Source of the DNA: Planctomyces sp.
GTDB lineage: Bacteria; Planctomycetota; Planctomycetia; Planctomycetales; Planctomycetaceae
Direction of reading: 5' to 3'
Assembly (NCBI GenBank): GCA_016795105.1
Contig: JAEUIH010000026.1
Coordinates: 1-64,000, forward strand
Length of the DNA: 64,000 nt
Part shown: positions 1 to 64,000 of the stretch, piece after piece
Layout of the letters: the number at the start of each line of letters is the position of its first letter
How positions within the stretch are numbered: position 1 is the stretch's first letter
Notes under the pieces: model-generated
What the model was told of the DNA's origin: nothing
Databases searched by the model: none
The model's input: the letters and a program-made list of their open reading frames with translations, nothing else
Made by a program: the position numbers and the translations under genes

Positions 1-642
1 TGTTGGCCGATTCCGGTTTTGAAATGGTCCGCTACGCGGACGATTTTGTGGTGCTTTGCCGCACCCGTGAGGCTGCGGAAGCCGCCCTGTCGCTGGTTCA
101 GTCGTGGGTGGCTCAGGCCGGTCTCACACTGCATCCGACGAAGACGCGGATTGTGGACTCTCGCGTGGACAGTTTCGCGTTTCTGGGTTACGAATTTCGG
201 GGCGAGAAACGCTGGCCTCGTAAGAAAAGTCTCCAGAAGCTGAAAGATACAGTCCGCAGCAAAACCAAGCGCACGAATGGGGATTCCCTGAAATGCGTGA
301 TCGCTCAACTGAACCTGACGCTTCGCGGCTGGTTTGGTTACTTCCAGCACAGCGATTACCGGAATGTGTATGTAGAACTCGATCAGTGGATTCGTGGCCG
401 CCTCCGCAGTATTCTGCGGAAACGCCACGGAGGTCGCGGCCGAGGCACCGGAAAAGATCATCTCCGTTGGCGAAACTGCTTCTTCGCTGATCTTGGGCTG
501 TTCAGTCTTGCAGCTGCCCGTACATCGGCCTGTCAATCCTCACGAAGGTGAACCATCGACTGGAGAGCCGGATGCGGGAGATCCGCCAGTCCGGTTCGGA
601 GGGAGGGGGGAGCCGATATCAATCGGTCCTCCCTACCCCTAT
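1..642 (+). mobile_element. Group II intron, 3' portion (truncated by window start)
   Basis: The window opens inside a group II intron. The intron-encoded protein ends at 551 and is followed by a classic domain V hairpin at 565-597: it starts GAGCCGGATGCGG, turns back, and ends AGTCCGGTTC. A domain VI-like stem follows at about 598-636, with a G-rich arm and a CCTCCC arm. The intron should end in AT near 641-642, just after CCCTACCCCT. The domain V sequence and the short spacing to the ORF resemble bacterial class C or related introns. The 5' part lies outside the window, so intactness cannot be judged. Confidence 0.85.
3..551 (+). CDS. ltrA: Group II intron reverse transcriptase/maturase, C-terminal part
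   Basis: This is the C-terminal 182 residues of an intron-encoded reverse transcriptase/maturase; the N-terminus lies upstream of the window. The catalytic YADD motif is visible in VRYADDFVVLCR near residue 11. The thumb follows (HPTKTRIVDS, FAFLGYEFRG), then a maturase (GIIM) domain with GWFGYFQHSDYRNVY and RWRNCFFADLGLFSL. Such proteins help fold their intron for splicing and copy it into new DNA sites. No HNH endonuclease motif follows the maturase domain, as expected for class C-like introns. The stop lies just 13 bases before domain V, the usual arrangement. Confidence 0.9.
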   Translation: MADSGFEMVRYADDFVVLCRTREAAEAALSLVQSWVAQAGLTLHPTKTRIVDSRVDSFAFLGYEFRGEKRWPRKKSLQKLKDTVRSKTKRTNGDSLKCVIAQLNLTLRGWFGYFQHSDYRNVYVELDQWIRGRLRSILRKRHGGRGRGTGKDHLRWRNCFFADLGLFSLAAARTSACQSSRR

Positions 643-685
643 CAGTAACACGCATTCTCCGAATGCCGTCCACTGATTTGCCGAT

Positions 686-1585
686 TCAGTAACCGAATTC
701 TCTGAGTTCTCCGTGCAGTTCCTGAAGTTGGGCCGTCGTTAATCTGCCGTTTGGGAGCCGTGGAGGACCCACAGGGACGCCGAGAAGTTCCATCAGAGCT
801 TTGGCGCTTGCCATGTAACCGTGTCGGCAGAGAATACGAACCAGCCGGATGGATTTGAGTTGTTCTGCGCGAGCGGCATCGAGATCGCCGGCGTTCCATG
901 CAGCCAGAAGGTTCTGGTAGATCGCGGCAGCAAAGTTGTAAGTGCTGCCGACGGCACCCGGCGCTCCGCAGACAGTGGCGGCGAGCAGCATTTCGTCGAT
1001 CCCCCACAATAGCGTATATCGCCCATCTGCCACCGCCATACATTCCTGATACGCCATCAGATCGTTGTTCGTAAACTTCAAACCCTCAAGTGTAGGGATT
1101 CGAGATCCTGCCTTTTCAAGGAACTCGGGCATCGACAAGCTGACGTTGGTCATGGAGGGAATGTCGTAGAAGTAGAACGGCGTGTTGGGTGCCGATGCAG
1201 CAATCTGTTCGCAACAGTCAACCAACAGCCCGGTGTTTGCGGGCTTAAAGTAAGACGGTGCCAGTGCAGCAATCGCTGCAGCACTGAAGTGTTCAGCTTG
1301 TCGAGCCAGGACCTGAGAATCGGCAAGGCAGTTGGCGCCGACGTGAACCACGATTCGCATGTCGGTGCCCCGAGCAACTTCAAACCAGCGTGCTGCCAGT
1401 TTGAGTCGTTCGTCAACGGTCAGTGAACTGCTTTCGCCTGTGGTGCCAACAATAAACGCACAAGTAATATCGTGCTTCAGAAGATGCTCTGCCTGCCGTT
1501 CAACGGCAGCCAGATTCAGCGATCCGTCGGCATGAAATGGAGTGTGAGTGGCTGCAATCAGGCCGGAGAGTGATGTAGTTGTCAT
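686..1585 (-). CDS. nanA: N-acetylneuraminate lyase (DapA/NanA superfamily)
   Basis: A 299-residue class I aldolase of the DapA/NAL superfamily, predicted to split N-acetylneuraminate into N-acetylmannosamine and pyruvate in the cytoplasm. Visible features are GTTGES at residues 47-52 (pyruvate carboxylate binding), Tyr140 in FYDIPSMTNV, the Schiff-base lysine Lys170 in GLKFTNND, and GSTYNF in the C-terminal half. The superfamily also contains dihydrodipicolinate synthase. Sialic-acid lyase is preferred because the gene is the last of a cluster with a sialidase, an epimerase, a Kelch protein and a transporter. The start overlaps the transporter stop as ATGA, so translation is probably coupled. 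Confidence 0.88.
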   Translation of the reverse strand: MTTTSLSGLIAATHTPFHADGSLNLAAVERQAEHLLKHDITCAFIVGTTGESSSLTVDERLKLAARWFEVARGTDMRIVVHVGANCLADSQVLARQAEHFSAAAIAALAPSYFKPANTGLLVDCCEQIAASAPNTPFYFYDIPSMTNVSLSMPEFLEKAGSRIPTLEGLKFTNNDLMAYQECMAVADGRYTLLWGIDEMLLAATVCGAPGAVGSTYNFAAAIYQNLLAAWNAGDLDAARAEQLKSIRLVRILCRHGYMASAKALMELLGVPVGPPRLPNGRLTTAQLQELHGELREFGY

Positions 1586-2877
1586 CGATTTGGCTTTCGA
1601 GCTGTAAGTTCTTCTTCAGTTCGAGGGCGGACGAGTAATACCAGGAAGACGGAAAACAGGGCAATCCCTGCGAAGCCCCCAAACACAAGATTCAGCGGAA
1701 CTTGCGCCTGCTTGAGTGATCCAAATTGCCAGTCGGCAAATCCACCAGCACTGATGCTGACCAGATTCATGATCCCATATCCGGTTGCTCGCAGTTCCGG
1801 ACGTACCACCTGTGAAAGGATGGGCATATTGTTACTGTCGAAGCAACCCCATCCGATTCCATAAAGCATCAGGAAGCTGACGGCAACAAACAAAGTGCTC
1901 GAATTTCCGACGCCGAACAGGGCTGGGATGAACAATGACATGCCCAGGGCGCTCACGAAGATGCGACCTCGCAGAGTTCTCTTCATCCAGCGGTCTGCGG
2001 CCCAGCCTCCGAGTGTTGCACCCAGAATTGACGCGATGTTGACATAGAGAGTTGCAGACACGCCCGCCTTGCCCTGCGAGATGTCAAACTTAGTCTTCAG
2101 GATGTCCGGCATCCAGTCGCGAACAACCCATCCGGCAATTGCCGGAAGCGTAAAATACAGGATCATCAGCCAGTATGACGGATTGGAAAACAGCTCTCTG
2201 ACTGCCGCGGGAAATGCTGGCTTTGCTGACTTGTTGAGAGTTGATCCGGAAGAGTCTGAAACAACTGAAGCAGAAGGCGCTTCTTTGAGCAGGAACAGCA
2301 GCGGAAACGCATAGATGATGCCTGCAAGTCCAGTCGCGTCGAAAGCGAATCGCCAACCCAGACTTTCGGAATCTGCGACATATCCCGCAAAGCCTCCAAT
2401 AATCAGGCCGCTGTAGATCGCCATTTGATGAATCCCGACAGCTCTGGAACGTGTGGCCGGGGAATGAAAATCGGCAATCAGGGCCAGAGCAGCGGGAATG
2501 TAGAATGCTTCACTGACTCCCATCAGAGCACGAGTCATCAGCAGGCCATTGTATGTTTCCACATAACCCGTTGCCCACGTCACGGCCGACCACACAAACA
2601 AACTTGCACAGATTGTCCAGCGTCGACTGTAGCGGTCCGCAACGTAACCGCCCAGTGGACTCAGGGCGGCATAAACCCATTTGAATAACCCCAGCATGTA
2701 GCCCCAGTTTGCATCCCCGCTGATGTCCGGAACATCGGCCATCACTGAAGTCTTCATCGCTGCAAGCATCTGGCGATCCAGGTAGTTCAGGAGCGCCACA
2801 GGCCACAGGAGCGCAACGACCATCCAGATGTAGGTCGATGACTTGATTTGATGGCCTGCCGAAGCCTGTTGGTTCAT
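1582..2877 (-). CDS. MFS transporter, probable sialic acid permease
   Basis: A major facilitator superfamily transporter of 431 residues with about 12 hydrophobic segments. The loop 2-3 signature is ADRYSRRW, and NYLDRQML lies in TM1 as in the anion:cation symporter/NanT-like groups. A start at 2877 (MNQQASAG) is preferred over the longer frame from 2916, because the extra 13 residues are untypical; neither start has a strong ribosome binding site. The substrate is inferred from context: it lies between a Kelch mutarotase-like gene and the neuraminate lyase gene, so sialic acid or a related sugar acid is likely. It overlaps nanA by 4 bases. Confidence 0.85.
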   Translation of the reverse strand: MNQQASAGHQIKSSTYIWMVVALLWPVALLNYLDRQMLAAMKTSVMADVPDISGDANWGYMLGLFKWVYAALSPLGGYVADRYSRRWTICASLFVWSAVTWATGYVETYNGLLMTRALMGVSEAFYIPAALALIADFHSPATRSRAVGIHQMAIYSGLIIGGFAGYVADSESLGWRFAFDATGLAGIIYAFPLLFLLKEAPSASVVSDSSGSTLNKSAKPAFPAAVRELFSNPSYWLMILYFTLPAIAGWVVRDWMPDILKTKFDISQGKAGVSATLYVNIASILGATLGGWAADRWMKRTLRGRIFVSALGMSLFIPALFGVGNSSTLFVAVSFLMLYGIGWGCFDSNNMPILSQVVRPELRATGYGIMNLVSISAGGFADWQFGSLKQAQVPLNLVFGGFAGIALFSVFLVLLVRPRTEEELTARKPNR

Positions 2878-2989
2878 CCGAATCTGTTCCAGGTTGAAAA
2901 CGGTGAGGAAGAACAATTTCTCAAGGTATCAGACAGCGAGCGGCGGGATTGCCATTCAGCTCTCAGACAATAGGGTATCGTACAGAAGT

Positions 2990-4090
2990 CTAGCGGATTC
3001 TGAACCCCCAGACCTCTGGAGACCGAATCCCAGGACGCTGTTCGCCGCTGATGATCAGATTCCAGCCGTTCCATTCGACGCAGGGAGCAGTTACTCGCGG
3101 GTGCGAAATCCCGACAGACTCTTGCCATGAGTTTTTTTGTTCGTTCCAGTAGATGACTTGTCTGGAGAAGCCCTGATGAGCTTGAGGTGTGGCGGAGATC
3201 TGTCCGCCATCGTCCCCGCCGGGAATCAGAAGGCCGCCTTTGATAAACACTGCCGGTGATGGAGCCGCCACAACTGCGGCCGGCAAATCGGGCATCCGAG
3301 TCCATCCAGCCGTTGGATCGAATTGCCAGGCATCTCTGAGATAGTGACGCATCACTTTTTGACTGGCCCCCGCCTGTTGATTCGCACCGGTCCTCAGTTC
3401 CGCTCCACTCACCAAGTAGAAGTTCCCATCTCGGGCACCGGCAATAGCAAGAATTCTTCCCGTCCACGGGCAGGTACTCAATAACTTCCAGCCTTCTTCC
3501 GGCGCCATGAGGTTCAGGGTCAGCATTGAGTTCAGAGCTTCTGTGGAGTCAGGACTCGTTTGACCGCCTGCAATATAAACCACATCGCCGGAAACAGCTC
3601 CACAGGCGTTTGCAACAGGAAACGGCAAGTCCGGAAATGGTTTGATTCGAATTTCATCGTGCAGAACTTCTATCCCGAAGACTTTGGAGGAATGGCTGGT
3701 TGCATCGCTTCCTCCAACACAAATAACCACGTCCTTCCAGGTCACAGAGACGCCGTAAGCGAGGGACTGTGGCAAGCGTCCAATCCTCGTCCACTCGTTG
3801 CCACCTGGTTTCAAACGAAAGACGGTATCATACCAGACTTTTCTTCCGCCCTCCCATGGTCGACCGTCCGGGAAGTTCGCGCCGCCAGCGAAGATCAGTT
3901 GCCCGTGAGAGACTCCGCTGAACCCCGAGGCAAAACCTTCCCGATCAGGAATCGATGGAAACTGACGCCACTCAATGGACAGTTCACTCGCGTCGTCGCT
4001 ACCGGCACAAGGCTGCTGAGTAAACCACGAATGGACCGACAGGAACAACCCGAAAACGATAACCCGGGAGAAGATCAGAGTCATAGGCAT
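2990..4090 (-). CDS. Secreted Kelch-repeat protein, N-acetylneuraminate epimerase (NanM)-like
   Basis: A 366-residue protein with an N-terminal signal peptide (hydrophobic stretch about residues 4-20) and repeated Kelch blades with GG pairs: LIFAGGANF, VICVGGSDA, VYIAGGQTS, LLIPGGDDG. NanM-type Kelch proteins act in the periplasm and speed conversion of alpha-sialic acid to its beta anomer. The gene has a GAGGAG ribosome binding site and overlaps the end of the upstream epimerase gene by 10 bases. Its place between the 2-epimerase and transporter genes supports the sialic-acid role. A different sugar-binding Kelch function cannot be excluded from sequence alone. Confidence 0.82.
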   Translation of the reverse strand: MPMTLIFSRVIVFGLFLSVHSWFTQQPCAGSDDASELSIEWRQFPSIPDREGFASGFSGVSHGQLIFAGGANFPDGRPWEGGRKVWYDTVFRLKPGGNEWTRIGRLPQSLAYGVSVTWKDVVICVGGSDATSHSSKVFGIEVLHDEIRIKPFPDLPFPVANACGAVSGDVVYIAGGQTSPDSTEALNSMLTLNLMAPEEGWKLLSTCPWTGRILAIAGARDGNFYLVSGAELRTGANQQAGASQKVMRHYLRDAWQFDPTAGWTRMPDLPAAVVAAPSPAVFIKGGLLIPGGDDGGQISATPQAHQGFSRQVIYWNEQKNSWQESVGISHPRVTAPCVEWNGWNLIISGEQRPGIRSPEVWGFRIR

Positions 4091-5307
4091 TCGAGCGACT
4101 CCTCACACAGTGATTCGCAGATCCAGAGTGCTCGCGGCAGATGGAAGAAGCTCTTCCATAGGTTTCCTTTGGAATCATTCGCCACTGACCCGTCGCGATG
4201 CAGGTAGCCGTACCATTCACCATGATGTGAATCCGCGAAATGAGTTTGACACCATTCCAGCAACTCGCAATGCCATTGTGCGTACTTTGAGTCCTTCGTC
4301 AGTTGCCATGCCAGCAGAGTCGCAATCAGAGCTTCATTGTGAGGCCACCAGAACTTCATGTCATGCCAGTACTCCTGAACTGGCTTGCCGAACGCATCTC
4401 TGAAGTAAAACAGACCACCATGTTGATCATCCAAGCCTCGTTTCCACATCCAGTCGAGCATTTGGCAGCCCTGAGTGATCAATTCATCCGAGTTTTGCTC
4501 TTTTCCCTCCTGCATTATAAACCATGCGCCTTCGATCGCGTGACCTGGGTTAAGAGTTCGTCCATCAACATGGTCGATGATCTGTCCGTCTGGCGAGACG
4601 GTCTCAAAAACACAAGCATGTTCAGGATGAACGAACAAGTCGAGGATTTCACCGACGCATCGATCAATCCACGATTGGATCAGTTCGCTGTTTCCGAGTT
4701 GACGTCGAAGTTCCTGACCAGTAACCAGGGTGATCATTCGCGGAGCGAGTCCGATTGAAGGGCGGATGGACGTATATTTGGGTTCCATTCGGCCGGCTTC
4801 GAAGTTTATTGACGTGAACTGGCGGAATAGCTCGATCGCTCGTTCCGCACTCTGCGATGAACCGGTGATGGCGGCATGTCGGGCGTACGCGATCGCGGCG
4901 AATGATTCACTGTATGCGTAGCGACGTTTTCGGAGCGGTGCTCCTTCACGTGTCATATGAAAGAACAGACGCCCATCGCTGTCAATGCAATGTCGCTGGA
5001 TAAAATTCAGGCCATTTTCGGCCCAGTTGAGCCAGTCCTCGTTTTGCTCTCGAGTCTGGTAGAGCGCCAACAGCATCCAGGACATTCGCCCCTGAGCCCA
5101 GACGGATTTATCTGAATCGATCAGCTGACCGCTTCGATCAAAGAAATGCAGGAACCCACCAAACTCCTGGTCGATGGATCGGGGAAACCAGAACCGGATG
5201 CAACGGTTGAGTTCATTTGTGTAGTAGTCTCTGAGCCGGGCGAGTTCAATCTTTGAGAAATCAAAGGTCGGCACCTGTGGCCTGCCGGCAGGATTGTCGG
5301 CCGTCAC
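4081..5307 (-). CDS. N-acylglucosamine 2-epimerase family protein (AGE)
   Basis: A 408-residue cytoplasmic (alpha/alpha)6-barrel epimerase, predicted to interconvert N-acetylmannosamine and N-acetylglucosamine, the step after neuraminate lyase. The C-terminal family signature is clear: GEWYGYLHRDG, then KGNLWKSFFHLPRAL, with conserved WWPHNEALIA before it. It starts with GTG overlapping the sialidase stop (GTGA), with AAGGAG 11 bases upstream. Many bacteria use NanE for this step; use of an AGE enzyme is common in Bacteroidota and Planctomycetota. Cellobiose epimerase is an alternative fold relative, less likely in this context. Confidence 0.87.
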   Translation of the reverse strand: MTADNPAGRPQVPTFDFSKIELARLRDYYTNELNRCIRFWFPRSIDQEFGGFLHFFDRSGQLIDSDKSVWAQGRMSWMLLALYQTREQNEDWLNWAENGLNFIQRHCIDSDGRLFFHMTREGAPLRKRRYAYSESFAAIAYARHAAITGSSQSAERAIELFRQFTSINFEAGRMEPKYTSIRPSIGLAPRMITLVTGQELRRQLGNSELIQSWIDRCVGEILDLFVHPEHACVFETVSPDGQIIDHVDGRTLNPGHAIEGAWFIMQEGKEQNSDELITQGCQMLDWMWKRGLDDQHGGLFYFRDAFGKPVQEYWHDMKFWWPHNEALIATLLAWQLTKDSKYAQWHCELLEWCQTHFADSHHGEWYGYLHRDGSVANDSKGNLWKSFFHLPRALWICESLCEESLECL

Positions 5308-6452
5308 TTCGAGGATGCTCCTTCGCGAAGCCAGTTTAGAGGAAATCGGGCAAACGTGAGTGTTTCAATGCCGGTTTTGTCGCCGCACTCGTAAAGTACT
5401 CCGACGTCTCCATTCTTCAGGATCGTCAGGCAGGAATAAGAGGAAGGGCGAGGATCAAGGAGACGGCCTTCGTTCCAGGTTCGTCCATTGTCTTCGCTTT
5501 CACGAATCGTCATCGCAATTCGCTGTTTCGCGGAGTTTGGGTTTGAAAAGATGAGTGTTCCCTTTGGATACCGAATCAAACTGGCCATGCAGGTCGGGCA
5601 GGGGACCGTTGACCAGGAAGGCGACCACACCCCATCACTCATGGCATTCGTCCAGGTGAATTCGGCCCACGCTCTGAGTCCGCTGCGTGATTCATCACGC
5701 ATGCTGATCAGTATCGAATGTTCTCCTGTCTGAGCGATCTGCGATTCGCTTGTTGGTGGTGTGCCCGGAATCGCAGCCGATGAGACTTCCCATGATTGTC
5801 CTCCATCAGTGCTGAATAACAGGCACGAGTGCGGTGGTCCAGCTGCTTCGCGGTATTGCGCAGAGAAAACAAGTGTCCCGTCAAATAGCTGAATACCACT
5901 GCCCGGTCCGTTGAAGAAGAGTCTCCATGCTGAGTCTCTGCCGCGGATGGACGATGTAATGTTGCGAGGAACTGACCATGTTCGGCCGTCATCAGTGCTT
6001 TGGGTGATCACAAGTTGTCCGGTTTCTTCGGGAGACAGGCCCGGTCCCGACCCCTTCCATGCGCGATCACCTTTTGACCACAAAGCAATGACAAAAATGG
6101 TGCCGGTTCGCTGGTCAACCAGAACTGCGGGGTCACCAACACCGTTCCCTCGTGAGTCTGCTTCACTGGAATCGAAGTCGAGAATTCTGGTCATGGGGCC
6201 CCATGAGTTGCCGTGATCTTCACTTCGCATCAAACCAACATCGATGTCTGCCGGCAGGTCACCAGCGCTCTGATGTCGGATGTCGAAGACTGCCAGAAGA
6301 GTGCCGGCCTGAGATGTTGCCAGGCCAGGAATTCGGTAGGTATGGACACCGTCATCGCCCTGTTTTCGAACGACAGTGCTAAATACCTGACCTACAGCAG
6401 GAGCGGTCACACCTGCACAAAAGAGGATAGTCAAAGAGATCTTCAGAAACAT
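5304..6452 (-). CDS. Exo-alpha-sialidase (BNR-repeat neuraminidase), secreted
   Basis: A 382-residue six-bladed propeller sialidase (GH33-like) with a signal peptide ending near AVGQ. The YRIPGL motif near residue 39 supplies the first arginine of the catalytic triad. Four Asp-boxes of the SxDxGxxW type are seen: SEDHGNSW, STDDGRTW, STDGGQSW and SEDNGRTW. It should release terminal sialic acids from glycans outside the cytoplasm, feeding the downstream genes. A strong GGGAGG site lies 6 bases before the ATG. Only 16 bases separate it from the LTxxQ gene upstream, so both are likely in one transcript. Confidence 0.92.
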   Translation of the reverse strand: MFLKISLTILFCAGVTAPAVGQVFSTVVRKQGDDGVHTYRIPGLATSQAGTLLAVFDIRHQSAGDLPADIDVGLMRSEDHGNSWGPMTRILDFDSSEADSRGNGVGDPAVLVDQRTGTIFVIALWSKGDRAWKGSGPGLSPEETGQLVITQSTDDGRTWSVPRNITSSIRGRDSAWRLFFNGPGSGIQLFDGTLVFSAQYREAAGPPHSCLLFSTDGGQSWEVSSAAIPGTPPTSESQIAQTGEHSILISMRDESRSGLRAWAEFTWTNAMSDGVWSPSWSTVPCPTCMASLIRYPKGTLIFSNPNSAKQRIAMTIRESEDNGRTWNEGRLLDPRPSSYSCLTILKNGDVGVLYECGDKTGIETLTFARFPLNWLREGASSK

Positions 6453-6468
6453 ACAAACCTCCCATCAA

Positions 6469-8076
6469 TCAGATATTTTTATCTGAAGGCGGTGGATCTG
6501 TGAAACCAGTCAAAGCCTTAAACTGGTTCTGCTGTTCAGGAGTCAGAACGGTCCAGACATCTCGATGTCTCTGCTGAGCATAAATCCGAAAGGCCTTTTC
6601 ACGTTCGACATTCTGCGCCTCGAATTGTTTGCGATGTTCTTCGAACCGCTGGCGAGCTTCTTCCGGAGTCCTGGGGATTTCACTCAGGCGTTTCTGTGAT
6701 TCCGATGCTGAAATCGTGATGGTTGAATCGGAAACCGCCATCGGTCGGCTAAGAATCTGATTTAGTTCCTGGCACTGAGTATCAGAGAGCTGGAGTTCCG
6801 TCTGGATATGTGGGAGACGAAGAGCTTCCAGCCCGAGTTGTCTCAGCTGGTGACTCTTTAGAGTTTTCGTTTGTTCGCTCGACAGGAGCGTCAAAATCGT
6901 GTCATACGAGGCCTTATGGTATTCGGCGACTCGTTCCCGAACCCGATTCGTAGTCGCGGCCTCGCCTTCCTGCGTCACTGAATGAGACTTCTGCATATAA
7001 GTGGATGCTTCTTCTTCAGCCTGGCTTAGGACATTTGCGATTTGAGTCTGTTGCTGTTCGGTGACATTGAGCTGTTTTGCATGCTCAGGAACGGCAAAGT
7101 AGTTGTGCAGTCGGACCCGAATTGCAGATGTTCCGTTGCGAACCTCCGTCCGAATCTCAACGGGTTGTCCGTGTGCCTGGTGGGTAGCGATCAATTCCAT
7201 CATCGCCGATGGGTTTCGAGAGAGCTTTTCATTCAGATCCTGAAAGAGCCGTGCAACGGAGGTCTTGTATTCCTGCTGCTGTTGTTCACTGAGGATCGCC
7301 ATGGTTTGTTCCATGAGTTTCGTATTCACAGGGTTTACCTGCGGATTTGCGTTTTGAGCAGCTCTGCCAGCCTGTTCAGCTTCCGTGATGATTGCGTAAC
7401 AGTCTCTCATGGCGGAAATTGCTCGCGGCCATGCCTGTTCGCGAAGTTCCTGAAATTCACTGTACTGAGAATCTGTCAGTTGCAGGGTATCGAGCGCATC
7501 CGACCCTTCCAGGAGTGTAAGCAGATCCTGTTTCTGCATAAGAGAGGCGACCTGGTGAAGCGTCGTTATTCCAGGTCGGAGTGCCGGTGTGTCCTGTGTG
7601 ACTCGTTCACTCAGCTGTCGCTGAATCGTCCCACGATGCTTCGTTCGATACTCGCGTATCTGAACTTCTGTGAGCACGGAGAGGATTTCGTGAGCCGCGT
7701 GATCTTCGGACTTTTGTTCAATGAGCTTTACCGCCGCTTCAAGGAGCCCCTGGTTCGAGTAGTCAAGTCCTGAAGCGATGCGAAGTCGCGAGATCAGCAT
7801 GGGCATCTGAATGTTCGCCGATTGTATTTCGCGAATCCTCCCACGCTGTTCGTCCGTAAGTTGCAGTTCATTCTTACCGAAGCCACTAATGGCCAGCATC
7901 AGGGCCTTGTAAGGGATGGCAGGAGGCGATTCAGAAACGACGTCATCAGCTTCTGAAATGCCAGGCTGTGAAGCACTTGCCTGTGCTGCAACACACGGTG
8001 AAGCACCGCAACACGTGAGACTGCAAACGAACACCAGCGATCCAGCAATTCGAGACAGGATACTGAACGTAAACAT
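6469..8076 (-). CDS. Secreted LTxxQ-repeat protein of unknown function
   Basis: A 535-residue protein with a signal peptide (hydrophobic residues about 8-27, Cys and Ala rich). The start at 8076 is fixed by GGAGGAAG 5-10 bases upstream; a longer frame to 8148 lacks a site. The body is helical, glutamine and glutamate rich, and carries about eight copies of an LTxxQ-like motif (LTDEQ, LTEVQ, LTDSQ, LSEQQ, VTEQQ, LSSEQ, LSDTQ, LTPEQ). In Spy and CpxP such motifs mark periplasmic chaperone-like helices. Function is unknown. It is the first gene of the probable sialic-acid transcription unit. Confidence 0.82.
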   Translation of the reverse strand: MFTFSILSRIAGSLVFVCSLTCCGASPCVAAQASASQPGISEADDVVSESPPAIPYKALMLAISGFGKNELQLTDEQRGRIREIQSANIQMPMLISRLRIASGLDYSNQGLLEAAVKLIEQKSEDHAAHEILSVLTEVQIREYRTKHRGTIQRQLSERVTQDTPALRPGITTLHQVASLMQKQDLLTLLEGSDALDTLQLTDSQYSEFQELREQAWPRAISAMRDCYAIITEAEQAGRAAQNANPQVNPVNTKLMEQTMAILSEQQQQEYKTSVARLFQDLNEKLSRNPSAMMELIATHQAHGQPVEIRTEVRNGTSAIRVRLHNYFAVPEHAKQLNVTEQQQTQIANVLSQAEEEASTYMQKSHSVTQEGEAATTNRVRERVAEYHKASYDTILTLLSSEQTKTLKSHQLRQLGLEALRLPHIQTELQLSDTQCQELNQILSRPMAVSDSTITISASESQKRLSEIPRTPEEARQRFEEHRKQFEAQNVEREKAFRIYAQQRHRDVWTVLTPEQQNQFKALTGFTDPPPSDKNI

Positions 8077-8815
8077 CGGCTTCCTCCGTGAAGACCCGAA
8101 CAGACATTGGTCTGAAACCCACCCTGGGCTTTGACAAAATCTCAGCATTTCGCCGAGGTTGTGAGTACAGAAACTGTTGTGGATAACTGCTCATCAAAAG
8201 TATACCCGTGTGGGCGAAATAACTGCAATGTCGATAAGGTTCGTTCAGTGGAGTTGATTCGAGCACGAGTAAGACACGTGTGGTTGAACGAGCGCTGTTC
8301 TGCGGCGTGGAGGGGATCCTCATTTTCCGTTTTCTCTGCGACCCTGCGTCTTTGCGTTCACTTTTCGGGAACGTGGCAGGATCACTTTTTGAGTTCGTTT
8401 CAGGCATGTTGATGCGTCGCGAGAAATTTAACGCAGAGACGCAGAGGCGCAAGGACGCAGAGAGGACAGTGAGAGCCTTGGCCGTTCTTTGCGTCTCTGC
8501 GCCTTCGCGTCTCTGCGTTCACTTTTCGGGAACGTGGCAGGATCACTTTTTTGAATTCGTTTCAGGCATGTTGATGCGTCGCGAGAAATTCAACGCCGAG
8601 GCGCAAGGACGCAGAGAGGGCAGTGAGAGCCTTGGCCATTCTTTGCGTCTCTGCGTCTCCGCGCCGTTGCGTTAAATTTTGAGAGCACCAGGAAGTGGCA
8701 AAAGAATGTCAGGGCAAAAATGGCCTTCTCTATCCCGCATCTTTTTGTCCGCGCATTTTTTTGCCCCGATCCGCGGTATTCCGGAATTTCTTCGTACTTG
8801 TACTCATTCGCTACG
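8077..8815. other. Repeat-rich intergenic region
   Basis: This 739-base spacer separates two minus-strand genes. Its first part (8077-8330) should hold the promoter of the sialic-acid unit. The middle is the tandem repeat described at 8332-8676. Near 8712-8766 a further inverted repeat pairs GGGCAAAAATG with CATTTTTTTGCCC. Reading frames across it are translations of the repeats and are not credited as genes. Confidence 0.6.
8332..8676. repeat. 161-bp tandem repeat built from CGCAGAGACGCAGAG palindromes
   Basis: Two copies of a unit beginning TGCGTTCACTTTTCGGG start at 8353 and 8514, giving a period of 161 bases; the second lacks about 9 bases near AACGCCGAGG. Each contains an arm rich in CGCAGAG (8429-8463 in copy 1) and a later complementary arm rich in CTCTGCG (8488-8520), so each can fold into a long imperfect hairpin. 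A partial complementary arm precedes copy 1 at 8332-8359. The arrangement resembles dispersed palindromic elements of environmental bacteria. Confidence 0.85.
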
Positions 8816-9466
8816 TCATAAGTTTTCGCGTTCGTCGAACAGAGAGAGTCTTCTTCTGGCTTCTGCACCCCGCAGGAAATGCGGCCGCGGTGGTTCGGTC
8901 ATGGATGGTGTGGATGACTCAGAGGGCGATTTTGAATTTGCGGGCGGGGCGGAGCCATGTGGCGATTCAGAGTTCCCAGGTGCTGCAGAGTCCGCAGGCG
9001 TTACAGTTAACGTTGGGGGAGTTGGCGGTGAGCTGTTGGTGATGGAATGGGAATCGTGTTCAATTCGAACAGGAACCTGTCCATCCAGTAGAACATTCAT
9101 CACATGGCGACGAATCAACAAGCCTCGGACTTTCCCGTCGTGCGTGACGACAGGAATTGCAGAATGGCAATCGGAGCGAAACAGATGTTTGACACTCGAA
9201 ATTGGTGCATCATCAAGCACTGATTCCACGTGACGACTGACGATGCTTTCGATCGTGACGTCTGTTGACGGATTCGTCATAAGAAGTCGGATCACACTGC
9301 TTTCGGTGATGATCCCAGCCAGCCGACCTTCGTCAGTGACTACTGGAAGCAGATCGGAATCGCTGCAAAGCAGCAGTTCTGCTGCTTTCCTGAGAGTACA
9401 CGAAAGGGACACTGGCTGAGTCCTTGGGATCAGCATCAGGTCCCGAACCAGACATTGCTGCGCCAT
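8816..9466 (-). CDS. Tandem CBS-domain protein
   Basis: A 216-residue cytoplasmic protein with two CBS motifs in the first 130 residues: VRDLMLIPRTQPVSL with LLPVVTDEGRLAGIIT, and VTIESIVSRHVESVL with AIPVVTHDGKVRGLLI. Paired CBS motifs bind adenosyl ligands and usually regulate a partner. The C-terminal third is low complexity, rich in Ser, Pro and Thr, and ends in a basic stretch (GAEARRRLSL). The start at 9466 has AGGAG 8 bases upstream; the longer frame to 9757 runs through the hairpin pair at 9504-9550 and is rejected. No effector domain is fused to it. Confidence 0.82.
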   Translation of the reverse strand: MAQQCLVRDLMLIPRTQPVSLSCTLRKAAELLLCSDSDLLPVVTDEGRLAGIITESSVIRLLMTNPSTDVTIESIVSRHVESVLDDAPISSVKHLFRSDCHSAIPVVTHDGKVRGLLIRRHVMNVLLDGQVPVRIEHDSHSITNSSPPTPPTLTVTPADSAAPGNSESPHGSAPPANSKSPSESSTPSMTEPPRPHFLRGAEARRRLSLFDERENL

Positions 9467-9869
9467 ACCGCTGCTCCTGACGGCGAAGGTCGAGAATGAT
9501 TCTGAGCAGTAGGGACTGCTCTTCTGAGTTCCGAGCAGTGGGGACTGCTCATCTGAGTTTGGCTGCTGAAACTTTAAACTCAATTTCCAAATGGGGCAGA
9601 ATCCATTCGGAAATCCGGTTCGGTTCTTTAGGGGATGTTGCGAAAATGCAACGCCCGTTTCGGATGTATCGGTTAGATGGCCAACAGGCAGAACAGAAAC
9701 CTCCGGTTCGGGAACAGCTGTGCAGTTGTTCTCACTGCAGCTCATTGAAATCCTCAAAATCGTTATCTGCTGTGCATTCGAGTCGAATCGTCCTATACTC
9801 CGAACGCCTGTCGAAGTCCGACCTTAAGAAGCACTATCTGTTGCATGTTCTGCAGACGGAGATTCAACC
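9467..9869. other. Divergent intergenic region
   Basis: About 400 bases lie between the divergent CBS and TPR/peptidase genes and should hold both promoters. Apart from the hairpin pair at 9504-9550 I see no gene or clear motif. Confidence 0.5.
9504..9550. repeat. Two tandem GAGCAGT...ACTGCTC hairpins
   Basis: An 18-base palindrome, GAGCAGTAGGGACTGCTC, occurs at 9504-9521 and again with one change at 9533-9550, a period of 29 bases. Each has a perfect 7-base stem and a 4-base loop. They sit 38-84 bases upstream of the CBS gene start, in its predicted 5' leader. Confidence 0.85.
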
Positions 9870-12407
9870 GTGAAGCTAGTTCGGTTCATGGGATCTGTTT
9901 GGTTTGGTACCTGTGTCGCGATAGCGATGTTGTGCGGTTCCGGACTGACGGCAAGGTCGGAAACGATCAGTGAGTGTCAGACGTTGTTTCGGACGGGCAA
10001 GTACGCGGAGTGTCTTGCAGCGACGACGACAGCGATTGAGAGCAAGAGTTACGGTGAAGACTGGCCCATTTTGAAAGCTCAAAGTGAGCTTGCTCTGGGA
10101 CGGTTTCCGGAAGCACTGGCAACGACAATTGCCGGGCTGGATCGATATAGCTGGAGTGTACGACTGCTGATGCTTAGGCGTGATGCGGCGCTCGCGAATG
10201 GGCAAAAGGAGACGGCCGACGAATCTCTGAAAGCGATTGTCACGCTGGTTTCTGCCAGCTCGTGGCGATACACAGACGCTGACGATTTAGTTGTACTTGG
10301 TCGAGCTTCTCTGTTACTCGGCGCAGATCCTCGCGATGTGCAGGAAGGCTTTTTTGAACGGGCTCGCCGCAACTTTAAGACTCGTTCAGACGGGTTTCTG
10401 GCCGCGGGTCAACTGGCTCTGGACAAGGGCGACCTGCTCCTGGCGGGCGAAATCCTGGGGCCGGCAGCGAAAACGTTTCCGGATGATCCGGAGATTCAGT
10501 TTGCATGGTCAGAGGCAATTCGCGGAACAAACAAGAAGACTTCTGCAGAAGCGCTGATTCGGGTGCTGGAGATTAATCCTCAGTTTGCAGCCGCCATCTG
10601 TCGAGTGGCGGAACAGCAGATTGATGGCGAAGATTACGCTGGTGCGGAAATGACTTTGGCCAAAGTTTTGGCCTTTAATCCTCATCATCCGGAATCGCAC
10701 GCTCTTCTGGCCGTCATTCGCCACCTGAAAAACGACGTTGCTGGTGAACAGGCAAGTTATTCGGCCGCAGTTCAGTTTTCCAAAACCAACCCGGCCGTGG
10801 ATCATCTGATTGGTCGCAAACTGTCTGCAAAATATCGATTCTCCGAAGGTGCCGCGTATCAGAGAAAGGCGCTCGAGACAGATCCGGCCTACGAGCCCGC
10901 CAGAATACAGCTTGCACAGGACCTGCTGCGACTTGGTGAGGAGTCAGAAGGCTGGGAACTTGCACAGCTGGCGCACAAGAATGATGGCTACAACACGACG
11001 GTATTCAATCTTCTGCAGCTGCAGAAGAGCCTCGATAAGTACCAGACGCTAACCAGTCCGCATTTCATTGTGAGGATGGAGAAGAAGGAAGCACAGTTGT
11101 ACGGAGTCAGAGTGATTTCGCTGCTTGAAGAAGTCTGGGTTCAACAGTCTGAGCGTTACGGATATGCGCCAGATCAACCGGTGATCGTTGAGATCTTTTC
11201 ACGTTCCGACGACTTTGCTGTAAGGACCTTTGGAATGCCGGATGTCGCCGGATTCCTGGGCGTCTGCTTCGGCCCGGTGATTACCGCAAACAGTCCCGCC
11301 ACACGACGCGAAACACCTGCCAGCTGGGAGTCAATCCTGTGGCACGAATTCTGTCATGTGACGACGCTTCAAATGACGGGCAACCGGATTCCCCGTTGGC
11401 TGAGCGAAGGGATTTCCGTATATGAAGAGCGTCGCCGCGACAAACGTTGGGGACAATCGATGAATGGAGAGTTTCGAGACAGAATCCTTGACGGCAAGGT
11501 GACACCTGTGAGCCAGTTGAGTCAGGCATTTTTGACGGCAGAGTCCGGTGAAGATCTGAACTTTGCGTATTTTGAGTCATCCATGGTTGTTGAATATTTT
11601 GTTGATCGGTTTGGTCTTGATGCACTGATTGCCGTACTGAATGATTTGAATACTGGTCTTCAGATTAATGACGCACTGGAGAGGCATTCTCAGGGGCTTG
11701 CAGAATTTGAGAGTTCGTTTGGTGAATGGCTGAAGCAGCAGGCTCAAGCGTATGCGCCTGAGGCGGTGTTTAAGACCGAGGAGCTTCGCGAGATTGCGCA
11801 GGGAGGCTCCGCAGCCTTGCAGGAGTACCTGCGTGAGAATCCCAAAAGTTTTCCTGCTGGGCTTGTGCTGGCCGGGCAGTATATCTCAGAAGAACAATAT
11901 GAGACCGCTGAAGTTCTCCTGAAAGAGCTCATCGTCCTGGCTCCACAGGATACATCCAGCAATGGACCTCGACGGTTGTTGGCAACCATTTACGAAAAGC
12001 AGGGGAAGACCGAAGCCGAAGCGACGGTTCTTGCGGAGCATCTCGCGCTGACGGCGGATGATCTTGGCGCGATTCTGAGGCTTCAGCAGATTCGCAGTGA
12101 TCGGGGCGAATTTGCAGGGGTGATCGAATTGGGAAGACTGGTTCTGGCCGTTGACCCTTTCCAGACGGAATCTTTAGAGTTGATGGCCAACGCAGCAAAG
12201 GAGTCTGGCGATGCAGAGACTGCTGCTCTGACGCTCGAGAGTCTGTTAGTGCTGCGTCCGGACGATGCAGCAAGGATTCATTATAGAATTGCCGATTTGG
12301 TCAGAACGAGTGATCCAGCCAGGGCTCGCCGCCACGTACTGCTCTCCCTGTCGACAGCCCCTCGATACCGTGACGCCCATCAACTGCTTCTGGAACTTGC
12401 TCATTAG
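9870..12407 (+). CDS. TPR-repeat protein with a central peptidase MA-like metallopeptidase domain, secreted
   Basis: An 845-residue exported protein starting at GTG with GGAG upstream; a hydrophobic segment at about residues 8-26 acts as signal peptide or anchor. Tetratricopeptide-like helical repeats flank a central gluzincin-like domain. The zinc motif HEFCH spans His492-His496, and the likely third ligand Glu513 lies in RWLSEGISVYEE, the pattern of the peptidase MA family. More TPR units follow from about residue 650. It is probably a periplasmic or cell-surface protease or scaffold. Its substrate is unknown. The gene stands alone with about 100 bases before the next start. Confidence 0.82.
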   Translation: MKLVRFMGSVWFGTCVAIAMLCGSGLTARSETISECQTLFRTGKYAECLAATTTAIESKSYGEDWPILKAQSELALGRFPEALATTIAGLDRYSWSVRLLMLRRDAALANGQKETADESLKAIVTLVSASSWRYTDADDLVVLGRASLLLGADPRDVQEGFFERARRNFKTRSDGFLAAGQLALDKGDLLLAGEILGPAAKTFPDDPEIQFAWSEAIRGTNKKTSAEALIRVLEINPQFAAAICRVAEQQIDGEDYAGAEMTLAKVLAFNPHHPESHALLAVIRHLKNDVAGEQASYSAAVQFSKTNPAVDHLIGRKLSAKYRFSEGAAYQRKALETDPAYEPARIQLAQDLLRLGEESEGWELAQLAHKNDGYNTTVFNLLQLQKSLDKYQTLTSPHFIVRMEKKEAQLYGVRVISLLEEVWVQQSERYGYAPDQPVIVEIFSRSDDFAVRTFGMPDVAGFLGVCFGPVITANSPATRRETPASWESILWHEFCHVTTLQMTGNRIPRWLSEGISVYEERRRDKRWGQSMNGEFRDRILDGKVTPVSQLSQAFLTAESGEDLNFAYFESSMVVEYFVDRFGLDALIAVLNDLNTGLQINDALERHSQGLAEFESSFGEWLKQQAQAYAPEAVFKTEELREIAQGGSAALQEYLRENPKSFPAGLVLAGQYISEEQYETAEVLLKELIVLAPQDTSSNGPRRLLATIYEKQGKTEAEATVLAEHLALTADDLGAILRLQQIRSDRGEFAGVIELGRLVLAVDPFQTESLELMANAAKESGDAETAALTLESLLVLRPDDAARIHYRIADLVRTSDPARARRHVLLSLSTAPRYRDAHQLLLELAH

Positions 12408-12515
12408 ACATCTGACTTTCGTTAGATATCCCGCAGGGTCGCAAGGCGATATACTGGTTGAATACCAGTTTGCTGGACTGATCCGAGTTCGTATTCCCTT
12501 TCTGGAGGACCAGAA

Positions 12516-13535
12516 GTGGCCCAATCCTTTCCCGTAATCGTTTTTCGCCGCTTTGCATTTGTCGCTTGTGTAGCTGTTTTGTCGGTGGTAGTCGTCGAAA
12601 CCAATGTCGAACAGAACCTGGCAGCTGCAGAAAACGCTCCGCGGCGGAGTTTTGTTGCAGCGGATTCATCGAAGTCCAGAATTGCGATCATTGATGAAGA
12701 CGGGAAGACAGCCTGGGAACACAAAATCGGTCCGTTGCATGACCTGCATGTTCTAGAGAACGGCAATCTACTGTTTCAGGATACATGGACTCACATCGTT
12801 GAATTTGATCCGAAGAAAAAGAATATCGTCTGGGAATATGAAGCTTCAAAAGCGGACGGCAACGTGGGCAAACGACTGGAAGTTCATGCCTTTCAGAGAA
12901 TCGCCGATGGACTGACGATGGTCGCGGAATCCGGACGATCCAGAATCGTTGAACTGGACGCCGCCGGAAAACTTGTTCATCAGTTTGCGCTGAATGTCAA
13001 ACAGTCAGATGCTCATCGAGATACACGGCTCGTTCGCAGGACTCCCAATGGCACATACCTCGTCTGTCATGAGGGCGAAGGACTGGTGCGGGAGTATGAT
13101 CGTCAGGGCAGGACTATCTGGGAGTATGCGGTACCGATGTTTGACAAACAGCCAGCCCCGGGCCACGGTGTCGAGGCCTTCGGGAATCAGTGTTTTTCGG
13201 CAATTCGGCTGGAGAACGGAAATACTCTGATTGGAACTGGAAACGGCCACAGTGTGCTGGAAGTCAATCCGGATTGCGAGATTGTATGGAGCCTGCACCA
13301 GAACGATCTCACGGGGATCCAGTTCGCATGGATCACATCACTGCAGGTTCTGCCTTCCGGAAACATTCTGATCAACAACTGTCATGCGGGCCCTTCGAAT
13401 CCTCAGCTTGTCGAGGTAACTCGCGACAAGGAAGTGGTCTGGACATTCAACGACTTTGAACGGTTCGGAGATTCTTTGACGAACTCTCAGATTCTGACGG
13501 TGGACGGCCAGTCAGTAAGTCGTCCAGTTCGTTGA
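12516..13535 (+). CDS. Exported beta-propeller (PQQ-like) protein
   Basis: A 339-residue protein beginning at GTG with a GGAGG site 7 bases upstream. Residues 10-30 form a hydrophobic signal segment. The remainder repeats beta-propeller units ending in W-Y or W-type motifs: TAWEHKIG, NIVWEYEAS, RTIWEYAVP, EIVWSLHQN, EVVWTFND. Adjacent turns such as LENGNLLFQD, TPNGTYLVCH, LENGNTLIGTG and LPSGNILINN recur. This matches PQQ-like or arylsulfotransferase-like propellers common in planctomycetes. No catalytic motif is evident, so function is unknown. Confidence 0.8.
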   Translation: MAQSFPVIVFRRFAFVACVAVLSVVVVETNVEQNLAAAENAPRRSFVAADSSKSRIAIIDEDGKTAWEHKIGPLHDLHVLENGNLLFQDTWTHIVEFDPKKKNIVWEYEASKADGNVGKRLEVHAFQRIADGLTMVAESGRSRIVELDAAGKLVHQFALNVKQSDAHRDTRLVRRTPNGTYLVCHEGEGLVREYDRQGRTIWEYAVPMFDKQPAPGHGVEAFGNQCFSAIRLENGNTLIGTGNGHSVLEVNPDCEIVWSLHQNDLTGIQFAWITSLQVLPSGNILINNCHAGPSNPQLVEVTRDKEVVWTFNDFERFGDSLTNSQILTVDGQSVSRPVR

Positions 13536-13652
13536 GAATCGGATGCTTTTGCAAAAAGCAGATGTGCTGAATGTTTGGGCCAGGAATTCGTTGATTCCAG
13601 ACTTTCGGAAGATGATCGCCGGTTTTCATATACTGGCGCGACACTTGCATTG

Positions 13653-13702
13653 CGTTGTGCCAAAGGGGTGGCCCGATGGCTGTCGTTACCTTTGGCACAA
13701 CG
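13653..13702 (+). repeat. Perfect 14-bp inverted repeat before DUF1559 gene
   Basis: CGTTGTGCCAAAGG at 13653-13666 is exactly complementary to CCTTTGGCACAACG at 13689-13702, with a 22-base loop. It ends 23 bases before the GTG start of the DUF1559 gene. It lacks a run of T, so it is either a weak terminator for the propeller gene or a leader structure near the ribosome binding site. Confidence 0.75.
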
Positions 13703-13725
13703 TCTTTGTGAAGTGAGGATTCTCT

Positions 13726-14895
13726 GTGAAATCAGCCGTTCGACGGTTCCATCGCGGATTCACATTAATCGAACTCCTTGTCGTGATTGCGATCATAGCG
13801 ATCCTGATCGCGTTGCTGCTTCCGGCAGTGCAACAGGCGCGCGAGGCTGCTCGTCGGACTCAGTGCCGAAACAACCTCAAACAGATCGGTTTGTCTCTGC
13901 ACAACTATCTGTCAACCTACAGCGTGTTTCCACCTGGTCGACTGCTTCCGGACGTGATGATCGCCGGTACGATTCCGACAAGTTACACGAGTTATAACGC
14001 GACCACCAACAACCCTTCCGCATGGGCTGGAAACCGATCGGTCCACATTTTCATACTGCCCTTTATGGAGCAGACGAACATTTACAACCTGATCAATATG
14101 TCGGGGCCGAATTCGCAGCAGATGACGACCGGGGGCGGCGTCACTCCGATTAATCCGAACTTTCAGGCGTACAACAACGCCGCCTCTCTGTATCTGTGCC
14201 CATCGGATCCCTACACAGGACGTGTGATTTCCGAAAATAACTACGTCTACAACTTCGGAGGCAGCACCCCGTACGCTGGCGCGGAGAACACAACGCGTCA
14301 GACGACATGGGGAACGTCGATCACTGTGAACGGAAAGCTCTACACATGCGGCGGCAATGGAGCGTTCACGGCCGGTAAGGCGCTGGGAGATAAAGACTTC
14401 ACCGATGGGATGTCGAATACTGCGATGTTTTCAGAGCGAACAAAGGGCTCAGGGGTCGCAGCAGCATCAACGCCCCCAGGACCGTCTGACATGATTACAT
14501 CCCCGAATCGTCAGAACGTCATGTTGTCTCCGGACCAGATGTACACTGATTGCCTGAATGCTCCTCGTGTAGCGTCCAGCTTTAACTTCACTTCATTCGG
14601 CAGATGGCTCAACGGCAGTGACTTTTCGAATGGCTGGCCATTCGCAGCTTATTCAGGAACGATGTATAACCACGTGGCGACCCCGAACTGGCGAGGACTT
14701 GATTGCGGTAACTGGAGTGCGATCTCTGACACTCCCGGGGAACACGCGATTGTATCAGCTCGGAGTCTCCACACTGGCGGAGTCAATGTGATGCTGGCAG
14801 ATGGCAGTGTTCGGTTTGCCAGCGACAGTGTTGATCTGGGAGTGTGGCGATCTGTAGGGTCTCGGAATAATGGTGAAACAGTTGGTGACTACTGA
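13726..14895 (+). CDS. DUF1559 protein with prepilin-type N-terminal signal
   Basis: A 389-residue DUF1559 family protein. The N-terminus has a type IV prepilin-like cleavage site, [18 protein letters not shown], followed by the family signature [19 protein letters not shown] near residues 40-60. The C-terminal H-x9-DG motif is [12 protein letters not shown]. Members are very numerous in planctomycetes and are thought to be exported pseudopilin-like surface proteins of unknown role. The start is GTG with GAGG upstream. The stop overlaps the region before the small lipoprotein gene, suggesting a shared transcript. Confidence 0.93.
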
Positions 14896-14962
14896 TGACG
14901 TAGTGGCGATGAACAAACTCCGAATCGTGAAAACTGAATCTGGAGGGCGAGTCAATGGCGGG

Positions 14963-15400
14963 ATGTCAGTTCGTGCGGCCTTTGGACTACTCTTCTTCAC
15001 CCTCGCGGTGGTTATCTCTGGCTGTGGATCGGATTCAGCGTCCGAATCTCAGATTGCCGGCGGTGAAGGTGCACTGGGAAGAGGCACGGCAGCCTTTGAG
15101 CAGAAAGACTTCATAACCGCCGAGAAGGAACTGTCAGCAGCAGTGATGGCTGGCGTGCTTCAGCCGGACTTGCTCGAAATTGCTCAACGCACCCGAGCTC
15201 GATGCCTCATCGAGCTCGACCGGTGCGATGAAGCTGAACTGCTGCTTGCAGAACTGGAACAGGGAGCTGCGGAGTTGGATCAAGTCTGGCTTGTGCGAGC
15301 CGAAATGTCGCTGAAACTCGGCGACCGTTCGGCTGCTCAGTCAGCCTACGACCAAGCCAAAAAGCTCAACAACAAACTCAAGCCTCCCGTCGGCCTTTAG
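14963..15400 (+). CDS. Small TPR-like lipoprotein following DUF1559 gene
   Basis: A predicted lipoprotein of 145 residues. The start at 14963 gives a compact signal: MSVR, then a hydrophobic core, then the lipobox VISGC at about residue 22. Earlier in-frame ATG/GTG starts at 14909 and 14870 are possible and would overlap the DUF1559 gene. The mature part looks like two TPR hairpins (GRGTAAFEQKDFITAEKEL and AEMSLKLGDRSAAQSAYDQA). Small lipoproteins commonly follow DUF1559 genes in planctomycetes, hinting at a paired role. Function is not known. Confidence 0.75.
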   Translation: MSVRAAFGLLFFTLAVVISGCGSDSASESQIAGGEGALGRGTAAFEQKDFITAEKELSAAVMAGVLQPDLLEIAQRTRARCLIELDRCDEAELLLAELEQGAAELDQVWLVRAEMSLKLGDRSAAQSAYDQAKKLNNKLKPPVGL

Positions 15401-15412
15401 TGCCGATTGTCG

Positions 15413-15431
15413 TGGATCGCTCCGCGATCCA
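15413..15431. repeat. Hairpin TGGATCGC/GCGATCCA
   Basis: A perfect 8-base stem, TGGATCGC tcc GCGATCCA, lies in the gap between the convergent lipoprotein and polA genes, next to the hairpin at 15439-15472. Confidence 0.65.
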
Positions 15432-15438
15432 TCGCCCG

Positions 15439-15472
15439 GTATTCGTCATCACAGCGGAGCGTGATGAGTATT
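15439..15472. repeat. Convergent-junction hairpin, copy 1 (TCGTCATCAC/GTGATGAGTA family)
   Basis: This imperfect palindrome (GTATTCGTCATCAC, a short loop AGCGGAGC, GTGATGAGTATT) lies between two genes that end toward each other. Its reverse complement matches the element at 24805-24839 at nearly all positions. TTTT follows on the plus strand, so it may terminate the lipoprotein transcript and perhaps polA from the other side. Confidence 0.75.
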
Positions 15473-15481
15473 TTAGCAGGG

Positions 15482-18259
15482 TTATATTCGTTCAACCTGA
15501 TCCAGCCAATTGGGACCTGAAGAAGTGTCAACGACCAGTGGGACAGTGAGTTCCATAGCGTTTGTCATTTGATGTCGGACCAGTTCAGCCAGTCTGTCGA
15601 GGTCGTTCTGGTGGACTTCGAATACAAGTTCGTCATGGATTTGCAGCAGCATTGATGCCCGAAGTTCACTGCTGATGAGAGCAGGTTCCATGCGGATCAT
15701 CGCCTGTTTGATCAGGTCAGCAGCCGACCCCTGAATGACCGTATTGATCGCGGTTCGCTCCGGCATGTTCTTCTGTAAGCCGGTCGTTTTTCGAATTCCC
15801 GAGATGGCGCGGCGGCGGTTGAGTATTGTTCTGGCGTAACCTGTTCTGACGGTATCGGTGAGGACTTTTTCGCAGAACGCTTCCACGCCCCGATACCGCT
15901 GGAAATACTCTTCAATGAACGATGTTGCAGCATCTCGTTCGATGCCGAGAGCAGCGGAAAGTCCAAAAGCACTTTGACCGTAGATCACGCCAAAGTTGAC
16001 TGCCTTTGCGACTCGACGCTGATCTGATGTCACCGACTCAACGGAGACTTGAAACACATCCGCTGCCACGGCTGCATGAATGTCAATGCCACGCTGGAAC
16101 GCGTCAAGAAGTGCAGCATCCTGACTGAAGTGAGCGAGGATTCTCAGTTCGATCTGAGAATAGTCAGCGCAGAACAATACCCAGTCTGGTTTGCCTGATC
16201 GAAACGCTCGCCGCACCTGCTTTCCCTCTTCTGTGCGAATCGGAATGTTTTGTAGATTGGGATCACTTGAACTGAGTCTCCCTGTGGCAGCAACCGTCTG
16301 GTGAAACGTCGCGTGAATGCGACCCGTCCGTGGGTGAATCATGGTCGGCAAAGCGTCAAGGTATGTTCCTTTCAGTTTTGTCAAATGCCTGCGTTCAATG
16401 ATCATCGCCGGCAGAGGGTGGATCAGCGCGAGTTGTTCAAGTACTTCCTGATCAGTACTGGCCCCCGTTTTGGTCTTCTTCAATACGGGGAGTTTCAGTT
16501 GATTGAAGAGGACTTCGGAGAGTTGTTTGGGGGAGTCGATGTTGAACGTTGTCTGAGCAGCCGCATAGATGCGTTGCGTCAATTCGTCGATTTTCAGCCC
16601 CGCGGATCTGCTCTGTCGCTGCAGTTCCTCGGAGTCAACGGAAATTCCCGCGTGTTCCATCCTGCTGAGTACATCAATGAGCGGGCGTTCGAGAGAATTG
16701 TAAAGTTCCGTCAGCCCGTCCTGCTGAAGGTCAGTCTTCATATTGGCAGACACGGTTCTCAGCATCATCAACCGCTGGCTGGTTTGAACTTCTGTTGCTT
16801 GCTGATCTTCGTCGTCATCAAACATCGTACGCTGGCGGGCTTTCTTCACCTCAAGGACAGCAGCTCCCCCAGCACCACCACTGCCATGTCGGTCAGCGAC
16901 TTCCTGCAGGTCATGAGACCGGGCGCCTGCATCGAGCAGATAATCAGCGATCGATGTGTCAAAAAACGTGGCCTTCCATTTCAGACCCATGTTCAGAAGC
17001 AAATGCTGAAGTGACTTTGCGTCCTCAGTCTGGATCTCACCGTTGAAGTCTGAAATCGCTTGCCAGAGAATCGAGATGGCGGCCTGATCTCTCATAAGAG
17101 CCGAAGACACGAAAACGAATGTCTCGTCATCAGTACTCATCGACAATGATTGAGCTGAGCGATCCGGAATCAGGCCAGGCATCGACTTAAGGTCGATCAC
17201 TAACATAGAAGCGGACGCAATTCGCGGAATGAATTCCACAAGTTCCGGCAGGCTGGTCAATGAGCGAAGTGGATGAACACTCACAGTCGCGGCAGGTGCT
17301 TCAACGCTTTGAGTGGATGTTGCTTCACCTCGACGGCGCGATGGATCCGATGATCGGTTCGTGGCCTGCGAGGGTTCACTGACCTCCATCGAGGTTGTCG
17401 ACGGTGCAGCGGGACGCATCATGGCGGAATAGGAACGGAAACCAAGGCGTGTAAAGAGCTCAAAGAGTACTGGTCGGTCAGGTTCGCAGACTCGTGTTTC
17501 GTCGAGATTCAATTCAATTGGCAGATCAGTCCGAAGCCGGACCAGCTCGCGGCTCAATCGAGCGAGATCAGCGTATTCAACGAGATTCTTCTGGAGTACC
17601 TTTCCTTTGACTTTGTCCGCATTGCTAAGGATTTCATCCAGTGTTCCGAACTGAGCGATGAGGTCTCTTGCTGTCTTCGGGCCGACCTTGGGAACCCCTG
17701 GTACATTGTCGACGGAGTCACCAACCAGAGACTGATAGTCCACGACCTGATCGGGGCGCACTCCCCAGTCTTCCAGCAATTTCGCTTCATCGAGGAACTC
17801 ATTCTTGCGGCAGTTGAACAACCGAACACGCGGGCTGAGCAGTTGTCGGATGTCCTTGTCCGAAGAAACGACGACGACATCGAGGTCAGCCTCGACCGCT
17901 TTGGTCGCCAAAGTTGCGATGACGTCATCCGCCTCCCACGATGGAAATTCGATTGCCGGAATTCTGAAACCTGAGAGCATTTCCTTCAGCAGCGGAATCT
18001 GCGGACGAAGGTCCTCCGGCATTTCATCTCGATTTGCCTTGTATTCACTGTAAATCTCGTTCCGACGACCCTCCCCCGGCGAATCAAACGCACAAACCAG
18101 GTGTGCAGGCTTGCGATCGAGTATGGCAAGAATATCGCGAGTGAACCCAAATACAGCATTCGTCGGCTGTCCCTGCGTCCCGGTCATGGGCGGAATCGCA
18201 TGAAATACCTGAAACATCAGGGAAAACGTGTCAATGATGTAAATCGTGTCTTTGGACAT
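15482..18259 (-). CDS. polA: DNA polymerase I, proofreading domain degenerate
   Basis: A 925-residue family A DNA polymerase. The N-terminal 5' nuclease shows YIIDTFSLMF, EYKANRDEMPEDL, EADDVIATLA, VVSSDKDIRQLL and a GVPKVGPKTA helix-hairpin-helix. The C-terminal polymerase has motif A DYSQIELRILAHFSQD, motif B RRVAKAVNFGVIYGQ and motif C QIHDELVFEV. The middle exonuclease domain lacks its metal-binding residues: the DxE of ExoI reads DLK, and the ExoII and ExoIII aspartates have no counterpart. It should still fill gaps and remove primers but probably cannot proofread. The start at 18259 (MSKDT) is preferred over a 17-residue longer frame. Confidence 0.96.
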   Translation of the reverse strand: MSKDTIYIIDTFSLMFQVFHAIPPMTGTQGQPTNAVFGFTRDILAILDRKPAHLVCAFDSPGEGRRNEIYSEYKANRDEMPEDLRPQIPLLKEMLSGFRIPAIEFPSWEADDVIATLATKAVEADLDVVVVSSDKDIRQLLSPRVRLFNCRKNEFLDEAKLLEDWGVRPDQVVDYQSLVGDSVDNVPGVPKVGPKTARDLIAQFGTLDEILSNADKVKGKVLQKNLVEYADLARLSRELVRLRTDLPIELNLDETRVCEPDRPVLFELFTRLGFRSYSAMMRPAAPSTTSMEVSEPSQATNRSSDPSRRRGEATSTQSVEAPAATVSVHPLRSLTSLPELVEFIPRIASASMLVIDLKSMPGLIPDRSAQSLSMSTDDETFVFVSSALMRDQAAISILWQAISDFNGEIQTEDAKSLQHLLLNMGLKWKATFFDTSIADYLLDAGARSHDLQEVADRHGSGGAGGAAVLEVKKARQRTMFDDDEDQQATEVQTSQRLMMLRTVSANMKTDLQQDGLTELYNSLERPLIDVLSRMEHAGISVDSEELQRQSRSAGLKIDELTQRIYAAAQTTFNIDSPKQLSEVLFNQLKLPVLKKTKTGASTDQEVLEQLALIHPLPAMIIERRHLTKLKGTYLDALPTMIHPRTGRIHATFHQTVAATGRLSSSDPNLQNIPIRTEEGKQVRRAFRSGKPDWVLFCADYSQIELRILAHFSQDAALLDAFQRGIDIHAAVAADVFQVSVESVTSDQRRVAKAVNFGVIYGQSAFGLSAALGIERDAATSFIEEYFQRYRGVEAFCEKVLTDTVRTGYARTILNRRRAISGIRKTTGLQKNMPERTAINTVIQGSAADLIKQAMIRMEPALISSELRASMLLQIHDELVFEVHQNDLDRLAELVRHQMTNAMELTVPLVVDTSSGPNWLDQVERI

Positions 18260-18526
18260 GAGGATTTCTTGCCGATAGACTCTTGAATACTCAATGCGGA
18301 ACCATCGCACACTTTAGCGAGTTCCGGCCGGAAGCGCCTGCTGAGGTTGTGCGAGTCCGGAAAGAATGGCGGCATGGCTGAATTGTCGCCGTTCTTGTCC
18401 TGAAAAATGCAGCTGGTGGCCAAATACTGGCCAACAGGAATTTGCATTTTTGGACGACTCTGGTACATTTCAGCTTGATATCTTTTGACACAACTGTGCA
18501 TTTGTGCACCTAGAAGGAGGCTCTTT

Positions 18527-18733
18527 GTGGTTAAGTTGCGTTTGCGTGATAATGAAAGTGTGAATGAAGCGGTACGTCGATTCCGCAAGCTGGTCGAGCA
18601 TGCGGGCGTCAAGAAAGAAATGCGCAAACGAGAATTCTACGAAAAGCCAAGTGATCAACGTCGTCGCGATCGTCGCCGAGCCGAAATGCGTGCTCGCCGA
18701 GCAAACCAGGAACCCACACTGGAAATCCAATAA
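18527..18733 (+). CDS. rpsU: 30S ribosomal protein S21
   Basis: A 68-residue bS21 protein: [18 protein letters not shown] opens the family pattern, with basic [14 protein letters not shown] and an arginine-rich tail. It starts at GTG with a textbook AAGGAGG 6 bases upstream. bS21 binds the small subunit near the anti-Shine-Dalgarno end and aids initiation. It is monocistronic: three hairpin repeats and a strong terminator follow. It is divergent from polA, sharing a promoter region of about 265 bases. Confidence 0.95.
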
Positions 18734-18740
18734 AAAAGAC

Positions 18741-18840
18741 GTAGCTTGGGGATTCCTGCCCGAGCCGTTGTTTAAATGTAGCTTGGGCATTCCTGCCCGA
18801 GCCGCTGTTTAAATGTAGCTTGGGGATTCCTGCCCGAGCC
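18741..18840. repeat. Three tandem 37-bp hairpin units (GTAGCTTGGG...)
   Basis: Units beginning GTAGCTTGGG start at 18741, 18778 and 18815, an exact 37-base period. Each folds through GCTTGGGC pairing with GCCCGAGC (one G-T pair) around ATTCCT. A related single unit, GTAGGTTGGGCATTCCAGCC, occurs at 51605. They lie between the rpsU stop and its terminator. Confidence 0.88.
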
Positions 18841-18858
18841 ACCCCCTGTGGGTTGCCT

Positions 18859-18886
18859 AAAAGCGTGCTGCGAGGCACGCTTTTTT
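18859..18886 (+). terminator. Rho-independent terminator after rpsU
   Basis: AAAAGCGTGC (18859-18868) pairs with GCACGCTTTT (18875-18884) around a 6-base loop and is followed by further T residues. It ends the rpsU unit before the GalT-like gene. Confidence 0.88.
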
Positions 18887-18917
18887 CTTTGGAGTTGAGA
18901 GAACAGGGATCCCTGTG

Positions 18918-20042
18918 ATGAACCGTCCGGAGCTTCGTTTGGATGTTCTCACCGGACGCCAGGTGATCGTGGCCCCGGGCCGGTCTGTTCGACCGAACGC
19001 ACACGCAGAGGATCCACCGATCACACGAACCGATGACCCGTTCACTGAAGGGTGTGAGAGCGAGACTCCGTCGGAATATTGGGCACTTCGACGAGAAGGG
19101 AGTCGTGCGAACGAACCGGGCTGGAAAGTTCGAGTTGTTCCCAACCGATATCCGGCTGTTGCTCGTGACGATCAGTCTGAGGCCACACCTGCTGAGGCCG
19201 CGGATCCTCTGTTTCCGAGGCAGGTCTTTACCGGCACGCATGATGTCGTGATTGAATGTTCCGACAATCGGACACGTCTTGTGGATTTGCGTCCCGCAGA
19301 GTTGCTGGAAGTTCTTAGGGCATGGCAAATTCGACTTCGTGAACTCGAGAGAGAGCATCGCTACCGCACAGTGGCCGTGTTTCGAAATGAGGGCTTTAGT
19401 GCCGGGGCGAGTCTCTCCCATTGTCACTCGCAGATCCTTGCGTCGGAGCGGCTCGTTCCTGGAGTTGCGGCACGTGAGCGCTGTGCGGTCGACTATGCTG
19501 AACGAACGGGACGCAGTTTATTTCGGGACTGGTTATCGGCGGAGCGTACCGCCGGTGAACGTATGATCTCAGAGTCTGATGCACTCACAGTATTGAGTCC
19601 ATTTGCATCACGTGCAGGATGGCAGGTGAACTTCGTACCCCGGACCGAGTGTCCAGCATTCTATTCGTCAGCTTCGGAATCACTTCTGAATGAGCTGGCA
19701 TCGCGGCTGCATGGGACCGTCTCGGCATTGAATCGGCTTGCAGGGTCATTCTCATACAATTTGCTGATGGTCCATCCGCCATTGCCGAATCATCAGCCAG
19801 AGTCACCGCCACATTATCCATGGATGCTTGAATTGATTCCTCGTCTTGGACGAGCAGCCGGGTGGGAATTACTGACAGACGTTGAGATTGTGACGGTTCC
19901 GCCTGAGATTGCAGCAGCCGGAATTCGTGAAGAGCTGGCAATCGCAGGCACAGACTCCGGACCTTTATTACATCCGCAGGTCTCCGATGAAACTCAATAT
20001 CGCTGGGTACCGGGGTTGCAGCGGGAAAATCGAACCGGATAG
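18918..20042 (+). CDS. galT: Galactose-1-phosphate uridylyltransferase-like protein
   Basis: A 374-residue HIT-superfamily nucleotidylyltransferase of the GalT type. The active-site triad is HCHSQ at residues 168-172, with the nucleophile His170. Other family blocks are VVPNRYPA near 74-80, the N-terminal RLDVLTGRQVIVAPGRS, and WQVNFVPRTECPAF. The usual zinc-binding CxxC pair is not present (a single Cys at 46), as in some bacterial homologs. The enzyme swaps UDP between glucose and galactose phosphates. The ATG at 18918 is preferred to the GTG just before it. It is followed at 84 bases by the lipid-type operon, possibly on one transcript. Confidence 0.85.
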   Translation: MNRPELRLDVLTGRQVIVAPGRSVRPNAHAEDPPITRTDDPFTEGCESETPSEYWALRREGSRANEPGWKVRVVPNRYPAVARDDQSEATPAEAADPLFPRQVFTGTHDVVIECSDNRTRLVDLRPAELLEVLRAWQIRLRELEREHRYRTVAVFRNEGFSAGASLSHCHSQILASERLVPGVAARERCAVDYAERTGRSLFRDWLSAERTAGERMISESDALTVLSPFASRAGWQVNFVPRTECPAFYSSASESLLNELASRLHGTVSALNRLAGSFSYNLLMVHPPLPNHQPESPPHYPWMLELIPRLGRAAGWELLTDVEIVTVPPEIAAAGIREELAIAGTDSGPLLHPQVSDETQYRWVPGLQRENRTG

Positions 20043-20126
20043 GATGTGACCATCCGGTTCTTCAGAGAATCAGGGCGGCGACCAGACACCGTACTGTTCC
20101 GCAGCAGAACCGTTGGGGAGGCATTC

Positions 20127-20873
20127 ATGAGTTGGGCGGATACGCAAACGTCCCTGTTGGTACACGTACAGGAATCGCTTGATGAATCCAGGCTGTTAAG
20201 TTGCGAGTACTTTGTAAAACTGCTTCATGGCACGTTGTCCTGCGACTTGTTTGCAAGAACCCAGATACAGTTCTTTTATGCTGTACGATACTTCTCTCGT
20301 CCCATGGCTGCGCTTGCTGCCAGAATACCGGATTCTGCCAGTCGACAGTCACTCGTTCAAAATCTCTCCGAAGAGCATGGTCTCGATGACGACCATGAAA
20401 TTGACGCGAACGGACTCCGCAGTTCGAAGTTCGAGCCAGACATGGCACATGATCAGACGTTTCTTGAGTTCCTTCATCGACTTGGAGTAAGGCGAGACGA
20501 AGTTCTGAACTCCCGTCCCGGCTCTGCCGTTCTGGCTTTCAATAATGGCCTGTGGGGAGTCTGTGCATCGGAATCGATTCCCTTTGCATTTGCCGCTTTG
20601 GGAGCGATCGAGTATGCATTTGCGGATATCTCCGCTCTGATTGGTCGACGTGTCGTTGAATCCGGCTGGATCACAGAAGGAGAATTGATCCACTACAAAC
20701 TGCATGCGGAAATTGACAAACGCCATGCGGGAGATTTTTTTCAGTCGATCGAGCGGGACTGGAGGGGCGACAGCCATCACAGAACGGAAATCTGTTCGGG
20801 AATCGATCTTGGAATCTACATGTTCCGACGACTTTATGAGGATATGCTGATCGAGGCGGAGGTCGAAGAATGA
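20127..20873 (+). CDS. Heme-oxygenase-fold dimetal oxidase (CADD/UndA-like), first gene of lipid operon
   Basis: A 248-residue all-helical protein resembling the TenA/PqqC/CADD fold. The predicted metal ligands follow the CADD pattern: Glu83-x6-His90 (EHGLDDDH), Glu162 in GAIEY, and His193-x3-Asp197-x2-His200 in HAEIDKRH. Members of this heme-oxygenase-like dimetal oxidase group cleave or desaturate amino or fatty acids, as UndA and BesC do. The start at 20127 is fixed by GGGGAGG 6 bases upstream, rather than the longer frame at 20046. Its stop overlaps the desaturase start as ATGA. The substrate is unknown. Confidence 0.75.
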   Translation: MSWADTQTSLLVHVQESLDESRLLSCEYFVKLLHGTLSCDLFARTQIQFFYAVRYFSRPMAALAARIPDSASRQSLVQNLSEEHGLDDDHEIDANGLRSSKFEPDMAHDQTFLEFLHRLGVRRDEVLNSRPGSAVLAFNNGLWGVCASESIPFAFAALGAIEYAFADISALIGRRVVESGWITEGELIHYKLHAEIDKRHAGDFFQSIERDWRGDSHHRTEICSGIDLGIYMFRRLYEDMLIEAEVEE

Positions 20874-21811
20874 ATTCGGTACCGCTCGAATCTGCTGAAC
20901 CACAGGCAATCCATCAACTGCACGAGATTCATCCTTTGCGGCATGTCCAGAGAATTGTTTGCTTTATCGCACTTCACTTTATCGCTACGAATATTGCCTT
21001 GATAGAGGTCAATCTTCCCGGCGTGATGAAAGTACCCATCCTGATCGCGTGCTGGTTGACTGCCGGTGCTTCTCTGCACGGAATCAGCCTGTTTACCCAC
21101 GAAGCAGTGCACGGAACGTTATGTCGAAGGCGCGTATTGAACGACATTGTCGGAGCGTTGTGTGCATTTCCGGTCCTTCAGACATGTGCCGCCTACCGAG
21201 TTCTCCACCTCAGGCATCATCGCCACCTGGGCGATGCAGGCGATCCCGATCACTATGAGAACTACACGCAGTGGACCTGGATGGTCTTCATTATGAACTG
21301 GCTGCGATTGTTCATTGGCTACCCTGTCTATATCACGATGATTCCAATTCTGGGATTCCGACAGGGAACACGGGTGGATCGCATCTGGATTGTCGGCGAA
21401 GTATGTGCATTAGCCGCGCTTGTGGCAGCAATCGTGATGTCGCCGATTCCGCTGCCCTGGATCGTGCATGGGTGGATCATTCCGATGCTGTTCATCAACA
21501 CGATGGTGAACATTCGCGGCATGAGCCAGCACACTCTGCTGGAACACGCAAAGGATCCAATCCAGGGAACGAGGTCCATCCTGACGAACGGGCTCGTGCG
21601 ATTCTTCATGTGTAATGAAAATTATCACCTCGAACACCATCTTTATCCGGGTGTTCCGTGGCACGGACTACCTCAATTGCATGCCATGCTTCAGAGTGAG
21701 CTCACAAAGCGTGGAGCGCCGTTTATCGGTTCGTACCTTGCGTTTGTTCGGGAATTCCTGATTCACAGCCTTCGCCGCAGTCCGTTTGGGCGGCGATCTC
21801 TCAGGCAATGA
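20870..21811 (+). CDS. Membrane fatty acid desaturase/hydroxylase
   Basis: A 313-residue integral membrane di-iron enzyme with four predicted membrane segments. The three histidine boxes are present: HEAVH near residue 76, HLRHHRH near 106, and HLEHH in CNENYHLEHHLYPGVPW near 248. It should introduce a double bond or hydroxyl into a lipid-bound acyl chain or a carotenoid-like substrate at the membrane. It is translationally coupled to the preceding oxidase gene (ATGA) and 9 bases before the PAP2-like gene. It differs from the acyl-CoA desaturase at 43576, which has the HRYLAH type of boxes. Confidence 0.87.
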   Translation: MNSVPLESAEPQAIHQLHEIHPLRHVQRIVCFIALHFIATNIALIEVNLPGVMKVPILIACWLTAGASLHGISLFTHEAVHGTLCRRRVLNDIVGALCAFPVLQTCAAYRVLHLRHHRHLGDAGDPDHYENYTQWTWMVFIMNWLRLFIGYPVYITMIPILGFRQGTRVDRIWIVGEVCALAALVAAIVMSPIPLPWIVHGWIIPMLFINTMVNIRGMSQHTLLEHAKDPIQGTRSILTNGLVRFFMCNENYHLEHHLYPGVPWHGLPQLHAMLQSELTKRGAPFIGSYLAFVREFLIHSLRRSPFGRRSLRQ

Positions 21812-21820
21812 CGTGAACTG

Positions 21821-22663
21821 ATGCGAGTGCAGCCTGACGTAAAGCGACTACGACGATTCCCAGAGAACTGTTTCGCATTCACGGCCTTATTGATTTCCAT
21901 GTTGTTGTTAGTACGCGGCCCGGCAGCATTGGGAATCGCAGCAGCAGTCTGGGGCATTTTGTATTCCTGCTGTGTCGCTGTTTCCCGGCCGGAAGGCAGA
22001 CCGAGAATACTCATAAATTACGCGGCAGCGCTGTCAGGCTACTCTTTGTCAGGGCACGTGATTGATGGTCTGCGAATTTGTGATCGTTCTGTTGAGCTGC
22101 TGGAAATGGATCGATTCTTTTTTGGAGAATCTCCGGCAGTAGCATTTCAATGGATCAACATCCGATGGCTAAACGAACTGCTCAGCTTTTCTTACCTCAG
22201 CTATCATGTGTATCTGCACTGGCTGCTTTGGGATGCAATCGCAACACCAGAATCAGCGATCAATACAATGAGTCGTCGAGTTTATGGAGCGTTTGCAGTT
22301 GGGTTGCCAATGTATTTGCTGCTTCCTGCTCCATCGATCTGTTATTCGTTTCCTGAATTGTTCACTGATTCCGTAAACGGGTACTGGGGGACAAGGGCAA
22401 CACTATGGATTGTGGCCAATTTTGCGGCAAAGTATGACTCGTTTCCCAGCCTGCACGTCTTCATCATGGGAACAATGGTCTGGTTTGATCCAAAACGATT
22501 CGGAGTCAGACGGAAGATCATGATTCCGGCATATGGACTTATGATTGTGTCGACGATTCTGCTCAGATTTCATTATGGCGTCGATCTTTTATGTGGCGTG
22601 GTGCTGTTGACAATATATGTGTTCATCGTGAGTCGCAGAACAGCAAATGGTGAGATGGCATGA
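21821..22663 (+). CDS. PAP2-like membrane phosphatase/phosphotransferase
   Basis: A 280-residue polytopic membrane protein. Its C-terminal part carries PAP2-type catalytic motifs: FPSLH (Ser210, His212) and R-x-HYGVD (Arg249, His251, Asp255). The N-terminal part has several membrane helices. The pattern resembles the inositol phosphotransferase (Aur1/Ipt1-like) branch of PAP2, which transfers phosphorylated head groups to lipids or removes lipid phosphate. The first PAP2 motif (KxxxxxxRP) is not clear. The stop overlaps the next start as ATGA. It probably provides dephosphorylated diacylglycerol or a head-group transfer step in this operon. Confidence 0.72.
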   Translation: MRVQPDVKRLRRFPENCFAFTALLISMLLLVRGPAALGIAAAVWGILYSCCVAVSRPEGRPRILINYAAALSGYSLSGHVIDGLRICDRSVELLEMDRFFFGESPAVAFQWINIRWLNELLSFSYLSYHVYLHWLLWDAIATPESAINTMSRRVYGAFAVGLPMYLLLPAPSICYSFPELFTDSVNGYWGTRATLWIVANFAAKYDSFPSLHVFIMGTMVWFDPKRFGVRRKIMIPAYGLMIVSTILLRFHYGVDLLCGVVLLTIYVFIVSRRTANGEMA

Positions 22664-23760
22664 CTACAGCTGAACCATGGGCAGTCGAAGCAGCCTGCTA
22701 TCCGCTTGCATTTGCCCAGGTTCGCGAGGATCCGCGAGTGGATCTGGCAGTCCTTCAGAGGCTGAAAGACCGTCGCCGCGTCGTTATGATTGCTTCAGGC
22801 GGCGAGACGGCAGTGCAAATGGTCCGTGCCGGTGTCGATCAACTCCATCTTGTCGATATGAATCCCTCTCAAATTGCATTGACTCGGCTTAAGCTGCATC
22901 TGTCTGCAACAGAGTCTCCTGCTCGTTCGCTGCAGATTCTGGGGCATGAACATCAGGAACCAGATGATCGATTGCTGCACCTGGACCGACTGAAGAGTGC
23001 ATTAGGGCTATCCAGTGAAATCTTCGGTCCGGAGGACGTGGTTGCAGGATTCGGCCCCGATCATGTCGGTCGGTATGAATGGACATTTTCCAGCCTGAGA
23101 AAGAACCTGGTGTCAATTCAGCAAATTGTTGAAGCTGCTCTGAGAGAAAATGATGCTTCTGCAAAGATTCGGCTGACGAGTTCTGAATCTTTGGATGGGG
23201 CCGCGTTTTCGGCTGCGTTTCATCAAACGATGTCGCTGGAGAATCTGGTCTGTCTGTTCGGAAAAGGTGCTACTCAGAATCCAAGGCAGCCATTTTCGGA
23301 CCACTTTCTGGAACGAACTCGTGACGCAATCAATCGTAGGGGAGCGAATCGAAACCCGTTTCTCTGGCAAATTCTGTTCGGTCAGTTTCCGCCAGCTGAC
23401 CCATATGACTGCTGGATTCCAATGCCGAGTGCGGTTGCGGGAAATCAGAGAACTACTCCGATCTATCATCAGGCAACAATGAATGACGCGTTGCAGGCCA
23501 TGGATGATTCTTCGGTTGATCTCATTCATCTCTCGAACATTTGCGACTGGCTGGATGAGAGTGAAGCGGCATTGACATTGACTCAGGCCAGTCGTGTCCT
23601 GCGTACAGGCGGCTGGGTCATACTTCGGCAACTCAATTCTTCTTTGTCCATAGACTCAATTCCGGCAGGCCTTATGTGGGACGTGGAATTTGGGAGAAGG
23701 CTTGAAGCCGGCGATCGAAGCTACTTCTATCCGCAAATCTATGCTGGAACAAAGTTGTGA
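22660..23760 (+). CDS. BtaA-like (DUF3419) SAM-dependent aminocarboxypropyl transferase-like protein
   Basis: A 366-residue soluble protein with a Rossmann-type SAM-binding start (VVMIASGGETAVQMVRAG, then HLVDMNPSQIALTRLKLHL) matching the DUF3419 family that includes BtaA. BtaA transfers the 3-amino-3-carboxypropyl group of SAM to diacylglycerol to start betaine lipid synthesis. A second block, VDLIHLSNICDWLDES, followed by ASRVLRTGGWVILRQLN, fits the family's C-terminal methyltransferase-like half. No BtaB (N-methyltransferase) gene is seen nearby. The start and stop both overlap neighbours by 4 bases. Confidence 0.65.
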   Translation: MTTAEPWAVEAACYPLAFAQVREDPRVDLAVLQRLKDRRRVVMIASGGETAVQMVRAGVDQLHLVDMNPSQIALTRLKLHLSATESPARSLQILGHEHQEPDDRLLHLDRLKSALGLSSEIFGPEDVVAGFGPDHVGRYEWTFSSLRKNLVSIQQIVEAALRENDASAKIRLTSSESLDGAAFSAAFHQTMSLENLVCLFGKGATQNPRQPFSDHFLERTRDAINRRGANRNPFLWQILFGQFPPADPYDCWIPMPSAVAGNQRTTPIYHQATMNDALQAMDDSSVDLIHLSNICDWLDESEAALTLTQASRVLRTGGWVILRQLNSSLSIDSIPAGLMWDVEFGRRLEAGDRSYFYPQIYAGTKL

Positions 23761-24779
23761 AAGTGCCGCAGTTAGAAGACGAAGTTCCCTCGGATTTGGT
23801 CAACCAGCTCGAGGAATTTGAAGGAGAATTTCTGTATCCGCTGGGAGGGGCAAGCTGGTTCAGCATCTCTCATGGCAAGGACTATCTGAGGTTTTTTCGA
23901 GCAATGGGACGCAGTGTCCTGTTCATTGCTGAGCAGCATGGTCAAGTCGTTGGAAGTCTTGTTCTCGTTCGCCGCACACTCTCAGAATTTGCGAAGGGTA
24001 CGTATCTCCGTATTCCTTCATATTATGTGTGCGACTTCAAGATCTCTCGACGCGCGAGGTGGACTCGAATTCCGGCGATGCTGCTGCGAGCCGCGTATGA
24101 TCTGGTCAGCAGCGAAGGGGGGCAGTCAGCATACGGAATTGTAATGGGAGGGACGGAACGGTCTCCATCCTCCTACACGGGAAGGCTTGGCATTCCGGAG
24201 TTTCAATGTGTCGGTGAAATTCTGATCCTCAGAATTCTGACGGAAACTATGCCATCGGAGGCATCGAGGTCTGAATCAACGGCGGCAATGGCGTCTCACA
24301 CAGAGTACGAGACCGTTTCAACGGCCTTACAGGATGAAGACTTTGTCAGAGTCCGTCAGCGGTTCCGGGAACCGAGTCCAGGTTGCGATGCACTGCGACC
24401 GGAGATTGGAAATGCATGGATGCGTTCGGAAATGACACCCGGAATTGTGACGGTCAAGGGCGATCTCGGCACAGGCATTCTTGAGGATACTCGCCGTGGG
24501 AAAAAACTGTACCTCATGGGGAAATCCGAAATGGTCTCATCGCACTTATCAGCGCTGTCGTGGACTGAGCCACAGTGGGGAGCAATGGTCATTCGGCGCG
24601 CACTGGAAGCATCCGGAAGTCGACAGTTTCCGGCAATGTTCTGCTCAGTACCTGCGACCATCTGGTCAAAGCTTGAGCCGTACCTGAATGGGCTGCAAAT
24701 ACAGATTTCTCCAGCGACCATTTATGGCTGCGGTCTGGCAAACGACAGACAGTGGTGGGTGAATACGTCAGAGATCTGA
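23757..24779 (+). CDS. GNAT-like acyltransferase-related protein, last gene of lipid operon
   Basis: A 340-residue soluble protein starting at GTG overlapping the previous stop (GTGA). The first half contains a GNAT-like strand pair, SVLFIAEQHGQVVGSLVLVRR, then a core with RIPAMLLRAAYDLV and YGIVMGGTER. The second half looks like a second lobe. The similarity to N-acyltransferases is only at motif level, so function is tentative. In this operon it could acylate an amino group on the lipid head made by the DUF3419 protein. It ends next to a bidirectional-looking hairpin. Confidence 0.6.
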   Translation: MKVPQLEDEVPSDLVNQLEEFEGEFLYPLGGASWFSISHGKDYLRFFRAMGRSVLFIAEQHGQVVGSLVLVRRTLSEFAKGTYLRIPSYYVCDFKISRRARWTRIPAMLLRAAYDLVSSEGGQSAYGIVMGGTERSPSSYTGRLGIPEFQCVGEILILRILTETMPSEASRSESTAAMASHTEYETVSTALQDEDFVRVRQRFREPSPGCDALRPEIGNAWMRSEMTPGIVTVKGDLGTGILEDTRRGKKLYLMGKSEMVSSHLSALSWTEPQWGAMVIRRALEASGSRQFPAMFCSVPATIWSKLEPYLNGLQIQISPATIYGCGLANDRQWWVNTSEI

Positions 24780-24804
24780 TCCGTGTCAGGTCTGACATTT
24801 CCAC

Positions 24805-24839
24805 AGTACTCATCACGCTCCGTCGTGATGACGAGTACT
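24805..24839. repeat. Convergent-junction hairpin, copy 2
   Basis: AGTACTC (24805-24811) pairs with GAGTACT (24833-24839) and ATCACG (24812-24817) with CGTGAT (24824-24829), leaving a 3-base bulge. It is the reverse complement of the 15439-15472 element with few changes. Again it lies between two convergent genes, so it probably serves as a terminator in both directions. Confidence 0.78.
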
Positions 24840-24840
24840 A

Positions 24841-25311
24841 TCAGGGCATGACAAACTGATGTCCCTGAGGCTTCACGGTCAGGACGGGGCACGGAGACTT
24901 GCGGACAATCTTCTCGGCGACACTTCCGAGTAAAACGTGCATCAATCCACCGCGACCATGTGTACCAATCACGATCAGATCGACATCATTCTGTTTTGCG
25001 TAGTCAATGATCTCGAGAAAAACGGCCCCGGTTCGGACTTCCCGGACAATGGGCTGGCCATTTTCCCAGCCGCCACCTGGCAAATGTTCAATCCGTTTCT
25101 TCGCGTCGTCGATCAGGGCCGCAGACTGAGCTTCCATGGCCTCTGCCGAGAATGCGTGTGATTCGGGAACCAGCATCGCCGGATCCGGTACAACGTGCAT
25201 CAGGTGCAATTGTGAGCCAAAGCGTGCGGCAATGGCACACGCGTAATCAACAGCTGGTTTGCTGAAATCGCTGAAGTCCGTGGGGACGAGAATTTTCTTT
25301 AGTTGAATCAT
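24841..25311 (-). CDS. Universal stress protein (UspA family)
   Basis: A 156-residue UspA-domain protein. It opens with the family strand KKILVPTDFSDFSKPAVDYA and ends with the ATP-binding type signature GTHGRGGLMHVLLGS, then VAEKIVRKSPCPVLTVK. The Gly-rich motif predicts ATP binding. Universal stress proteins often sit beside cytochrome oxidase genes and respond to low oxygen or energy stress. It is 13 bases beyond the DUF4405 gene on the same strand, so it may be the last gene of the cbb3 transcript. Confidence 0.93.
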   Translation of the reverse strand: MIQLKKILVPTDFSDFSKPAVDYACAIAARFGSQLHLMHVVPDPAMLVPESHAFSAEAMEAQSAALIDDAKKRIEHLPGGGWENGQPIVREVRTGAVFLEIIDYAKQNDVDLIVIGTHGRGGLMHVLLGSVAEKIVRKSPCPVLTVKPQGHQFVMP

Positions 25312-25324
25312 GACAGTTTGCTCC

Positions 25325-25849
25325 CTACTGGGGTGGTTCGGAAATTGAAAACATGGCCGCCACCACGAACGAGGCAGACGTTAACAGGATCGCAATCAAA
25401 AGACCAACACCATAGACGGTTCGAATACCGTCGTCCGGAATTTCTTTCTGATGCAGCATTCTTCGAGAAATCACACTGCAGACCCAGGTCCAGTGCAGCA
25501 TCACGTGGACCAGTACGCCAACTCCAAGCAGGCTTACAAGTCCAAATTCAATTGAACACCATTGTCCGTAGGACATGCCCCACAGAGTCCACCCTTTGGC
25601 AGCGACACCTGGCGGAAAGACAAACTGCACAATGACAGCAGCAATTCCCAACGCGATAAAGATCACCATCAAAAGCGCGTCGAGCCAGAAATTGATTTCA
25701 GACATCGACATCCGACCGTGTTCTTCAGAAGTGTCATGCGTGGAGAGTTCGTCTTCCACAGCCTCACGCTTTGCCGGTCGGCGCATTTGATCCAGTGCGG
25801 GTGACTTTCTGGATGACGCTTCAGGAGACGTCTGACTTTCGATATCCAT
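25325..25849 (-). CDS. DUF4405-like membrane protein in cbb3 oxidase cluster
   Basis: A 174-residue protein with a charged N-terminal 50 residues followed by three predicted membrane helices (INFWLDALLMVIF, the segment ending GVLVHVMLHWTWV, and GVGLLIAILLTSASF). A paired pattern HVMLHW with WT resembles the histidine-bearing helices of DUF4405 and cytochrome b561-like proteins. The real start is near 25849; the same frame continues to 26695 but that part is a shadow of the SafE gene. A shorter start at MSMSEIN (about 25711) is possible. Role unknown, probably electron transfer or oxidase assembly. Confidence 0.7.
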   Translation of the reverse strand: MDIESQTSPEASSRKSPALDQMRRPAKREAVEDELSTHDTSEEHGRMSMSEINFWLDALLMVIFIALGIAAVIVQFVFPPGVAAKGWTLWGMSYGQWCSIEFGLVSLLGVGVLVHVMLHWTWVCSVISRRMLHQKEIPDDGIRTVYGVGLLIAILLTSASFVVAAMFSISEPPQ

Positions 25850-25905
25850 GGCGATGTCGGTATTCCGAGTGCATTGATTGCTTCTTACTGGCTTTGCTGC
25901 CTGAA

Positions 25906-26646
25906 TCATGGCATTGGATTCTCTGTTTGAGAAGTACAAAGCGGACAAGACTGTGCGGCCATCTTTCCGTGATGTGCGGATGCAAATGCTATGCCACGTC
26001 CAACGGTCATCATACCCGTCATCAGTACACATACGGCAGCCACTTTGATCAGCTGCCTTCGAACGGAGACAGAAGCCATCGAGAAGCCTGTTCCGGTGGC
26101 TACCATCACAGGCACAGTGCCCGCTCCAAACGCCGCCATGATGCCCAACCCGTGCAGAATATTCCCGGAACTTGCGGCGAGAGCGAGAAATGAATACACA
26201 AGTCCGCAAGGCAGAAAGCCGGTGAGAACACCTGCAATGAAGGCAGAGCCCGTTGAGCCACCCTGCAGGAACTGAGCCAGAAATCCGGCGGTCAGACAGG
26301 GTTGATTCAGATTCCGTCGGGCTCGAAATCGGAGCCACCCGGCGGCATGCATTCCCTGAAGTATCAAAAGCGTTCCGGCGATGATTGCAAAGATCGCCTG
26401 TGCTGAAACCGTTGAGCTTCCAGTTTTGATAATCCTGATGCCGAGCGTCGCTGCGAGCATTCCGAGAAAGCTGTACGTAAAGATTCGACCACAACTCCAT
26501 GCGAGTTGACGGAACATGGCCGAACTGATTCGGGAAGCTCCGAGACTCATCGTGGCAGAAATTCCGCCGCACATCCCGATGCAGTGGGCGGATCCCAGAA
26601 TCCCGCTCAAGAATACAAGAGGAAGGGTCATTTGTTCGAGACTCAC
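25906..26646 (-). CDS. SafE/TauE-like (UreH-type) membrane protein, cbb3-associated
   Basis: A 246-residue polytopic protein with the motif GSAHCIGMCGG near residue 18-28, and a matching second half (GVLTGFLPCGLVYSFLALAASSG). This is the UreH_2/SafE arrangement found beside ccoI in many cbb3 clusters, where related proteins are thought to handle copper or other metals for oxidase assembly. The C-terminus adds a short tail, HHGKMAAQSCPLCTS, whose His and Cys residues could bind metal. It starts at GTG overlapping the ccoI stop (GTGA). Confidence 0.82.
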   Translation of the reverse strand: MSLEQMTLPLVFLSGILGSAHCIGMCGGISATMSLGASRISSAMFRQLAWSCGRIFTYSFLGMLAATLGIRIIKTGSSTVSAQAIFAIIAGTLLILQGMHAAGWLRFRARRNLNQPCLTAGFLAQFLQGGSTGSAFIAGVLTGFLPCGLVYSFLALAASSGNILHGLGIMAAFGAGTVPVMVATGTGFSMASVSVRRQLIKVAAVCVLMTGMMTVGRGIAFASAHHGKMAAQSCPLCTSQTENPMP

Positions 26647-28973
26647 GAACCAGCTCCCACAGAAGGATCACTCTGAGCCGACTGAGATAGTTCATCTGCT
26701 GTAGGTTGCTCGGCCTGAGTTGCGTTCAGAGCCTGGTCAGGGCGAATGCGTATCTCGGGACTAAAATTCATCAGTCGCAGAGAGTTGGTGATGACAAGCA
26801 GGCTGCTCACAATCATCAGACCTGCCGCGACTGCAGGATTCAGGATCCCCAGTGAAGCGACAACCACGCCAGCCGCGTTATAACCAAATGCCCACATCAG
26901 ATTTTGTCGGATGACTTTCCGGGTCTGTCGAGCCAATTCAATGGCCCAGGGGATGCGATTCAGATCGTTTCCAAGCAGGCAGACCTGAGCTGACTCGCGA
27001 GAAACATCAGCTCCACAACCCATGGCAACACCCATGTCGCTGGCGGCAAGGGCTGGAGCATCATTGATCCCGTCGCCAACCATCACTGTCCGTTTGCCCT
27101 GTGCTCGCAGATTAGAGACATACTTGACCTTATCCGAAGGCGAAAGCTGGCTGTGTACGATAAGCTGAGGACAATCTGGCTGCTTTTCGTTCGTCAGTGA
27201 ATCAGGAATGCGGTGCGATAATTCTTTCCTGAGATGGTTTGCTCGAGCATCGCGATCACCGGTCAGAATGGAAACCGGAATTCCAATTTCGATACAGTTG
27301 CTGATGCAGTCGGCCGCTTCGTCTCTCAGAGATTCCGTGAGCACAAACGCCATGCGCAGTTGTTGATCGACAGAAAAAGCAACGAGAGATGATCCCGATT
27401 GATCGGCCTGCGATATCCATCGGGTCAGAACTTCATTTTCTGTGGGCTTGTCAACACAAAAATCGGGGCTACCGAGTCTTGCAATGCGGTTGTCAGCAAG
27501 AGTCGCTTCAACGCCCTTGCCGGAAACTGTTCTGATCTGTGCATCCTTCATGATCTCTGATGTGGCCAGATTTTCATTGACCTTGCCGGGAAGCAGAGCC
27601 AGCAGTTCCTGTTGAACGGCTACCGAATACGGGTGATGGGAAGATACGGCAAGCGCCAGAGCAATCTGTTGATCGGCTGTTTCATCAGTGGCTGAGTCCA
27701 GACGCAGAATCTTAAGTACGTGCGGCAGGCCAGTGGTGAGAGTTCCGGTCTTGTCGATGCAAAGGGAGTCGGCAAGAGCCAGTCGTTCGATGGCCTCACC
27801 GCTTCGAAACAAGACCTGATGGCGGATGGCAGTGCTGAGAGCCGTCCAGACAGCAAGAGGTGTTGCGAGTCCAAGAGCGCAGGGGCAGGCAATAAGCAGG
27901 ACTGCAAGCGCATTTTGGATGGCAGTACCGATACCGGCATTCAGATGTACGAAGAATGTGACGACAGCAATCAGCGTGACAATCGGAAAGAACCATGCAG
28001 AGACTCGATCAGCAAGAAGCTGATAATGCCCGCGTGCCGTTCGCGCTTCCTGAAGCAGTTTCAGGAGTCTTCCAAAAGACCCTTCACGAAAACCAGCGGT
28101 TGCTCGGATTTCGATATCGCCATCAAGGTTGATTGTGCCCGACAGAACTCGATCTCCGGGCGTTCGTTCGATTGGAGTGCTCTCTCCGGTAAATACCTGT
28201 TCGTCGACCGTTGTTCTGCCCGAGATCAGCTGACCGTCTGCCGGAAACCGTTCGCCTGCTCGAATCCGAAGTCGATCTCCCGGCTGAATTTCCGAGCAGG
28301 GAATGGATTCTCGATGTGTGCCGTTCATGCGTTCGGCAGTGGTTGGCAGCAGAGCGGCAAGTTTGTCGAGCGCTTCGGTGGCTTTGTGTTTGCCTGAGGC
28401 TTCAAACCATCTGCCGAGTGTTACCGCGAGCAGAACCATTGCGCCGACTTCAAAATAGACAGACGGGATCTCGAAGATCACATTCCAGACAGAAACGGCG
28501 TAGGCCGATGCAACTCCGGTTGCGATCAACAGGTCGGTGGAGTAAATACGATTCTTCCAGCTTTCGATCGCGTTTTGCAGCAAAGGAACTCCGAGTAGCA
28601 GAAGCACCGGCAGTGAAAACACCATGCTTAGCCAGCGGAAGACCTCGAAGAGCTTTAGCTGAAATGGGTCCGGCTGTACTTCGTAAACATCGAGAGACCA
28701 CATGGTCATTGTGAATGCCATGAGGTTCATCGTAAAGAAGATTGAGATGCCGAGTCGGACGATGGTCCAGCGAACAGCGCCTTCAGTTCCCTTCTCCTGA
28801 GTGATCGCATGAGCGACTCGGCAACCGTAACAGCAATAAATGGGCTCGTCGCAGGTTGCGGTCGGCTGCTGAATACCAACAGGCAGAGAGCACCATGTAC
28901 AGCAGACAACCCGATCTTCGTTCTGAAGATCGGGTTGAGCAGTCGTCCGGCGTGTGTCAGAATCGGGCATCAT
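26643..28973 (-). CDS. ccoI: Heavy-metal P1B-type ATPase, CcoI/FixI-like
   Basis: A 776-residue copper-transporting P1B ATPase. The N-terminus has cysteine motifs CCTWC and YCCYGC, the metal-binding domain typical of FixI/CcoI, and no separate HMA domain. Membrane helices surround CPCALGLATP; the phosphorylation site is DKTGTLTTG, the actuator motif is TGES, and the hinge is GDGINDAPALAASD. CcoI-type ATPases deliver copper for cbb3 oxidase maturation. It starts 4 bases into the previous gene (ATGA) and overlaps the SafE gene at its end, so the whole set is co-translated. Confidence 0.93.
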   Translation of the reverse strand: MMPDSDTRRTTAQPDLQNEDRVVCCTWCSLPVGIQQPTATCDEPIYCCYGCRVAHAITQEKGTEGAVRWTIVRLGISIFFTMNLMAFTMTMWSLDVYEVQPDPFQLKLFEVFRWLSMVFSLPVLLLLGVPLLQNAIESWKNRIYSTDLLIATGVASAYAVSVWNVIFEIPSVYFEVGAMVLLAVTLGRWFEASGKHKATEALDKLAALLPTTAERMNGTHRESIPCSEIQPGDRLRIRAGERFPADGQLISGRTTVDEQVFTGESTPIERTPGDRVLSGTINLDGDIEIRATAGFREGSFGRLLKLLQEARTARGHYQLLADRVSAWFFPIVTLIAVVTFFVHLNAGIGTAIQNALAVLLIACPCALGLATPLAVWTALSTAIRHQVLFRSGEAIERLALADSLCIDKTGTLTTGLPHVLKILRLDSATDETADQQIALALAVSSHHPYSVAVQQELLALLPGKVNENLATSEIMKDAQIRTVSGKGVEATLADNRIARLGSPDFCVDKPTENEVLTRWISQADQSGSSLVAFSVDQQLRMAFVLTESLRDEAADCISNCIEIGIPVSILTGDRDARANHLRKELSHRIPDSLTNEKQPDCPQLIVHSQLSPSDKVKYVSNLRAQGKRTVMVGDGINDAPALAASDMGVAMGCGADVSRESAQVCLLGNDLNRIPWAIELARQTRKVIRQNLMWAFGYNAAGVVVASLGILNPAVAAGLMIVSSLLVITNSLRLMNFSPEIRIRPDQALNATQAEQPTADELSQSAQSDPSVGAGS

Positions 28974-29161
28974 GGAGGGGAGACCAACTCAATCTGCATT
29001 GCCGGGAACATGTAACGAATCACATAGTAGACAGTATAAATCCAGAACCCCAGCCAGATCAGTCGAACGTACCATGGAATCAGATTTCCGCGGTAGTGAT
29101 GAAAGGTGTGTTCCTGTTCGGGTGTTGGCTGTTCGGGTTGTGCTGAAGTCAATTCAGTCAT
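28970..29161 (-). CDS. Small single-span membrane protein, CcoP N-terminal-like
   Basis: A 63-residue protein with one membrane helix (LIWLGFWIYTVYYVIRYMFP) preceded by HHYRGNLIPWYVR. The order of charged turn, proline-aromatic step and helix resembles the N-terminal anchor of CcoP, but no heme-binding CxxCH follows. The start at 29161 has AGGAG 10 bases upstream; an ATG 21 bases earlier has none. Overlap with both neighbours fixes it in the operon. It may anchor a separate cytochrome or act as a CcoQ-like stabiliser. Confidence 0.75.
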   Translation of the reverse strand: MTELTSAQPEQPTPEQEHTFHHYRGNLIPWYVRLIWLGFWIYTVYYVIRYMFPAMQIELVSPP

Positions 29162-29498
29162 TTCGATCGAGCTCCTGTTCATTTTCCAGCATCAGATATT
29201 TTGGTCGCTCCAGGTCGCGGAACATTCCGTTCAGCGCGGCCCACACCAGCAACAGGAAGAAACCACTGCTTGCGAGCAGGTAATTGATCACAGGCGTGAT
29301 TGCAAAGCCGCCTTCCGTTCCCCCTTCCGTAATCGCCATCAGTTCCCGAAACTTCATCACAAACCCAAGCATGCTGGGAATGAGAATCAGAATTCCGAGC
29401 ACAATGGTGACTGTCCATGCGGCGGACCGACCACCTCGAGACGGCCCGGAGCTGACCGCCACTGCTTCCGCTGAATTTGACATTTTGGGATGACTCAC
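29154..29498 (-). CDS. Small two-span membrane protein in cbb3 cluster
   Basis: A 114-residue protein with a Ser/Ala-rich N-terminus and two predicted membrane helices (TVTIVLGILILIPSMLGF and INYLLASSGFFLLLVWAAL). It ends with an acidic polar tail, RPKYLMLENEQELDRND. It starts at GTG inside the ccoO stop (GTGA). I do not recognise a family. Its position between ccoO and the CcoP-anchor-like gene suggests an accessory subunit or assembly factor of the oxidase. Confidence 0.7.
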   Translation of the reverse strand: MSHPKMSNSAEAVAVSSGPSRGGRSAAWTVTIVLGILILIPSMLGFVMKFRELMAITEGGTEGGFAITPVINYLLASSGFFLLLVWAALNGMFRDLERPKYLMLENEQELDRND

Positions 29499-30193
29499 TG
29501 TCCGGCCTCCTCTTCAGCTTCAGGTTTCACCAGTGGAGAAGGCACATAGGATTCGTAGTAAGGATAGCTTTCAAGCCATGAGCCGAGCCACTGGACATAG
29601 GTCATGATGGCGAGGCCTCGTTCGTTTGGTTTGTCCGGAGACCCGTCAAAGAACCATGGGTAGTCGGGCATTGGGGAGCCTTCGGACAGATCGAGTGGAT
29701 GATAAAAATGGACCGCATGCCAGTCGTTTGATCGACGTCCCCCTTCACGACTCAGGTCCGGGCCAACGCGTCGAGTCCCGAACAGAACCGGTCGCTGCAG
29801 TTCGTTCTGATATTCCCAGGAACGTGACACGGGACCGAATCGCTGCTCTTCGTTGGATACAGGCCGTACAAACTGACTGTGGCAGTGCCAGCATCCTTCA
29901 CCCACATAAATCTTGTGGCCTCTGCGAAGTGCCGTTGCACACTGTTCATTCCACCACTTCTCGTTTTCCTCCGGAGCTTCGGGAGGAGTCCCGTAGGCTT
30001 TTTCAAAGGATTCCGGGAAGCGGCGGGCAAGGTCTTCAAACTGATATCGCAGGTTGGGCGTGATCAGTTCTTCGACTTTCTTCTCGGGAATATTTTTGTA
30101 CATCAACGCTGGAACGAATGCGTTGGAGACAAAAGCAAGGGCGAAGAACCCGATCCCTGCCACAAACACAATTCCTGATTTACTTTCAAACAT
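29495..30193 (-). CDS. ccoO: cbb3-type cytochrome c oxidase subunit II (monoheme cytochrome c)
   Basis: A 232-residue membrane-anchored monoheme cytochrome c. The N-terminal helix is about residues 8-29. The heme motif is CWHCH in GEGCWHCHSQFVRPVSNEE, followed by WEYQNELQRPVLFGTRRVGPDL, the classic FixO/CcoO block. The second axial methionine lies in EGSPMPDYPWFF. It carries electrons to the CcoN heme-copper centre. It follows ccoN by about 57 bases and overlaps the next gene. Confidence 0.95.
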   Translation of the reverse strand: MFESKSGIVFVAGIGFFALAFVSNAFVPALMYKNIPEKKVEELITPNLRYQFEDLARRFPESFEKAYGTPPEAPEENEKWWNEQCATALRRGHKIYVGEGCWHCHSQFVRPVSNEEQRFGPVSRSWEYQNELQRPVLFGTRRVGPDLSREGGRRSNDWHAVHFYHPLDLSEGSPMPDYPWFFDGSPDKPNERGLAIMTYVQWLGSWLESYPYYESYVPSPLVKPEAEEEAGQ

Positions 30194-30250
30194 GAGTTCA
30201 GCACCTTAGCTGACCGGAAACGAACCGGAAAAATTGCGATCTGAAGTTGA

Positions 30251-31651
30251 TTAAGCTCGAACGGCCTTCTCTTTTGCGGCGGCCTGCATTGTCAGCCGGA
30301 TGTTTTGAGCAAATGCCAGCAATCCGCCAAACATTGCAAGTCCCGCGATGACTCGGAGGACCCAGAATGGGTAAGAGAAGTCCACGGATGCATCCCAGGG
30401 TTCCAGAGCGGCCCACGACCATCCCTGGAAGACACCCAGAAGAATCAGGTCGCCTGCCATGAACCCGACACCAATAGTGGACAGCCAGTAATGCCATTCG
30501 AGCAGGTTCTGGCTGGCCCATGGGCGGTTGAGCATTCTTGGGAAGAGGTGAATCATCATTCCCATAATCCACATGGAGAATACTCCGAACATCACCATAT
30601 GGGCATGTCCAACAACCCAGTCACTGAAGTGGATGATCTTCTGAAACGTCAGAGTCACCTGGAACGAACACTGCAGGCATGTCAGGAAGTAGTAGATCAT
30701 GCCGGTATAGAAGAATCGAATAGGAATGTTGGTCTTCACGACTCCGGCATTGCCCCAGAGCGTTCCAAAGAAGTTGATCACCACGGTCGTGACGACCAGT
30801 TCAACAGCAATCGTGGAAACAACCGCACCGTACTGGAGGAACATCGGGATCGGTGTGTACAGAAAGTGGTGAATACCCTGAAGAGGATAGAAGAATGCCA
30901 GACCCCAGAATCCAACAAGAGACAGACCGTGACTCCAGATCGGCTTCTTGAGAATGATCGGGACAAAGTAGTACATCAATCCCCATCCCAGGGGAGTTAC
31001 GAACAAACCGACAAGGTCATGAATGAACAGCCCGCCAACCGCTCCGGCACTCGTTCCCCCGACATAATACTGGGGCATAAAATTGCCCATCGCATAAGTC
31101 AGGAACGTCCATACAAAGGCCGCCATGAAGTACCACAGCGTGACATACATGGGGCCTTTCATGCGGGCGATTGGTGTCATGAAGTTGATTGCGACCAGCA
31201 GGAGGCCAAGCTGGGCAACCGGGTCGATCCACACCGGTGTTTCACCCCATTCCAGAGCCTGAGCTTCTCCGAAGAGAATCCCGACAGCGGTGGCTCCCAC
31301 GACAAACTGCCAGGCCCCGTAGATCAGCCACGACAGATGCTTATTGAAGACAGGCTGAAGTGTAAGTCGAGGAATCGACCAGTGAAGACAACCCAGAAAG
31401 CCGTTTGCCAGGAATCCATAAGCAACGGCATTGGTGTGAATCATGCGCCAGCGGCCGGCAGAGAAAATCTCAATCCCGTTGAGCGGATTGTGCCGGATCA
31501 GCTGCATGGCCATCAGGATACCGGCCACCATTGAAGTACCAAGAAAGATGAGAGCGGTGATAAAGTACCACCGCACGATTTTTTCGTCGACAAGATCATG
31601 GTGGGTATGCGCTTCGGCATGGGCCCCGGTCGATATTGACGCTGCACTCAT
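30251..31651 (-). CDS. ccoN: cbb3-type cytochrome c oxidase catalytic subunit I
   Basis: A 466-residue heme-copper oxidase subunit with about 12 membrane helices. Heme and copper ligands are visible: HTNAVAYGFLANG near residue 72, the Tyr and paired His in FYPLQGIHHFLY, and VGHAHMVMFG near 350. The pattern is C-type (cbb3), lacking the A-type proton channel residues. It reduces oxygen to water with high affinity at the cytoplasmic membrane. The gene is preceded by about 100 bases after the membrane protein at 31750, so a second promoter is possible there. Confidence 0.96.
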   Translation of the reverse strand: MSAASISTGAHAEAHTHHDLVDEKIVRWYFITALIFLGTSMVAGILMAMQLIRHNPLNGIEIFSAGRWRMIHTNAVAYGFLANGFLGCLHWSIPRLTLQPVFNKHLSWLIYGAWQFVVGATAVGILFGEAQALEWGETPVWIDPVAQLGLLLVAINFMTPIARMKGPMYVTLWYFMAAFVWTFLTYAMGNFMPQYYVGGTSAGAVGGLFIHDLVGLFVTPLGWGLMYYFVPIILKKPIWSHGLSLVGFWGLAFFYPLQGIHHFLYTPIPMFLQYGAVVSTIAVELVVTTVVINFFGTLWGNAGVVKTNIPIRFFYTGMIYYFLTCLQCSFQVTLTFQKIIHFSDWVVGHAHMVMFGVFSMWIMGMMIHLFPRMLNRPWASQNLLEWHYWLSTIGVGFMAGDLILLGVFQGWSWAALEPWDASVDFSYPFWVLRVIAGLAMFGGLLAFAQNIRLTMQAAAKEKAVRA

Positions 31652-31749
31652 TTTGCTTTGCTCGCGTTCCAGAGAAATCTATAACTGTGTAAGTTTCAGA
31701 GTGTTCAGAGACAGGAATCTTTTGAGTCGTTCATTCCAAAACGATCTTC

Positions 31750-32418
31750 TCAGTGACTGGCATGCCCGGTCTCTGTTGGTCGCATGTATGGAACATACGC
31801 ACCAAAAGGTGCCAGCAGAGCCATTGTCCATCCAAAGACAAGATGAGTCGCCAGCGCGACATACCATGGAATCTGTGTCACGATCCAGTCGCCGCCGAAC
31901 AAGGCAGGCTGCAGCCACGACAGGATCAGATAAAAATTGACAATCCACACGGCCGTCGCCAGGATCGTTCCTACAATGAGCCGGGTTCCTGTTGACTTCG
32001 TGAGTGCAAGGCGGGCAATCGCCACATGGAAGAGACTTCCCAAAACCATGCCGGTGCCGATATACAGACAACATCCAAGTGCCAGTATCATTCCGTCATC
32101 AATTACGTAGGCATTGCCTTCGGCAGTACCAAGGGCCGGTGCCTGCTCACCCAACGGGAACGTCAGATAAATCCGAATCAGTTCGAGGGGGTGTTTGCCG
32201 GCAATCGTGGAGCCAATCACGTTGAACAGGAGGCTCGCCATGGCTGCGACCCCTCCGAGAACAAAGCCGGAGGTCAGATAGAATCCGGTGTAGAACTTTT
32301 CCGGATGCCATTGGCTGTCAGCATTCTCGGCGGCAAGTTCCGCTTCAAGTGCATTCACCTGAGCTTTGAGTTGAGTGAGTGATGCACGCTTTTCTTCGAT
32401 CTTCTTCGTATCAGGCAT
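31750..32418 (-). CDS. Four-span membrane protein with coiled-coil N-terminus, in cbb3 cluster
   Basis: About 222 residues: a charged helical N-terminus (KKIEEKRASLTQLKAQVNAL) likely to be a coiled coil, then four predicted membrane helices. It ends with the tail YMRPTETGHASH. The ATG at 32418 is preferred; a GTG 12 bases upstream is also possible. No family is recognised. It sits between the diheme cytochrome gene and ccoN, so it is probably an accessory protein of the oxidase. Confidence 0.72.
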   Translation of the reverse strand: MPDTKKIEEKRASLTQLKAQVNALEAELAAENADSQWHPEKFYTGFYLTSGFVLGGVAAMASLLFNVIGSTIAGKHPLELIRIYLTFPLGEQAPALGTAEGNAYVIDDGMILALGCCLYIGTGMVLGSLFHVAIARLALTKSTGTRLIVGTILATAVWIVNFYLILSWLQPALFGGDWIVTQIPWYVALATHLVFGWTMALLAPFGAYVPYMRPTETGHASH

Positions 32419-32495
32419 AGCAGATGTCACACAGGATAGAGGGCGTTGATGGAAGGCCCAGACAGTCGGCTGCCGGGCACTGAACCGCGATACCG

Positions 32496-33566
32496 CTACT
32501 CCGCTCCGGCCTCCGGAGTCGCAGCGGATGCATCTGCCGGAACCGGAGTGTTGTAAGGCTTGATCAGACCGGCTGGCACTGCTTCACCTTCACGCCTGCG
32601 GTTCGAAATATGGAGCACATAGGCGACCAGGTCCCAGATTGTGTCCGGCTCTGACTGAAGTGCACTCTGAAATCCAGGCATTGGACTTCCATTGATTCCA
32701 TTCTGAATTCGACGGTAAATATCGATGGGCTCCTGGCCACCATGCAGCATTCCGGAAGTCAGGTCGGCAGCACGAGTAGGAAACCCCCAGGAATCGTTGC
32801 CAATATTGTCCTTGGTCTGACCCCGACCGTCTTCCCCGTGGCATTTGCTGCAGCCTCGAGTCAAAAACGCCTGACGGCCTCTGGTCACGCGCTCTTCCGT
32901 GAGTTCCGGTTCTGGTGTGAGTGGCTGCGTCAGAGTCGATTCAACAGTCTTCCAGCGATCTGTGACGGTCTCTACGGCATCAACCACCATGTCCTCTTCC
33001 AGAACTTCGGCAGCCTGGACTTCCATGCCGATCTGGTATTCAAGCTCTCCACGCTGAGACAATACCAATACATAGTCGACAACGGCATCAAGGTCCTTCT
33101 TTGAGAGAAGGTTGAAGGCCGGCATGGATGTACCAGTGACGCCCCGCTTCAAAGTATAGAGCAGGTCGTCTCGTCGAGGCTTCCCTCCATACGGAGTCGA
33201 TGTGAACTTATAAATGCCTCGGGTGTAGTCGCGTGGGCGAGGATACATGAATGCGGCCGATGCTCCGTTGCCATCGCCGTTGATTCCATGACACTGTACG
33301 CAACGCTTCAAATACACTTCCTGACCATACTTTAAATGCAGTGACCGATCGAAATCAGGCTTGCCTTCCGCAACGATCTGTGGGCGGGCGACCGTTCCTG
33401 AATGCTCACGAACTGCCTCCTGGACCTTGGGGACTTCCTCACCAGGAAGTTCCTGAACGAGCTTGCTGGATGTCCACTGAAGAGGTTCCGCTCGCTCACA
33501 GCCAGTCGTCAGCATAACGCCGCCAACGATCATGAGAAAACGCCAGACGGATTGAGACCATCGCAT
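32496..33566 (-). CDS. Diheme cytochrome c lipoprotein, probable CcoP substitute
   Basis: A 356-residue lipoprotein: the signal core ends at MLTTGCERA near residue 22. Two cytochrome c domains carry CVQCHG (about residue 97) and CSKCHG (about 235). Likely methionine ligands are in TSMPAFN and SPMPGFQ. The first domain has an insert and the tail is proline/alanine rich. It is the first gene of the cbb3 operon and no classical diheme CcoP gene is present, so it may supply electrons to CcoN/CcoO. The start at 33566 fits the lipobox; the frame to 33623 is an extension into the promoter. Confidence 0.85.
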   Translation of the reverse strand: MRWSQSVWRFLMIVGGVMLTTGCERAEPLQWTSSKLVQELPGEEVPKVQEAVREHSGTVARPQIVAEGKPDFDRSLHLKYGQEVYLKRCVQCHGINGDGNGASAAFMYPRPRDYTRGIYKFTSTPYGGKPRRDDLLYTLKRGVTGTSMPAFNLLSKKDLDAVVDYVLVLSQRGELEYQIGMEVQAAEVLEEDMVVDAVETVTDRWKTVESTLTQPLTPEPELTEERVTRGRQAFLTRGCSKCHGEDGRGQTKDNIGNDSWGFPTRAADLTSGMLHGGQEPIDIYRRIQNGINGSPMPGFQSALQSEPDTIWDLVAYVLHISNRRREGEAVPAGLIKPYNTPVPADASAATPEAGAE

Positions 33567-33610
33567 AGATAACGACCCACTCACAATGAGATCATGTTCG
33601 AACAGAAATA

Positions 33611-33661
33611 CCGTGTCAGCCAAAACACCGTGTCAGCCAAAATACTGTGTCAGCCAAAATA
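33611..33661 (-). promoter_or_regulatory. Three 17-bp direct repeats upstream of the cbb3 operon
   Basis: The unit CYGTGTCAGCCAAAAYA occurs three times head to tail at 33611-33627, 33628-33644 and 33645-33661. On the coding strand it reads TATTTTGGCTGACAC. The array lies 45-95 bases before the cytochrome start, a common place for activator sites. This is a candidate operator; slippage repeats are the alternative. Confidence 0.6.
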
Positions 33662-33950
33662 CTGTGCACACCATTCCAGTCCGGATTGACTGAATGTTGA
33701 CTGGCAACCTGAATTGCAGAGCGCATGCCAATTGATGAAGATTTCGAAGTCGAAGTTCAACTTTATTGGATCGATTGAGTTTCATCAGCCTTCGAAAAGT
33801 AGGTGAATCCCGCCCGACCCGAAAAAATTCAGCATTCTTTTGAATTCAAATCTGCCGGTGTTCGAGGTTCCGTGAATCGCTAACTCTGAGACCACTCGAC
33901 CGTTTTCAGGAATGGATGCATCCTGGAATCGGATGTGTGCACCCAGGCAC

Positions 33951-33975
33951 ACCGCACAGCGGCGCGCTGTGCGGT
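33951..33975 (-). terminator. Hairpin after NtrC-type gene
   Basis: ACCGCACAGC (33951-33960) pairs perfectly with GCTGTGCGGT (33966-33975) around a 5-base loop, just past the stop of the sigma-54 activator gene. No T run follows on the minus strand, so it is a weak or factor-dependent terminator. Confidence 0.5.
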
Positions 33976-33982
33976 TCTGGAG

Positions 33983-35410
33983 TTATCGCTCGTCTGAAAT
34001 TCCATATCGTTCCAGAAGTCGATAGAGCTTCCGACGATGAATGCCAAGTATCCTTGCCGCTCGCGCCTTGTTCCCATTCTCTCTGCGAAGGATCTCTATG
34101 ATGTGAGACTTCTCGAGGTCCTCCAGCTTGGGAGACACCGTATTTCCGGGCACGAGGCCGTTCAATGCGATATTCGTGTTACTGCGGGCAGTCGCGGAGG
34201 GGTTGACTGACGTCGAATGCGAGCCAGGGGATTGGGGCACATCTGTAGCATCCGCGACTTCCGCCGGCAGGTCGTCTATCGTGATATTGTGATCATTTGC
34301 CAGAATTTGTGCACGCTCAATCGCGTTTCGCAGCTGTCTGACGTTGCCCGGCCAATGATAGTGTTCCAGCGCGTGTCGAGCTTCGTCGGTGATTTTCCAG
34401 TCGCGGCCAAGGAAGTGATCTACAAGCAGCGAAACGTCGCCTTCCCGTTTTCGAAGTGGAGGCAATTCCAGGGACATTACGTTGATTCGGTAATAGAGGT
34501 CTTCCCGAAACCGTCCGGCAGCCACTTCATCGACAAGAACTCGGTTCGTAGCAGCAATCACCCGCACATTGACTCGCCGCTCCTTGTGCGAACCCACTCG
34601 GCGAATTGAACCGTCTTCGAGGGCTCGAAGGAGTTTGGGTTGAAGTGATCCCGGAAGCTCTCCAATTTCATCAATAAACAGCGTCCCGCCGTCAGCAACT
34701 TCAAACAGCCCCGGTCGATCTTCATTGGCACCTGTAAAAGCGCCTTTTCGATGACCAAACAGCTCACTTTCGACAAGTTGTTCGGGCAATGCCGCACAGT
34801 TGATTGTCACAAACGGCTTTCCGGCACGATGGCTATGCTGTTGGAGTGCGCGAGCCACCAGTTCCTTTCCGGTACCGCTCTCTCCCTGGATCAGGACCGG
34901 CTTATCCGTTGGGGCAACTCGCTCAATCAACCGAAAAACCTCGCGCATTCTGAAGGAATCGCCAATGATGCGAAACGTGGGTTGTGATCGTTCAATGATT
35001 GCCTTGAGCTGTCTGTTTTCCTTGTTGATCTGGCCGCGTTCCCATGCCAAAAGGCACCGTTGCTCAAGTTCATCCAGCGGAAACGGTTTTGTGAGGTAGT
35101 CGCAGGCGCCAAGCTTCATGGCGTTGACAGCACTCTCGATCGTCCCCTGACCAGTCAGGATGATCACTTCTGTCTCAACCTGCGCCGCTTTCATCCTCTC
35201 CAGCAGCTCAAGCCCTGTAAGTCCGGGCATATTCATGTCGACAATGGCGACATCGAACATCTGCCGATCACAGAATTCCAGAGCTTCCTGGCCATGAGCA
35301 GCTGCCGACACATGGTGCCCCTTGCGAGTCATCCAGCGCGAACACGTCTCGCGAAAGTCCGGGTCGTCTTCAACCACCAGAAGGTTGATCGCATGGGAAT
35401 TTATCGTCAT
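33983..35410 (-). CDS. NtrC-family sigma-54-dependent response regulator
   Basis: A 475-residue regulator with three domains. The receiver (residues 8-120) has the phosphoacceptor Asp58 in VAIVDMNMPG. The AAA+ domain has Walker A GESGTGKE, the sigma-54 contact loop GAFTGA, and Walker B GGTLFIDEIGE. A linker of about 60 Ser/Asn/Thr-rich residues leads to a Fis-type helix-turn-helix (ARILGIHRRKLYRLLERYGI). The start at 35410 has GGAGAG upstream. It should activate sigma-54 promoters when phosphorylated by the kinase encoded 175 bases upstream. Its targets may include the adjacent cbb3 operon. Confidence 0.95.
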   Translation of the reverse strand: MTINSHAINLLVVEDDPDFRETCSRWMTRKGHHVSAAAHGQEALEFCDRQMFDVAIVDMNMPGLTGLELLERMKAAQVETEVIILTGQGTIESAVNAMKLGACDYLTKPFPLDELEQRCLLAWERGQINKENRQLKAIIERSQPTFRIIGDSFRMREVFRLIERVAPTDKPVLIQGESGTGKELVARALQQHSHRAGKPFVTINCAALPEQLVESELFGHRKGAFTGANEDRPGLFEVADGGTLFIDEIGELPGSLQPKLLRALEDGSIRRVGSHKERRVNVRVIAATNRVLVDEVAAGRFREDLYYRINVMSLELPPLRKREGDVSLLVDHFLGRDWKITDEARHALEHYHWPGNVRQLRNAIERAQILANDHNITIDDLPAEVADATDVPQSPGSHSTSVNPSATARSNTNIALNGLVPGNTVSPKLEDLEKSHIIEILRRENGNKARAARILGIHRRKLYRLLERYGISDER

Positions 35411-35585
35411 TGTCACTCTCCGCCCGAACATTTGTTGGTTCGGCGAATCGCTACTCTGTCATGCCAAATATCGGTTACAAAATTTCAGCATTCAGCGAAC
35501 AGGTGTGCACGAACGCACATATTGTGCACTCGCGTCACACTTCGGTCACGCTGATCGCAGGAATTTATTGGGTTTCGACCCGAAC

Positions 35586-37040
35586 TTACCGTCCAGAGCG
35601 AAAGGCGTTCCGATTCATAGCGTTGACTGGCAAAACGATCGTAATCATGGTTCCCCGCACGGGAGCTCGTTGAGCAGTGATGATTCCGCTGTGGGCGGCA
35701 ATGACGCGTTGAACAATGGCCATTCCGAGCCCGGTTCCCTTTTGTTTTGTTGTAAAAAAAGGTTCGAAGATCTGCTTGGCGGCCTCAGACGAAAGTCCGC
35801 AACCATTGTCTTCAACGACGATTCGTACGGCCGGAGCCCCATGAAGTTCCGCCGGCGAACAGCGAATATGCACCGTACCCTCAGGGCCGCAGGCATGAAC
35901 CGCGTTTTCAAAAATATTCCGAAACACTTGTTCAATCCTGTGGACATCGACTTCGCAGTGTGAATTCTGGCAACCGAGTGCTTCGGTGAGAGTCATTTTT
36001 GAGTCCGTGCGAATGGTCGAGAGATTTTCCCACTCCTTTCGCCAGATCGATGGGAGGTCGCAGTCGCGGACTTCGAGGTGAATCGGGGCCGCGTAGCTGC
36101 GAACTTCTTCGTAAAGCCTGTGAAGATCCTGAAGGGCCGTTTTTGCTCGCCGAGCCAAATCGGATTGTTCGGGCTGATCGGCGAGGTCAAGGGACAGCAT
36201 GTCAAGGCAACCCTGAGCTCGCTGAAGCGCATTGCGACTCTCGTGCGCGAGGCCAGTCACCATTTGACCAATCGCGACGAGCCGTTCGGACTGAAGCAGC
36301 TGTTGCTGGACCTGTTCAAGTTCAGAAAGGTCGCGAATAATTCCAGTGAAGAACCGATGCCCCTCGACAAAATATTCACTGACTGCCAGGTGTATTGGAA
36401 ACTCACTCCCATCCCGGCGTCGACCAGTGACCCGTCGTCCAACACCAATAATGGCCGCCTTCCGTGTTTCCAGATAGTCTGCAAGATAACCATCATGGCG
36501 AGAACGTTCAGGTTCCGGCATCAGCATAGAAACATTCTGTCCAATCAGGTCAGTGGTTTCGTAGCCAAACATCTTTATCGTCGCGGGGTTGACCGTTTCG
36601 ATGATTCCACCGTCATTGATCGTGACGATGGCATCAACGGCTGTGTCCATAATCGCTTTACAGCGAGCAATCAGCGATGGGGAATGAAAGGAGTTCGTAT
36701 CGACGTCTGATACCACAGTAATTACTCGCTCTTGATTGTGGTCGACGCCGATCTGCGCTTCGAGTCGGCCATAGGTCCACTGCCTGTCGACACTTCTGTA
36801 TTTCAATCGCTGAGCGATGGGAAGTCCATTGAGAATTGCGTGTTCCCACTTTTGTCGACTTTCGTCCCGCTGGTCCGGGCAGACGAGGTCAAATACAGAT
36901 GCCCCAACCTGAAGGATCGCCGAAAACTGTGGCGAAACCGAGATAAGCTCACGAATTTGGCCCTCGGGCGTACAAACGATGACAGATGACTCCGGGCGTG
37001 CATTCCTGTTGCCGGTAAAGCTCGCAATTTCTTCCCACAT
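35586..37040 (-). CDS. PAS histidine kinase with FixL-like heme-sensor domain
   Basis: A 484-residue soluble kinase. A divergent N-terminal PAS (about 20-115) is followed by a PAS (about 125-240) closely resembling FixL: SMLMPEPERSRHDGY, then IIGVGRRVTGRRRDG, then FFTGIIRDLSE. His182 matches the FixL proximal heme ligand (His200 in Bradyrhizobium) and Arg202 matches Arg220, at the same spacing. The kinase core has His266 in GLAHESRN, FRNIFENAVHA, EDNGCGLS and GTGLGMAIV. No membrane segments are seen. It is predicted to sense oxygen and to phosphorylate the NtrC-type regulator next door. Confidence 0.92.
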   Translation of the reverse strand: MWEEIASFTGNRNARPESSVIVCTPEGQIRELISVSPQFSAILQVGASVFDLVCPDQRDESRQKWEHAILNGLPIAQRLKYRSVDRQWTYGRLEAQIGVDHNQERVITVVSDVDTNSFHSPSLIARCKAIMDTAVDAIVTINDGGIIETVNPATIKMFGYETTDLIGQNVSMLMPEPERSRHDGYLADYLETRKAAIIGVGRRVTGRRRDGSEFPIHLAVSEYFVEGHRFFTGIIRDLSELEQVQQQLLQSERLVAIGQMVTGLAHESRNALQRAQGCLDMLSLDLADQPEQSDLARRAKTALQDLHRLYEEVRSYAAPIHLEVRDCDLPSIWRKEWENLSTIRTDSKMTLTEALGCQNSHCEVDVHRIEQVFRNIFENAVHACGPEGTVHIRCSPAELHGAPAVRIVVEDNGCGLSSEAAKQIFEPFFTTKQKGTGLGMAIVQRVIAAHSGIITAQRAPVRGTMITIVLPVNAMNRNAFRSGR

Positions 37041-37720
37041 GGCTGTCCCCGAATCTTCTTCAGTTGTTCACAGTTATGAACCCGCCGTTTTGAACCGTGT
37101 GCGTCAAGTGAGCAACCTGTATCCCACACCCCTCTTTGCATTGCTTATGCCTGGACTCAGAAATCAGATGATTGTCAGCTCAATTCATGGAATCGGGAAT
37201 TGGGTACCAGGGGCGGGAATCCGGTCAGGGAGTCGGGAATCTGAGCCATTCAGAGCTGGTAACCGTGAAGTTCAGGTGCATTCAACTTCTCACAATCAGG
37301 ATCTACTGGACTCTGTTCCGGCAAACTTTGCCGAACTTTGACCGATCGCCGTGATTCAGCAGGCTGACTGTGCTGACGACGTCGTGCGAATCTGTCTCAG
37401 TGTGGTTGTGCTGATGTGGTTGTGCTTAATTGATGTGCGGTTCAATCGCGGAGTCTGTGCAGTCGTGCATCTGAGCATTCTGTCACTCAGGTGAATGCCC
37501 CATGTTGTGGTCGCAAGTCCCTTCAGCAGAACTGCCTGCGCGTTCAGCGAACCATGTCACGAGGAGTGGTGTTGTCTTCAGTGGGAGGCCGTGTTCTCTG
37601 CTAAGTTTCTGAGAACTTGAGTTTCGAAGTCTCATCAGTCAGGAGTTCCGGCGCGGACTTTGCGAACAAGGCATTCGCCAAAGTCAGGCAATCGTTTTAT
37701 AGACTCAGGGAATGAACGAC
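37041..37720. other. Intergenic region without recognised gene
   Basis: About 680 bases separate the divergent kinase and small membrane protein genes. I see several short CGGGAAT repeats near 37190-37245 but no convincing gene, RNA or hairpin. Confidence 0.5.
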
Positions 37721-38053
37721 ATGAAAGTCGGAACGTTAGGAACGCTTCTCAATTCGGCATGGTTCCCGTCAGCAATGGCGGTTATCGTTGGGATCTCCGT
37801 TTACGATACCTGGTTGATCATCAGGTTTGCTCGCTGCATTGTGGAGCTGGAGGAAAATCCCATCGGCAGTTGGCTTCTCGAGATCAACAATGGTGACATC
37901 AGTCTGTTTGTGGGCAGTAAGATTGTCGGGACGATTCTTGTTGCTTCAATTCTGTTGCTGATGAAGCGACTGAACAGCCGGATTGTATTTCCAGTAACAA
38001 CCTCAATTGCATCCTGGCAGGTCGGACTTCTTTTCTATCTCACTCATGCCTGA
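37721..38053 (+). CDS. Small membrane protein, planctomycete hypothetical
   Basis: A 110-residue protein with three predicted membrane helices: SAMAVIVGISVYDTWLIIRF, FVGSKIVGTILVASILLLM, and TTSIASWQVGLLFYLTH. A polar turn, VELEENPIGSWLLEINNGD, links the first two. I do not recognise the family with certainty. The ATG at 37721 has AGGGA 9 bases upstream; another ATG lies 9 bases earlier. A strong terminator follows, so it is a single-gene unit. Confidence 0.7.
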   Translation: MKVGTLGTLLNSAWFPSAMAVIVGISVYDTWLIIRFARCIVELEENPIGSWLLEINNGDISLFVGSKIVGTILVASILLLMKRLNSRIVFPVTTSIASWQVGLLFYLTHA

Positions 38054-38081
38054 ACACAATCTTATGCCGATCTCAAAGAAG

Positions 38082-38112
38082 AAGCCCTTGTTCAACGAAC
38101 AAGGGCTTTTTA
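38082..38112 (+). terminator. Rho-independent terminator after small membrane protein gene
   Basis: AAGCCCTTGTTC (38082-38093) pairs with GAACAAGGGCTT (38097-38108) around AAC and is followed by T residues. It sits 29 bases after the stop and faces the convergent gene at 38183. Confidence 0.9.
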
Positions 38113-38182
38113 TGGGAAGATGTGAATCGTCGTCAGTCGTGAAAGGTGAGTTACAGGGAATCGGCGACTGAAAAAGATTGCC

Positions 38183-38743
38183 TTATGGTGAGGCGGCTTC
38201 GAGGGCTTCGACGCGCTGCTCAAGGGCTGCGATTTTGTCGTTTGCATCGTCGGCGTTGTCTTCTGCATCGATGGCGATAAACAACGCAGCTGCGGAAACG
38301 CCCGCATAAACCAGCATCGGCAGGTTGAAGGCTCCAAACTGTCCTCGGACGACTTCACCATCAGATACCACTGCCGGAATTCGAACCGCCGACGGTGGGG
38401 CGGTGTTCTCACTCCAGAATCGGCAGATCGTTGACGAAGATGTCGTATGAATTGAATGAACGCCTGGGCGAAGTCCCTTAACGGCCACATAGCCATCAGA
38501 ATCACTGGTGGCAGTGGCGATGGTCCGTCCTTCATATTGGACGGTCACTTCCGCGTTGGCAACAGGTTCACCCTGAAGATCGACAACTCGAGATGCGAGC
38601 ATACCGCTGGAATGGAGCTCTACGTCCTGAATTTTGCCCGCAGTCGTCTGCTCGGCAGCAGCCAGCGGAGTCGCAGGAGCAAGCAACGCGAAGATCAACA
38701 GACCGGACATGATTTTGTGAAAACGTGTCTGAAATTTAAGCAT
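38183..38743 (-). CDS. Secreted carboxypeptidase-regulatory-like domain protein
   Basis: A 186-residue exported protein with a signal peptide ending near PLAAA (residue 29). Residues 48-110 form a CarboxypepD_reg-like beta-sandwich: SRVVDLQGEPVANAEVTVQY, then TSDSDGYVAVKGLRPGVHSI. A hydrophobic segment (LPMLVYAGVSAAALFIAI, about 140-158) and a short C-terminal coiled coil (KIAALEQRVEALEA) follow. AAGGAA lies upstream of the start. Similar small proteins often accompany DUF1559 genes in planctomycetes. Role unknown, probably cell envelope. Confidence 0.75.
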   Translation of the reverse strand: MLKFQTRFHKIMSGLLIFALLAPATPLAAAEQTTAGKIQDVELHSSGMLASRVVDLQGEPVANAEVTVQYEGRTIATATSDSDGYVAVKGLRPGVHSIHTTSSSTICRFWSENTAPPSAVRIPAVVSDGEVVRGQFGAFNLPMLVYAGVSAAALFIAIDAEDNADDANDKIAALEQRVEALEAASP

Positions 38744-38963
38744 GAGATGGGTTCCTTCAGGACTGGATCAAAGGAATTCGACGGGACCAATTTCGACGGC
38801 TCATGGATGTCCGATGTTCAGACCTGAAGAGCGGACGAGTTCGAAATGGCAAGTGGAGGAAAGAGAGAGACAAACCGTTTTGAAAGGCAGATTGACAGGT
38901 ATTTTCGGCGTGGAAACATGACGGGTGTGATTTGAAACTTGAGGATGCTCGGCCGAGCCGTCC

Positions 38964-39947
38964 TCAATCTTTAACCGAAGATAGTGAAAACTGAAATTTT
39001 CTGAAATAGGAGTTTATTCTGTTTTCAGCCGTCGCGTCTCGTTCCGCCAGAAATTTACTGAAAGGTCCCGGAGCTTCGCCCCTGGAAATCGTTTTCAGGT
39101 ACTCCTGCAATATCTGCCGAGAGTCTCGAGACTCGTTCACAAGGAAGTGAGTCCACGCCCAGCTGTCACGATATTCGTCCTCGTCCATGTCTGCGGCACT
39201 ACTGATGGCTTCCAGTTGCTTTAGAGACGGTGACCAGCCGACGCGAGTCTTCCATTTGACTGACGCAAGGCGGGTGGAGGTTTGTCTTTGTGAGCGTGTT
39301 TCTTCGAGCAGTTCGGCGAGGCCTTCGTCGATCCAGAGCGGGACAAATTTCAGATTCTGGTGGAGGATTGCATGAGTCAATTCATGGCGGATATCCGTCA
39401 TAAGAGATCGACTTCGATATGCGTAGACCTGATACACGTCTCCATTCTTATAAAAGAGTGCCTTCCGGAAACGCGCTTCGGGTATGCTCGAGGCCAGATA
39501 GCGGACGTAGTTTTTGTGATCAGAAAACAGAATAATCTGGATGGATTCACCTGTGGGGCGTAGCCCGGTGAGTTCTTCAAGTTCCGCAGAGACGTCGCGC
39601 AATGTTGCCTTCAGTTGACTGAGGCCGGGATCGAATTCGGAGTAGTATTCAACGGCCCCGTCCTTCTCCTGAATGACCCAGCGTGAGCCCGTCCGGTCGC
39701 TCCCGAGATGCGGCTCGGACGCCGAAGTGAAGGCGGTGAGCGTGTGGAATGCCGGAATGACCAGAGCAAAGAATGCGTTCGCAAATGTCAGAGCAAGGAG
39801 CAACATCGCGAACCGTCCAGAAAGAAAAATGCAGTGGGAGCTGGAAGATGGATTGTGGCCGATTTTGCCGAAGAGGGTCAATGCGACTTTTTTTGCCCTA
39901 AGTGTGAACACGGAATTGGCCGGACTTCGGGTTTTCCTCCGTGACAT
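38964..39947 (-). CDS. DUF1570-like/peptidase MA-like secreted metallopeptidase
   Basis: A 327-residue protein with a membrane segment at about residues 48-65 after a basic N-terminus; an alternative start at Met48 (39806) would give a normal signal peptide. The zinc motif is HELTH (His188-His192) and the third ligand is probably Glu208 in LWIDEGLAELLEE, spaced as in gluzincins of the peptidase MA clan. The N-terminal half has IQIILFSDHKNYVRYLA, typical of planctomycete DUF1570-type proteins. Substrate unknown. No start has a clear ribosome binding site. Confidence 0.75.
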   Translation of the reverse strand: MSRRKTRSPANSVFTLRAKKVALTLFGKIGHNPSSSSHCIFLSGRFAMLLLALTFANAFFALVIPAFHTLTAFTSASEPHLGSDRTGSRWVIQEKDGAVEYYSEFDPGLSQLKATLRDVSAELEELTGLRPTGESIQIILFSDHKNYVRYLASSIPEARFRKALFYKNGDVYQVYAYRSRSLMTDIRHELTHAILHQNLKFVPLWIDEGLAELLEETRSQRQTSTRLASVKWKTRVGWSPSLKQLEAISSAADMDEDEYRDSWAWTHFLVNESRDSRQILQEYLKTISRGEAPGPFSKFLAERDATAENRINSYFRKFQFSLSSVKD

Positions 39948-40508
39948 CAGAATCTGAGTTTTGAGCAGTTGATATCTAATGGCGACGGTGTACCATCTCC
40001 CGTGTGGGTGATCGGGTTCAAGGCGTGTAAGTGAAACTGTCGGGTGCTACAGTAGCTGAATTTCAGCCCAGCATCCGTGTAGTAAGCTTGTTTGAATTCC
40101 GCAGCCGGGTCCGACTTGCGTTGTGGCGAAAAAATGCAATGGATTTGACGGATTTTACCACGGGATCCCATCAGTGCCTTCAGTCATTTACAGGGGAGTG
40201 GTGTCTTCCGGAGGGCGTTCGGTGTCAGGAGTGAAGCAGGGGTTTGATTCTCTGCTTCAGACCTGAGGCTGGATGAATCAGGCGGGAGTTTCCTGAATGC
40301 AAGAGATTACTGACCTATCCCGTAGGGCGTTTGGAGAGTCGGTTTTTGTTGGTAAAATCGTCAATCTCATTGCGGTTAAGACCGGACTTTAGCGTGCGGC
40401 GACGTTGAAGGATGGGCATTGTTTGGTAGATTTGGCGCGCAGAGGATCTGTGGGCCGATCCATTACATCTTTGAGGCAGGGACGCACTTCTTACTGGAGG
40501 GTGATTGA
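39948..40508. other. Divergent intergenic region
   Basis: This 560-base gap separates the metallopeptidase gene and the FixJ-like gene, which diverge. It should contain both promoters. Small open frames are present, but I find no start signals, homology or RNA structure to support a gene. Confidence 0.5.
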
Positions 40509-41216
40509 ATGTTGCAGCGAAAGCGAAAGCTCGGTAAAAGAGCGGAAAAGAAGGCGCCGCCGCCGACGGAATTTGAACAACCAAAGAAGAGACGTCCGTT
40601 TACAGTCTTTCTGGTTGAAGATGATCAATCCGTGCGGGCGTCCCTGGTTGAGGCTCTGAACGAGCTGAAGATCACTGTACGCGACTATATGACCGCAATG
40701 GAATTCTATCGCGACTATCGCGAGCCAGTTCCTGGTGTGTTGGTGCTTGATATTCGCCTTCCCGGAATGAGCGGAACTGAACTTCAGGAAAAACTCGTCG
40801 AAGACGGCTTTGAACTGCCAATCGTTATGATCTCCGGACATGCAGATGTTCCGATGGCTGTTCGAGCAATGAAGAATGGCGCTTTCGACTTCCTCTGCAA
40901 GCCAATTCGAGTTGATGAACTTGTGGCCGCTGTTGCTCGCGCTTACAGCTACTACTACGAAGTCGATATGGACCTCATCGATGAAGAACTTGAAGAGACC
41001 GAAGACAGCATTGGTCGTCTGACATCTCGGGAACGTGAAGTTCTGGATCATGTTGTTCAGGGGCTTTCAAGCCGCGAAATCGCGGAAGAACTTGGTGTCA
41101 GTACAAAGACTGTCGAAGCTCATCGTGCTCGGATTAACGACAAGATGCGCGCAGACAATGTTTCTCACCTCATCCGCATGTGCTTCACTTACAATGAAGA
41201 GCACAGCAAGGGATAG
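40509..41216 (+). CDS. FixJ-family response regulator
   Basis: A 235-residue regulator. A basic, proline-containing N-terminal extension of about 30 residues precedes a receiver domain (VFLVEDDQSVRAS; phosphoacceptor Asp81 in VLVLDIRLPGMSG; FDFLCKP). The C-terminal LuxR-type helix-turn-helix is LTSREREVLDHVVQGLSSR and KTVEAHRARINDKMRADN. The receiver matches FixJ (VMISGHADVPMAVRAMKNGAFDF). No kinase gene is adjacent; the FixL-like kinase at 35586 is a possible partner. A perfect terminator follows. Confidence 0.92.
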   Translation: MLQRKRKLGKRAEKKAPPPTEFEQPKKRRPFTVFLVEDDQSVRASLVEALNELKITVRDYMTAMEFYRDYREPVPGVLVLDIRLPGMSGTELQEKLVEDGFELPIVMISGHADVPMAVRAMKNGAFDFLCKPIRVDELVAAVARAYSYYYEVDMDLIDEELEETEDSIGRLTSREREVLDHVVQGLSSREIAEELGVSTKTVEAHRARINDKMRADNVSHLIRMCFTYNEEHSKG

Positions 41217-41251
41217 TCATCATGGCTGTTCCCGAAATTGTTTAGCCGGAT

Positions 41252-41290
41252 GAAAACACCGTGCCGCCATATGGTCGCACGGTGTTTTCG
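41252..41290 (+). terminator. Terminator after FixJ-like gene
   Basis: GAAAACACCGTGC (41252-41264) pairs perfectly with GCACGGTGTTTTC (41277-41289), a 13-base stem with a 12-base loop; the TTTT lies within the stem's 3' arm. It ends 17 bases before the next gene's start. Confidence 0.85.
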
Positions 41291-41306
41291 TTTACAGGAG
41301 GAGCAA

Positions 41307-42575
41307 ATGCTCTGCACCATCAAGCGCTGGTGTTCTCTGCTGTTTCGTCCGTGGTTTCCGCGATCCGGATCCTGCATCGGCACGATCGGAGCATCAATTG
41401 CTCTTTCGGGTGCTCTGTTCGATACGGTGCTCGTCCCGTCCATTCACGCAGAAGAACGGATCCGTGTCGCGACATTTAACTGCAGCATGAACAGAAATGA
41501 GCTCGGACAACTGCTCAGAGATCTGGGATCGTCAAGCGATGAGCAGATTCGCAAGGTCGCCTCAATCATTCGAATCGTCCGGCCGGATGTCATTTTGTTG
41601 AATGAGTTTGATGAGGTGGCAGATGAAGCAGCCGTGAATCTGTTCAGAACCAATTATCTGCAGCAGGAGCTTGAGGATGCGGGCTCTTCAGGTACGCCAA
41701 TCATTTTTCCATATGCGTTTGTTCCCGCCGTAAATACAGGCGTTCCGTCCGGTCGCGACCTTGATCGTGATAGTCGAACAGATGGACCCGGTGACGGCTT
41801 TGGGTTCGGTCGGTTTGCTGGTCAGTATGGAATGGTCGTTCTGTCAAAATTTCCGCTGAAGGTCGAAGAGGTACGTTCCTTCAGGCATCTGCTCTGGAAG
41901 GACTTACCGAATCCACTCCTGCCGGAAGAAATCGTAGACGGGCAGGTCAAAGGATGGTACAGCGATGAAGACCTGAACGTTTTTCGGCTGTCGTCCAAGT
42001 CACACAGCGATGTACCGATTCTTGTTGGAAACTCACCATTTCACCTCTTGATTTCTCATCCAACGCCTCCGGCATTTGATGGTGCCGAAGATCGAAATGG
42101 TCGACGAAATCACGATGAGATTCGACTCTGGAAAAATTATCTCAGTTCAGGAAGCAGCGAATGGCTGAAAGATGATCGCGGGCGAAGCGGTGGGCTCGCG
42201 GCTTCCGAGCACTTCGTGATTGTGGGTGACCTGAATGCAGATCCCATTGATGGAGGAAGTGTGCCGGGTGCAATTCAGCAAATCCTGACTCATCCGCGAG
42301 TCAACTCGACGTTTGTCCCCGAGAGTCAGGGAGCTGTCGAAGCCTCCGTCCGACAGGCCAGGGCAAATCTTCAGCACAAGGGATCAGCGGCACACGATAC
42401 ATCGGATTTTAATGACCAGTCAGTGGGAAATCTCCGAGTCGACTATGTGCTTCCATCAAATGGTTTGCGGGTTGTCGGTGGCGGCGTCTATTGGCCAAAA
42501 CAGGGAGAAGCAGGCGCGGACCTCGTGGATTGTTCCGATCATCGGCTGGTATGGCTGGATCTGGTCATTCCATAA
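41307..42575 (+). CDS. Secreted endonuclease/exonuclease/phosphatase family protein
   Basis: A 422-residue exported protein of the DNase I-like phosphoesterase fold. The start at 41307 has AGGAGGAG close upstream; the longer frame from 41238 overlaps the terminator and is rejected. Signal-like hydrophobic residues lie near 20-45. Fold motifs: RVATFNCSMN, the metal-binding Glu in ILLNEFDE, HPTPP, GDLNADP, RVDYVLPS, and the C-terminal SDHRLVWLDL. It could be an extracellular nuclease, phytase-like or other phosphoesterase. No neighbour narrows the substrate. Confidence 0.87.
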   Translation: MLCTIKRWCSLLFRPWFPRSGSCIGTIGASIALSGALFDTVLVPSIHAEERIRVATFNCSMNRNELGQLLRDLGSSSDEQIRKVASIIRIVRPDVILLNEFDEVADEAAVNLFRTNYLQQELEDAGSSGTPIIFPYAFVPAVNTGVPSGRDLDRDSRTDGPGDGFGFGRFAGQYGMVVLSKFPLKVEEVRSFRHLLWKDLPNPLLPEEIVDGQVKGWYSDEDLNVFRLSSKSHSDVPILVGNSPFHLLISHPTPPAFDGAEDRNGRRNHDEIRLWKNYLSSGSSEWLKDDRGRSGGLAASEHFVIVGDLNADPIDGGSVPGAIQQILTHPRVNSTFVPESQGAVEASVRQARANLQHKGSAAHDTSDFNDQSVGNLRVDYVLPSNGLRVVGGGVYWPKQGEAGADLVDCSDHRLVWLDLVIP

Positions 42576-42616
42576 AGTGGAAGGCTAGCTCAGTTTGATC
42601 ATGAGTTAAGGCTTCT

Positions 42617-43453
42617 TCAAACCTCAAGCGTTCCTCGCGAGACAATGACAGCATTTCCACCCAGCCGCACTCGATCCCCTCGCACATCTACTCGAATTCG
42701 CCCGCCCCGAGCGGATGCCTGATAGCCAAACAGAGTTGATCGACCAAAATGCGGCGCCCAGTATGGGCCAAGGGCACAGTGGGCTGAACCCGTTACCGGG
42801 TCTTCGGGAACTCCGCTTGCCGGAGCAAAGAAACGTGAAATGAAATCATGGTCTGAAAGGTCTCCCGTCGCGGTGACGATGATCCCTCGAACCGGGCATT
42901 CAGCCAGTGCCTGCATCGAAGGCCTCAGTGATCTGACAATTTGTGCTGACTGGACCTGCAGAAGCAGGTCGAATCGTGAACGGCCGCAAAACACAATGTC
43001 GCCGGACCTTAGTCCCAATGCATCAGTGATACCGTCAGGCAATGGGCCAGGTGCTACCTGAGTGGCGGGGAAATCCAGAGTAATACAGTCGGAGGAAAAC
43101 TCGGCTGTGAGTGTTCCACTTCGGCTGGCAAACTGAATCATGCCGGATTTCCAGAATTCCGACAGGAACTCAGGCAGCGATTGCTTTGCCTGAAGCTCTT
43201 TGAGTACGTGTGCAGTGGCGAGGGTCGCATGTCCGCAAAGGTCTACCTCCACCGTTGGTGTCATCCATCGCAACCGAAGACTGTCATCGTCCGGATACAC
43301 GAATGCGGTTTCCGACAGGTTCATTTCACTCGCAATCTTCTGCATCCAGTTTGAATCGGGTTGTGACTCTGTGATACAGACGGCCGCAGGATTGCCGGTG
43401 AAGGGGGCTGAAGCAAAGGCATCGACGTGAAAGATGGGAATAGGTGTAGACAT
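42617..43453 (-). CDS. PhzF-family isomerase-like protein
   Basis: A 278-residue protein of the diaminopimelate-epimerase-like PhzF fold. The start is set at PIPIFHVDAFASAPFTGNPAAV, the family N-terminus; an in-frame ATG 51 bases upstream is less likely. The active-site Glu lies in NLSETAFV, and other blocks are LCGHATLATAHVL near 70-82 and EDPVTGSAHCALGPYW near 220. PhzF members isomerise metabolites by a proton shift. The substrate is unknown; no phenazine genes are present. Confidence 0.88.
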   Translation of the reverse strand: MSTPIPIFHVDAFASAPFTGNPAAVCITESQPDSNWMQKIASEMNLSETAFVYPDDDSLRLRWMTPTVEVDLCGHATLATAHVLKELQAKQSLPEFLSEFWKSGMIQFASRSGTLTAEFSSDCITLDFPATQVAPGPLPDGITDALGLRSGDIVFCGRSRFDLLLQVQSAQIVRSLRPSMQALAECPVRGIIVTATGDLSDHDFISRFFAPASGVPEDPVTGSAHCALGPYWAPHFGRSTLFGYQASARGGRIRVDVRGDRVRLGGNAVIVSRGTLEV

Positions 43454-43508
43454 ATGGCAATTTCGAGTGGCGTTGGAAGTATCCGGAAAGTGAGACCGTA
43501 CCAAAGAC

Positions 43509-43538
43509 TACGGGCATCCTGAAGACAGGATGCCCGTA
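43509..43538. repeat. Perfect 13-bp hairpin between PhzF and desaturase genes
   Basis: TACGGGCATCCTG (43509-43521) pairs perfectly with CAGGATGCCCGTA (43526-43538) around AAGA. It lies 37 bases downstream of the desaturase stop on the minus strand. There is no T run; it may be a terminator or a dispersed palindrome. Confidence 0.75.
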
Positions 43539-43575
43539 TGACAGGTTCGATTTATTGATCAGAAGAGATGTAAAC

Positions 43576-44595
43576 TCAGGCTGCACTGTCTCGCAGTATG
43601 GTCTGCTCAAACTCCTGCTGCTCTTTCACGTCATCAGCACGTCGCCCCTGAGGCAACCGATCTTTGACGTCATATGCCTGACCAATTGCTCGCAGCAATC
43701 GAATGGACCACCAGGTAATATCAACTTCCCACCATTTGTGTCCCGCAGGAGCGAGCGACGGGTGAGCATGATGGTTGTTGTGCCATCCTTCTCCATAGGC
43801 GAGGATTGCAACCCACCAGAGGTTGCGGGAATGGTCTCGAGTATCGTAGTTGCGGTAACCCCAGAGATGCGTTGCGGAATTGACAAACCATGTGCTGTGG
43901 TATGCGGCTGTCATACGAACACACATTCCCCAAACAACCAGAGAAACACCCATTCTCCAGCCATCCAAAGCCCAGCCCGTGGCCAGAAGAGCAAGACCGC
44001 CAGCCCACAACCAGATTGCAAATGTCTTCTCAAAGAACTGCATTAAGGGACGATCAACAAGCTCCGGCACATATCGTCGGAACATGATGCGAGTGGATTC
44101 CGTCGAGCGTTTTGGAAACAGCCAAAGGATATGTGACCACCATGGGCCGCCGATGTACGGAGAGTGAGGATCTCCATTTTGGTCAGATTTCTGATGATGC
44201 AGACGGTGAGTTGCTGCCCATGTTAACGGTGAGCCTTCGCCCGACAGGCACCCGCAAAGCAATACACCAAATTCTGCTGGTGCACGCAGCTTCATGGCCT
44301 TGTGAGCCAGATACCGATGGTACCCCAGACAGATTCCGATGCTGCAGGTGACCCAATGCATCACGACGCAAACGATCAAGCCGGTCCACGAAAAGAAAAA
44401 CGGGGCTGCAAAGCAGCCAAGGTGGACACCAATCAGGAAGAGGGTGACGACCCAGTCGACATTGTTCCAGCGAAGCTGGTCCCTGTGAAAGGCCTGAATC
44501 AATGCCTCGTTGTCCGCGACAGTCTGCTGTTTCTTCAGCTCCGACGCGGTCGGTAACCGGTCTGGAACAGCAAGGGTGGAAATCGTACCGCTCAT
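43576..44595 (-). CDS. Acyl-CoA (delta-9 type) fatty acid desaturase
   Basis: A 339-residue integral membrane desaturase of the acyl-CoA/stearoyl type. The eight-histidine pattern is complete: GYHRYLAH near residue 92, HRLHH near 130, and GWHNNHH near 278, plus the supporting NSATHLWGYRNYDTRD. It should insert a double bond into saturated acyl chains, tuning membrane fluidity. It is alone in its unit. The start codon has a weak ribosome binding site. Confidence 0.93.
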   Translation of the reverse strand: MSGTISTLAVPDRLPTASELKKQQTVADNEALIQAFHRDQLRWNNVDWVVTLFLIGVHLGCFAAPFFFSWTGLIVCVVMHWVTCSIGICLGYHRYLAHKAMKLRAPAEFGVLLCGCLSGEGSPLTWAATHRLHHQKSDQNGDPHSPYIGGPWWSHILWLFPKRSTESTRIMFRRYVPELVDRPLMQFFEKTFAIWLWAGGLALLATGWALDGWRMGVSLVVWGMCVRMTAAYHSTWFVNSATHLWGYRNYDTRDHSRNLWWVAILAYGEGWHNNHHAHPSLAPAGHKWWEVDITWWSIRLLRAIGQAYDVKDRLPQGRRADDVKEQQEFEQTILRDSAA

Positions 44596-44837
44596 ATTTT
44601 AGGCTTTCTGAACGAAAGTTTGTGGAGTTCAATTTTGATCCGCCTGCCGGCTTCCTGCTGACAGTGAACCCACAATACGTCTCGTATCGGAATCCGGCAA
44701 TTGCAATGAGTCCGGTGCAAGTCAACCCGTTGTCAAAGATTTGTCAACGGCATAACTCTCTTTGTGGTAAGTGTTTGCGCGTTGTGCTGAGCTTGTCTTG
44801 CTGCTTCTGGTTTTCAGGAATCCACTTGAAACAGGTG

Positions 44838-45920
44838 TCATTGAGAAGAGATTCGACAGTTCAGCATCTTTTCCTGAAGGACATCCCAGCCGTCCGACTG
44901 GAACTCCGTGATGATTTCAACGCGGCTGTCACGCCTCCAGGCCGTTCGTTGAAATGTTGTATCAGAGCCCCGTCGCTGGATGCTCCACCAGTCATCGGAA
45001 CAATGAAAAACGCCCTTGAGTCGAAGAATCGGATGCAGTCCGGCCAACAGATCGATGATTTCATCGCGGTCAAAGACATCGGCCTCATGAAAAACCCACC
45101 CACAGGCGAATTTTCCCAACCCCTGATTCTCAAATCGGACTGGTTTTCCATGAAAGGGCCGGTCAGCAATAATCGAGTCCGTTGGTGGACTGAACGGATT
45201 GATGAGTTCCGGATTTTCAGAAGCTATGGAATTGTGCTGCACTGTGTGAGCATCGGCGAAGAGGGGCTGTCGAATCATATGTCCGGACAGGTCAAGCCAC
45301 GCTAAGCTCAGTTTTCCCTGTGTTGTTTCCGCAATCAGAAGTTTGGGAGGATCAAGAGAAACGACGAGATTGCGGCAGCGCTGAATCTGATCAGAACTGC
45401 ATTTGTCTCCGAAGTTGATCGCAACCACATCCGCCATCTGAAGTTGATCGTGGAAAACATCAGCGTTGGTGATTCGAGGGTTTTCGCAGTCGCGAGGGTC
45501 GACAAGTGCGATCGTAGCTCTGAGCTCAAGCCGTTCCCCCAATCGTCCACTTCGCAGCAGGTCGATCACTGACGCGGGATGGCCCGAACCCGTGGGCTCC
45601 AGAATGATGCGATGAGGCTGAGTTCTGCGGATCATTCTGGCCAGCATCAGGGGAAGTTCCATTGCCAGCGAACAACAAAAGCAGCCACCGGCCATTTCGT
45701 CCACGTCAACTCCGGAATTGTCTTTTGTTGAGTCCTCTGTGTTCCCGGCGTCATTTGCAATGTCGTTCACCAGAATGTGGTCCAGCGAGACCATACCATA
45801 CTCATTGATCAGGACGGCCCATCGTTCGTGAGCCGGCCTTTGAGCCAGCAGTGACTGAATCGCGCTGGTTTTGCCTGCGCCAAGAAATCCGGTAATCAGG
45901 TTGATTGGAATCTTATTCAT
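44838..45920 (-). CDS. CobW/COG0523-type metal-binding GTPase
   Basis: A 360-residue G3E GTPase. The Walker A is GFLGAGKT at residues 11-18, and the metal-binding CxCC motif is GGCFCC near 79-84. Walker B-like ILEPTGSG follows. The base-specificity motif is atypical (AINFGDK in place of NKTD). The C-terminal domain (residues 260-360) matches the CobW C-terminal fold, with GVFHCSDDWWSIQ. Such proteins act as metal chaperones, often for zinc. It starts 4 bases inside the upstream toroid gene (ATGA), so the two are co-translated. Confidence 0.9.
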   Translation of the reverse strand: MNKIPINLITGFLGAGKTSAIQSLLAQRPAHERWAVLINEYGMVSLDHILVNDIANDAGNTEDSTKDNSGVDVDEMAGGCFCCSLAMELPLMLARMIRRTQPHRIILEPTGSGHPASVIDLLRSGRLGERLELRATIALVDPRDCENPRITNADVFHDQLQMADVVAINFGDKCSSDQIQRCRNLVVSLDPPKLLIAETTQGKLSLAWLDLSGHMIRQPLFADAHTVQHNSIASENPELINPFSPPTDSIIADRPFHGKPVRFENQGLGKFACGWVFHEADVFDRDEIIDLLAGLHPILRLKGVFHCSDDWWSIQRRGSDTTFQRTAWRRDSRVEIITEFQSDGWDVLQEKMLNCRISSQ

Positions 45921-47539
45921 CGCCCGACTGCCCGATCTGCATCATCCTGCTTTTCATCAGCATCAAACTTTCGATAGATCGGAAGATGGCGGTAGTAGAC
46001 TTCGAGCGTAAGTACAGAAAGAGTTGTCTGATAGATGCGACCACCCGCATTGCCATGTGGGTCCGTCACGTCCCAGCTGCCGGCGGCGGGACCGTCCTGA
46101 ACCTGTGTTGAAACCAAATGTGGTCTCAGCCTGTTGTTCCACTTCTCCCACTGTTCTCCACCCCAGTGATGCAGGACCTGCGTGGCGTAGTAGTTGTAAT
46201 AAATGTTGTGTTCACTGGGGCCGACATCGGACAGGTATTGGACTCCTTTAGCAAGTCCGGGATGTTCTCGTTTCCAGCCCATGTACATTCGGCAGAGAAG
46301 TGCAACGGCAGTCATCGTGGGATTGTTCCCGTCAGGGTCGGTGTATCCGTATCTGGATCCTTGTTCGGCGGAAACGGAATCGAGAAACTCTCGAGCATCT
46401 CGAGTTGTCTGGGTGGAGTACCGGATACGACCGGCACGAGCGCTTTGAAGTGCCATCAGCTGCCAGCCAGTGACCGAGGTGTCCCCTTTTTCGCGAGGAG
46501 TATATCGCCAGCCACCTCCGACTGGATCTTGTGCTCGCTCGATGAATGTAATGGCTTCGCCTGCAAGTTTGCGGAGTTCGCGATCATCGGGTTCCATAGC
46601 CGATGCTTCGCAAATGCAGATTGCTGCAATTCCCTGGACATACATTCCAGCGTTTCCCTGAAACTTGCCTCTCAGATCTGCGCCGCTGGAACCTCGAACC
46701 GCATTGGCAAACATCCATGCAAGTCCCTGCCGGACGGTTTCCTTGTATGGACCATCTGTTTGATGAGTATGTCCGGCCCCAAGGAAGCAGAGGAGGCTCA
46801 TCGCTGTTGCACCCATGTCTGTCGTTCCAAACGTCCCGGGAGTCGGGCTATCCCCTACCTTAGCGAAGCTCCACGAACCATCTTTCTGCTGGATGCTGGA
46901 AAGCCATTTGAGTCCGGAATTTACCGCCTTTTCGCTGTCCGCGTTGCCGCCAAACTTCTTCAGGGCGGCCTGTTTACCGGCGGACGACCGGCCACCAAGT
47001 TCGCCCAGACGTGCTGTGATCTCCGAATCAAGGGCGGTTTCATCGAGCGGGATTGATAAGTCGCGTTCATCCGGTGAGTCAAACTGGTCAGATGTTATCC
47101 CGAGGTCCAGATCTGCGACTGCCTGTCGAAGCGCACTATTGGCGTCGAGCGTTGAAAGCTGCTCAGGATTTATCGGCATTTCCACTGTTTCGATGGGATC
47201 CAGTTCTGCGGGATCAATTTGTCGAACAATCAAATTCATGATCGACTCACTGGGCAGATCCGGCATCGGGATGACACCCAGTATCATCAGCACCAACACG
47301 TGGATCAGCAATGCCACGAAGGCAGCAGTCAGACGATCACGGTTCTGGACAATGAATGACGGGGCCGTTTCCTTCATGAATCGGCCGGCCCGCGGCAGAT
47401 TTTGAGCAAGCCAAAGTACCCAGGCTGGTGGCTTTCCGCGTCTGCGACGTCGAAGCCGAGTCCGTTGCTCAACCTGAGTCAGTACGGAGGGCGCATTCTT
47501 TCCATCCCGATCCGGCTGAGGGGACTTTGCAGAACCCAT
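45917..47539 (-). CDS. Membrane-anchored alpha/alpha-toroid (prenyltransferase/squalene-cyclase-like repeat) protein
   Basis: A 540-residue protein. A basic N-terminal region (RTRLRRRRRGK) and one membrane helix (about residues 73-93) precede an extracytoplasmic domain. From about 205 it has squalene-cyclase/prenyltransferase repeats: LKWLSSIQQKDGSWSF, LAWMFANAVRG, ITFIERAQDPVGGGWRY, FLDSVSAEQGSRYGY, and GSWDVTDPHGNAGGRIYQT. No cyclase DxDD motif is seen, so it is probably not an active terpene cyclase. These anchored toroid proteins are common in planctomycetes, with unknown role. It overlaps the CobW-type gene by 4 bases. Confidence 0.82.
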   Translation of the reverse strand: MGSAKSPQPDRDGKNAPSVLTQVEQRTRLRRRRRGKPPAWVLWLAQNLPRAGRFMKETAPSFIVQNRDRLTAAFVALLIHVLVLMILGVIPMPDLPSESIMNLIVRQIDPAELDPIETVEMPINPEQLSTLDANSALRQAVADLDLGITSDQFDSPDERDLSIPLDETALDSEITARLGELGGRSSAGKQAALKKFGGNADSEKAVNSGLKWLSSIQQKDGSWSFAKVGDSPTPGTFGTTDMGATAMSLLCFLGAGHTHQTDGPYKETVRQGLAWMFANAVRGSSGADLRGKFQGNAGMYVQGIAAICICEASAMEPDDRELRKLAGEAITFIERAQDPVGGGWRYTPREKGDTSVTGWQLMALQSARAGRIRYSTQTTRDAREFLDSVSAEQGSRYGYTDPDGNNPTMTAVALLCRMYMGWKREHPGLAKGVQYLSDVGPSEHNIYYNYYATQVLHHWGGEQWEKWNNRLRPHLVSTQVQDGPAAGSWDVTDPHGNAGGRIYQTTLSVLTLEVYYRHLPIYRKFDADEKQDDADRAVGR

Positions 47540-47621
47540 TCGGGAATGTCATCCTTTGCAAGAATTGCGTCAGAAACGGTCAGACAGGAGGCAGTAGATA
47601 CTATCACAATTCAGGATCTGT

Positions 47622-48569
47622 TCACGCGAATTCCTCCGGAACATCTTCAATCGGGATCTGATTCCAGATCGTCGCCAGAATTGTACCGGTCAGCATACAG
47701 CCAAAAGTGTAGAGAACACACGGTATAATCGCGGCCGACTGACCTCCAAAGAGTTGAACTGCCAGCACCGTTCCGGCACCGGCATTCTGCATCCCCACTT
47801 CGAGCGTCAATGCTCGTCTCATTGGCGTTTTCAGCCGTCCAACCCAGCCAAATGTAAATCCAGCAATGTACCCCAGAAGATTGATGACCAGTAGGGGAAT
47901 GATGATCCCCGGAGAAGCGCTGCTCACTTCACCTCTCTTTAAAGCGACCGCTGTGGCAATCACCATCAGAATCGCAAGATTTGCTGCCGTAGGAGCAATT
48001 GCGTGTGCCACATGTCGAAATCGATACCAGATGCGGCTCAAACCGTGACCGACAACGACCGGAAGTGCGACCTGCAGGATCAGCATCGTCACGGCCTCCT
48101 GTCCGTTATAGTTCACATCTCTGTCCAGAAAGATCCTTAGCGCCTGTGGAACCACGATGGGTGAAAGAAGTGTCGAGCAGGTTGTCAGGCTGACGGAGTA
48201 GCTGACATTGCCCCGAGCTGTCATGGTGAGAACGTTAGATGCCATGGCTCCAGGGACGCAACCAACGATAATGAACCCTGTCGCGAGTTCAGGTTCAGGG
48301 CGAAAAATGAGCACTGCCAGCCATGCCAACAGGGGCATACTGATAAACTGAGCAGCGGTTCCCAGCAACACTGATGGCCAGCGATGGACAAGTTGTTTCA
48401 ACTCATCGTGGGGCAACAACGCGCCAACACAGAACATTGCAGTGACAATCAGCCAGTTCATCGCGGGCTTGAAGGCCAGAAACGGGTCAAATCCTGCATA
48501 CAGTTGCGGCCAGAAGAGTGAAATCCCGGACGAAAGTACCAGCCAGACCAAAATATAGCGCTGCAGCAT
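47622..48569 (-). CDS. Bile acid:sodium symporter (BASS/SBF) family transporter
   Basis: A 315-residue membrane transporter with about ten helices. The SBF signatures are GCVPGAMASNVLTMTARGNV near residue 105 and EVGMQNAGAGTVLA near 258. Family members move organic anions (bile acids, pyruvate, pantoate and others) together with sodium. The substrate here cannot be told. It is divergent from aroC with a 125-base gap, and 82 bases downstream lies the start of the toroid gene on the same strand. Confidence 0.9.
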   Translation of the reverse strand: MLQRYILVWLVLSSGISLFWPQLYAGFDPFLAFKPAMNWLIVTAMFCVGALLPHDELKQLVHRWPSVLLGTAAQFISMPLLAWLAVLIFRPEPELATGFIIVGCVPGAMASNVLTMTARGNVSYSVSLTTCSTLLSPIVVPQALRIFLDRDVNYNGQEAVTMLILQVALPVVVGHGLSRIWYRFRHVAHAIAPTAANLAILMVIATAVALKRGEVSSASPGIIIPLLVINLLGYIAGFTFGWVGRLKTPMRRALTLEVGMQNAGAGTVLAVQLFGGQSAAIIPCVLYTFGCMLTGTILATIWNQIPIEDVPEEFA

Positions 48570-48694
48570 GTTTTCCCCGGAGATTCTCTCGCAGGATGAA
48601 TCAAGGACTCTTAGGATTCCACCACATTCTCAGACTGTTGAATCGCAAAGCGACTGTTAAGCCGCATAGTGAGTGAAGAAAGCGTAATCTGCAA

Positions 48695-49822
48695 ATGCCA
48701 GGGAATTCGTTTGGTCAACTGTTTCGAATCACGACTGCCGGCGAAAGCCATGGGCCAGGAAACGTCGTAATTGTTGACGGTGTCCCGTCCGGTCTGATTT
48801 TGTCAGAAGCCGATTTGCTGCCGGATTTGATGCGAAGGAGGCCTGGTCAAAGTCCTCTTGTAACTCAGCGGCAGGAGCCGGATCAGCCGGAGATTCTCTC
48901 TGGTGTGTTTGAGGGAAAGACGACCGGGACAAGCATCGCAGTTTTGATCCGAAACGCGGATCAGCGGAGTGGTGACTATTCCGACATCGCCGATAAATAT
49001 CGCCCTGGGCATGCCGATTATACCTTCGATGCGCGTTACGGATTTCGAGATTATCGAGGTGGTGGTCGCAGTAGTGCTCGCGAAACAACTGCCCGTGTCG
49101 CTGCTGGTGCCATCGCCAGGAAGCTGATCGCGCAGGAATTCGGCGGGAAGGTTCTTTCCTGGGTGAGCCAGATCGGTCATATCAAAGCATCAGTGCCGAA
49201 CCCCGAAACAGTGACGCTGGAACAGGTTGAATACCTTCCAGACGGTTCTCCCAACTTTGTTCGATGCCCGGATCCGATCGCGGCCGCTCAAATGGCACAG
49301 CTGATTGATGAAGTCCGGATGGATACTGATTCCATAGGAGGCATTGCAGAGATCGCGGCAACTGGCATCCCGGCTGGCCTCGGCGAACCGGTGTTCGATA
49401 AGCTGAAGGCTGATTTGGCGAAGGCGTTGTTTAGTCTCCCCGCTGTATTGGGTGTGGAATATGGAATTGGGTTTGGCTGCGCCACTCTGCGGGGGTCAGA
49501 AAACAACGACTACTTTGTGGCAAAAGGGGCTTCGGAATCGGGACAGCTTCAAATCGCTACGGCAACGAATCGCCACGGCGGTATGCTCGGAGGGATTAGT
49601 TCCGGCATGCCCATCCTTCTAAGAGCCGCTGTCAAGCCAACAAGCAGCCTTGCCAAAGAACAACCGACAGTGACGCGTTCCGGAGAATCCACGACGATTC
49701 GAACGAAAGGCAGGCATGACCCCTGTCTGCTGCCAAGGTTCATTCCCATGGCGGAGGCCATGGTTGCGATCGTCATTGCTGACCACTGGCTCCGCTGGAA
49801 AGCAATCAGGCCAACGGTATGA
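48695..49822 (+). CDS. aroC: Chorismate synthase
   Basis: A 375-residue enzyme that converts 5-enolpyruvylshikimate-3-phosphate to chorismate using reduced FMN. Signatures: GESHGPG at residues 16-22, RRRPGQSPL, and YRGGGRSSARETTARVAAGAI near 120-140. The C-terminal RHDPC block is in TKGRHDPCLLPR. The length is usual. Its stop overlaps the cmoA start by 4 bases (ATGA), a coupling that links chorismate supply to a prephenate-using enzyme. Confidence 0.97.
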   Translation: MPGNSFGQLFRITTAGESHGPGNVVIVDGVPSGLILSEADLLPDLMRRRPGQSPLVTQRQEPDQPEILSGVFEGKTTGTSIAVLIRNADQRSGDYSDIADKYRPGHADYTFDARYGFRDYRGGGRSSARETTARVAAGAIARKLIAQEFGGKVLSWVSQIGHIKASVPNPETVTLEQVEYLPDGSPNFVRCPDPIAAAQMAQLIDEVRMDTDSIGGIAEIAATGIPAGLGEPVFDKLKADLAKALFSLPAVLGVEYGIGFGCATLRGSENNDYFVAKGASESGQLQIATATNRHGGMLGGISSGMPILLRAAVKPTSSLAKEQPTVTRSGESTTIRTKGRHDPCLLPRFIPMAEAMVAIVIADHWLRWKAIRPTV

Positions 49823-50559
49823 ACCGCTCCGAAAAAGATGATATCTACTCCATGCCACTTTCGCAGGTAGGGAGTTTTGAATTTGACGATCAGGTTGTTC
49901 GAGTCTTTCCGGATATGATTGCGCGATCCGTGCCGGGGTACGGTTCAATCCTGTCCGTCATCGAACAGCTGGCAACAAGGTATGTGCTGCCAGGCACTGA
50001 TGTATATGATCTCGGCTGCTCACTCGGCGCTGCGACAAGGCTCATTCACCGTAAAGCGCCGCTGGATTGTGTTATTCACGCTGTGGATAACTCGGCGGCA
50101 ATGATGGGGCGACTGAAAGAGCTGCTGGCGAATGATCCGGATACGAGTGGAAGATGTGAAATCCGCCTCGAACAGTCAGACCTCAGACATGTTTCGATCA
50201 GGAATGCATCACTCGTTGTCCTGAACCTGACCCTTCAGTTTGTACCTCCGGAACAGCGGATGGACGTGATTCAGCGGATCTGCGATGGGCTGTTGCCGGG
50301 AGGTGCATTGCTGCTCTCCGAGAAAATCTGCTTTACGGATCCCGAACAGCAGCGTCTCATGAATGACCTGCACCATGACTTCAAGCGGGCCAACGGGTAC
50401 AGCGATCTCGAGATTGCTCAGAAGCGAACGGCCATTGAGAATCGGCTGATCCCTGAGCCGCTGGAGATTCACCTCGATCGACTCAGGAAAGCCGGCTTCG
50501 CGAATGCCGCACCATGGTTTCAGTGCTTCAATTTTGTCTCCATTCTTGCAACTCGATAA
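49819..50559 (+). CDS. cmoA: Carboxy-S-adenosyl-L-methionine synthase
   Basis: A 246-residue SAM-binding protein matching CmoA. The N-terminal family block is FEFDDQVVRVFPDMIARSVP, followed by YDLGCSLGAATRLI, then LNLTLQFVPPEQR near 136-150, ANGYSDLEIAQKRTAIEN, and WFQCFNF at the end. CmoA makes carboxy-SAM from SAM and prephenate; CmoB then uses it on tRNA. It sits between aroC and cmoB with almost no gaps. Confidence 0.95.
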   Translation: MNRSEKDDIYSMPLSQVGSFEFDDQVVRVFPDMIARSVPGYGSILSVIEQLATRYVLPGTDVYDLGCSLGAATRLIHRKAPLDCVIHAVDNSAAMMGRLKELLANDPDTSGRCEIRLEQSDLRHVSIRNASLVVLNLTLQFVPPEQRMDVIQRICDGLLPGGALLLSEKICFTDPEQQRLMNDLHHDFKRANGYSDLEIAQKRTAIENRLIPEPLEIHLDRLRKAGFANAAPWFQCFNFVSILATR

Positions 50560-50564
50560 TTCTG

Positions 50565-51608
50565 ATGACTGACGGTCTGTTTGATTTTGAACCACTTCGC
50601 AAAGAATTGGCAGAACGGGGGCAGACGGACTGGCTGCTTGAACTTGATTCCGCCTGTCGCGATGCAGTTGATCGACAGAAACACGGTGATCTTGAAAAAT
50701 GGATACATGCCTGGCAACAAATTCCGGATTCAACGGAAGGTGAGTTCCGAATTCTCGATGGTCAAGTCTGTGTTGGGGACATTGGCAACTCTAACGGTGA
50801 CAATGGCTTCGGAAATACTTTCGTGGAACGCTCCGCTGAAATGCGAGAGCTTATGCTGAAATTTCATCCGTGGAGGAAAGGACCATTCTGTGTCGATGGT
50901 GTCACCATCGAAACAGAATGGCGATCCGACTGGAAATGGAACCGCCTGTCGCCTCACATTGATTTCCGAAACCGCATGATTCTGGATGTGGGGTGCGGTA
51001 ATGGGTATTTCGGCTGGCGAATGGTCGACTGCGGTGCTCGCATGGTGTGTGGTCTGGATCCATTCATGCTGTATGTGATGCAGTTCGAAGCCATTCGAAA
51101 GATAATGCGGAGTTCGCGCCACCTTTCAGTGAGGGATGCGGCCCGGAGAAACTTTGTTCTGCCCGTTGGTGACTCCATACTGAGAGATGGTCTCCGGTGT
51201 TTTGATCTGACGTTATCAATGGGGGTTCTCTATCATCATCGCTCCCCAATCGATCATCTGAGAACTCTCTGGTCGACGATCCGGCCTGGAGGCCAGTTGC
51301 TGCTCGAAACGCTGGTGGTTGAAGGCGGAGAGAATGAGGTGCTTGTCCCCGAAGATCGCTATGCCATGATGCGTAATGTGTGGTTTATCCCGTCCATCCC
51401 CTTACTGTTGCGATGGCTCCGACGCACTGGTTTCAAAGACGCTCGCCTGCTGGACGTTGCTCCCACCACAACCGCCGAGCAGCGATCAACACCATGGATG
51501 ACGTTTGCGTCACTTCCTGACTTTCTCGATCCGACGGATCCCACGCGAACCGTCGAAGGCTATCCGGCCCCCCTCCGCGCCATGATCATCGCGACACAAA
51601 GCAAGTAG
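50565..51608 (+). CDS. cmoB: tRNA U34 carboxymethyltransferase
   Basis: A 347-residue methyltransferase-fold enzyme that transfers the carboxymethyl group of carboxy-SAM to 5-hydroxyuridine at tRNA position 34. Signatures: FHPWRKGPF, TEWRSDWKWNRL, LDVGCGNGYFGWRMVDCGA, GLDPFMLYVMQFEA, and SMGVLYHHRSPIDHL. The start at 50565 is 5 bases after cmoA; the longer frame from 50514 would overlap it. The next gene on this strand is far away; a hairpin repeat follows at once. Confidence 0.95.
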   Translation: MTDGLFDFEPLRKELAERGQTDWLLELDSACRDAVDRQKHGDLEKWIHAWQQIPDSTEGEFRILDGQVCVGDIGNSNGDNGFGNTFVERSAEMRELMLKFHPWRKGPFCVDGVTIETEWRSDWKWNRLSPHIDFRNRMILDVGCGNGYFGWRMVDCGARMVCGLDPFMLYVMQFEAIRKIMRSSRHLSVRDAARRNFVLPVGDSILRDGLRCFDLTLSMGVLYHHRSPIDHLRTLWSTIRPGGQLLLETLVVEGGENEVLVPEDRYAMMRNVWFIPSIPLLLRWLRRTGFKDARLLDVAPTTTAEQRSTPWMTFASLPDFLDPTDPTRTVEGYPAPLRAMIIATQSK

Positions 51609-51632
51609 GTTGGGCATTCCAGCCCGACCCAC
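51605..51632. repeat. Single hairpin unit related to the 18741 repeats
   Basis: GTAGGTTGGGCATTCCAGCC followed by CGACCC folds through GGTTGGGC and GCCCGACC (one G-T pair). It differs at a few positions from the 37-base units at 18741-18840. It touches the cmoB stop, in the gap before the convergent STAS gene. Confidence 0.75.
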
Positions 51633-51748
51633 CCCGCAAAGTCTTCCCGCACATGCCACCCACCTCCAGGAGGCAAAACCGATACGAGACTGCCCAAACC
51701 GCCCAGACTTCCCGGGAAACGAGTCCTGACCCCTTATTGGTTGGCGGG

Positions 51749-52135
51749 TTAGTTGTTGCCGAGGGCTTCGAGGGCGGCTTCTCGGGTGGGAAATGGGGTC
51801 CAAAAGAAGTCGGTCTTGGTGTTTTCGAGCAACATCAGTGTTTTGAGCATCTCGGTCATGTTGTCTGAGAGATGGCACAGCACGGCCTGGCCGCCGTTGC
51901 TGCGGACCTTCTTGGCGAGGCGAATCAGGATGCCGACAAATGTGGATCCGAAGTAGTCGAGTCGAGAGAAGTCCACAGCCAGATGTCGAACGCCGTTCTC
52001 ACCAAGCATTCGGTACGCGTCGTTGTAACCATTCCGGATGTCGTTATCCCGGAACTCAAGAAATGGCCCATTGGCTGTCAGGATCAGGACGTTTCCTTGT
52101 TGTTCGAAGTCGAAGATTCGTTTGTCAGGAAACAT
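51749..52135 (-). CDS. STAS-domain protein (anti-anti-sigma factor type)
   Basis: A 128-residue single STAS domain. The conserved core is HLAVDFSRLDYFGSTFVGIL, with a serine at the position phosphorylated in SpoIIAA-type proteins, then LIRLAKKVRSNGGQAVLCHL. The start at 52135 has AAGGAG 8 bases upstream; the frame to 52183 is an extension. No partner kinase or phosphatase gene is adjacent. It probably takes part in a partner-switch signal, but which sigma factor or enzyme it controls is not known. Confidence 0.85.
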   Translation of the reverse strand: MFPDKRIFDFEQQGNVLILTANGPFLEFRDNDIRNGYNDAYRMLGENGVRHLAVDFSRLDYFGSTFVGILIRLAKKVRSNGGQAVLCHLSDNMTEMLKTLMLLENTKTDFFWTPFPTREAALEALGNN

Positions 52136-52189
52136 CCAGAGAACTCCTTGGTCGGGAAAACAGACAGACAAGTAAAAGACCAAACACCG

Positions 52190-52804
52190 CTATCGGGAAC
52201 CCTGATCGGTCAAAGGCTTCCTCTTAAAGATAAATTTCTCTTCTCCGACACTTCCATCTTTATGCTTCATGGCCAGCATGACGTGCAATTCATCATTTTC
52301 CATGAGCTTGTAGGTGAGTCCGTTAAACCAGGCTGTATTCTTTTCAATCCGTACAAGCGGGAATTCGACAAATTTCTCTTTGTCTTCCCAGCCCTTCAGC
52401 TCTTCATCAAAGTGTCGAAGCCTGAGTGTCCAGCGATCACCATGTTTGGCAAGCTGAAAGAACTCTGAGAATATGAGCTTTCCGTCCTGGTGAAAGCGGA
52501 ACGTGCCAATGCGTGACCCTTCAATGTCTGGCATCCATGTTTCTTCACAGTTGCCACCCAGCCCATTGCCCACCCAGTAGCCGGCGAGGAAGTCAAAATT
52601 CTCGGGAGATGCTTCAACTGCCGGCTGATCTTTGGAGAACTTCAGCGTGTTCTCTGTGATCGTCTCCGCACCGTCCGTCTGCTTTTCATCGCCGAAGATT
52701 TGTTGTCCAAAACTACCGGCAAAACCGGCGGTCAACACGATCTGAAGCAACAGCATGAAAGTCGCAGAGATCAAGAAATGGGGAGAAGCATGTTTTCGAA
52801 TCAT
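52190..52804 (-). CDS. Exported DUF6265-like protein
   Basis: A 204-residue protein with an N-terminal signal or anchor (hydrophobic residues about 10-28). The body has the pattern FDFLAGYWVGNGLGG, EETWMPDIEGSRIGTFRF, IFSEFFQLAKHGDRWTLRLR and GWEDKEKFVEF, which resembles DUF6265, a lipocalin-like beta barrel. It is on the minus strand, 54 bases before the STAS gene. Function unknown. Confidence 0.72.
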   Translation of the reverse strand: MIRKHASPHFLISATFMLLLQIVLTAGFAGSFGQQIFGDEKQTDGAETITENTLKFSKDQPAVEASPENFDFLAGYWVGNGLGGNCEETWMPDIEGSRIGTFRFHQDGKLIFSEFFQLAKHGDRWTLRLRHFDEELKGWEDKEKFVEFPLVRIEKNTAWFNGLTYKLMENDELHVMLAMKHKDGSVGEEKFIFKRKPLTDQGSR

Positions 52805-52830
52805 GGTCCTATGGCCTTTTTAGTTGAGGA

Positions 52831-53889
52831 TCAACGCCCAAGCATCTCGTGAGCGGATCTGAGGAGTTCTTCGGTTTGTTCAAAACTGATGCAGCCGTCT
52901 GTGATGCTCACACCATACTTCAATTGTGATGGATCACTGCCCAGCGACTGCTGACCTTCGATGAGATTGCTTTCCAGCATCAGGCCAACAATTTCTTCAT
53001 TCCCTTCAATGCGCTGCCGAATCACGTCATTCCAGACGATGGGCTGGCGTCGGTAGTCCTTTTCAGAATTTGCATGACTGCAGTCGACAACAAATCGTGG
53101 GGGAAGATTTGCACTGCGGAGCAATTGGCTGGCTTCAGCAAGATTCGGGGCGTGGTAATTCGGTCCATTTCTGCCGCCTCGAAGAATCAAGTGCCCCAGT
53201 TCATTGCCTCGTGTGTTCACAATACAGGTCTTGCCGTCGTGATCAATCCCCAGAAAACAATGTTCCGCGCGAGCTGCTTTCATAGCATTAATTGCGACTT
53301 CCAGACTGCCTTCTGTGCTGTTCTTGAAGCCAACAGGCATGGAAAGTCCGCTTGCCATTTGCCGATGGGTCGGGGATTCTGTGGTTCTGGCCCCGATGGA
53401 CGCAAGGGTGATCAAATCTGCTATATATTGGGGAGTAATTGGTTCCAGCATTTCTGTTGCTGCGGGTAGTCCCACGGAGTTGATATCCAGCAGGATGCGG
53501 CGAGCACGGCGGAGCCCTGTGACGATGTCGAACGTGTCATTCAGATGAGGGTCGTTGATCAATCCTTTCCAGCCGACCGTTGTTCGGGGCTTCTCAAAAT
53601 ACACTCGCATTACAACGAGCAGGCGATCGGCGACATCATCAGCCACGGATTTCAGTTTCCGAGCATATTCGAGTGCGCTTTCGGTATTGTGAATGGAGCA
53701 GGGGCCTACGATCGCGATGATCCGTTTGTCATGCCCACGCAGGATTTCTTCCACCGCACTGCGGGAATTCAGGACATGTTCGGAAACGGAATCCGGATTG
53801 GAAAACTCCTGTTTCAGATCACGAGGTGAAATGAGTGGAGACGTACCAACGATGTTGACGTCCTGGAGTGGGCGAGGCGATTTATTCAT
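52831..53889 (-). CDS. 3-deoxy-7-phosphoheptulonate (DAHP) synthase, class I
   Basis: A 352-residue class I (AroF/G/H-type) DAHP synthase, the entry step of the shikimate pathway from phosphoenolpyruvate and erythrose-4-phosphate. Signatures: IAIVGPCSIHN near residues 58-68, VMRVYFEKPRTTVGWKGLINDP, GARTTESPTHRQMASGL, VGFKNSTEGS, VDCSHANSEKDY. The conserved Cys, His, Glu and Asp metal ligands are present. The N-terminal part lacks a fused chorismate mutase. It lies convergently from aroC-cmoAB, in the same neighbourhood. Confidence 0.96.
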   Translation of the reverse strand: MNKSPRPLQDVNIVGTSPLISPRDLKQEFSNPDSVSEHVLNSRSAVEEILRGHDKRIIAIVGPCSIHNTESALEYARKLKSVADDVADRLLVVMRVYFEKPRTTVGWKGLINDPHLNDTFDIVTGLRRARRILLDINSVGLPAATEMLEPITPQYIADLITLASIGARTTESPTHRQMASGLSMPVGFKNSTEGSLEVAINAMKAARAEHCFLGIDHDGKTCIVNTRGNELGHLILRGGRNGPNYHAPNLAEASQLLRSANLPPRFVVDCSHANSEKDYRRQPIVWNDVIRQRIEGNEEIVGLMLESNLIEGQQSLGSDPSQLKYGVSITDGCISFEQTEELLRSAHEMLGR

Positions 53890-54365
53890 GGAACTGCTTT
53901 GGCGAGCAGGTTTGCTCGTCGATATTTGGAGAAAATCTGAGCCCTCAATGGGCCCAAAACTGCAAAAGAAGACCGGATTCTAGTGATTTTCAGAAGCGTG
54001 GGCCAACGGAATAGATCACTTTCAGGGTCGCGGGTTCGTATTCTTTCGGTTTTAACAACAATGTCGACGATCGGATAATCGGACATACTGTTGCAGGACG
54101 AAACACCCGGACTGCTGCGAAATCGAACGCAGCTTTCTGCGGTTGCAAATTGGTCTGGTGCGTTGTATTTTGTAACTGCTTGCTGTTACGTAGTTTGCGC
54201 GGATTCCGTTGGCTGATCGGCAGGAACTGCAAATTTTTAGGCGGATTTGCCACGAAATTTGCGTTATTAAAAGAGCCAGTCTGGTCAATCATTCGAACAA
54301 GCGGTTTGTGCGAGCAGGCACATCGCTGGCACTGGTCTAATCCTGTCTAAGTTGGAGACAAGCTC
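53890..54365. other. Divergent intergenic region
   Basis: About 475 bases separate the DAHP synthase and DUF1559 genes, which diverge. It should hold both promoters. I see AT-rich stretches near 54225-54275 but no recognisable element. Confidence 0.5.
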
Positions 54366-55502
54366 ATGCAGACGCGTCGTTCTCGTTCCGGGTCGAAATC
54401 ACTTCGACGCGGCTTTACCCTGATCGAACTGCTGGTGGTAATTTCAATTATTGCCACACTGGTCGCCCTGATTCTGCCGGCGATTCAAAACGCTCGCGCG
54501 GCTGCTCGACGTGTTCAGTGCCAGAATAACCTCAAGAACATCGCATTGGCTGCCCACAACTTTGCCTCTGCCAAGAAGACTCAGCTTCCTGCACTTGGTT
54601 CCTATTCTCTCGACGTTTCCGGAAACCTCATTCCACTGCGAAGCTGGGTTGTAGAACTTCTGCCTCACATGGATCAGCGTTCAATCTACGATCGCTGGGA
54701 TATGAATCAGGCTTATAACGGTCCAACCAATACTGCACTTGCTCTGACTTATCTTCAGGTTCTGGCGTGCCCTGACGATGATACTGCTGTTGGAATCAAC
54801 GGTGGTTTGACCTATGTTGCCAACAACGGATATCTGAGCCAGGTATCTGCATCAGCAATCCCGGGTTCTGCTCTTCCAAATTACTGGACTGCGGCAGGTC
54901 TGGACTGGGATAAGGATGGAACCGTCAATTCGGCCGGGGCAGAAGACACCGACTACGAGGATTCCGAATTGCATCGAAATGCGGGTGTGATGTGGCATCA
55001 GCTGCCAACAGTCCGAGCCGGTGCTCCAGCGGATCGTACTGCCAGCCGAAACAGCCATTCTCTGACCAGCGTCTATGACGGTACCAGTCAAACAATTCTG
55101 TTTTCAGAAAACATCAATGCAGCTGGCGACGGTACCTGGGCAAGCCCAGGCTGGTCGAACGCTGGTTTTGCAGCAATCATAGCTTCTCCAATCACAGCCG
55201 GTGTGAACTCTTACAACCGACCACTTCTCTACGATGACCCAGCAACAGCAAACATCATCGGTGAGACACACATCAATCGTTATAAGAATTCGAATGTTCC
55301 AGCAACCGCTGATCCTCGAGCCTGCGGGATTAACTCAGGACATCCTGGCGTTGCAAACGTTGCATGGGTTGACGGTGCCGTTGGTTCCCTCGATCAGAAC
55401 ATCGACATCAATGTTTACCTGCGACTGATTTCTCCATCTGCTGCTCGTCCAAACGTCGATCCTGAACAGACTCAGGATCCTCTCAGCGAAAATGCCTACT
55501 AA
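54366..55502 (+). CDS. DUF1559 protein with prepilin-type N-terminal signal
   Basis: A 378-residue DUF1559 family protein. The N-terminus has [18 protein letters not shown], then the family block ARAAARRVQCQNNLKNIAL, and the C-terminal H-x9-DG motif HPGVANVAWVDG. It differs from the copy at 13726 in its central region. It is a single-gene unit closed by a strong terminator, with a long promoter region, suggesting high expression. Role unknown, predicted pseudopilin-like and exported. Confidence 0.93.
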   Translation: MQTRRSRSGSKSLRRGFTLIELLVVISIIATLVALILPAIQNARAAARRVQCQNNLKNIALAAHNFASAKKTQLPALGSYSLDVSGNLIPLRSWVVELLPHMDQRSIYDRWDMNQAYNGPTNTALALTYLQVLACPDDDTAVGINGGLTYVANNGYLSQVSASAIPGSALPNYWTAAGLDWDKDGTVNSAGAEDTDYEDSELHRNAGVMWHQLPTVRAGAPADRTASRNSHSLTSVYDGTSQTILFSENINAAGDGTWASPGWSNAGFAAIIASPITAGVNSYNRPLLYDDPATANIIGETHINRYKNSNVPATADPRACGINSGHPGVANVAWVDGAVGSLDQNIDINVYLRLISPSAARPNVDPEQTQDPLSENAY

Positions 55503-55542
55503 TTGATGGCTGATTTGCGGATCAGAAGATTGACCTGACAGG

Positions 55543-55574
55543 AAGCCCCTTGTTGCAAAACAAGGGGCTTTTTC
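55543..55574 (+). terminator. Rho-independent terminator after DUF1559 gene
   Basis: AAGCCCCTTGTT (55543-55554) pairs with AACAAGGGGCTT (55559-55570) and is followed by TTT. It lies 40 bases past the stop codon. Confidence 0.92.
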
Positions 55575-55727
55575 TATTGAGGGAATACCCGAGAATTTGC
55601 CCGTTGGACGGGCGTTTGATTCGGATGTGTGAGTCATGTCGATTTGGGAATTCAGTGCGCTCAGTCAATCAGTAGCGATTAATCGGCGACGCAGTTGATC
55701 TTGGAAGTTCACTGAACAGGCGAACCG

Positions 55728-56138
55728 ATGAAGCTTTTGCCGTCGACCGAATCTGTGCGGGTCCGGCAGTTGAGGCAAAATGGCCCGACTTTAATCGCCC
55801 TCAAATTCAGCAGGAAGGCCGTTCTCCGCATGTATCAGGCTGCGTCTGTTTCGCGACCGATCGAAAATCCAGCTGACGTACGGACACTTGACCAGCTTCG
55901 CCTTTTTGTGCACATCGCGTTGTGTAGAAAAGAGAATCTTCTTGAACATCATTTTCCGATGAGTGAATTGGAGCTGACACAGAACGGAGTTCGATGTGGC
56001 TTCCAATTTGTTCTTCACGGCCCTCGTTCAGTAAAACTGGCGGCGGTGTGGGCAGAGTCGTCGAATGAAGTGCTGTTGTACGATGCAACTGGTCATCGCT
56101 TCAGCAGGATTCGGCTGCCTCATCGAGTGACCGGATAG
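55728..56138 (+). CDS. Hypothetical protein, 136 residues
   Basis: A soluble, basic protein with no signal peptide or membrane segment. No known motif is recognised. It contains a helical middle (TLDQLRLFVHIALCRKENLL) and a beta-rich end (RCGFQFVLHGPRSVKLAAVW). The start has only a weak AGG upstream. It is credited because no other strand offers a better gene here and its composition is protein-like. Confidence 0.5.
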   Translation: MKLLPSTESVRVRQLRQNGPTLIALKFSRKAVLRMYQAASVSRPIENPADVRTLDQLRLFVHIALCRKENLLEHHFPMSELELTQNGVRCGFQFVLHGPRSVKLAAVWAESSNEVLLYDATGHRFSRIRLPHRVTG

Positions 56139-56173
56139 CCACACCGTCAGGTATTCCGGTTAAGTGCATAGAG

Positions 56174-57586
56174 TCAGTGGCAAACTTCTTCCACCACCTG
56201 CCCACCAACATCGGTCAGGCGAAACTCACGTCCCTGAAAGCGATATGTGAGTTTTGTGTGATCAATGCCCATCAGGTGGAGGATCGTAGCGTTCAGGTCA
56301 TGCACGTGGACGGGCTTGCTGATGACATTGCAGGAAAATTCATCAGTCTCCCCGTAGACCATCGCCGGTCGAATTCCTCCTCCGGCAAGAATAACGGTGA
56401 AGCAGCCACCATGATGATCTCTCCCATAGTTTCCTGCTTCGACCTTACCCTGGCTGTAGACGGTTCTGCCAAACTCGCCTCCCCAGACAACGAGAGTATC
56501 GTCGAGGAGGCCTCTTTGTTTCAGGTCACGGATCAGGGCAGCAACAGGGCGATCAACATCGCGGCATTGAAGTGTCAGATCACCCGGCAGGTTATAATGT
56601 TGGTCCCATCCTCGATGATACAGTTGAATGAACCGGACTCCTCGTTCCGCCATACGGCGAGCGAGCAGACAGTTACGTGCAAAAGAACCAGGGACCTCTG
56701 CCTCGGGACCGTAGAGCTCAAACGTTTCCTTTGACTCGTCCTCCATATTAACCAGTTCAGGAACTGAGGTCTGCATTCGGAATGCCATTTCATACTGGTG
56801 GGTGCGCGTCAGAATTTCCGGGTCGTTGAGAAACTCATGGCGAGCGGTATTGAGGGCGGCAATCGTATTGAGTTGCCTGCGTCGAGTCTCAGGGTCAATT
56901 CCAGGCAGATTCTCCAGATACAGGACCGGAGTTCCGGAAGATCTCAGTGCAATCCCCTGATGATTCGATGGAAGAAATCCGGAACCCCAAAGCCTGGCAT
57001 ACAGGGGGTCCGCCGGTCGAGCCGCACTTCCTCGGGATATCATGACCAGGAATGCAGGCAGATGCTGAGCTTCAGAGCCAAGTCCATAGCTGAGCCATGC
57101 TCCGATGCCCGGTCGTCCCGGCTGCTGGTGTCCAGTCTGCAGCAATGTCACTGCCGGATCATGATTGATGGCCTCCGTATGCATCGAATTGATAATGCAC
57201 AGCTCATCTGCAATGGCAGACATCTCCGGCAGAGCTTCACTGATCCAGCAGCCGGATGCCCCATGCTGAGCGAAACGAAATCGAGTCGGAGTCACTGGAA
57301 ATGATGCCTGACCACTTGTCATTCCCGTGAGTCGCTGTGTCTTTCGGACGGATTCCGGAAGTTCTGTTCCCTGCCATTTCATCAGATTTGGCTTGTGGTC
57401 GAACAAATCCAGCTGCGACGGACCTCCGTGCATGAACAGGCTGATGATCCGCTTCGCCGGAGCAACCCGAGGTACTGTCGCCCCGATCGCTTCAGCAGAA
57501 GACCCAGACAAAGATGCCAGCGCCATCAAGCCCGGATTCACGATCGACTGATTGAGAAATGCTCGACGCAGCAAACATGTGTTCAT
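56174..57586 (-). CDS. DUF1501 family protein
   Basis: A 470-residue DUF1501 protein, a sulfatase/alkaline-phosphatase-like fold. It begins LLRRAFLNQS and carries the family blocks KRIISLFMHGGPSQLDLFDHKP, HTEAINHDPA, WGGEFGRTVYSQGK and YGRDHHGGCF. The N-terminus is a possible twin-arginine or simple signal. Its start overlaps the PSD1/DUF1549 gene by 4 bases (ATGA). The DUF1501-PSD1 pair is a hallmark of planctomycetes, usually linked to heteropolysaccharide breakdown; the exact activity is unknown. Confidence 0.93.
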   Translation of the reverse strand: MNTCLLRRAFLNQSIVNPGLMALASLSGSSAEAIGATVPRVAPAKRIISLFMHGGPSQLDLFDHKPNLMKWQGTELPESVRKTQRLTGMTSGQASFPVTPTRFRFAQHGASGCWISEALPEMSAIADELCIINSMHTEAINHDPAVTLLQTGHQQPGRPGIGAWLSYGLGSEAQHLPAFLVMISRGSAARPADPLYARLWGSGFLPSNHQGIALRSSGTPVLYLENLPGIDPETRRRQLNTIAALNTARHEFLNDPEILTRTHQYEMAFRMQTSVPELVNMEDESKETFELYGPEAEVPGSFARNCLLARRMAERGVRFIQLYHRGWDQHYNLPGDLTLQCRDVDRPVAALIRDLKQRGLLDDTLVVWGGEFGRTVYSQGKVEAGNYGRDHHGGCFTVILAGGGIRPAMVYGETDEFSCNVISKPVHVHDLNATILHLMGIDHTKLTYRFQGREFRLTDVGGQVVEEVCH

Positions 57587-60500
57587 CGCCGTGTGACCGC
57601 CTCATCAAGATTCAGAATCGTGTGCGCTACAATTGTGAGTGCAGCCAGTTCCCGAACCGAAACGAGATCTGGATCAGGTAAAGTGGACAAGTCCTTCAAC
57701 GAAGGATCGTCAGTGTTACTCATATTTGTGAATTCAGAATCGATAAGAGCAGCGGCGGAGTGTTCGTCATTTGCGAATCGTTGGCGTTGTGTGTGGAGCA
57801 ATTCAACGAGGATCTGGCATTCCGCAGGTTCTGGTAATCGCGAGAGGACTCCTCGAAACAGTGATCGAATCCGATCTTCATCTGTGCGGCTGTTTTCCGG
57901 ACGTGTGTTCTTTGTTGGGCTGTTCTTTGTCAGGTTTTCGTCTGGCACCGTTGTTCTGAATTCCTGCAGGGCCATAGTTTTTGCCGCCCTGAGAAATGTC
58001 GGGTCGTTGAGAAGACTGAGTGCCTGCATTGGAGTATTTGTCTGTGGCCGCTGCAGAGTACATTTTTCTCGCGTTGGGCCGTCGAAGATGAGCAGCGTCG
58101 GTGGAGGCGACTGACGCTTGATGTAGGTGTAGATGCTTCTGCGCCACAGTGAGTCACCCCGATCGGCGATATAGGATTCCTCGCCATTGTAAGAGACTTC
58201 TTCCCACAGTCCGTCAGGCTGCCATGGTTTGACGGCGGGACCGCCAGGAGTTGTGCAGAGCTGCCCGGAAACGAACAACGCCTGATCGCGAATCATCTCA
58301 ACCGGCATGCGAAACGAGGAACCTCGCGCGAGAAGGCGGTTCGACGGATCTTCAGGTTCGGAGTTCGAGGGTCTCCGTCCGGAGTGCTGACAATATGTGC
58401 GTGATGTGACAATCAGCTTCAACATCCGCTTTGTATCCCATCCTGATTCTCGGAACGTGACAGCAAGCCAGTCAAGAAGTTTCGGGTGAGTCGGTGCCTC
58501 GCCCTGAACTCCAAAGTCCCCAGGTGTCCGAACTAAGCCCTCGCCGAAACACTGTTTCCATAGTCGATTTACGGCAACCCGAGCTGTGAGCGGATTGTTG
58601 TGTGACATCAGCCATTGCGCGAGTCCGAGCCGGTTCTTTGGGGCGTCTTCAGGAAGTCGGGGAAATACGGCCGGCGTATCGGGCTGAACAGGGTCGCCAG
58701 GCTGATCATATCGACCGCGAATCAGAATTCGGGCATTGCGCGGTGTGGGCAGTTCATCCATGACAAGTGTCGTTGGCAGATGGTTTCGGAAGGCAGCCTC
58801 TGCCTCCTGAGTTGCAGAAACCAACTGATACGCATTTTGGATTTCCGCTGTTGCGGATTGTCGAATGTACTCCGCCAAAAGGAACTTCGTTTCTGCCTGA
58901 CTGCGTTGGGATTCGGAGACCTCGAGGATTCCGAGGATGCGGTCAGAGTTCTTCCAGTCCCGAATTTCGTCTGCCTCCAGAACGCGCTGGAAGATCCGGA
59001 TCTCATCCAGCAGACCATAGTTGCCCGGACCAGGTTCCCGCCGGCCAATTCTCAATGGTGCAGTTGTTTGAATCATGTTTTGGATTTGGGTGCCTGAGGA
59101 TGTCGTTTCAGGGGCTGTGCCATCAACAAAGATCCGGAGACCATCGCCTTTGCCGGAGCCGTCATACGTAATTGCCACATGATGCCACTCCGAGTTGGGA
59201 ACTGCTGTTCGTGTTGATTGAGTCAGGAAGTTAACGCCCCACTGTTCGACGAGATTTACAGTCAGTCGTCCCTTCTGCCAAAGCACTTCAAGCCCGGGGC
59301 GATTTCCGTCGCCGTCAATTCGTGAAATCAGACAACTCATCTGTCCGTCCGGGTAGACCCAGAATCCAAGTGTCCAGGGCTGGTTGATGTCAAAGTCGTA
59401 TGCGATGGACTCCAGATGTTGTGTCGCATCAAATCGAATGGCCTGACCACGTACGCCCCGAATTCGATGAATTGGTGTGCCAATATGACGACAGTTGTCG
59501 TCAGCTGTATCTTCAAAGCGGATCCGACGAACGAGATACCGGTCCGAAGGTTCAGGAGCGATTTGTGCAGGATTGCTCAGCCACGATGTTATTTCACTCT
59601 GCAGGGTCGGGAGTAACGCAGCAAATTGCTCCTCGGCAGCCATTCTGGCAGAGACCATTGACGCCAGTTTCTGTTGTTGCTCATCAGTCGAAACGGTGAT
59701 CAGCGGAGGAGGATTGTCAGAGGTGATCAGGCCCGTTTCGGGCACGTTGTTGAAGTACGCGAACAGCTGGTAGTAGTCACGTTGCGAGATCGGGTCAAAC
59801 TTATGGTCGTGACACTGAGCGCAACCAACGGTAAGTCCCATCCAGATCGACATTGTTGTATCGACGCGGTCAAAGACGTATTCAACTCGGTATTCTTCAT
59901 CAATGATCCCGGTTTCATTGTTTGCAACGTGGTTTCGATTGAATCCCGTAGCGATTCGCTGCTGCAGCGTCGGGTCTGGCAAGAGGTCTCCGGCGAGTTG
60001 TTCAATCGTAAACTGATCATAGGGCAGATTCCGATTGAATGCCTGAATGACCCAGTCGCGCCAAAGCCACATCTGACGTGGTTTGTCACCGAAGTACCCA
60101 TTGGTGTCGGCGTATCGGGCAGCATCGAGCCAGTCGACAGCCATGCGTTCGCCATAGTGAGGAGATGCAAGCAGGCGATCAACTGTTTGTTCCCAGGATT
60201 CGTGTGTACGGGCGAGATCATCAACGGAGGGTGGGAGTCCTGTCAAATCAAAAGTGACTCGTCGAATCAGAGTCTCCCGATCGGCTTCTTCGGAAAACGA
60301 AAGCCCATTTTGCTTCAGCTCTTCCGCTACAAACGAGTCGATGGGATTCATTTCCGCAAACTCAGGAGGCAATGCCGGCTTGACTGGGGGCTCGAATGCC
60401 CAGTGCCGGTCGAACTCCGCTCCGGAGAGAATCCACTCGTTCAGGATCTGCTTCTGCAGGTTAGACAGTTCCTTCCCTGAAGACACTGGCGGCATTTTCT

Positions 60501-60801
60501 GTGATTCATCGAGCGACATGATTCTTCGAATGACTTCACTGGATTCCGGGTGGCCAGGCTGAACCGCCACCGCTCCCGATTCTCCACTCACGATCACCGA
60601 TTCCCGACGATCCAGTCGCAATGATGCTGAACGACTGCTGGCGTCCTGGCCATGACATTTCCAACAGAATTCGGCAAGAATTGGTCGAACATCACGGTTG
60701 AAGTCGGGAGGGGCCGCGGCAAGCGAAGTCGCAGCGACAAGAAACGGAAGTAAGGTGGCTAAAATGAGCGACCGGACGCCCCTGAGCAACTCAGCGATCA
60801 T
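57583..60801 (-). CDS. PSD1 cytochrome-DUF1549-LamG-DUF1553 protein
   Basis: A 1072-residue exported protein. After a signal peptide (residues 1-30), a planctomycete cytochrome c domain has CWKCHG near 46-51. DUF1549 follows (VRRVTFDLTGLPPS, WLDAARYADTNGYFGD, QLAGDLLP). A LamG-type jelly-roll domain occupies about 470-640 (WTLGFWVYPDG, WHHVAITYDG, LLDEIRIFQRVL). DUF1553 is C-terminal (FPRLPEDAPKNRLGLAQWL, RVAVNRLWKQCFGEGLV, TPMQALSLLND). The start at 60801 fits the signal peptide. It pairs with the DUF1501 gene downstream and is thought to act on polysaccharides. Confidence 0.92.
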   Translation of the reverse strand: MIAELLRGVRSLILATLLPFLVAATSLAAAPPDFNRDVRPILAEFCWKCHGQDASSRSASLRLDRRESVIVSGESGAVAVQPGHPESSEVIRRIMSLDESQKMPPVSSGKELSNLQKQILNEWILSGAEFDRHWAFEPPVKPALPPEFAEMNPIDSFVAEELKQNGLSFSEEADRETLIRRVTFDLTGLPPSVDDLARTHESWEQTVDRLLASPHYGERMAVDWLDAARYADTNGYFGDKPRQMWLWRDWVIQAFNRNLPYDQFTIEQLAGDLLPDPTLQQRIATGFNRNHVANNETGIIDEEYRVEYVFDRVDTTMSIWMGLTVGCAQCHDHKFDPISQRDYYQLFAYFNNVPETGLITSDNPPPLITVSTDEQQQKLASMVSARMAAEEQFAALLPTLQSEITSWLSNPAQIAPEPSDRYLVRRIRFEDTADDNCRHIGTPIHRIRGVRGQAIRFDATQHLESIAYDFDINQPWTLGFWVYPDGQMSCLISRIDGDGNRPGLEVLWQKGRLTVNLVEQWGVNFLTQSTRTAVPNSEWHHVAITYDGSGKGDGLRIFVDGTAPETTSSGTQIQNMIQTTAPLRIGRREPGPGNYGLLDEIRIFQRVLEADEIRDWKNSDRILGILEVSESQRSQAETKFLLAEYIRQSATAEIQNAYQLVSATQEAEAAFRNHLPTTLVMDELPTPRNARILIRGRYDQPGDPVQPDTPAVFPRLPEDAPKNRLGLAQWLMSHNNPLTARVAVNRLWKQCFGEGLVRTPGDFGVQGEAPTHPKLLDWLAVTFRESGWDTKRMLKLIVTSRTYCQHSGRRPSNSEPEDPSNRLLARGSSFRMPVEMIRDQALFVSGQLCTTPGGPAVKPWQPDGLWEEVSYNGEESYIADRGDSLWRRSIYTYIKRQSPPPTLLIFDGPTREKCTLQRPQTNTPMQALSLLNDPTFLRAAKTMALQEFRTTVPDENLTKNSPTKNTRPENSRTDEDRIRSLFRGVLSRLPEPAECQILVELLHTQRQRFANDEHSAAALIDSEFTNMSNTDDPSLKDLSTLPDPDLVSVRELAALTIVAHTILNLDEAVTRR

Positions 60802-60997
60802 GGATTGCCCTCGCAGATGGAGTGTTTCGCAGAGTTTAGCCGGATCAACCGTCAACACACAAACGAAGAAGCGGTCAATTGCATGTGACAACGAATTGCT
60901 CAAGACAGGCGATCGCTTTTGACAGACAAATGGTCATGGATGCAGTATGCTTTTGGGGCGAGGGAAATGGCGAACGGTGTTCAGAGAGGAGATCAGA

Positions 60998-62491
60998 ATG
61001 AGATTGGTATTGCTGATACTGCTTGTATGCGGATGGTGGAGCAATGCAGCGTTTGCCGCAGAACTGGCGGGCAGTCGTCCCAATATCATACTGATCATTA
61101 CAGATGATCAGGGCTATGGACCGATTGGACGTCACGGACATCCATGGCTCAGGACACCCGCGATTGATCGACTCCACGACGAGAGTACTCGGTTTAGCCG
61201 ATTTCTTGTTTGTCCAACATGCTCCCCGACACGCTCAGCGATTATGACTGGGCGGCATTCGATGCGAAACGGGATTACTCATACGATTCTTGAACGCGAA
61301 CGGATGACACTGAATGCCGTCACTCTCCCACAATCGCTCAGAGACGCCGGGTATCGAACTGCAATCTTCGGGAAATGGCATCTCGGTGATGAAGACGAAT
61401 ATCAGCCTGGCCGTCGTGGGTTCGACGAAGTCTTTATTCATGGTGCTGGCGGAATTGGCCAGGCGTATCAGTGTAGTTGTGCGGACGTTCCGAATAACGG
61501 TTACTTTGACCCGATCGTTCGTCATAACGGACGTTTTGTGAAGACGCATGGATTCTGTACGGACGTGTTCTTTCAGTCAGCGATCGAATGGATCGGAGTA
61601 CAAAAGGATTCGCGGGCACCATGTTTTGCCTACATTGCAACGAATGCTCCGCACGGTCCATTTCTGGCACCCGAGGCGAATAAGCAGCGATTTCTGAAGG
61701 CCGGTTTCACTGACGAACAGGCAGGCTATTACGGGATGATCGAGAATATAGATCACAATGTAGGCCTGATGATGGATCGACTGAAGGACTGGGACCTGCT
61801 GAAAAATACGGTCGTAATCTTTATGTCCGACAATGGTATGACCGGAGGTGGATCCGGACCTGCTGCTGCACCCATGGGTAAAGGGCCGGACGGAATTCCA
61901 TGGTCTTCCTGGAATGCCGGTATGAAAGGGCTGAAGGGGAGTCCGGATGAGGGTGGGGTTCGAGTACCCTTCTTTATCAGCTGGCGGGATCGGATTCCGG
62001 CGGGTCTGGAAATCGACCGTATTGCAGCTCATATCGACATCTTTCCCACGCTTGCGGCGATGGCTGGAGCCGCAATGCCTGAGGGGCAAATTGAGGGGCG
62101 AAGTTTGTTGCCGTTGATTGAGCAATCGGGAGGCGAATGGTCTGACAGGTTTCTGTATACGCATGTGGGTCGCTGGAATACCGGAGAAAACCCGGATGAC
62201 TATCAATGGAAACAATTCTCTGTCAGAACTCAGAAATATCGGATGGTCAACAATACAGAGTTGTTTGATATGGAAACGGATCCCGGCCAGACAACGAATC
62301 TTGCGGACAAGCATCCGGAGTTAATGTCAGAAATGCGGATGGCCTACGACAAGTGGTGGAAGGAAACCCGACCGATGATGGTGAATGAGAACGCACCAAT
62401 GTCCAAAATCAGGCCCTACCATCAGGCGTTCGAACAACAGAAGGCGTTGGATGGCATACCGGACTGGATACCATCAGCCACCAACAAATAG
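60998..62491 (+). CDS. Secreted sulfatase, formylglycine type
   Basis: A 497-residue arylsulfatase-family enzyme with a signal peptide cut near residue 20 (FAAE). The formylglycine motif is CSPTR at 75-79, in VCPTCSPTRSAIMTGRH. Metal-binding Asp residues are in ILIITDDQGY and VIFMSDNG. Other blocks are AIFGKWHLGD and NAPHGPF. It should remove sulfate from a sugar polymer in the periplasm or outside. The start at 60998 has GAGGAG 7 bases upstream. It diverges from the PSD1 gene, suggesting shared regulation. Confidence 0.94.
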   Translation: MRLVLLILLVCGWWSNAAFAAELAGSRPNIILIITDDQGYGPIGRHGHPWLRTPAIDRLHDESTRFSRFLVCPTCSPTRSAIMTGRHSMRNGITHTILERERMTLNAVTLPQSLRDAGYRTAIFGKWHLGDEDEYQPGRRGFDEVFIHGAGGIGQAYQCSCADVPNNGYFDPIVRHNGRFVKTHGFCTDVFFQSAIEWIGVQKDSRAPCFAYIATNAPHGPFLAPEANKQRFLKAGFTDEQAGYYGMIENIDHNVGLMMDRLKDWDLLKNTVVIFMSDNGMTGGGSGPAAAPMGKGPDGIPWSSWNAGMKGLKGSPDEGGVRVPFFISWRDRIPAGLEIDRIAAHIDIFPTLAAMAGAAMPEGQIEGRSLLPLIEQSGGEWSDRFLYTHVGRWNTGENPDDYQWKQFSVRTQKYRMVNNTELFDMETDPGQTTNLADKHPELMSEMRMAYDKWWKETRPMMVNENAPMSKIRPYHQAFEQQKALDGIPDWIPSATNK

Positions 62492-62527
62492 TGATTTTCA
62501 GGAAATTAGAGAGAGGTAGCCGAATCC

Positions 62528-63010
62528 ATGGGGGATTTGACGCATTTTGACGAATCGGGTGCCAGTCGGATGGTCGATGTCGGGGACAAGGCGAGCACAA
62601 TTCGGACAGCTCGTGCCGAAGCATTTGTGTTAATGTTGCCCGAGACTTTGCGGAGCCTGAGAAACCGAGGATTTTCAAAAGGTGATGTTCTGGAAGTGGC
62701 CAGACTGGCCGGGATTATGGGAGCTAAGCGAACAGCGGAGTTGATTCCGTTGTGTCATGCGGTTCCGCTGGATGGGGTTTCAATTTCCTTTGATTTTCCT
62801 CGGGATGGCACACTTCGAATCGAATCGAGTGTGCGGTGTGAGTGGAAGACGGGAGTGGAAATGGAAGCACTAACTTCGGTTTCCGTTTGTGCCTTGACTG
62901 TTTACGATATGTGCAAATCGGCAGATCGGAAAATGGAGATTCAGTCGATTCGGCTTCTGGAAAAAACCGGTGGCCGAAGTGGACATTTTGAGAGAGAAGC
63001 GACGGTTTGA
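62528..63010 (+). CDS. moaC: Cyclic pyranopterin monophosphate synthase
   Basis: A 160-residue MoaC, which converts 3',8-cyclo-GTP to cyclic pyranopterin phosphate in molybdenum cofactor synthesis. Signatures: LTHFDESGASRMVDVGDK at the N-terminus, AELIPLCHAVPLDG, and KTGVEMEALTSVSVCALTVY, DMCKSADRKM. The length is typical. A GAGAGAGG stretch lies upstream. No other moa genes are visible. It is 36 bases after the sulfatase stop and about 50 before the prenyl synthase. Confidence 0.95.
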   Translation: MGDLTHFDESGASRMVDVGDKASTIRTARAEAFVLMLPETLRSLRNRGFSKGDVLEVARLAGIMGAKRTAELIPLCHAVPLDGVSISFDFPRDGTLRIESSVRCEWKTGVEMEALTSVSVCALTVYDMCKSADRKMEIQSIRLLEKTGGRSGHFEREATV

Positions 63011-63062
63011 AGTGTGGTTTGTTGAACGCGATTTTGGGTTCTGGAGAACTGACTGAGTTCGG

Positions 63063-64000
63063 ATGGATAGAGTAATGTCGGCCCCGGTTTCTACACGAGA
63101 AAATCTGAAACAGCGACTGCAGCAGGTCACCGGTGATGACCTGCTCAGAGTTCATCGCGTTCTGGAGCAGCAGTTTCGAAATCCGAACGCTTTTGTGCAG
63201 GAACTCTGTGAACATGTGGCAAGATATCAGGGCAAACGTATTCGTCCGATGATCCTTCTGTTGTCGGCCCGAATGGCAGGTGCAGATGCGGCAGGAATGA
63301 GTGTTGGCGTGAAGCTTGGTGCGGTTGTTGAGATGATCCACACAGCCACGCTGGTGCACGACGATGTGATCGATGATGCTGACCTTCGCCGACACGTGTC
63401 CACAGTTCATCGTCGTTGGAACACCGAAACAAGTGTTCTGCTGGGAGACTATCTGTTTTCGCGAGCATTTCATCTTGCAGCGACCACGGGAGATGCAGAA
63501 GCATGTCGATTGATTGGACGGGCCACAGACAGAACCTGTGAGGGAGAACTGAATCAAATCGCTGCCCGAATTGAGCAATCGACATCCGAAAGAGACTATT
63601 TTCGAGTGATTTCAGGTAAGACCGGTCAGTTGTTCTCAGTCAGTTGTAGGCTCGGTGGCCGGGTTGCAGGAGCCTCAGAAAAGGGGATGAGTCATTTACG
63701 ACAGTTTGGCATGCGGCTCGGTCTGGCGTTTCAGATTGCCGACGATGTACTCGACCTGACAGAGAATTCCCAAACAACCGGGAAAGATGCTGCGAATGAC
63801 CTCAATAATCATAGACTGACACTGCCATTGCTGAGATCACTTGCTTTGGGGGATGACTTCGAACGTCGGAAGATTCGTGAGTCCCTGCTCTCATCGGATC
63901 CGGCCGATCATCAGAGGCTCCGAACATCGTCAGTGGTTCAAAGGGGTGTAGAATCAGCGAGACAAACGGCTGAGGAGCTTGTGCGGAGAGCCTGCCGGAA
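63063..64000 (+). CDS. Polyprenyl diphosphate synthase (partial, runs off window)
   Basis: The first about 312 residues of a trans-isoprenyl diphosphate synthase. The first aspartate-rich motif is HDDVIDDADLRR (DDxxD type), and the second is IADDVLDLTEN. Other blocks are GKRIRPMILLLSAR and LLGDYLFSRAF, and SGKTGQLFS. It should chain isopentenyl diphosphate into the side chain of menaquinone or related quinones. ATG at 63063 and ATG at 63075 are in frame; neither has a strong ribosome binding site. The C-terminus lies beyond the window. Confidence 0.92.
   Translation, partial: MDRVMSAPVSTRENLKQRLQQVTGDDLLRVHRVLEQQFRNPNAFVQELCEHVARYQGKRIRPMILLLSARMAGADAAGMSVGVKLGAVVEMIHTATLVHDDVIDDADLRRHVSTVHRRWNTETSVLLGDYLFSRAFHLAATTGDAEACRLIGRATDRTCEGELNQIAARIEQSTSERDYFRVISGKTGQLFSVSCRLGGRVAGASEKGMSHLRQFGMRLGLAFQIADDVLDLTENSQTTGKDAANDLNNHRLTLPLLRSLALGDDFERRKIRESLLSSDPADHQRLRTSSVVQRGVESARQTAEELVRRACR

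Follow-up and report, generated by a model that had tools for sequence, protein, structure and literature searches.

The five-gene operon identified in a Planctomyces sp. contig contains a core of three genes, coding for a DUF3419 protein, a GNAT protein and a heme-oxygenase-like dimetal oxidase (HDO), which behave as one conserved unit, while the two further genes, coding for a membrane desaturase and a PAP2-like enzyme, are optional and accessory. We consider it somewhat probable that this triad accomplishes the transfer of a SAM-derived aminocarboxypropyl group, its N-acylation and an oxidation, which would lead to an amphiphilic N-acyl amino-acid lipid either held in the membrane or exported.

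The operon and its conserved core

The window, i.e. the whole stretch of 64,000 nucleotides analysed, harbours five open reading frames at the positions compiled in Table 1, so that the operon as such is real. Three junctions overlap by 4 bases (at 20870, 22660 and 23757) and the remaining one is a gap of 9 bases (21812-21820). For the HDO gene the start codon chosen by the initial annotation, ATG at 20127, was retained; the mechanically called reading frame begins with GTG at 20046. The Pfam matches of the HDO, desaturase, PAP2 and DUF3419 genes all exceed the curated cut-offs. Coordinates, junctions, these matches and the model of the GNAT protein thus bear out the prediction of a coupled five-gene operon encoding these families. 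Between 18700 and 25400, three promoter-like sites (shuffle mean 4.3) and four terminator-like sites (shuffle mean 6.4) are found, and the hairpin 3' of the GNAT gene is unconvincing as a terminator (z -1.64).

Table 1. Positions of the five operon genes and of selected features within them
Feature	Position	Strand	Evidence or remark
HDO, heme-oxygenase-like dimetal oxidase (CADD/BesC-like), core gene	20127..20873	+	PF14518, E 3.9e-14
15-residue insertion, HDO residues 86-100	20382..20426	+	between conserved E83 and H108
Membrane desaturase/hydroxylase, accessory gene	20870..21811	+	PF00487, E 1.5e-45; three histidine boxes
PAP2_3 membrane enzyme, accessory gene	21821..22663	+	PF14378, E 6.9e-12; PSLH and HYGVD
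DUF3419, BtaA-related SAM enzyme of the VRED subfamily, core gene	22660..23760	+	PF11899, E 2.9e-28
VRED motif, DUF3419 residues 21-24	22720..22731	+	WED in most other DUF3419 proteins examined
NMT-like tandem GNAT acyltransferase (predicted), core gene	23757..24779	+	fold of the AF2 model
Conserved C-terminus SEI of GNAT, carboxylate predicted as general base	24768..24776	+	Ile conservation, end of NMT alignment

A scan directed at HDO yielded 80 loci, 75 of which contain the DUF3419, GNAT and HDO genes together (the cassette). Three of the others are truncated by contig ends, and in the remaining two the missing pair is located elsewhere in the genome. Among 392 Planctomycetota genomes, 17 possess both GNAT and HDO and 373 neither (Fisher p 1.3e-27); the single genome with GNAT alone and the single one with HDO alone turned out to be contig-end fragments. 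The tree distances of the cassette genes correlate pairwise (r 0.855, 0.789 and 0.868; permutation maxima 0.242, 0.128 and 0.105; 74 of 85 sets used), and a chlamydial contig carries a DUF3419-HDO fusion. The coupling is more than a chance feature of this operon, as adjacent cassette genes in related loci are tightly packed: according to the gene starts set by a simple gene caller, 72 of 172 junctions are overlaps, 47 of them of exactly 4 bases, while gaps measure 0-30 bases in 73 cases, 31-100 in 19 and more than 100 in 8.

In contrast, small two-sequence profiles detect a gene related to the desaturase in only 18 and one related to PAP2 in only 7 of the 80 loci; in loci L023/L055 both are fused to each other. 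With desaturase and PAP2 lacking in the majority of loci, the five-gene set was rejected as the conserved unit. The initial annotation, which had read all five genes as a single unit, was hence right about the operon but not about the extent of what is conserved. The refutation it had named, a lack of conserved gene order, does not apply, as the order is kept in relatives. HDO, which it had read as an enzyme that could modify the acyl chain, belongs to the core, as the 75 complete loci reveal.

The enzymes of the core

The DUF3419 protein matches PF11899 with 99.5 bits (curated cut-off 28.2), and its AF2 model (pLDDT 94.7) has the fold of a class I SAM-methyltransferase (162 residues, Z 13.0); a single-sequence search of the PDB retrieved no relatives. 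Family and fold are those of BtaA. Yet, 74 of the 75 cassette loci show the VRED motif (the remaining one lacks the N-terminus), but none of 51 DUF3419 loci outside cassettes, 41 of which have WED and 10 neither motif. WED-type proteins (at least 37 of 41) and VRED-type proteins (at least 74 of 79) have in common E23, D24, G48, D66, N68, Q71, N232, R323 and Y357, but differ in that the VRED subfamily has R22 in place of Trp, T50 in place of Asn and N293 in place of Asp. In addition, cassette members score below 105 bits against PF11899, while the best-scoring class within the phylum, which we assume to be BtaA, attains about 330-420. Judged by sequence, the cassette proteins therefore form a distinct subfamily. 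The designation "BtaA-like" given earlier is adequate as far as relatedness is concerned, but a plain BtaA is not at hand, as conserved residues are altered. The changes at R22, T50 and N293 weaken the transfer of function from BtaA, and because of these altered residues diacylglycerol is not a safe assumption as acceptor. Unlike canonical BtaA, the protein is linked to GNAT and HDO with no BtaB in the operon; BtaB is found neither among the five genes, as had been noted before, nor among the scanned neighbours. For both reasons, the lack of BtaB in the operon and the subfamily substitutions, a plain betaine lipid was set aside.

These results also bear on the variant of betaine-lipid synthesis put forward in the initial annotation. 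According to it, the DUF3419 protein makes diacylglyceryl-homoserine from diacylglycerol supplied by PAP2, GNAT N-acylates this product in place of methylation by BtaB, and HDO and desaturase modify the acyl chains. The BtaA homology, the operon shared with PAP2 and desaturase and the fusion of these two elsewhere are in favour of this route. The Arg-for-Trp, Thr-for-Asn and Asn-for-Asp exchanges, however, set the subfamily apart from the WED type, and by the two-sequence profiles PAP2 is missing in 73 and the desaturase in 62 of the 80 loci, although diacylglycerol could be provided by other enzymes. We thus regard this variant as improbable.

For the GNAT protein itself no Pfam family was matched. 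Of 62 members of its alignment, 48 match Acetyltransf_9 (PF13527) and 45 Acetyltransf_1 at E values up to 1, which, together with the tandem-GNAT architecture of the AF2 model (pLDDT 91.3), supports the earlier assignment of this gene as GNAT-like. Residues 1-340 of the model superimpose on human N-myristoyltransferase NMT1 with Z 20.3 (292 residues aligned, rmsd 3.7), and the best 50 fold matches are occupied by NMT entries, so that the ranking covers no other fold relatives. In support of the initial annotation, which had named structure-based searches as a test of the relation to lipid enzymes, the model is closest to a fatty-acyl transferase fold. Like NMT, the protein comprises two GNAT domains per chain, and the structural alignments end at residue 496 of the human, 455 of the yeast, 451 of the Candida and 410 of the P. 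vivax enzyme, thereby reaching the very C-terminus of the complete human and yeast enzymes. In NMT the carboxylate of the C-terminal residue is the catalytic base. The C-terminal residue of the GNAT family is conserved, being Ile in 74 of 77 relatives, while the ends of HDO and DUF3419 are devoid of such conservation; conservation and the end of the alignments agree with a putative active-site position of this residue. Differences from NMT are the bacterial origin, an identity of 6-10 % in the structural alignments, partners of the small-molecule type and the lack of any counterpart to the part of NMT preceding human residue 156. Owing to the latter, specificity for long acyl chains is unproven and acetyl is possible. 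No NMT was found among the 19 matches (E up to 10) of the 62-row GNAT profile to PDB chains nor with an earlier 16-row profile, and the Pfam NMT model is not among the matches of the 62 members; the link to NMT thus rests on fold and C-terminus, and on this basis the protein is predicted to be an NMT-like tandem GNAT acyltransferase. On the other side, removal of the last two residues of human NMT1 is reported to leave kcat unaffected but to lower substrate affinity (PMC7048800), and in the acetyltransferase Eis (Acetyltransf_9), likewise a tandem GNAT, the C-terminal residue may act as a remote base as well (PMC4964394). Eis differs from the present protein by an additional sterol-carrier-like C-terminal domain (PMC4964394); moreover, it is absent from the best 50 fold matches.

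The match to a protein N-myristoyltransferase would also suit a protein N-acylation system, in which the NMT-like enzyme acylates proteins, with a protein or peptide as the target of DUF3419 and HDO. Yet, among the genes called (60 codons or longer) no candidate substrate protein recurs next to the cassette across groups, and the constant partner DUF3419 is related to an alkyl transferase that acts on small molecules, which renders such a system very improbable.

A profile of 12 HDO relatives matches CADD (1rcw) with E 2e-15, and further NePabS (9pj4), BesC (7twa) and HrmI (9n1a). The CADD metal ligands E81, H88, E142, H174, D178 and H181 align with E, H, E, H, D and H of HDO, all six positions being invariant in 37 of 37 sequences; with PF14518 and these ligands HDO resembles CADD, BesC and UndA. 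None of the other 11 sequences in the alignment (A2) has the insertion at residues 86-100. In contrast to CADD with its self-sacrificed Tyr27 and Lys152, the consensus of the HDO profile has Phe and Ile at these positions, and the partner genes differ as well. As neither the sacrificial Tyr nor the Lys is present, HDO was rejected as a CADD-type pABA synthase.

Accessory enzymes, neighbourhood and distribution

The desaturase has its histidine boxes at positions 77 (HEAVH), 113 (HLRHH) and 253 (HLEHH); among NCBIfam models, that of the arginine hydroxylase GntB fits it best, at 84 bits compared to a cut-off of 380. PAP2 phosphatases and phosphotransferases carry the catalytic motifs PSxH and HxxxD, here present as PSLH (209) and HYGVD (251). 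Single-sequence searches of the PDB retrieved no relatives of either enzyme.

The triad occurs in eight phyla, seven according to record titles plus Actinomycetota. Named strains possessing it are Haloferula sp. BvORR071, Verrucomicrobium sp. BvORR106, Hahella ganghwensis DSM 17046 and Kistimonas asteriae KMD 001, and it is retained in an assembly of about 1.0 Mb from the Rickettsiaceae (a MAG of unstated completeness). An exporter adjoins the cassette in only two of the lineages examined: an MMPL transporter gene lies 106 bp downstream in Mycobacterium riyadhense, and HlyD and MFS genes follow it in Endozoicomonas, relatives of both being present in Kistimonas. The six most common neighbour clusters (10-13 loci) are restricted to Poribacteria; those spanning groups (9, 8, 7 and 5 loci) lie for the most part at a distance of kilobases from the cassette. 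One representative each of the ten top clusters was assigned to Laminin_G_3, HHH, MORN, Rieske, WD40, DUF5916, Response_reg, ABC_tran, Pkinase/TPR and DUF1501, while ten other selected neighbours comprise HlyD, MFS, GST, ECF sigma, DnaA, PS decarboxylase and four without family. Among the clusters scanned, which are of generic families only, no specific common partner beyond the triad is seen. Carriage by viruses or phages was rejected: a search of IMG/VR with the HDO alignment gave no relative, nor did one of phage records with the GNAT protein.

Part of this evidence would fit a soluble or secreted specialised metabolite, namely an N-acetylated or short-acylated non-protein amino acid (signal, chelator or toxin) made by the triad, the desaturase then being a GntB-like hydroxylase and PAP2 a phosphatase. 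A soluble amino-acid product is possible because the enzymes closest to HDO (BesC, HrmI, CADD) have amino acids or a protein tyrosine as substrates and the desaturase best matches GntB; the HlyD and MFS genes in Endozoicomonas and the C-terminal feature common to Eis-like acetyltransferases (PMC4964394) point the same way. On the other hand, NMT and not Eis is found among the best 50 fold matches of GNAT, the MmpL linkage suggests an amphiphile, no specific partner recurs across groups, the ten scanned neighbour representatives being generic, and the cassette persists even in the small Rickettsiaceae assembly, whose completeness is not stated. We therefore judge such a metabolite to be rather unlikely.

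Proposed pathway and significance

For the amphiphilic N-acyl amino-acid lipid which we favour, three steps can be envisaged. In the first, the VRED-type DUF3419 protein would, by homology, load an acceptor with the 3-amino-3-carboxypropyl group of SAM and so give a homoserine-type amino acid conjugate, the acceptor probably being other than the plain diacylglycerol used by BtaA; PF11899 and the SAM-enzyme fold suggest this step. In the second, the tandem GNAT may acylate the new alpha-amine from acyl-CoA or acyl-ACP with its own C-terminal carboxylate as base, as the NMT fold spans the whole protein and the terminal Ile is conserved. In the third, the dimetal HDO, whose metal-ligand positions are kept, might oxidise the N-acyl amino-acid unit, be it through hydroxylation, desaturation, decarboxylation or C-C cleavage. 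Within the clade to which the window belongs, desaturase and PAP2 could further tailor the product or supply the acceptor. The lipid nature is suggested by the desaturase and PAP2 genes that adjoin the cassette or lie within it, in one case as a fusion, and by the exporters next to some cassettes; since the latter occur in two unrelated lineages, a secreted amphiphile is allowed as well. Compared to the initial annotation, gene order, the relation to BtaA and the GNAT assignment are thus kept, while a core role of PAP2 and desaturase and an accessory one of HDO are abandoned. In pathways of the OlsB/OlsF type an acyltransferase N-acylates an amino acid, yielding a lipid; the present route resembles ornithine-lipid synthesis in this respect but would derive its amino acid from SAM via DUF3419.

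Among the matches listed, titles and abstract openings in PubMed Central contain no description of the triad or its product. Tentatively, and with somewhat less than even confidence, we propose that the cassette represents a further, undescribed route to an amino-acid amphiphile, combining a SAM-derived aminocarboxypropyl arm, N-acylation by an NMT relative with a C-terminal base and a finishing dimetal oxidase. Its product, a lipid or exported signal of the N-acyl-homoserine type, may form a new class in many phyla, which would then be common to free-living bacteria, intracellular symbionts and a mycobacterium. As a tightly co-inherited, short and self-contained pathway, the triad is a ready target in the named strains. 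If the proposal is true, a class of lipids or signals would be gained, BtaA-type chemistry would have a new acceptor and HDO enzymes a new reaction, and a bacterial NMT-fold acyltransferase would bear on the origin of eukaryotic NMT.

The operon and its three-gene core

The initial annotation had described five closely coupled genes. Their positions on the plus strand are confirmed, as are the junctions between them, which are, in order, a 4-base overlap, a 9-base gap and two further 4-base overlaps. By Pfam, genes 1 to 4 are assigned to Haem_oxygenas_2 (a heme-oxygenase-like dimetal oxidase, HDO), FA_desaturase, PAP2_3 and DUF3419, and no Pfam family is matched by gene 5, the GNAT gene of the window. 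Upstream, a GalT-like gene (PF01087) ends 84 bases short of gene 1, and downstream a Usp gene lies on the opposite strand; the draft genome itself totals 8.9 Mb, spread over 391 contigs.

The gene 5 protein is matched in 17 of 392 genomes of the phylum, the window's own counted. Since DUF3419 and mostly HDO genes adjoin its homologues there, in varying order, the core of the operon is the triad of DUF3419, GNAT and HDO. When named genome contigs were scanned with an HDO alignment and the best 80 of 100 relatives retained, all three genes were found together at 75 of the 80 loci, a set which is enriched for cassettes, as the scan pattern was built from cassette HDOs, and which shares a few identical contigs with the gene 5 search in the phylum. 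Three loci without DUF3419 (L059, L074 and L086) have a contig edge at that side. At two others (L082 and L090) HDO stands alone; their genomes (G392 and G393) match G178 and G149 by contig numbers and coordinates, and there a DUF3419-GNAT pair sits on another contig, so that the triad is complete but split. Two genomes of the same family (G134 and G191) likewise keep DUF3419 and GNAT on a shared contig, their strong HDO match (312 and 315 bits) being on a different one; the contigs are short. One genome (G107) harbours a 504-residue gene inserted between DUF3419 and GNAT. By title, the 80 loci comprise 18 from Planctomycetota, 17 from Poribacteria, 14 from Verrucomicrobiota, 11 from Myxococcota/deltaproteobacteria, 6 from gamma-, 3 from alpha- (two Rickettsiaceae and one Candidatus Finniella) and 1 from betaproteobacteria, 2 from unassigned proteobacteria, 2 from Acidobacteria, 1 from Chlamydiae and 5 without a named group.

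With thresholds chosen after the score gap was visible, strong matches occur in 18 of the 392 genomes for GNAT (at least 130 bits; next best 42) and in 18 for HDO (at least 170 bits; next best 90). Both are present in 17 genomes, GNAT only in one (G065), HDO only in one (G236) and neither in 373 (Fisher p 1.3e-27, related genomes being counted as if independent). Both singletons are fragments, since the GNAT match of G065 starts at base 4 of its contig and the HDO match of G236, which adjoins a DUF3419 gene with the N-terminal VRED motif, ends at position 3,186 of a 3,190-base contig; G065 additionally contains a separate weak HDO match of 51 bits. In G214 (67 % complete) GNAT neighbours HDO at the end of a contig, and a search of this genome for DUF3419 found none. 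The tree distances of the three core proteins correlate with r values of 0.855, 0.789 and 0.868, the permutation maxima being 0.242, 0.128 and 0.105 (74 of 85 locus sets past completeness and length filters; shared ancestry uncorrected). The triad thus almost certainly constitutes one pathway.

Coordinates of features in the window and in related loci (L, locus; G000, the window's genome; C266, contig)
Location	Source	Feature	Remark
20382-20426	window	15-residue insertion between conserved HDO metal-ligand positions	absent in the other 11 sequences of the 12-sequence HDO alignment
24805-24839	window	inverted repeat downstream of the operon, before the convergent Usp gene	fold z -1.64, weak as terminator
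L038:9529-10701	G000:C266	second DUF3419 gene of the window's genome, WED type	neighbours, named by eye: P450-like, sulfotransferase-like, PEP-synthase-like
L036:8764-11200		DUF3419-GNAT pair, then NUDIX gene	HDO elsewhere in the genome, on a different contig; NUDIX by family scan
L037:8435-10889		DUF3419-GNAT pair, then NUDIX gene	HDO likewise elsewhere in its genome, on a different contig; NUDIX by shared gene cluster with L036
L052:3745-5583	Chlamydiae contig	DUF3419-HDO fusion, single 613-residue frame	DUF3419 33-385, HDO 391-609
L109:6225-7172	Betaproteobacteria bacterium UKL13-2	phosphatidylserine decarboxylase gene	upstream of the triad
L023:7292-9229	contig shared with L055	desaturase-PAP2 fusion	one 645-residue protein
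L227:6261-11922	Mycobacterium riyadhense plasmid NZ_OY970457.1	triad and MmpL	near integrases and IS110 transposase

Gene 5 and its predicted N-myristoyltransferase-like fold

The AlphaFold2 model of gene 5 (mean pLDDT 91.3) was calculated from 62 aligned sequences, namely that of the window and those of 61 relatives out of the 77 called, after manual removal of fragments and of close copies from Poribacteria. All 50 PDB matches listed by Foldseek are N-myristoyltransferases (NMTs; best E 8.4e-12), and VIA-align superimposes residues 1-340 of the model on residues 156-496 of human NMT1 (Z 20.3, rmsd 3.7, 292 residues). By sequence, neither a profile search against PDB chains nor a Pfam scan of the 62 members identified NMT. 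The aligned range ends at residue 455 of yeast, 451 of Candida and 410 of P. vivax NMT, the latter two of which we take to be the final residues of these enzymes; in two C-terminally shortened human NMT variants the alignment stops earlier, as expected. The last residue of the gene 5 family is Ile in 74 and Leu in one of the 77 relatives, the other two being L095, whose protein stops at a contig edge, and L057. No comparable conservation of the last residue is seen in the HDO and DUF3419 proteins. Furthermore, Y90-V-C of the window's protein, which reads Y-L-C in the consensus of the 62-sequence alignment, presumably resembles an F-L-C segment of NMT.

In yeast NMT, Leu455 is the C-terminal residue and its carboxylate serves as base, as stated in a review (PMC4964394); a structural study shows Gln496 as the C-terminal base of human NMT and places the oxyanion hole at Phe247-Leu248 (PMC7048800). 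The review regards a C-terminal base as a feature of NMT alone, but also suggests that Phe402 of Eis could be a remote base. Because of the latter, the gene 5 protein is best labelled, as judged from the model, as a putative NMT/Eis-type enzyme which by fold is nearest to NMT. N-acylation of a SAM-derived amine is its predicted reaction, an assignment we hold to be fairly likely.

The DUF3419 subfamily and the oxidase

In its model (pLDDT 94.7) the gene 4 protein folds as a class I SAM enzyme, 162 of its 366 residues aligning with a methyltransferase at Z 13.0; with Foldseek the model gave no match at E <=0.001. PF11899 is present in 86 of 392 genomes, its scores descending from a top class of about 330-420 bits via intermediates to the cassette members at <105 bits. 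The VRED motif occurs at 74 of 75 cassette loci, the N-terminus being absent in the exception, L071. Among 51 non-cassette loci (the 30 best by PF11899, 20 of lower score chosen by hand and the second copy in the window's genome) VRED is found in none, the alternative motif WED in 41 and neither in 10. Position 50 is Thr in 78 of 79 VRED-type proteins versus Asn in 41 of 41 of the WED type, and position 293 is Asn in 78 of 79 versus Asp in 40 of 41, the 10 motif-less proteins being excluded; R22 and partly F18 and V21 differ by the way the two groups were selected. From these exchanges we infer an altered acceptor for the VRED type, possibly an acidic one in view of the Arg added in this subfamily. 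Transfer of an aminocarboxypropyl group is the predicted step and appears quite probable.

Weak GNAT matches are located near three DUF3419 genes of neither motif type (L156, L164 and L167; E 1.8e-7, 2.7e-4 and 2.3e-7) and a weak HDO match near a fourth (L166; E 0.0056), so that the link of DUF3419 to GNAT and HDO may be wider than the triad.

Searched against the PDB, the HDO profile returned five matches: two CADD sequences, another 4-aminobenzoate synthase, BesC and HrmI. Cassette HDOs retain the six metal-ligand positions of CADD but not its two signature residues. According to a review (PMC13108848), the characterised HDOs, about a dozen, act predominantly on fatty-acid or amino-acid substrates; the triad is not mentioned in its abstract or in sections 4 and 11.

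Accessory genes, origin and product

A desaturase resembling gene 2 is found in 18 and PAP2 in 7 of the 80 loci (best 80 of 100 HDO relatives), as detected by profiles built from two sequences each, which distant versions may escape. Seventeen of the 18 desaturase loci are in the tree, all within a clade of 26 containing the window, while L058 is outside the tree set. The window's cassette clusters with, and is nested among, 12 Verrucomicrobiota cassettes in which the genes run HDO-desaturase-(PAP2)-DUF3419-GNAT. UFBoot gives 98 to this group of 13, 100 to the group of 12 that excludes L050 and 87 to the innermost six, and FastTree supports for the same nodes are 1.0, 0.94 and 0.59. This branching, together with the lack of any full-length gene 5 relative among the 27 further genomes sampled from the window's family, suggests horizontal gain of the cassette; in one genome of that family (G291) there is a match that is weak and partial (22.5 bits).

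On the M. riyadhense plasmid DUF3419, HDO and GNAT are followed 106 bases on by an MMPL transporter of 945 residues (PF03176, 676.8 bits). Mycobacterial MmpL proteins are mostly lipid exporters. The VRED stretch of this DUF3419 lies upstream of the annotated gene in a different reading frame, so that the start is annotated short or the gene is frameshifted. An Endozoicomonas contig carries HlyD-type and MFS genes after HDO, and relatives of both, assigned by shared clusters, occur in unchanged order in Kistimonas.

The gene set, its unity and the folds are well supported, and it is the chemistry that we infer. The MmpL and exporter context, the occurrence in Rickettsiaceae, the NMT fold, the kinship to BtaA, the desaturase and PAP2 favour an amphiphile as product, while the relation of HDO to enzymes acting on amino acids and the GntB-like score that the desaturase obtains are the main evidence against it. 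We give a lipid-like product an even chance or slightly better. Since the triad persists in a Rickettsiaceae assembly that measures about 1.0 Mb, a role in the envelope or in host interaction fits better than optional secondary metabolism.
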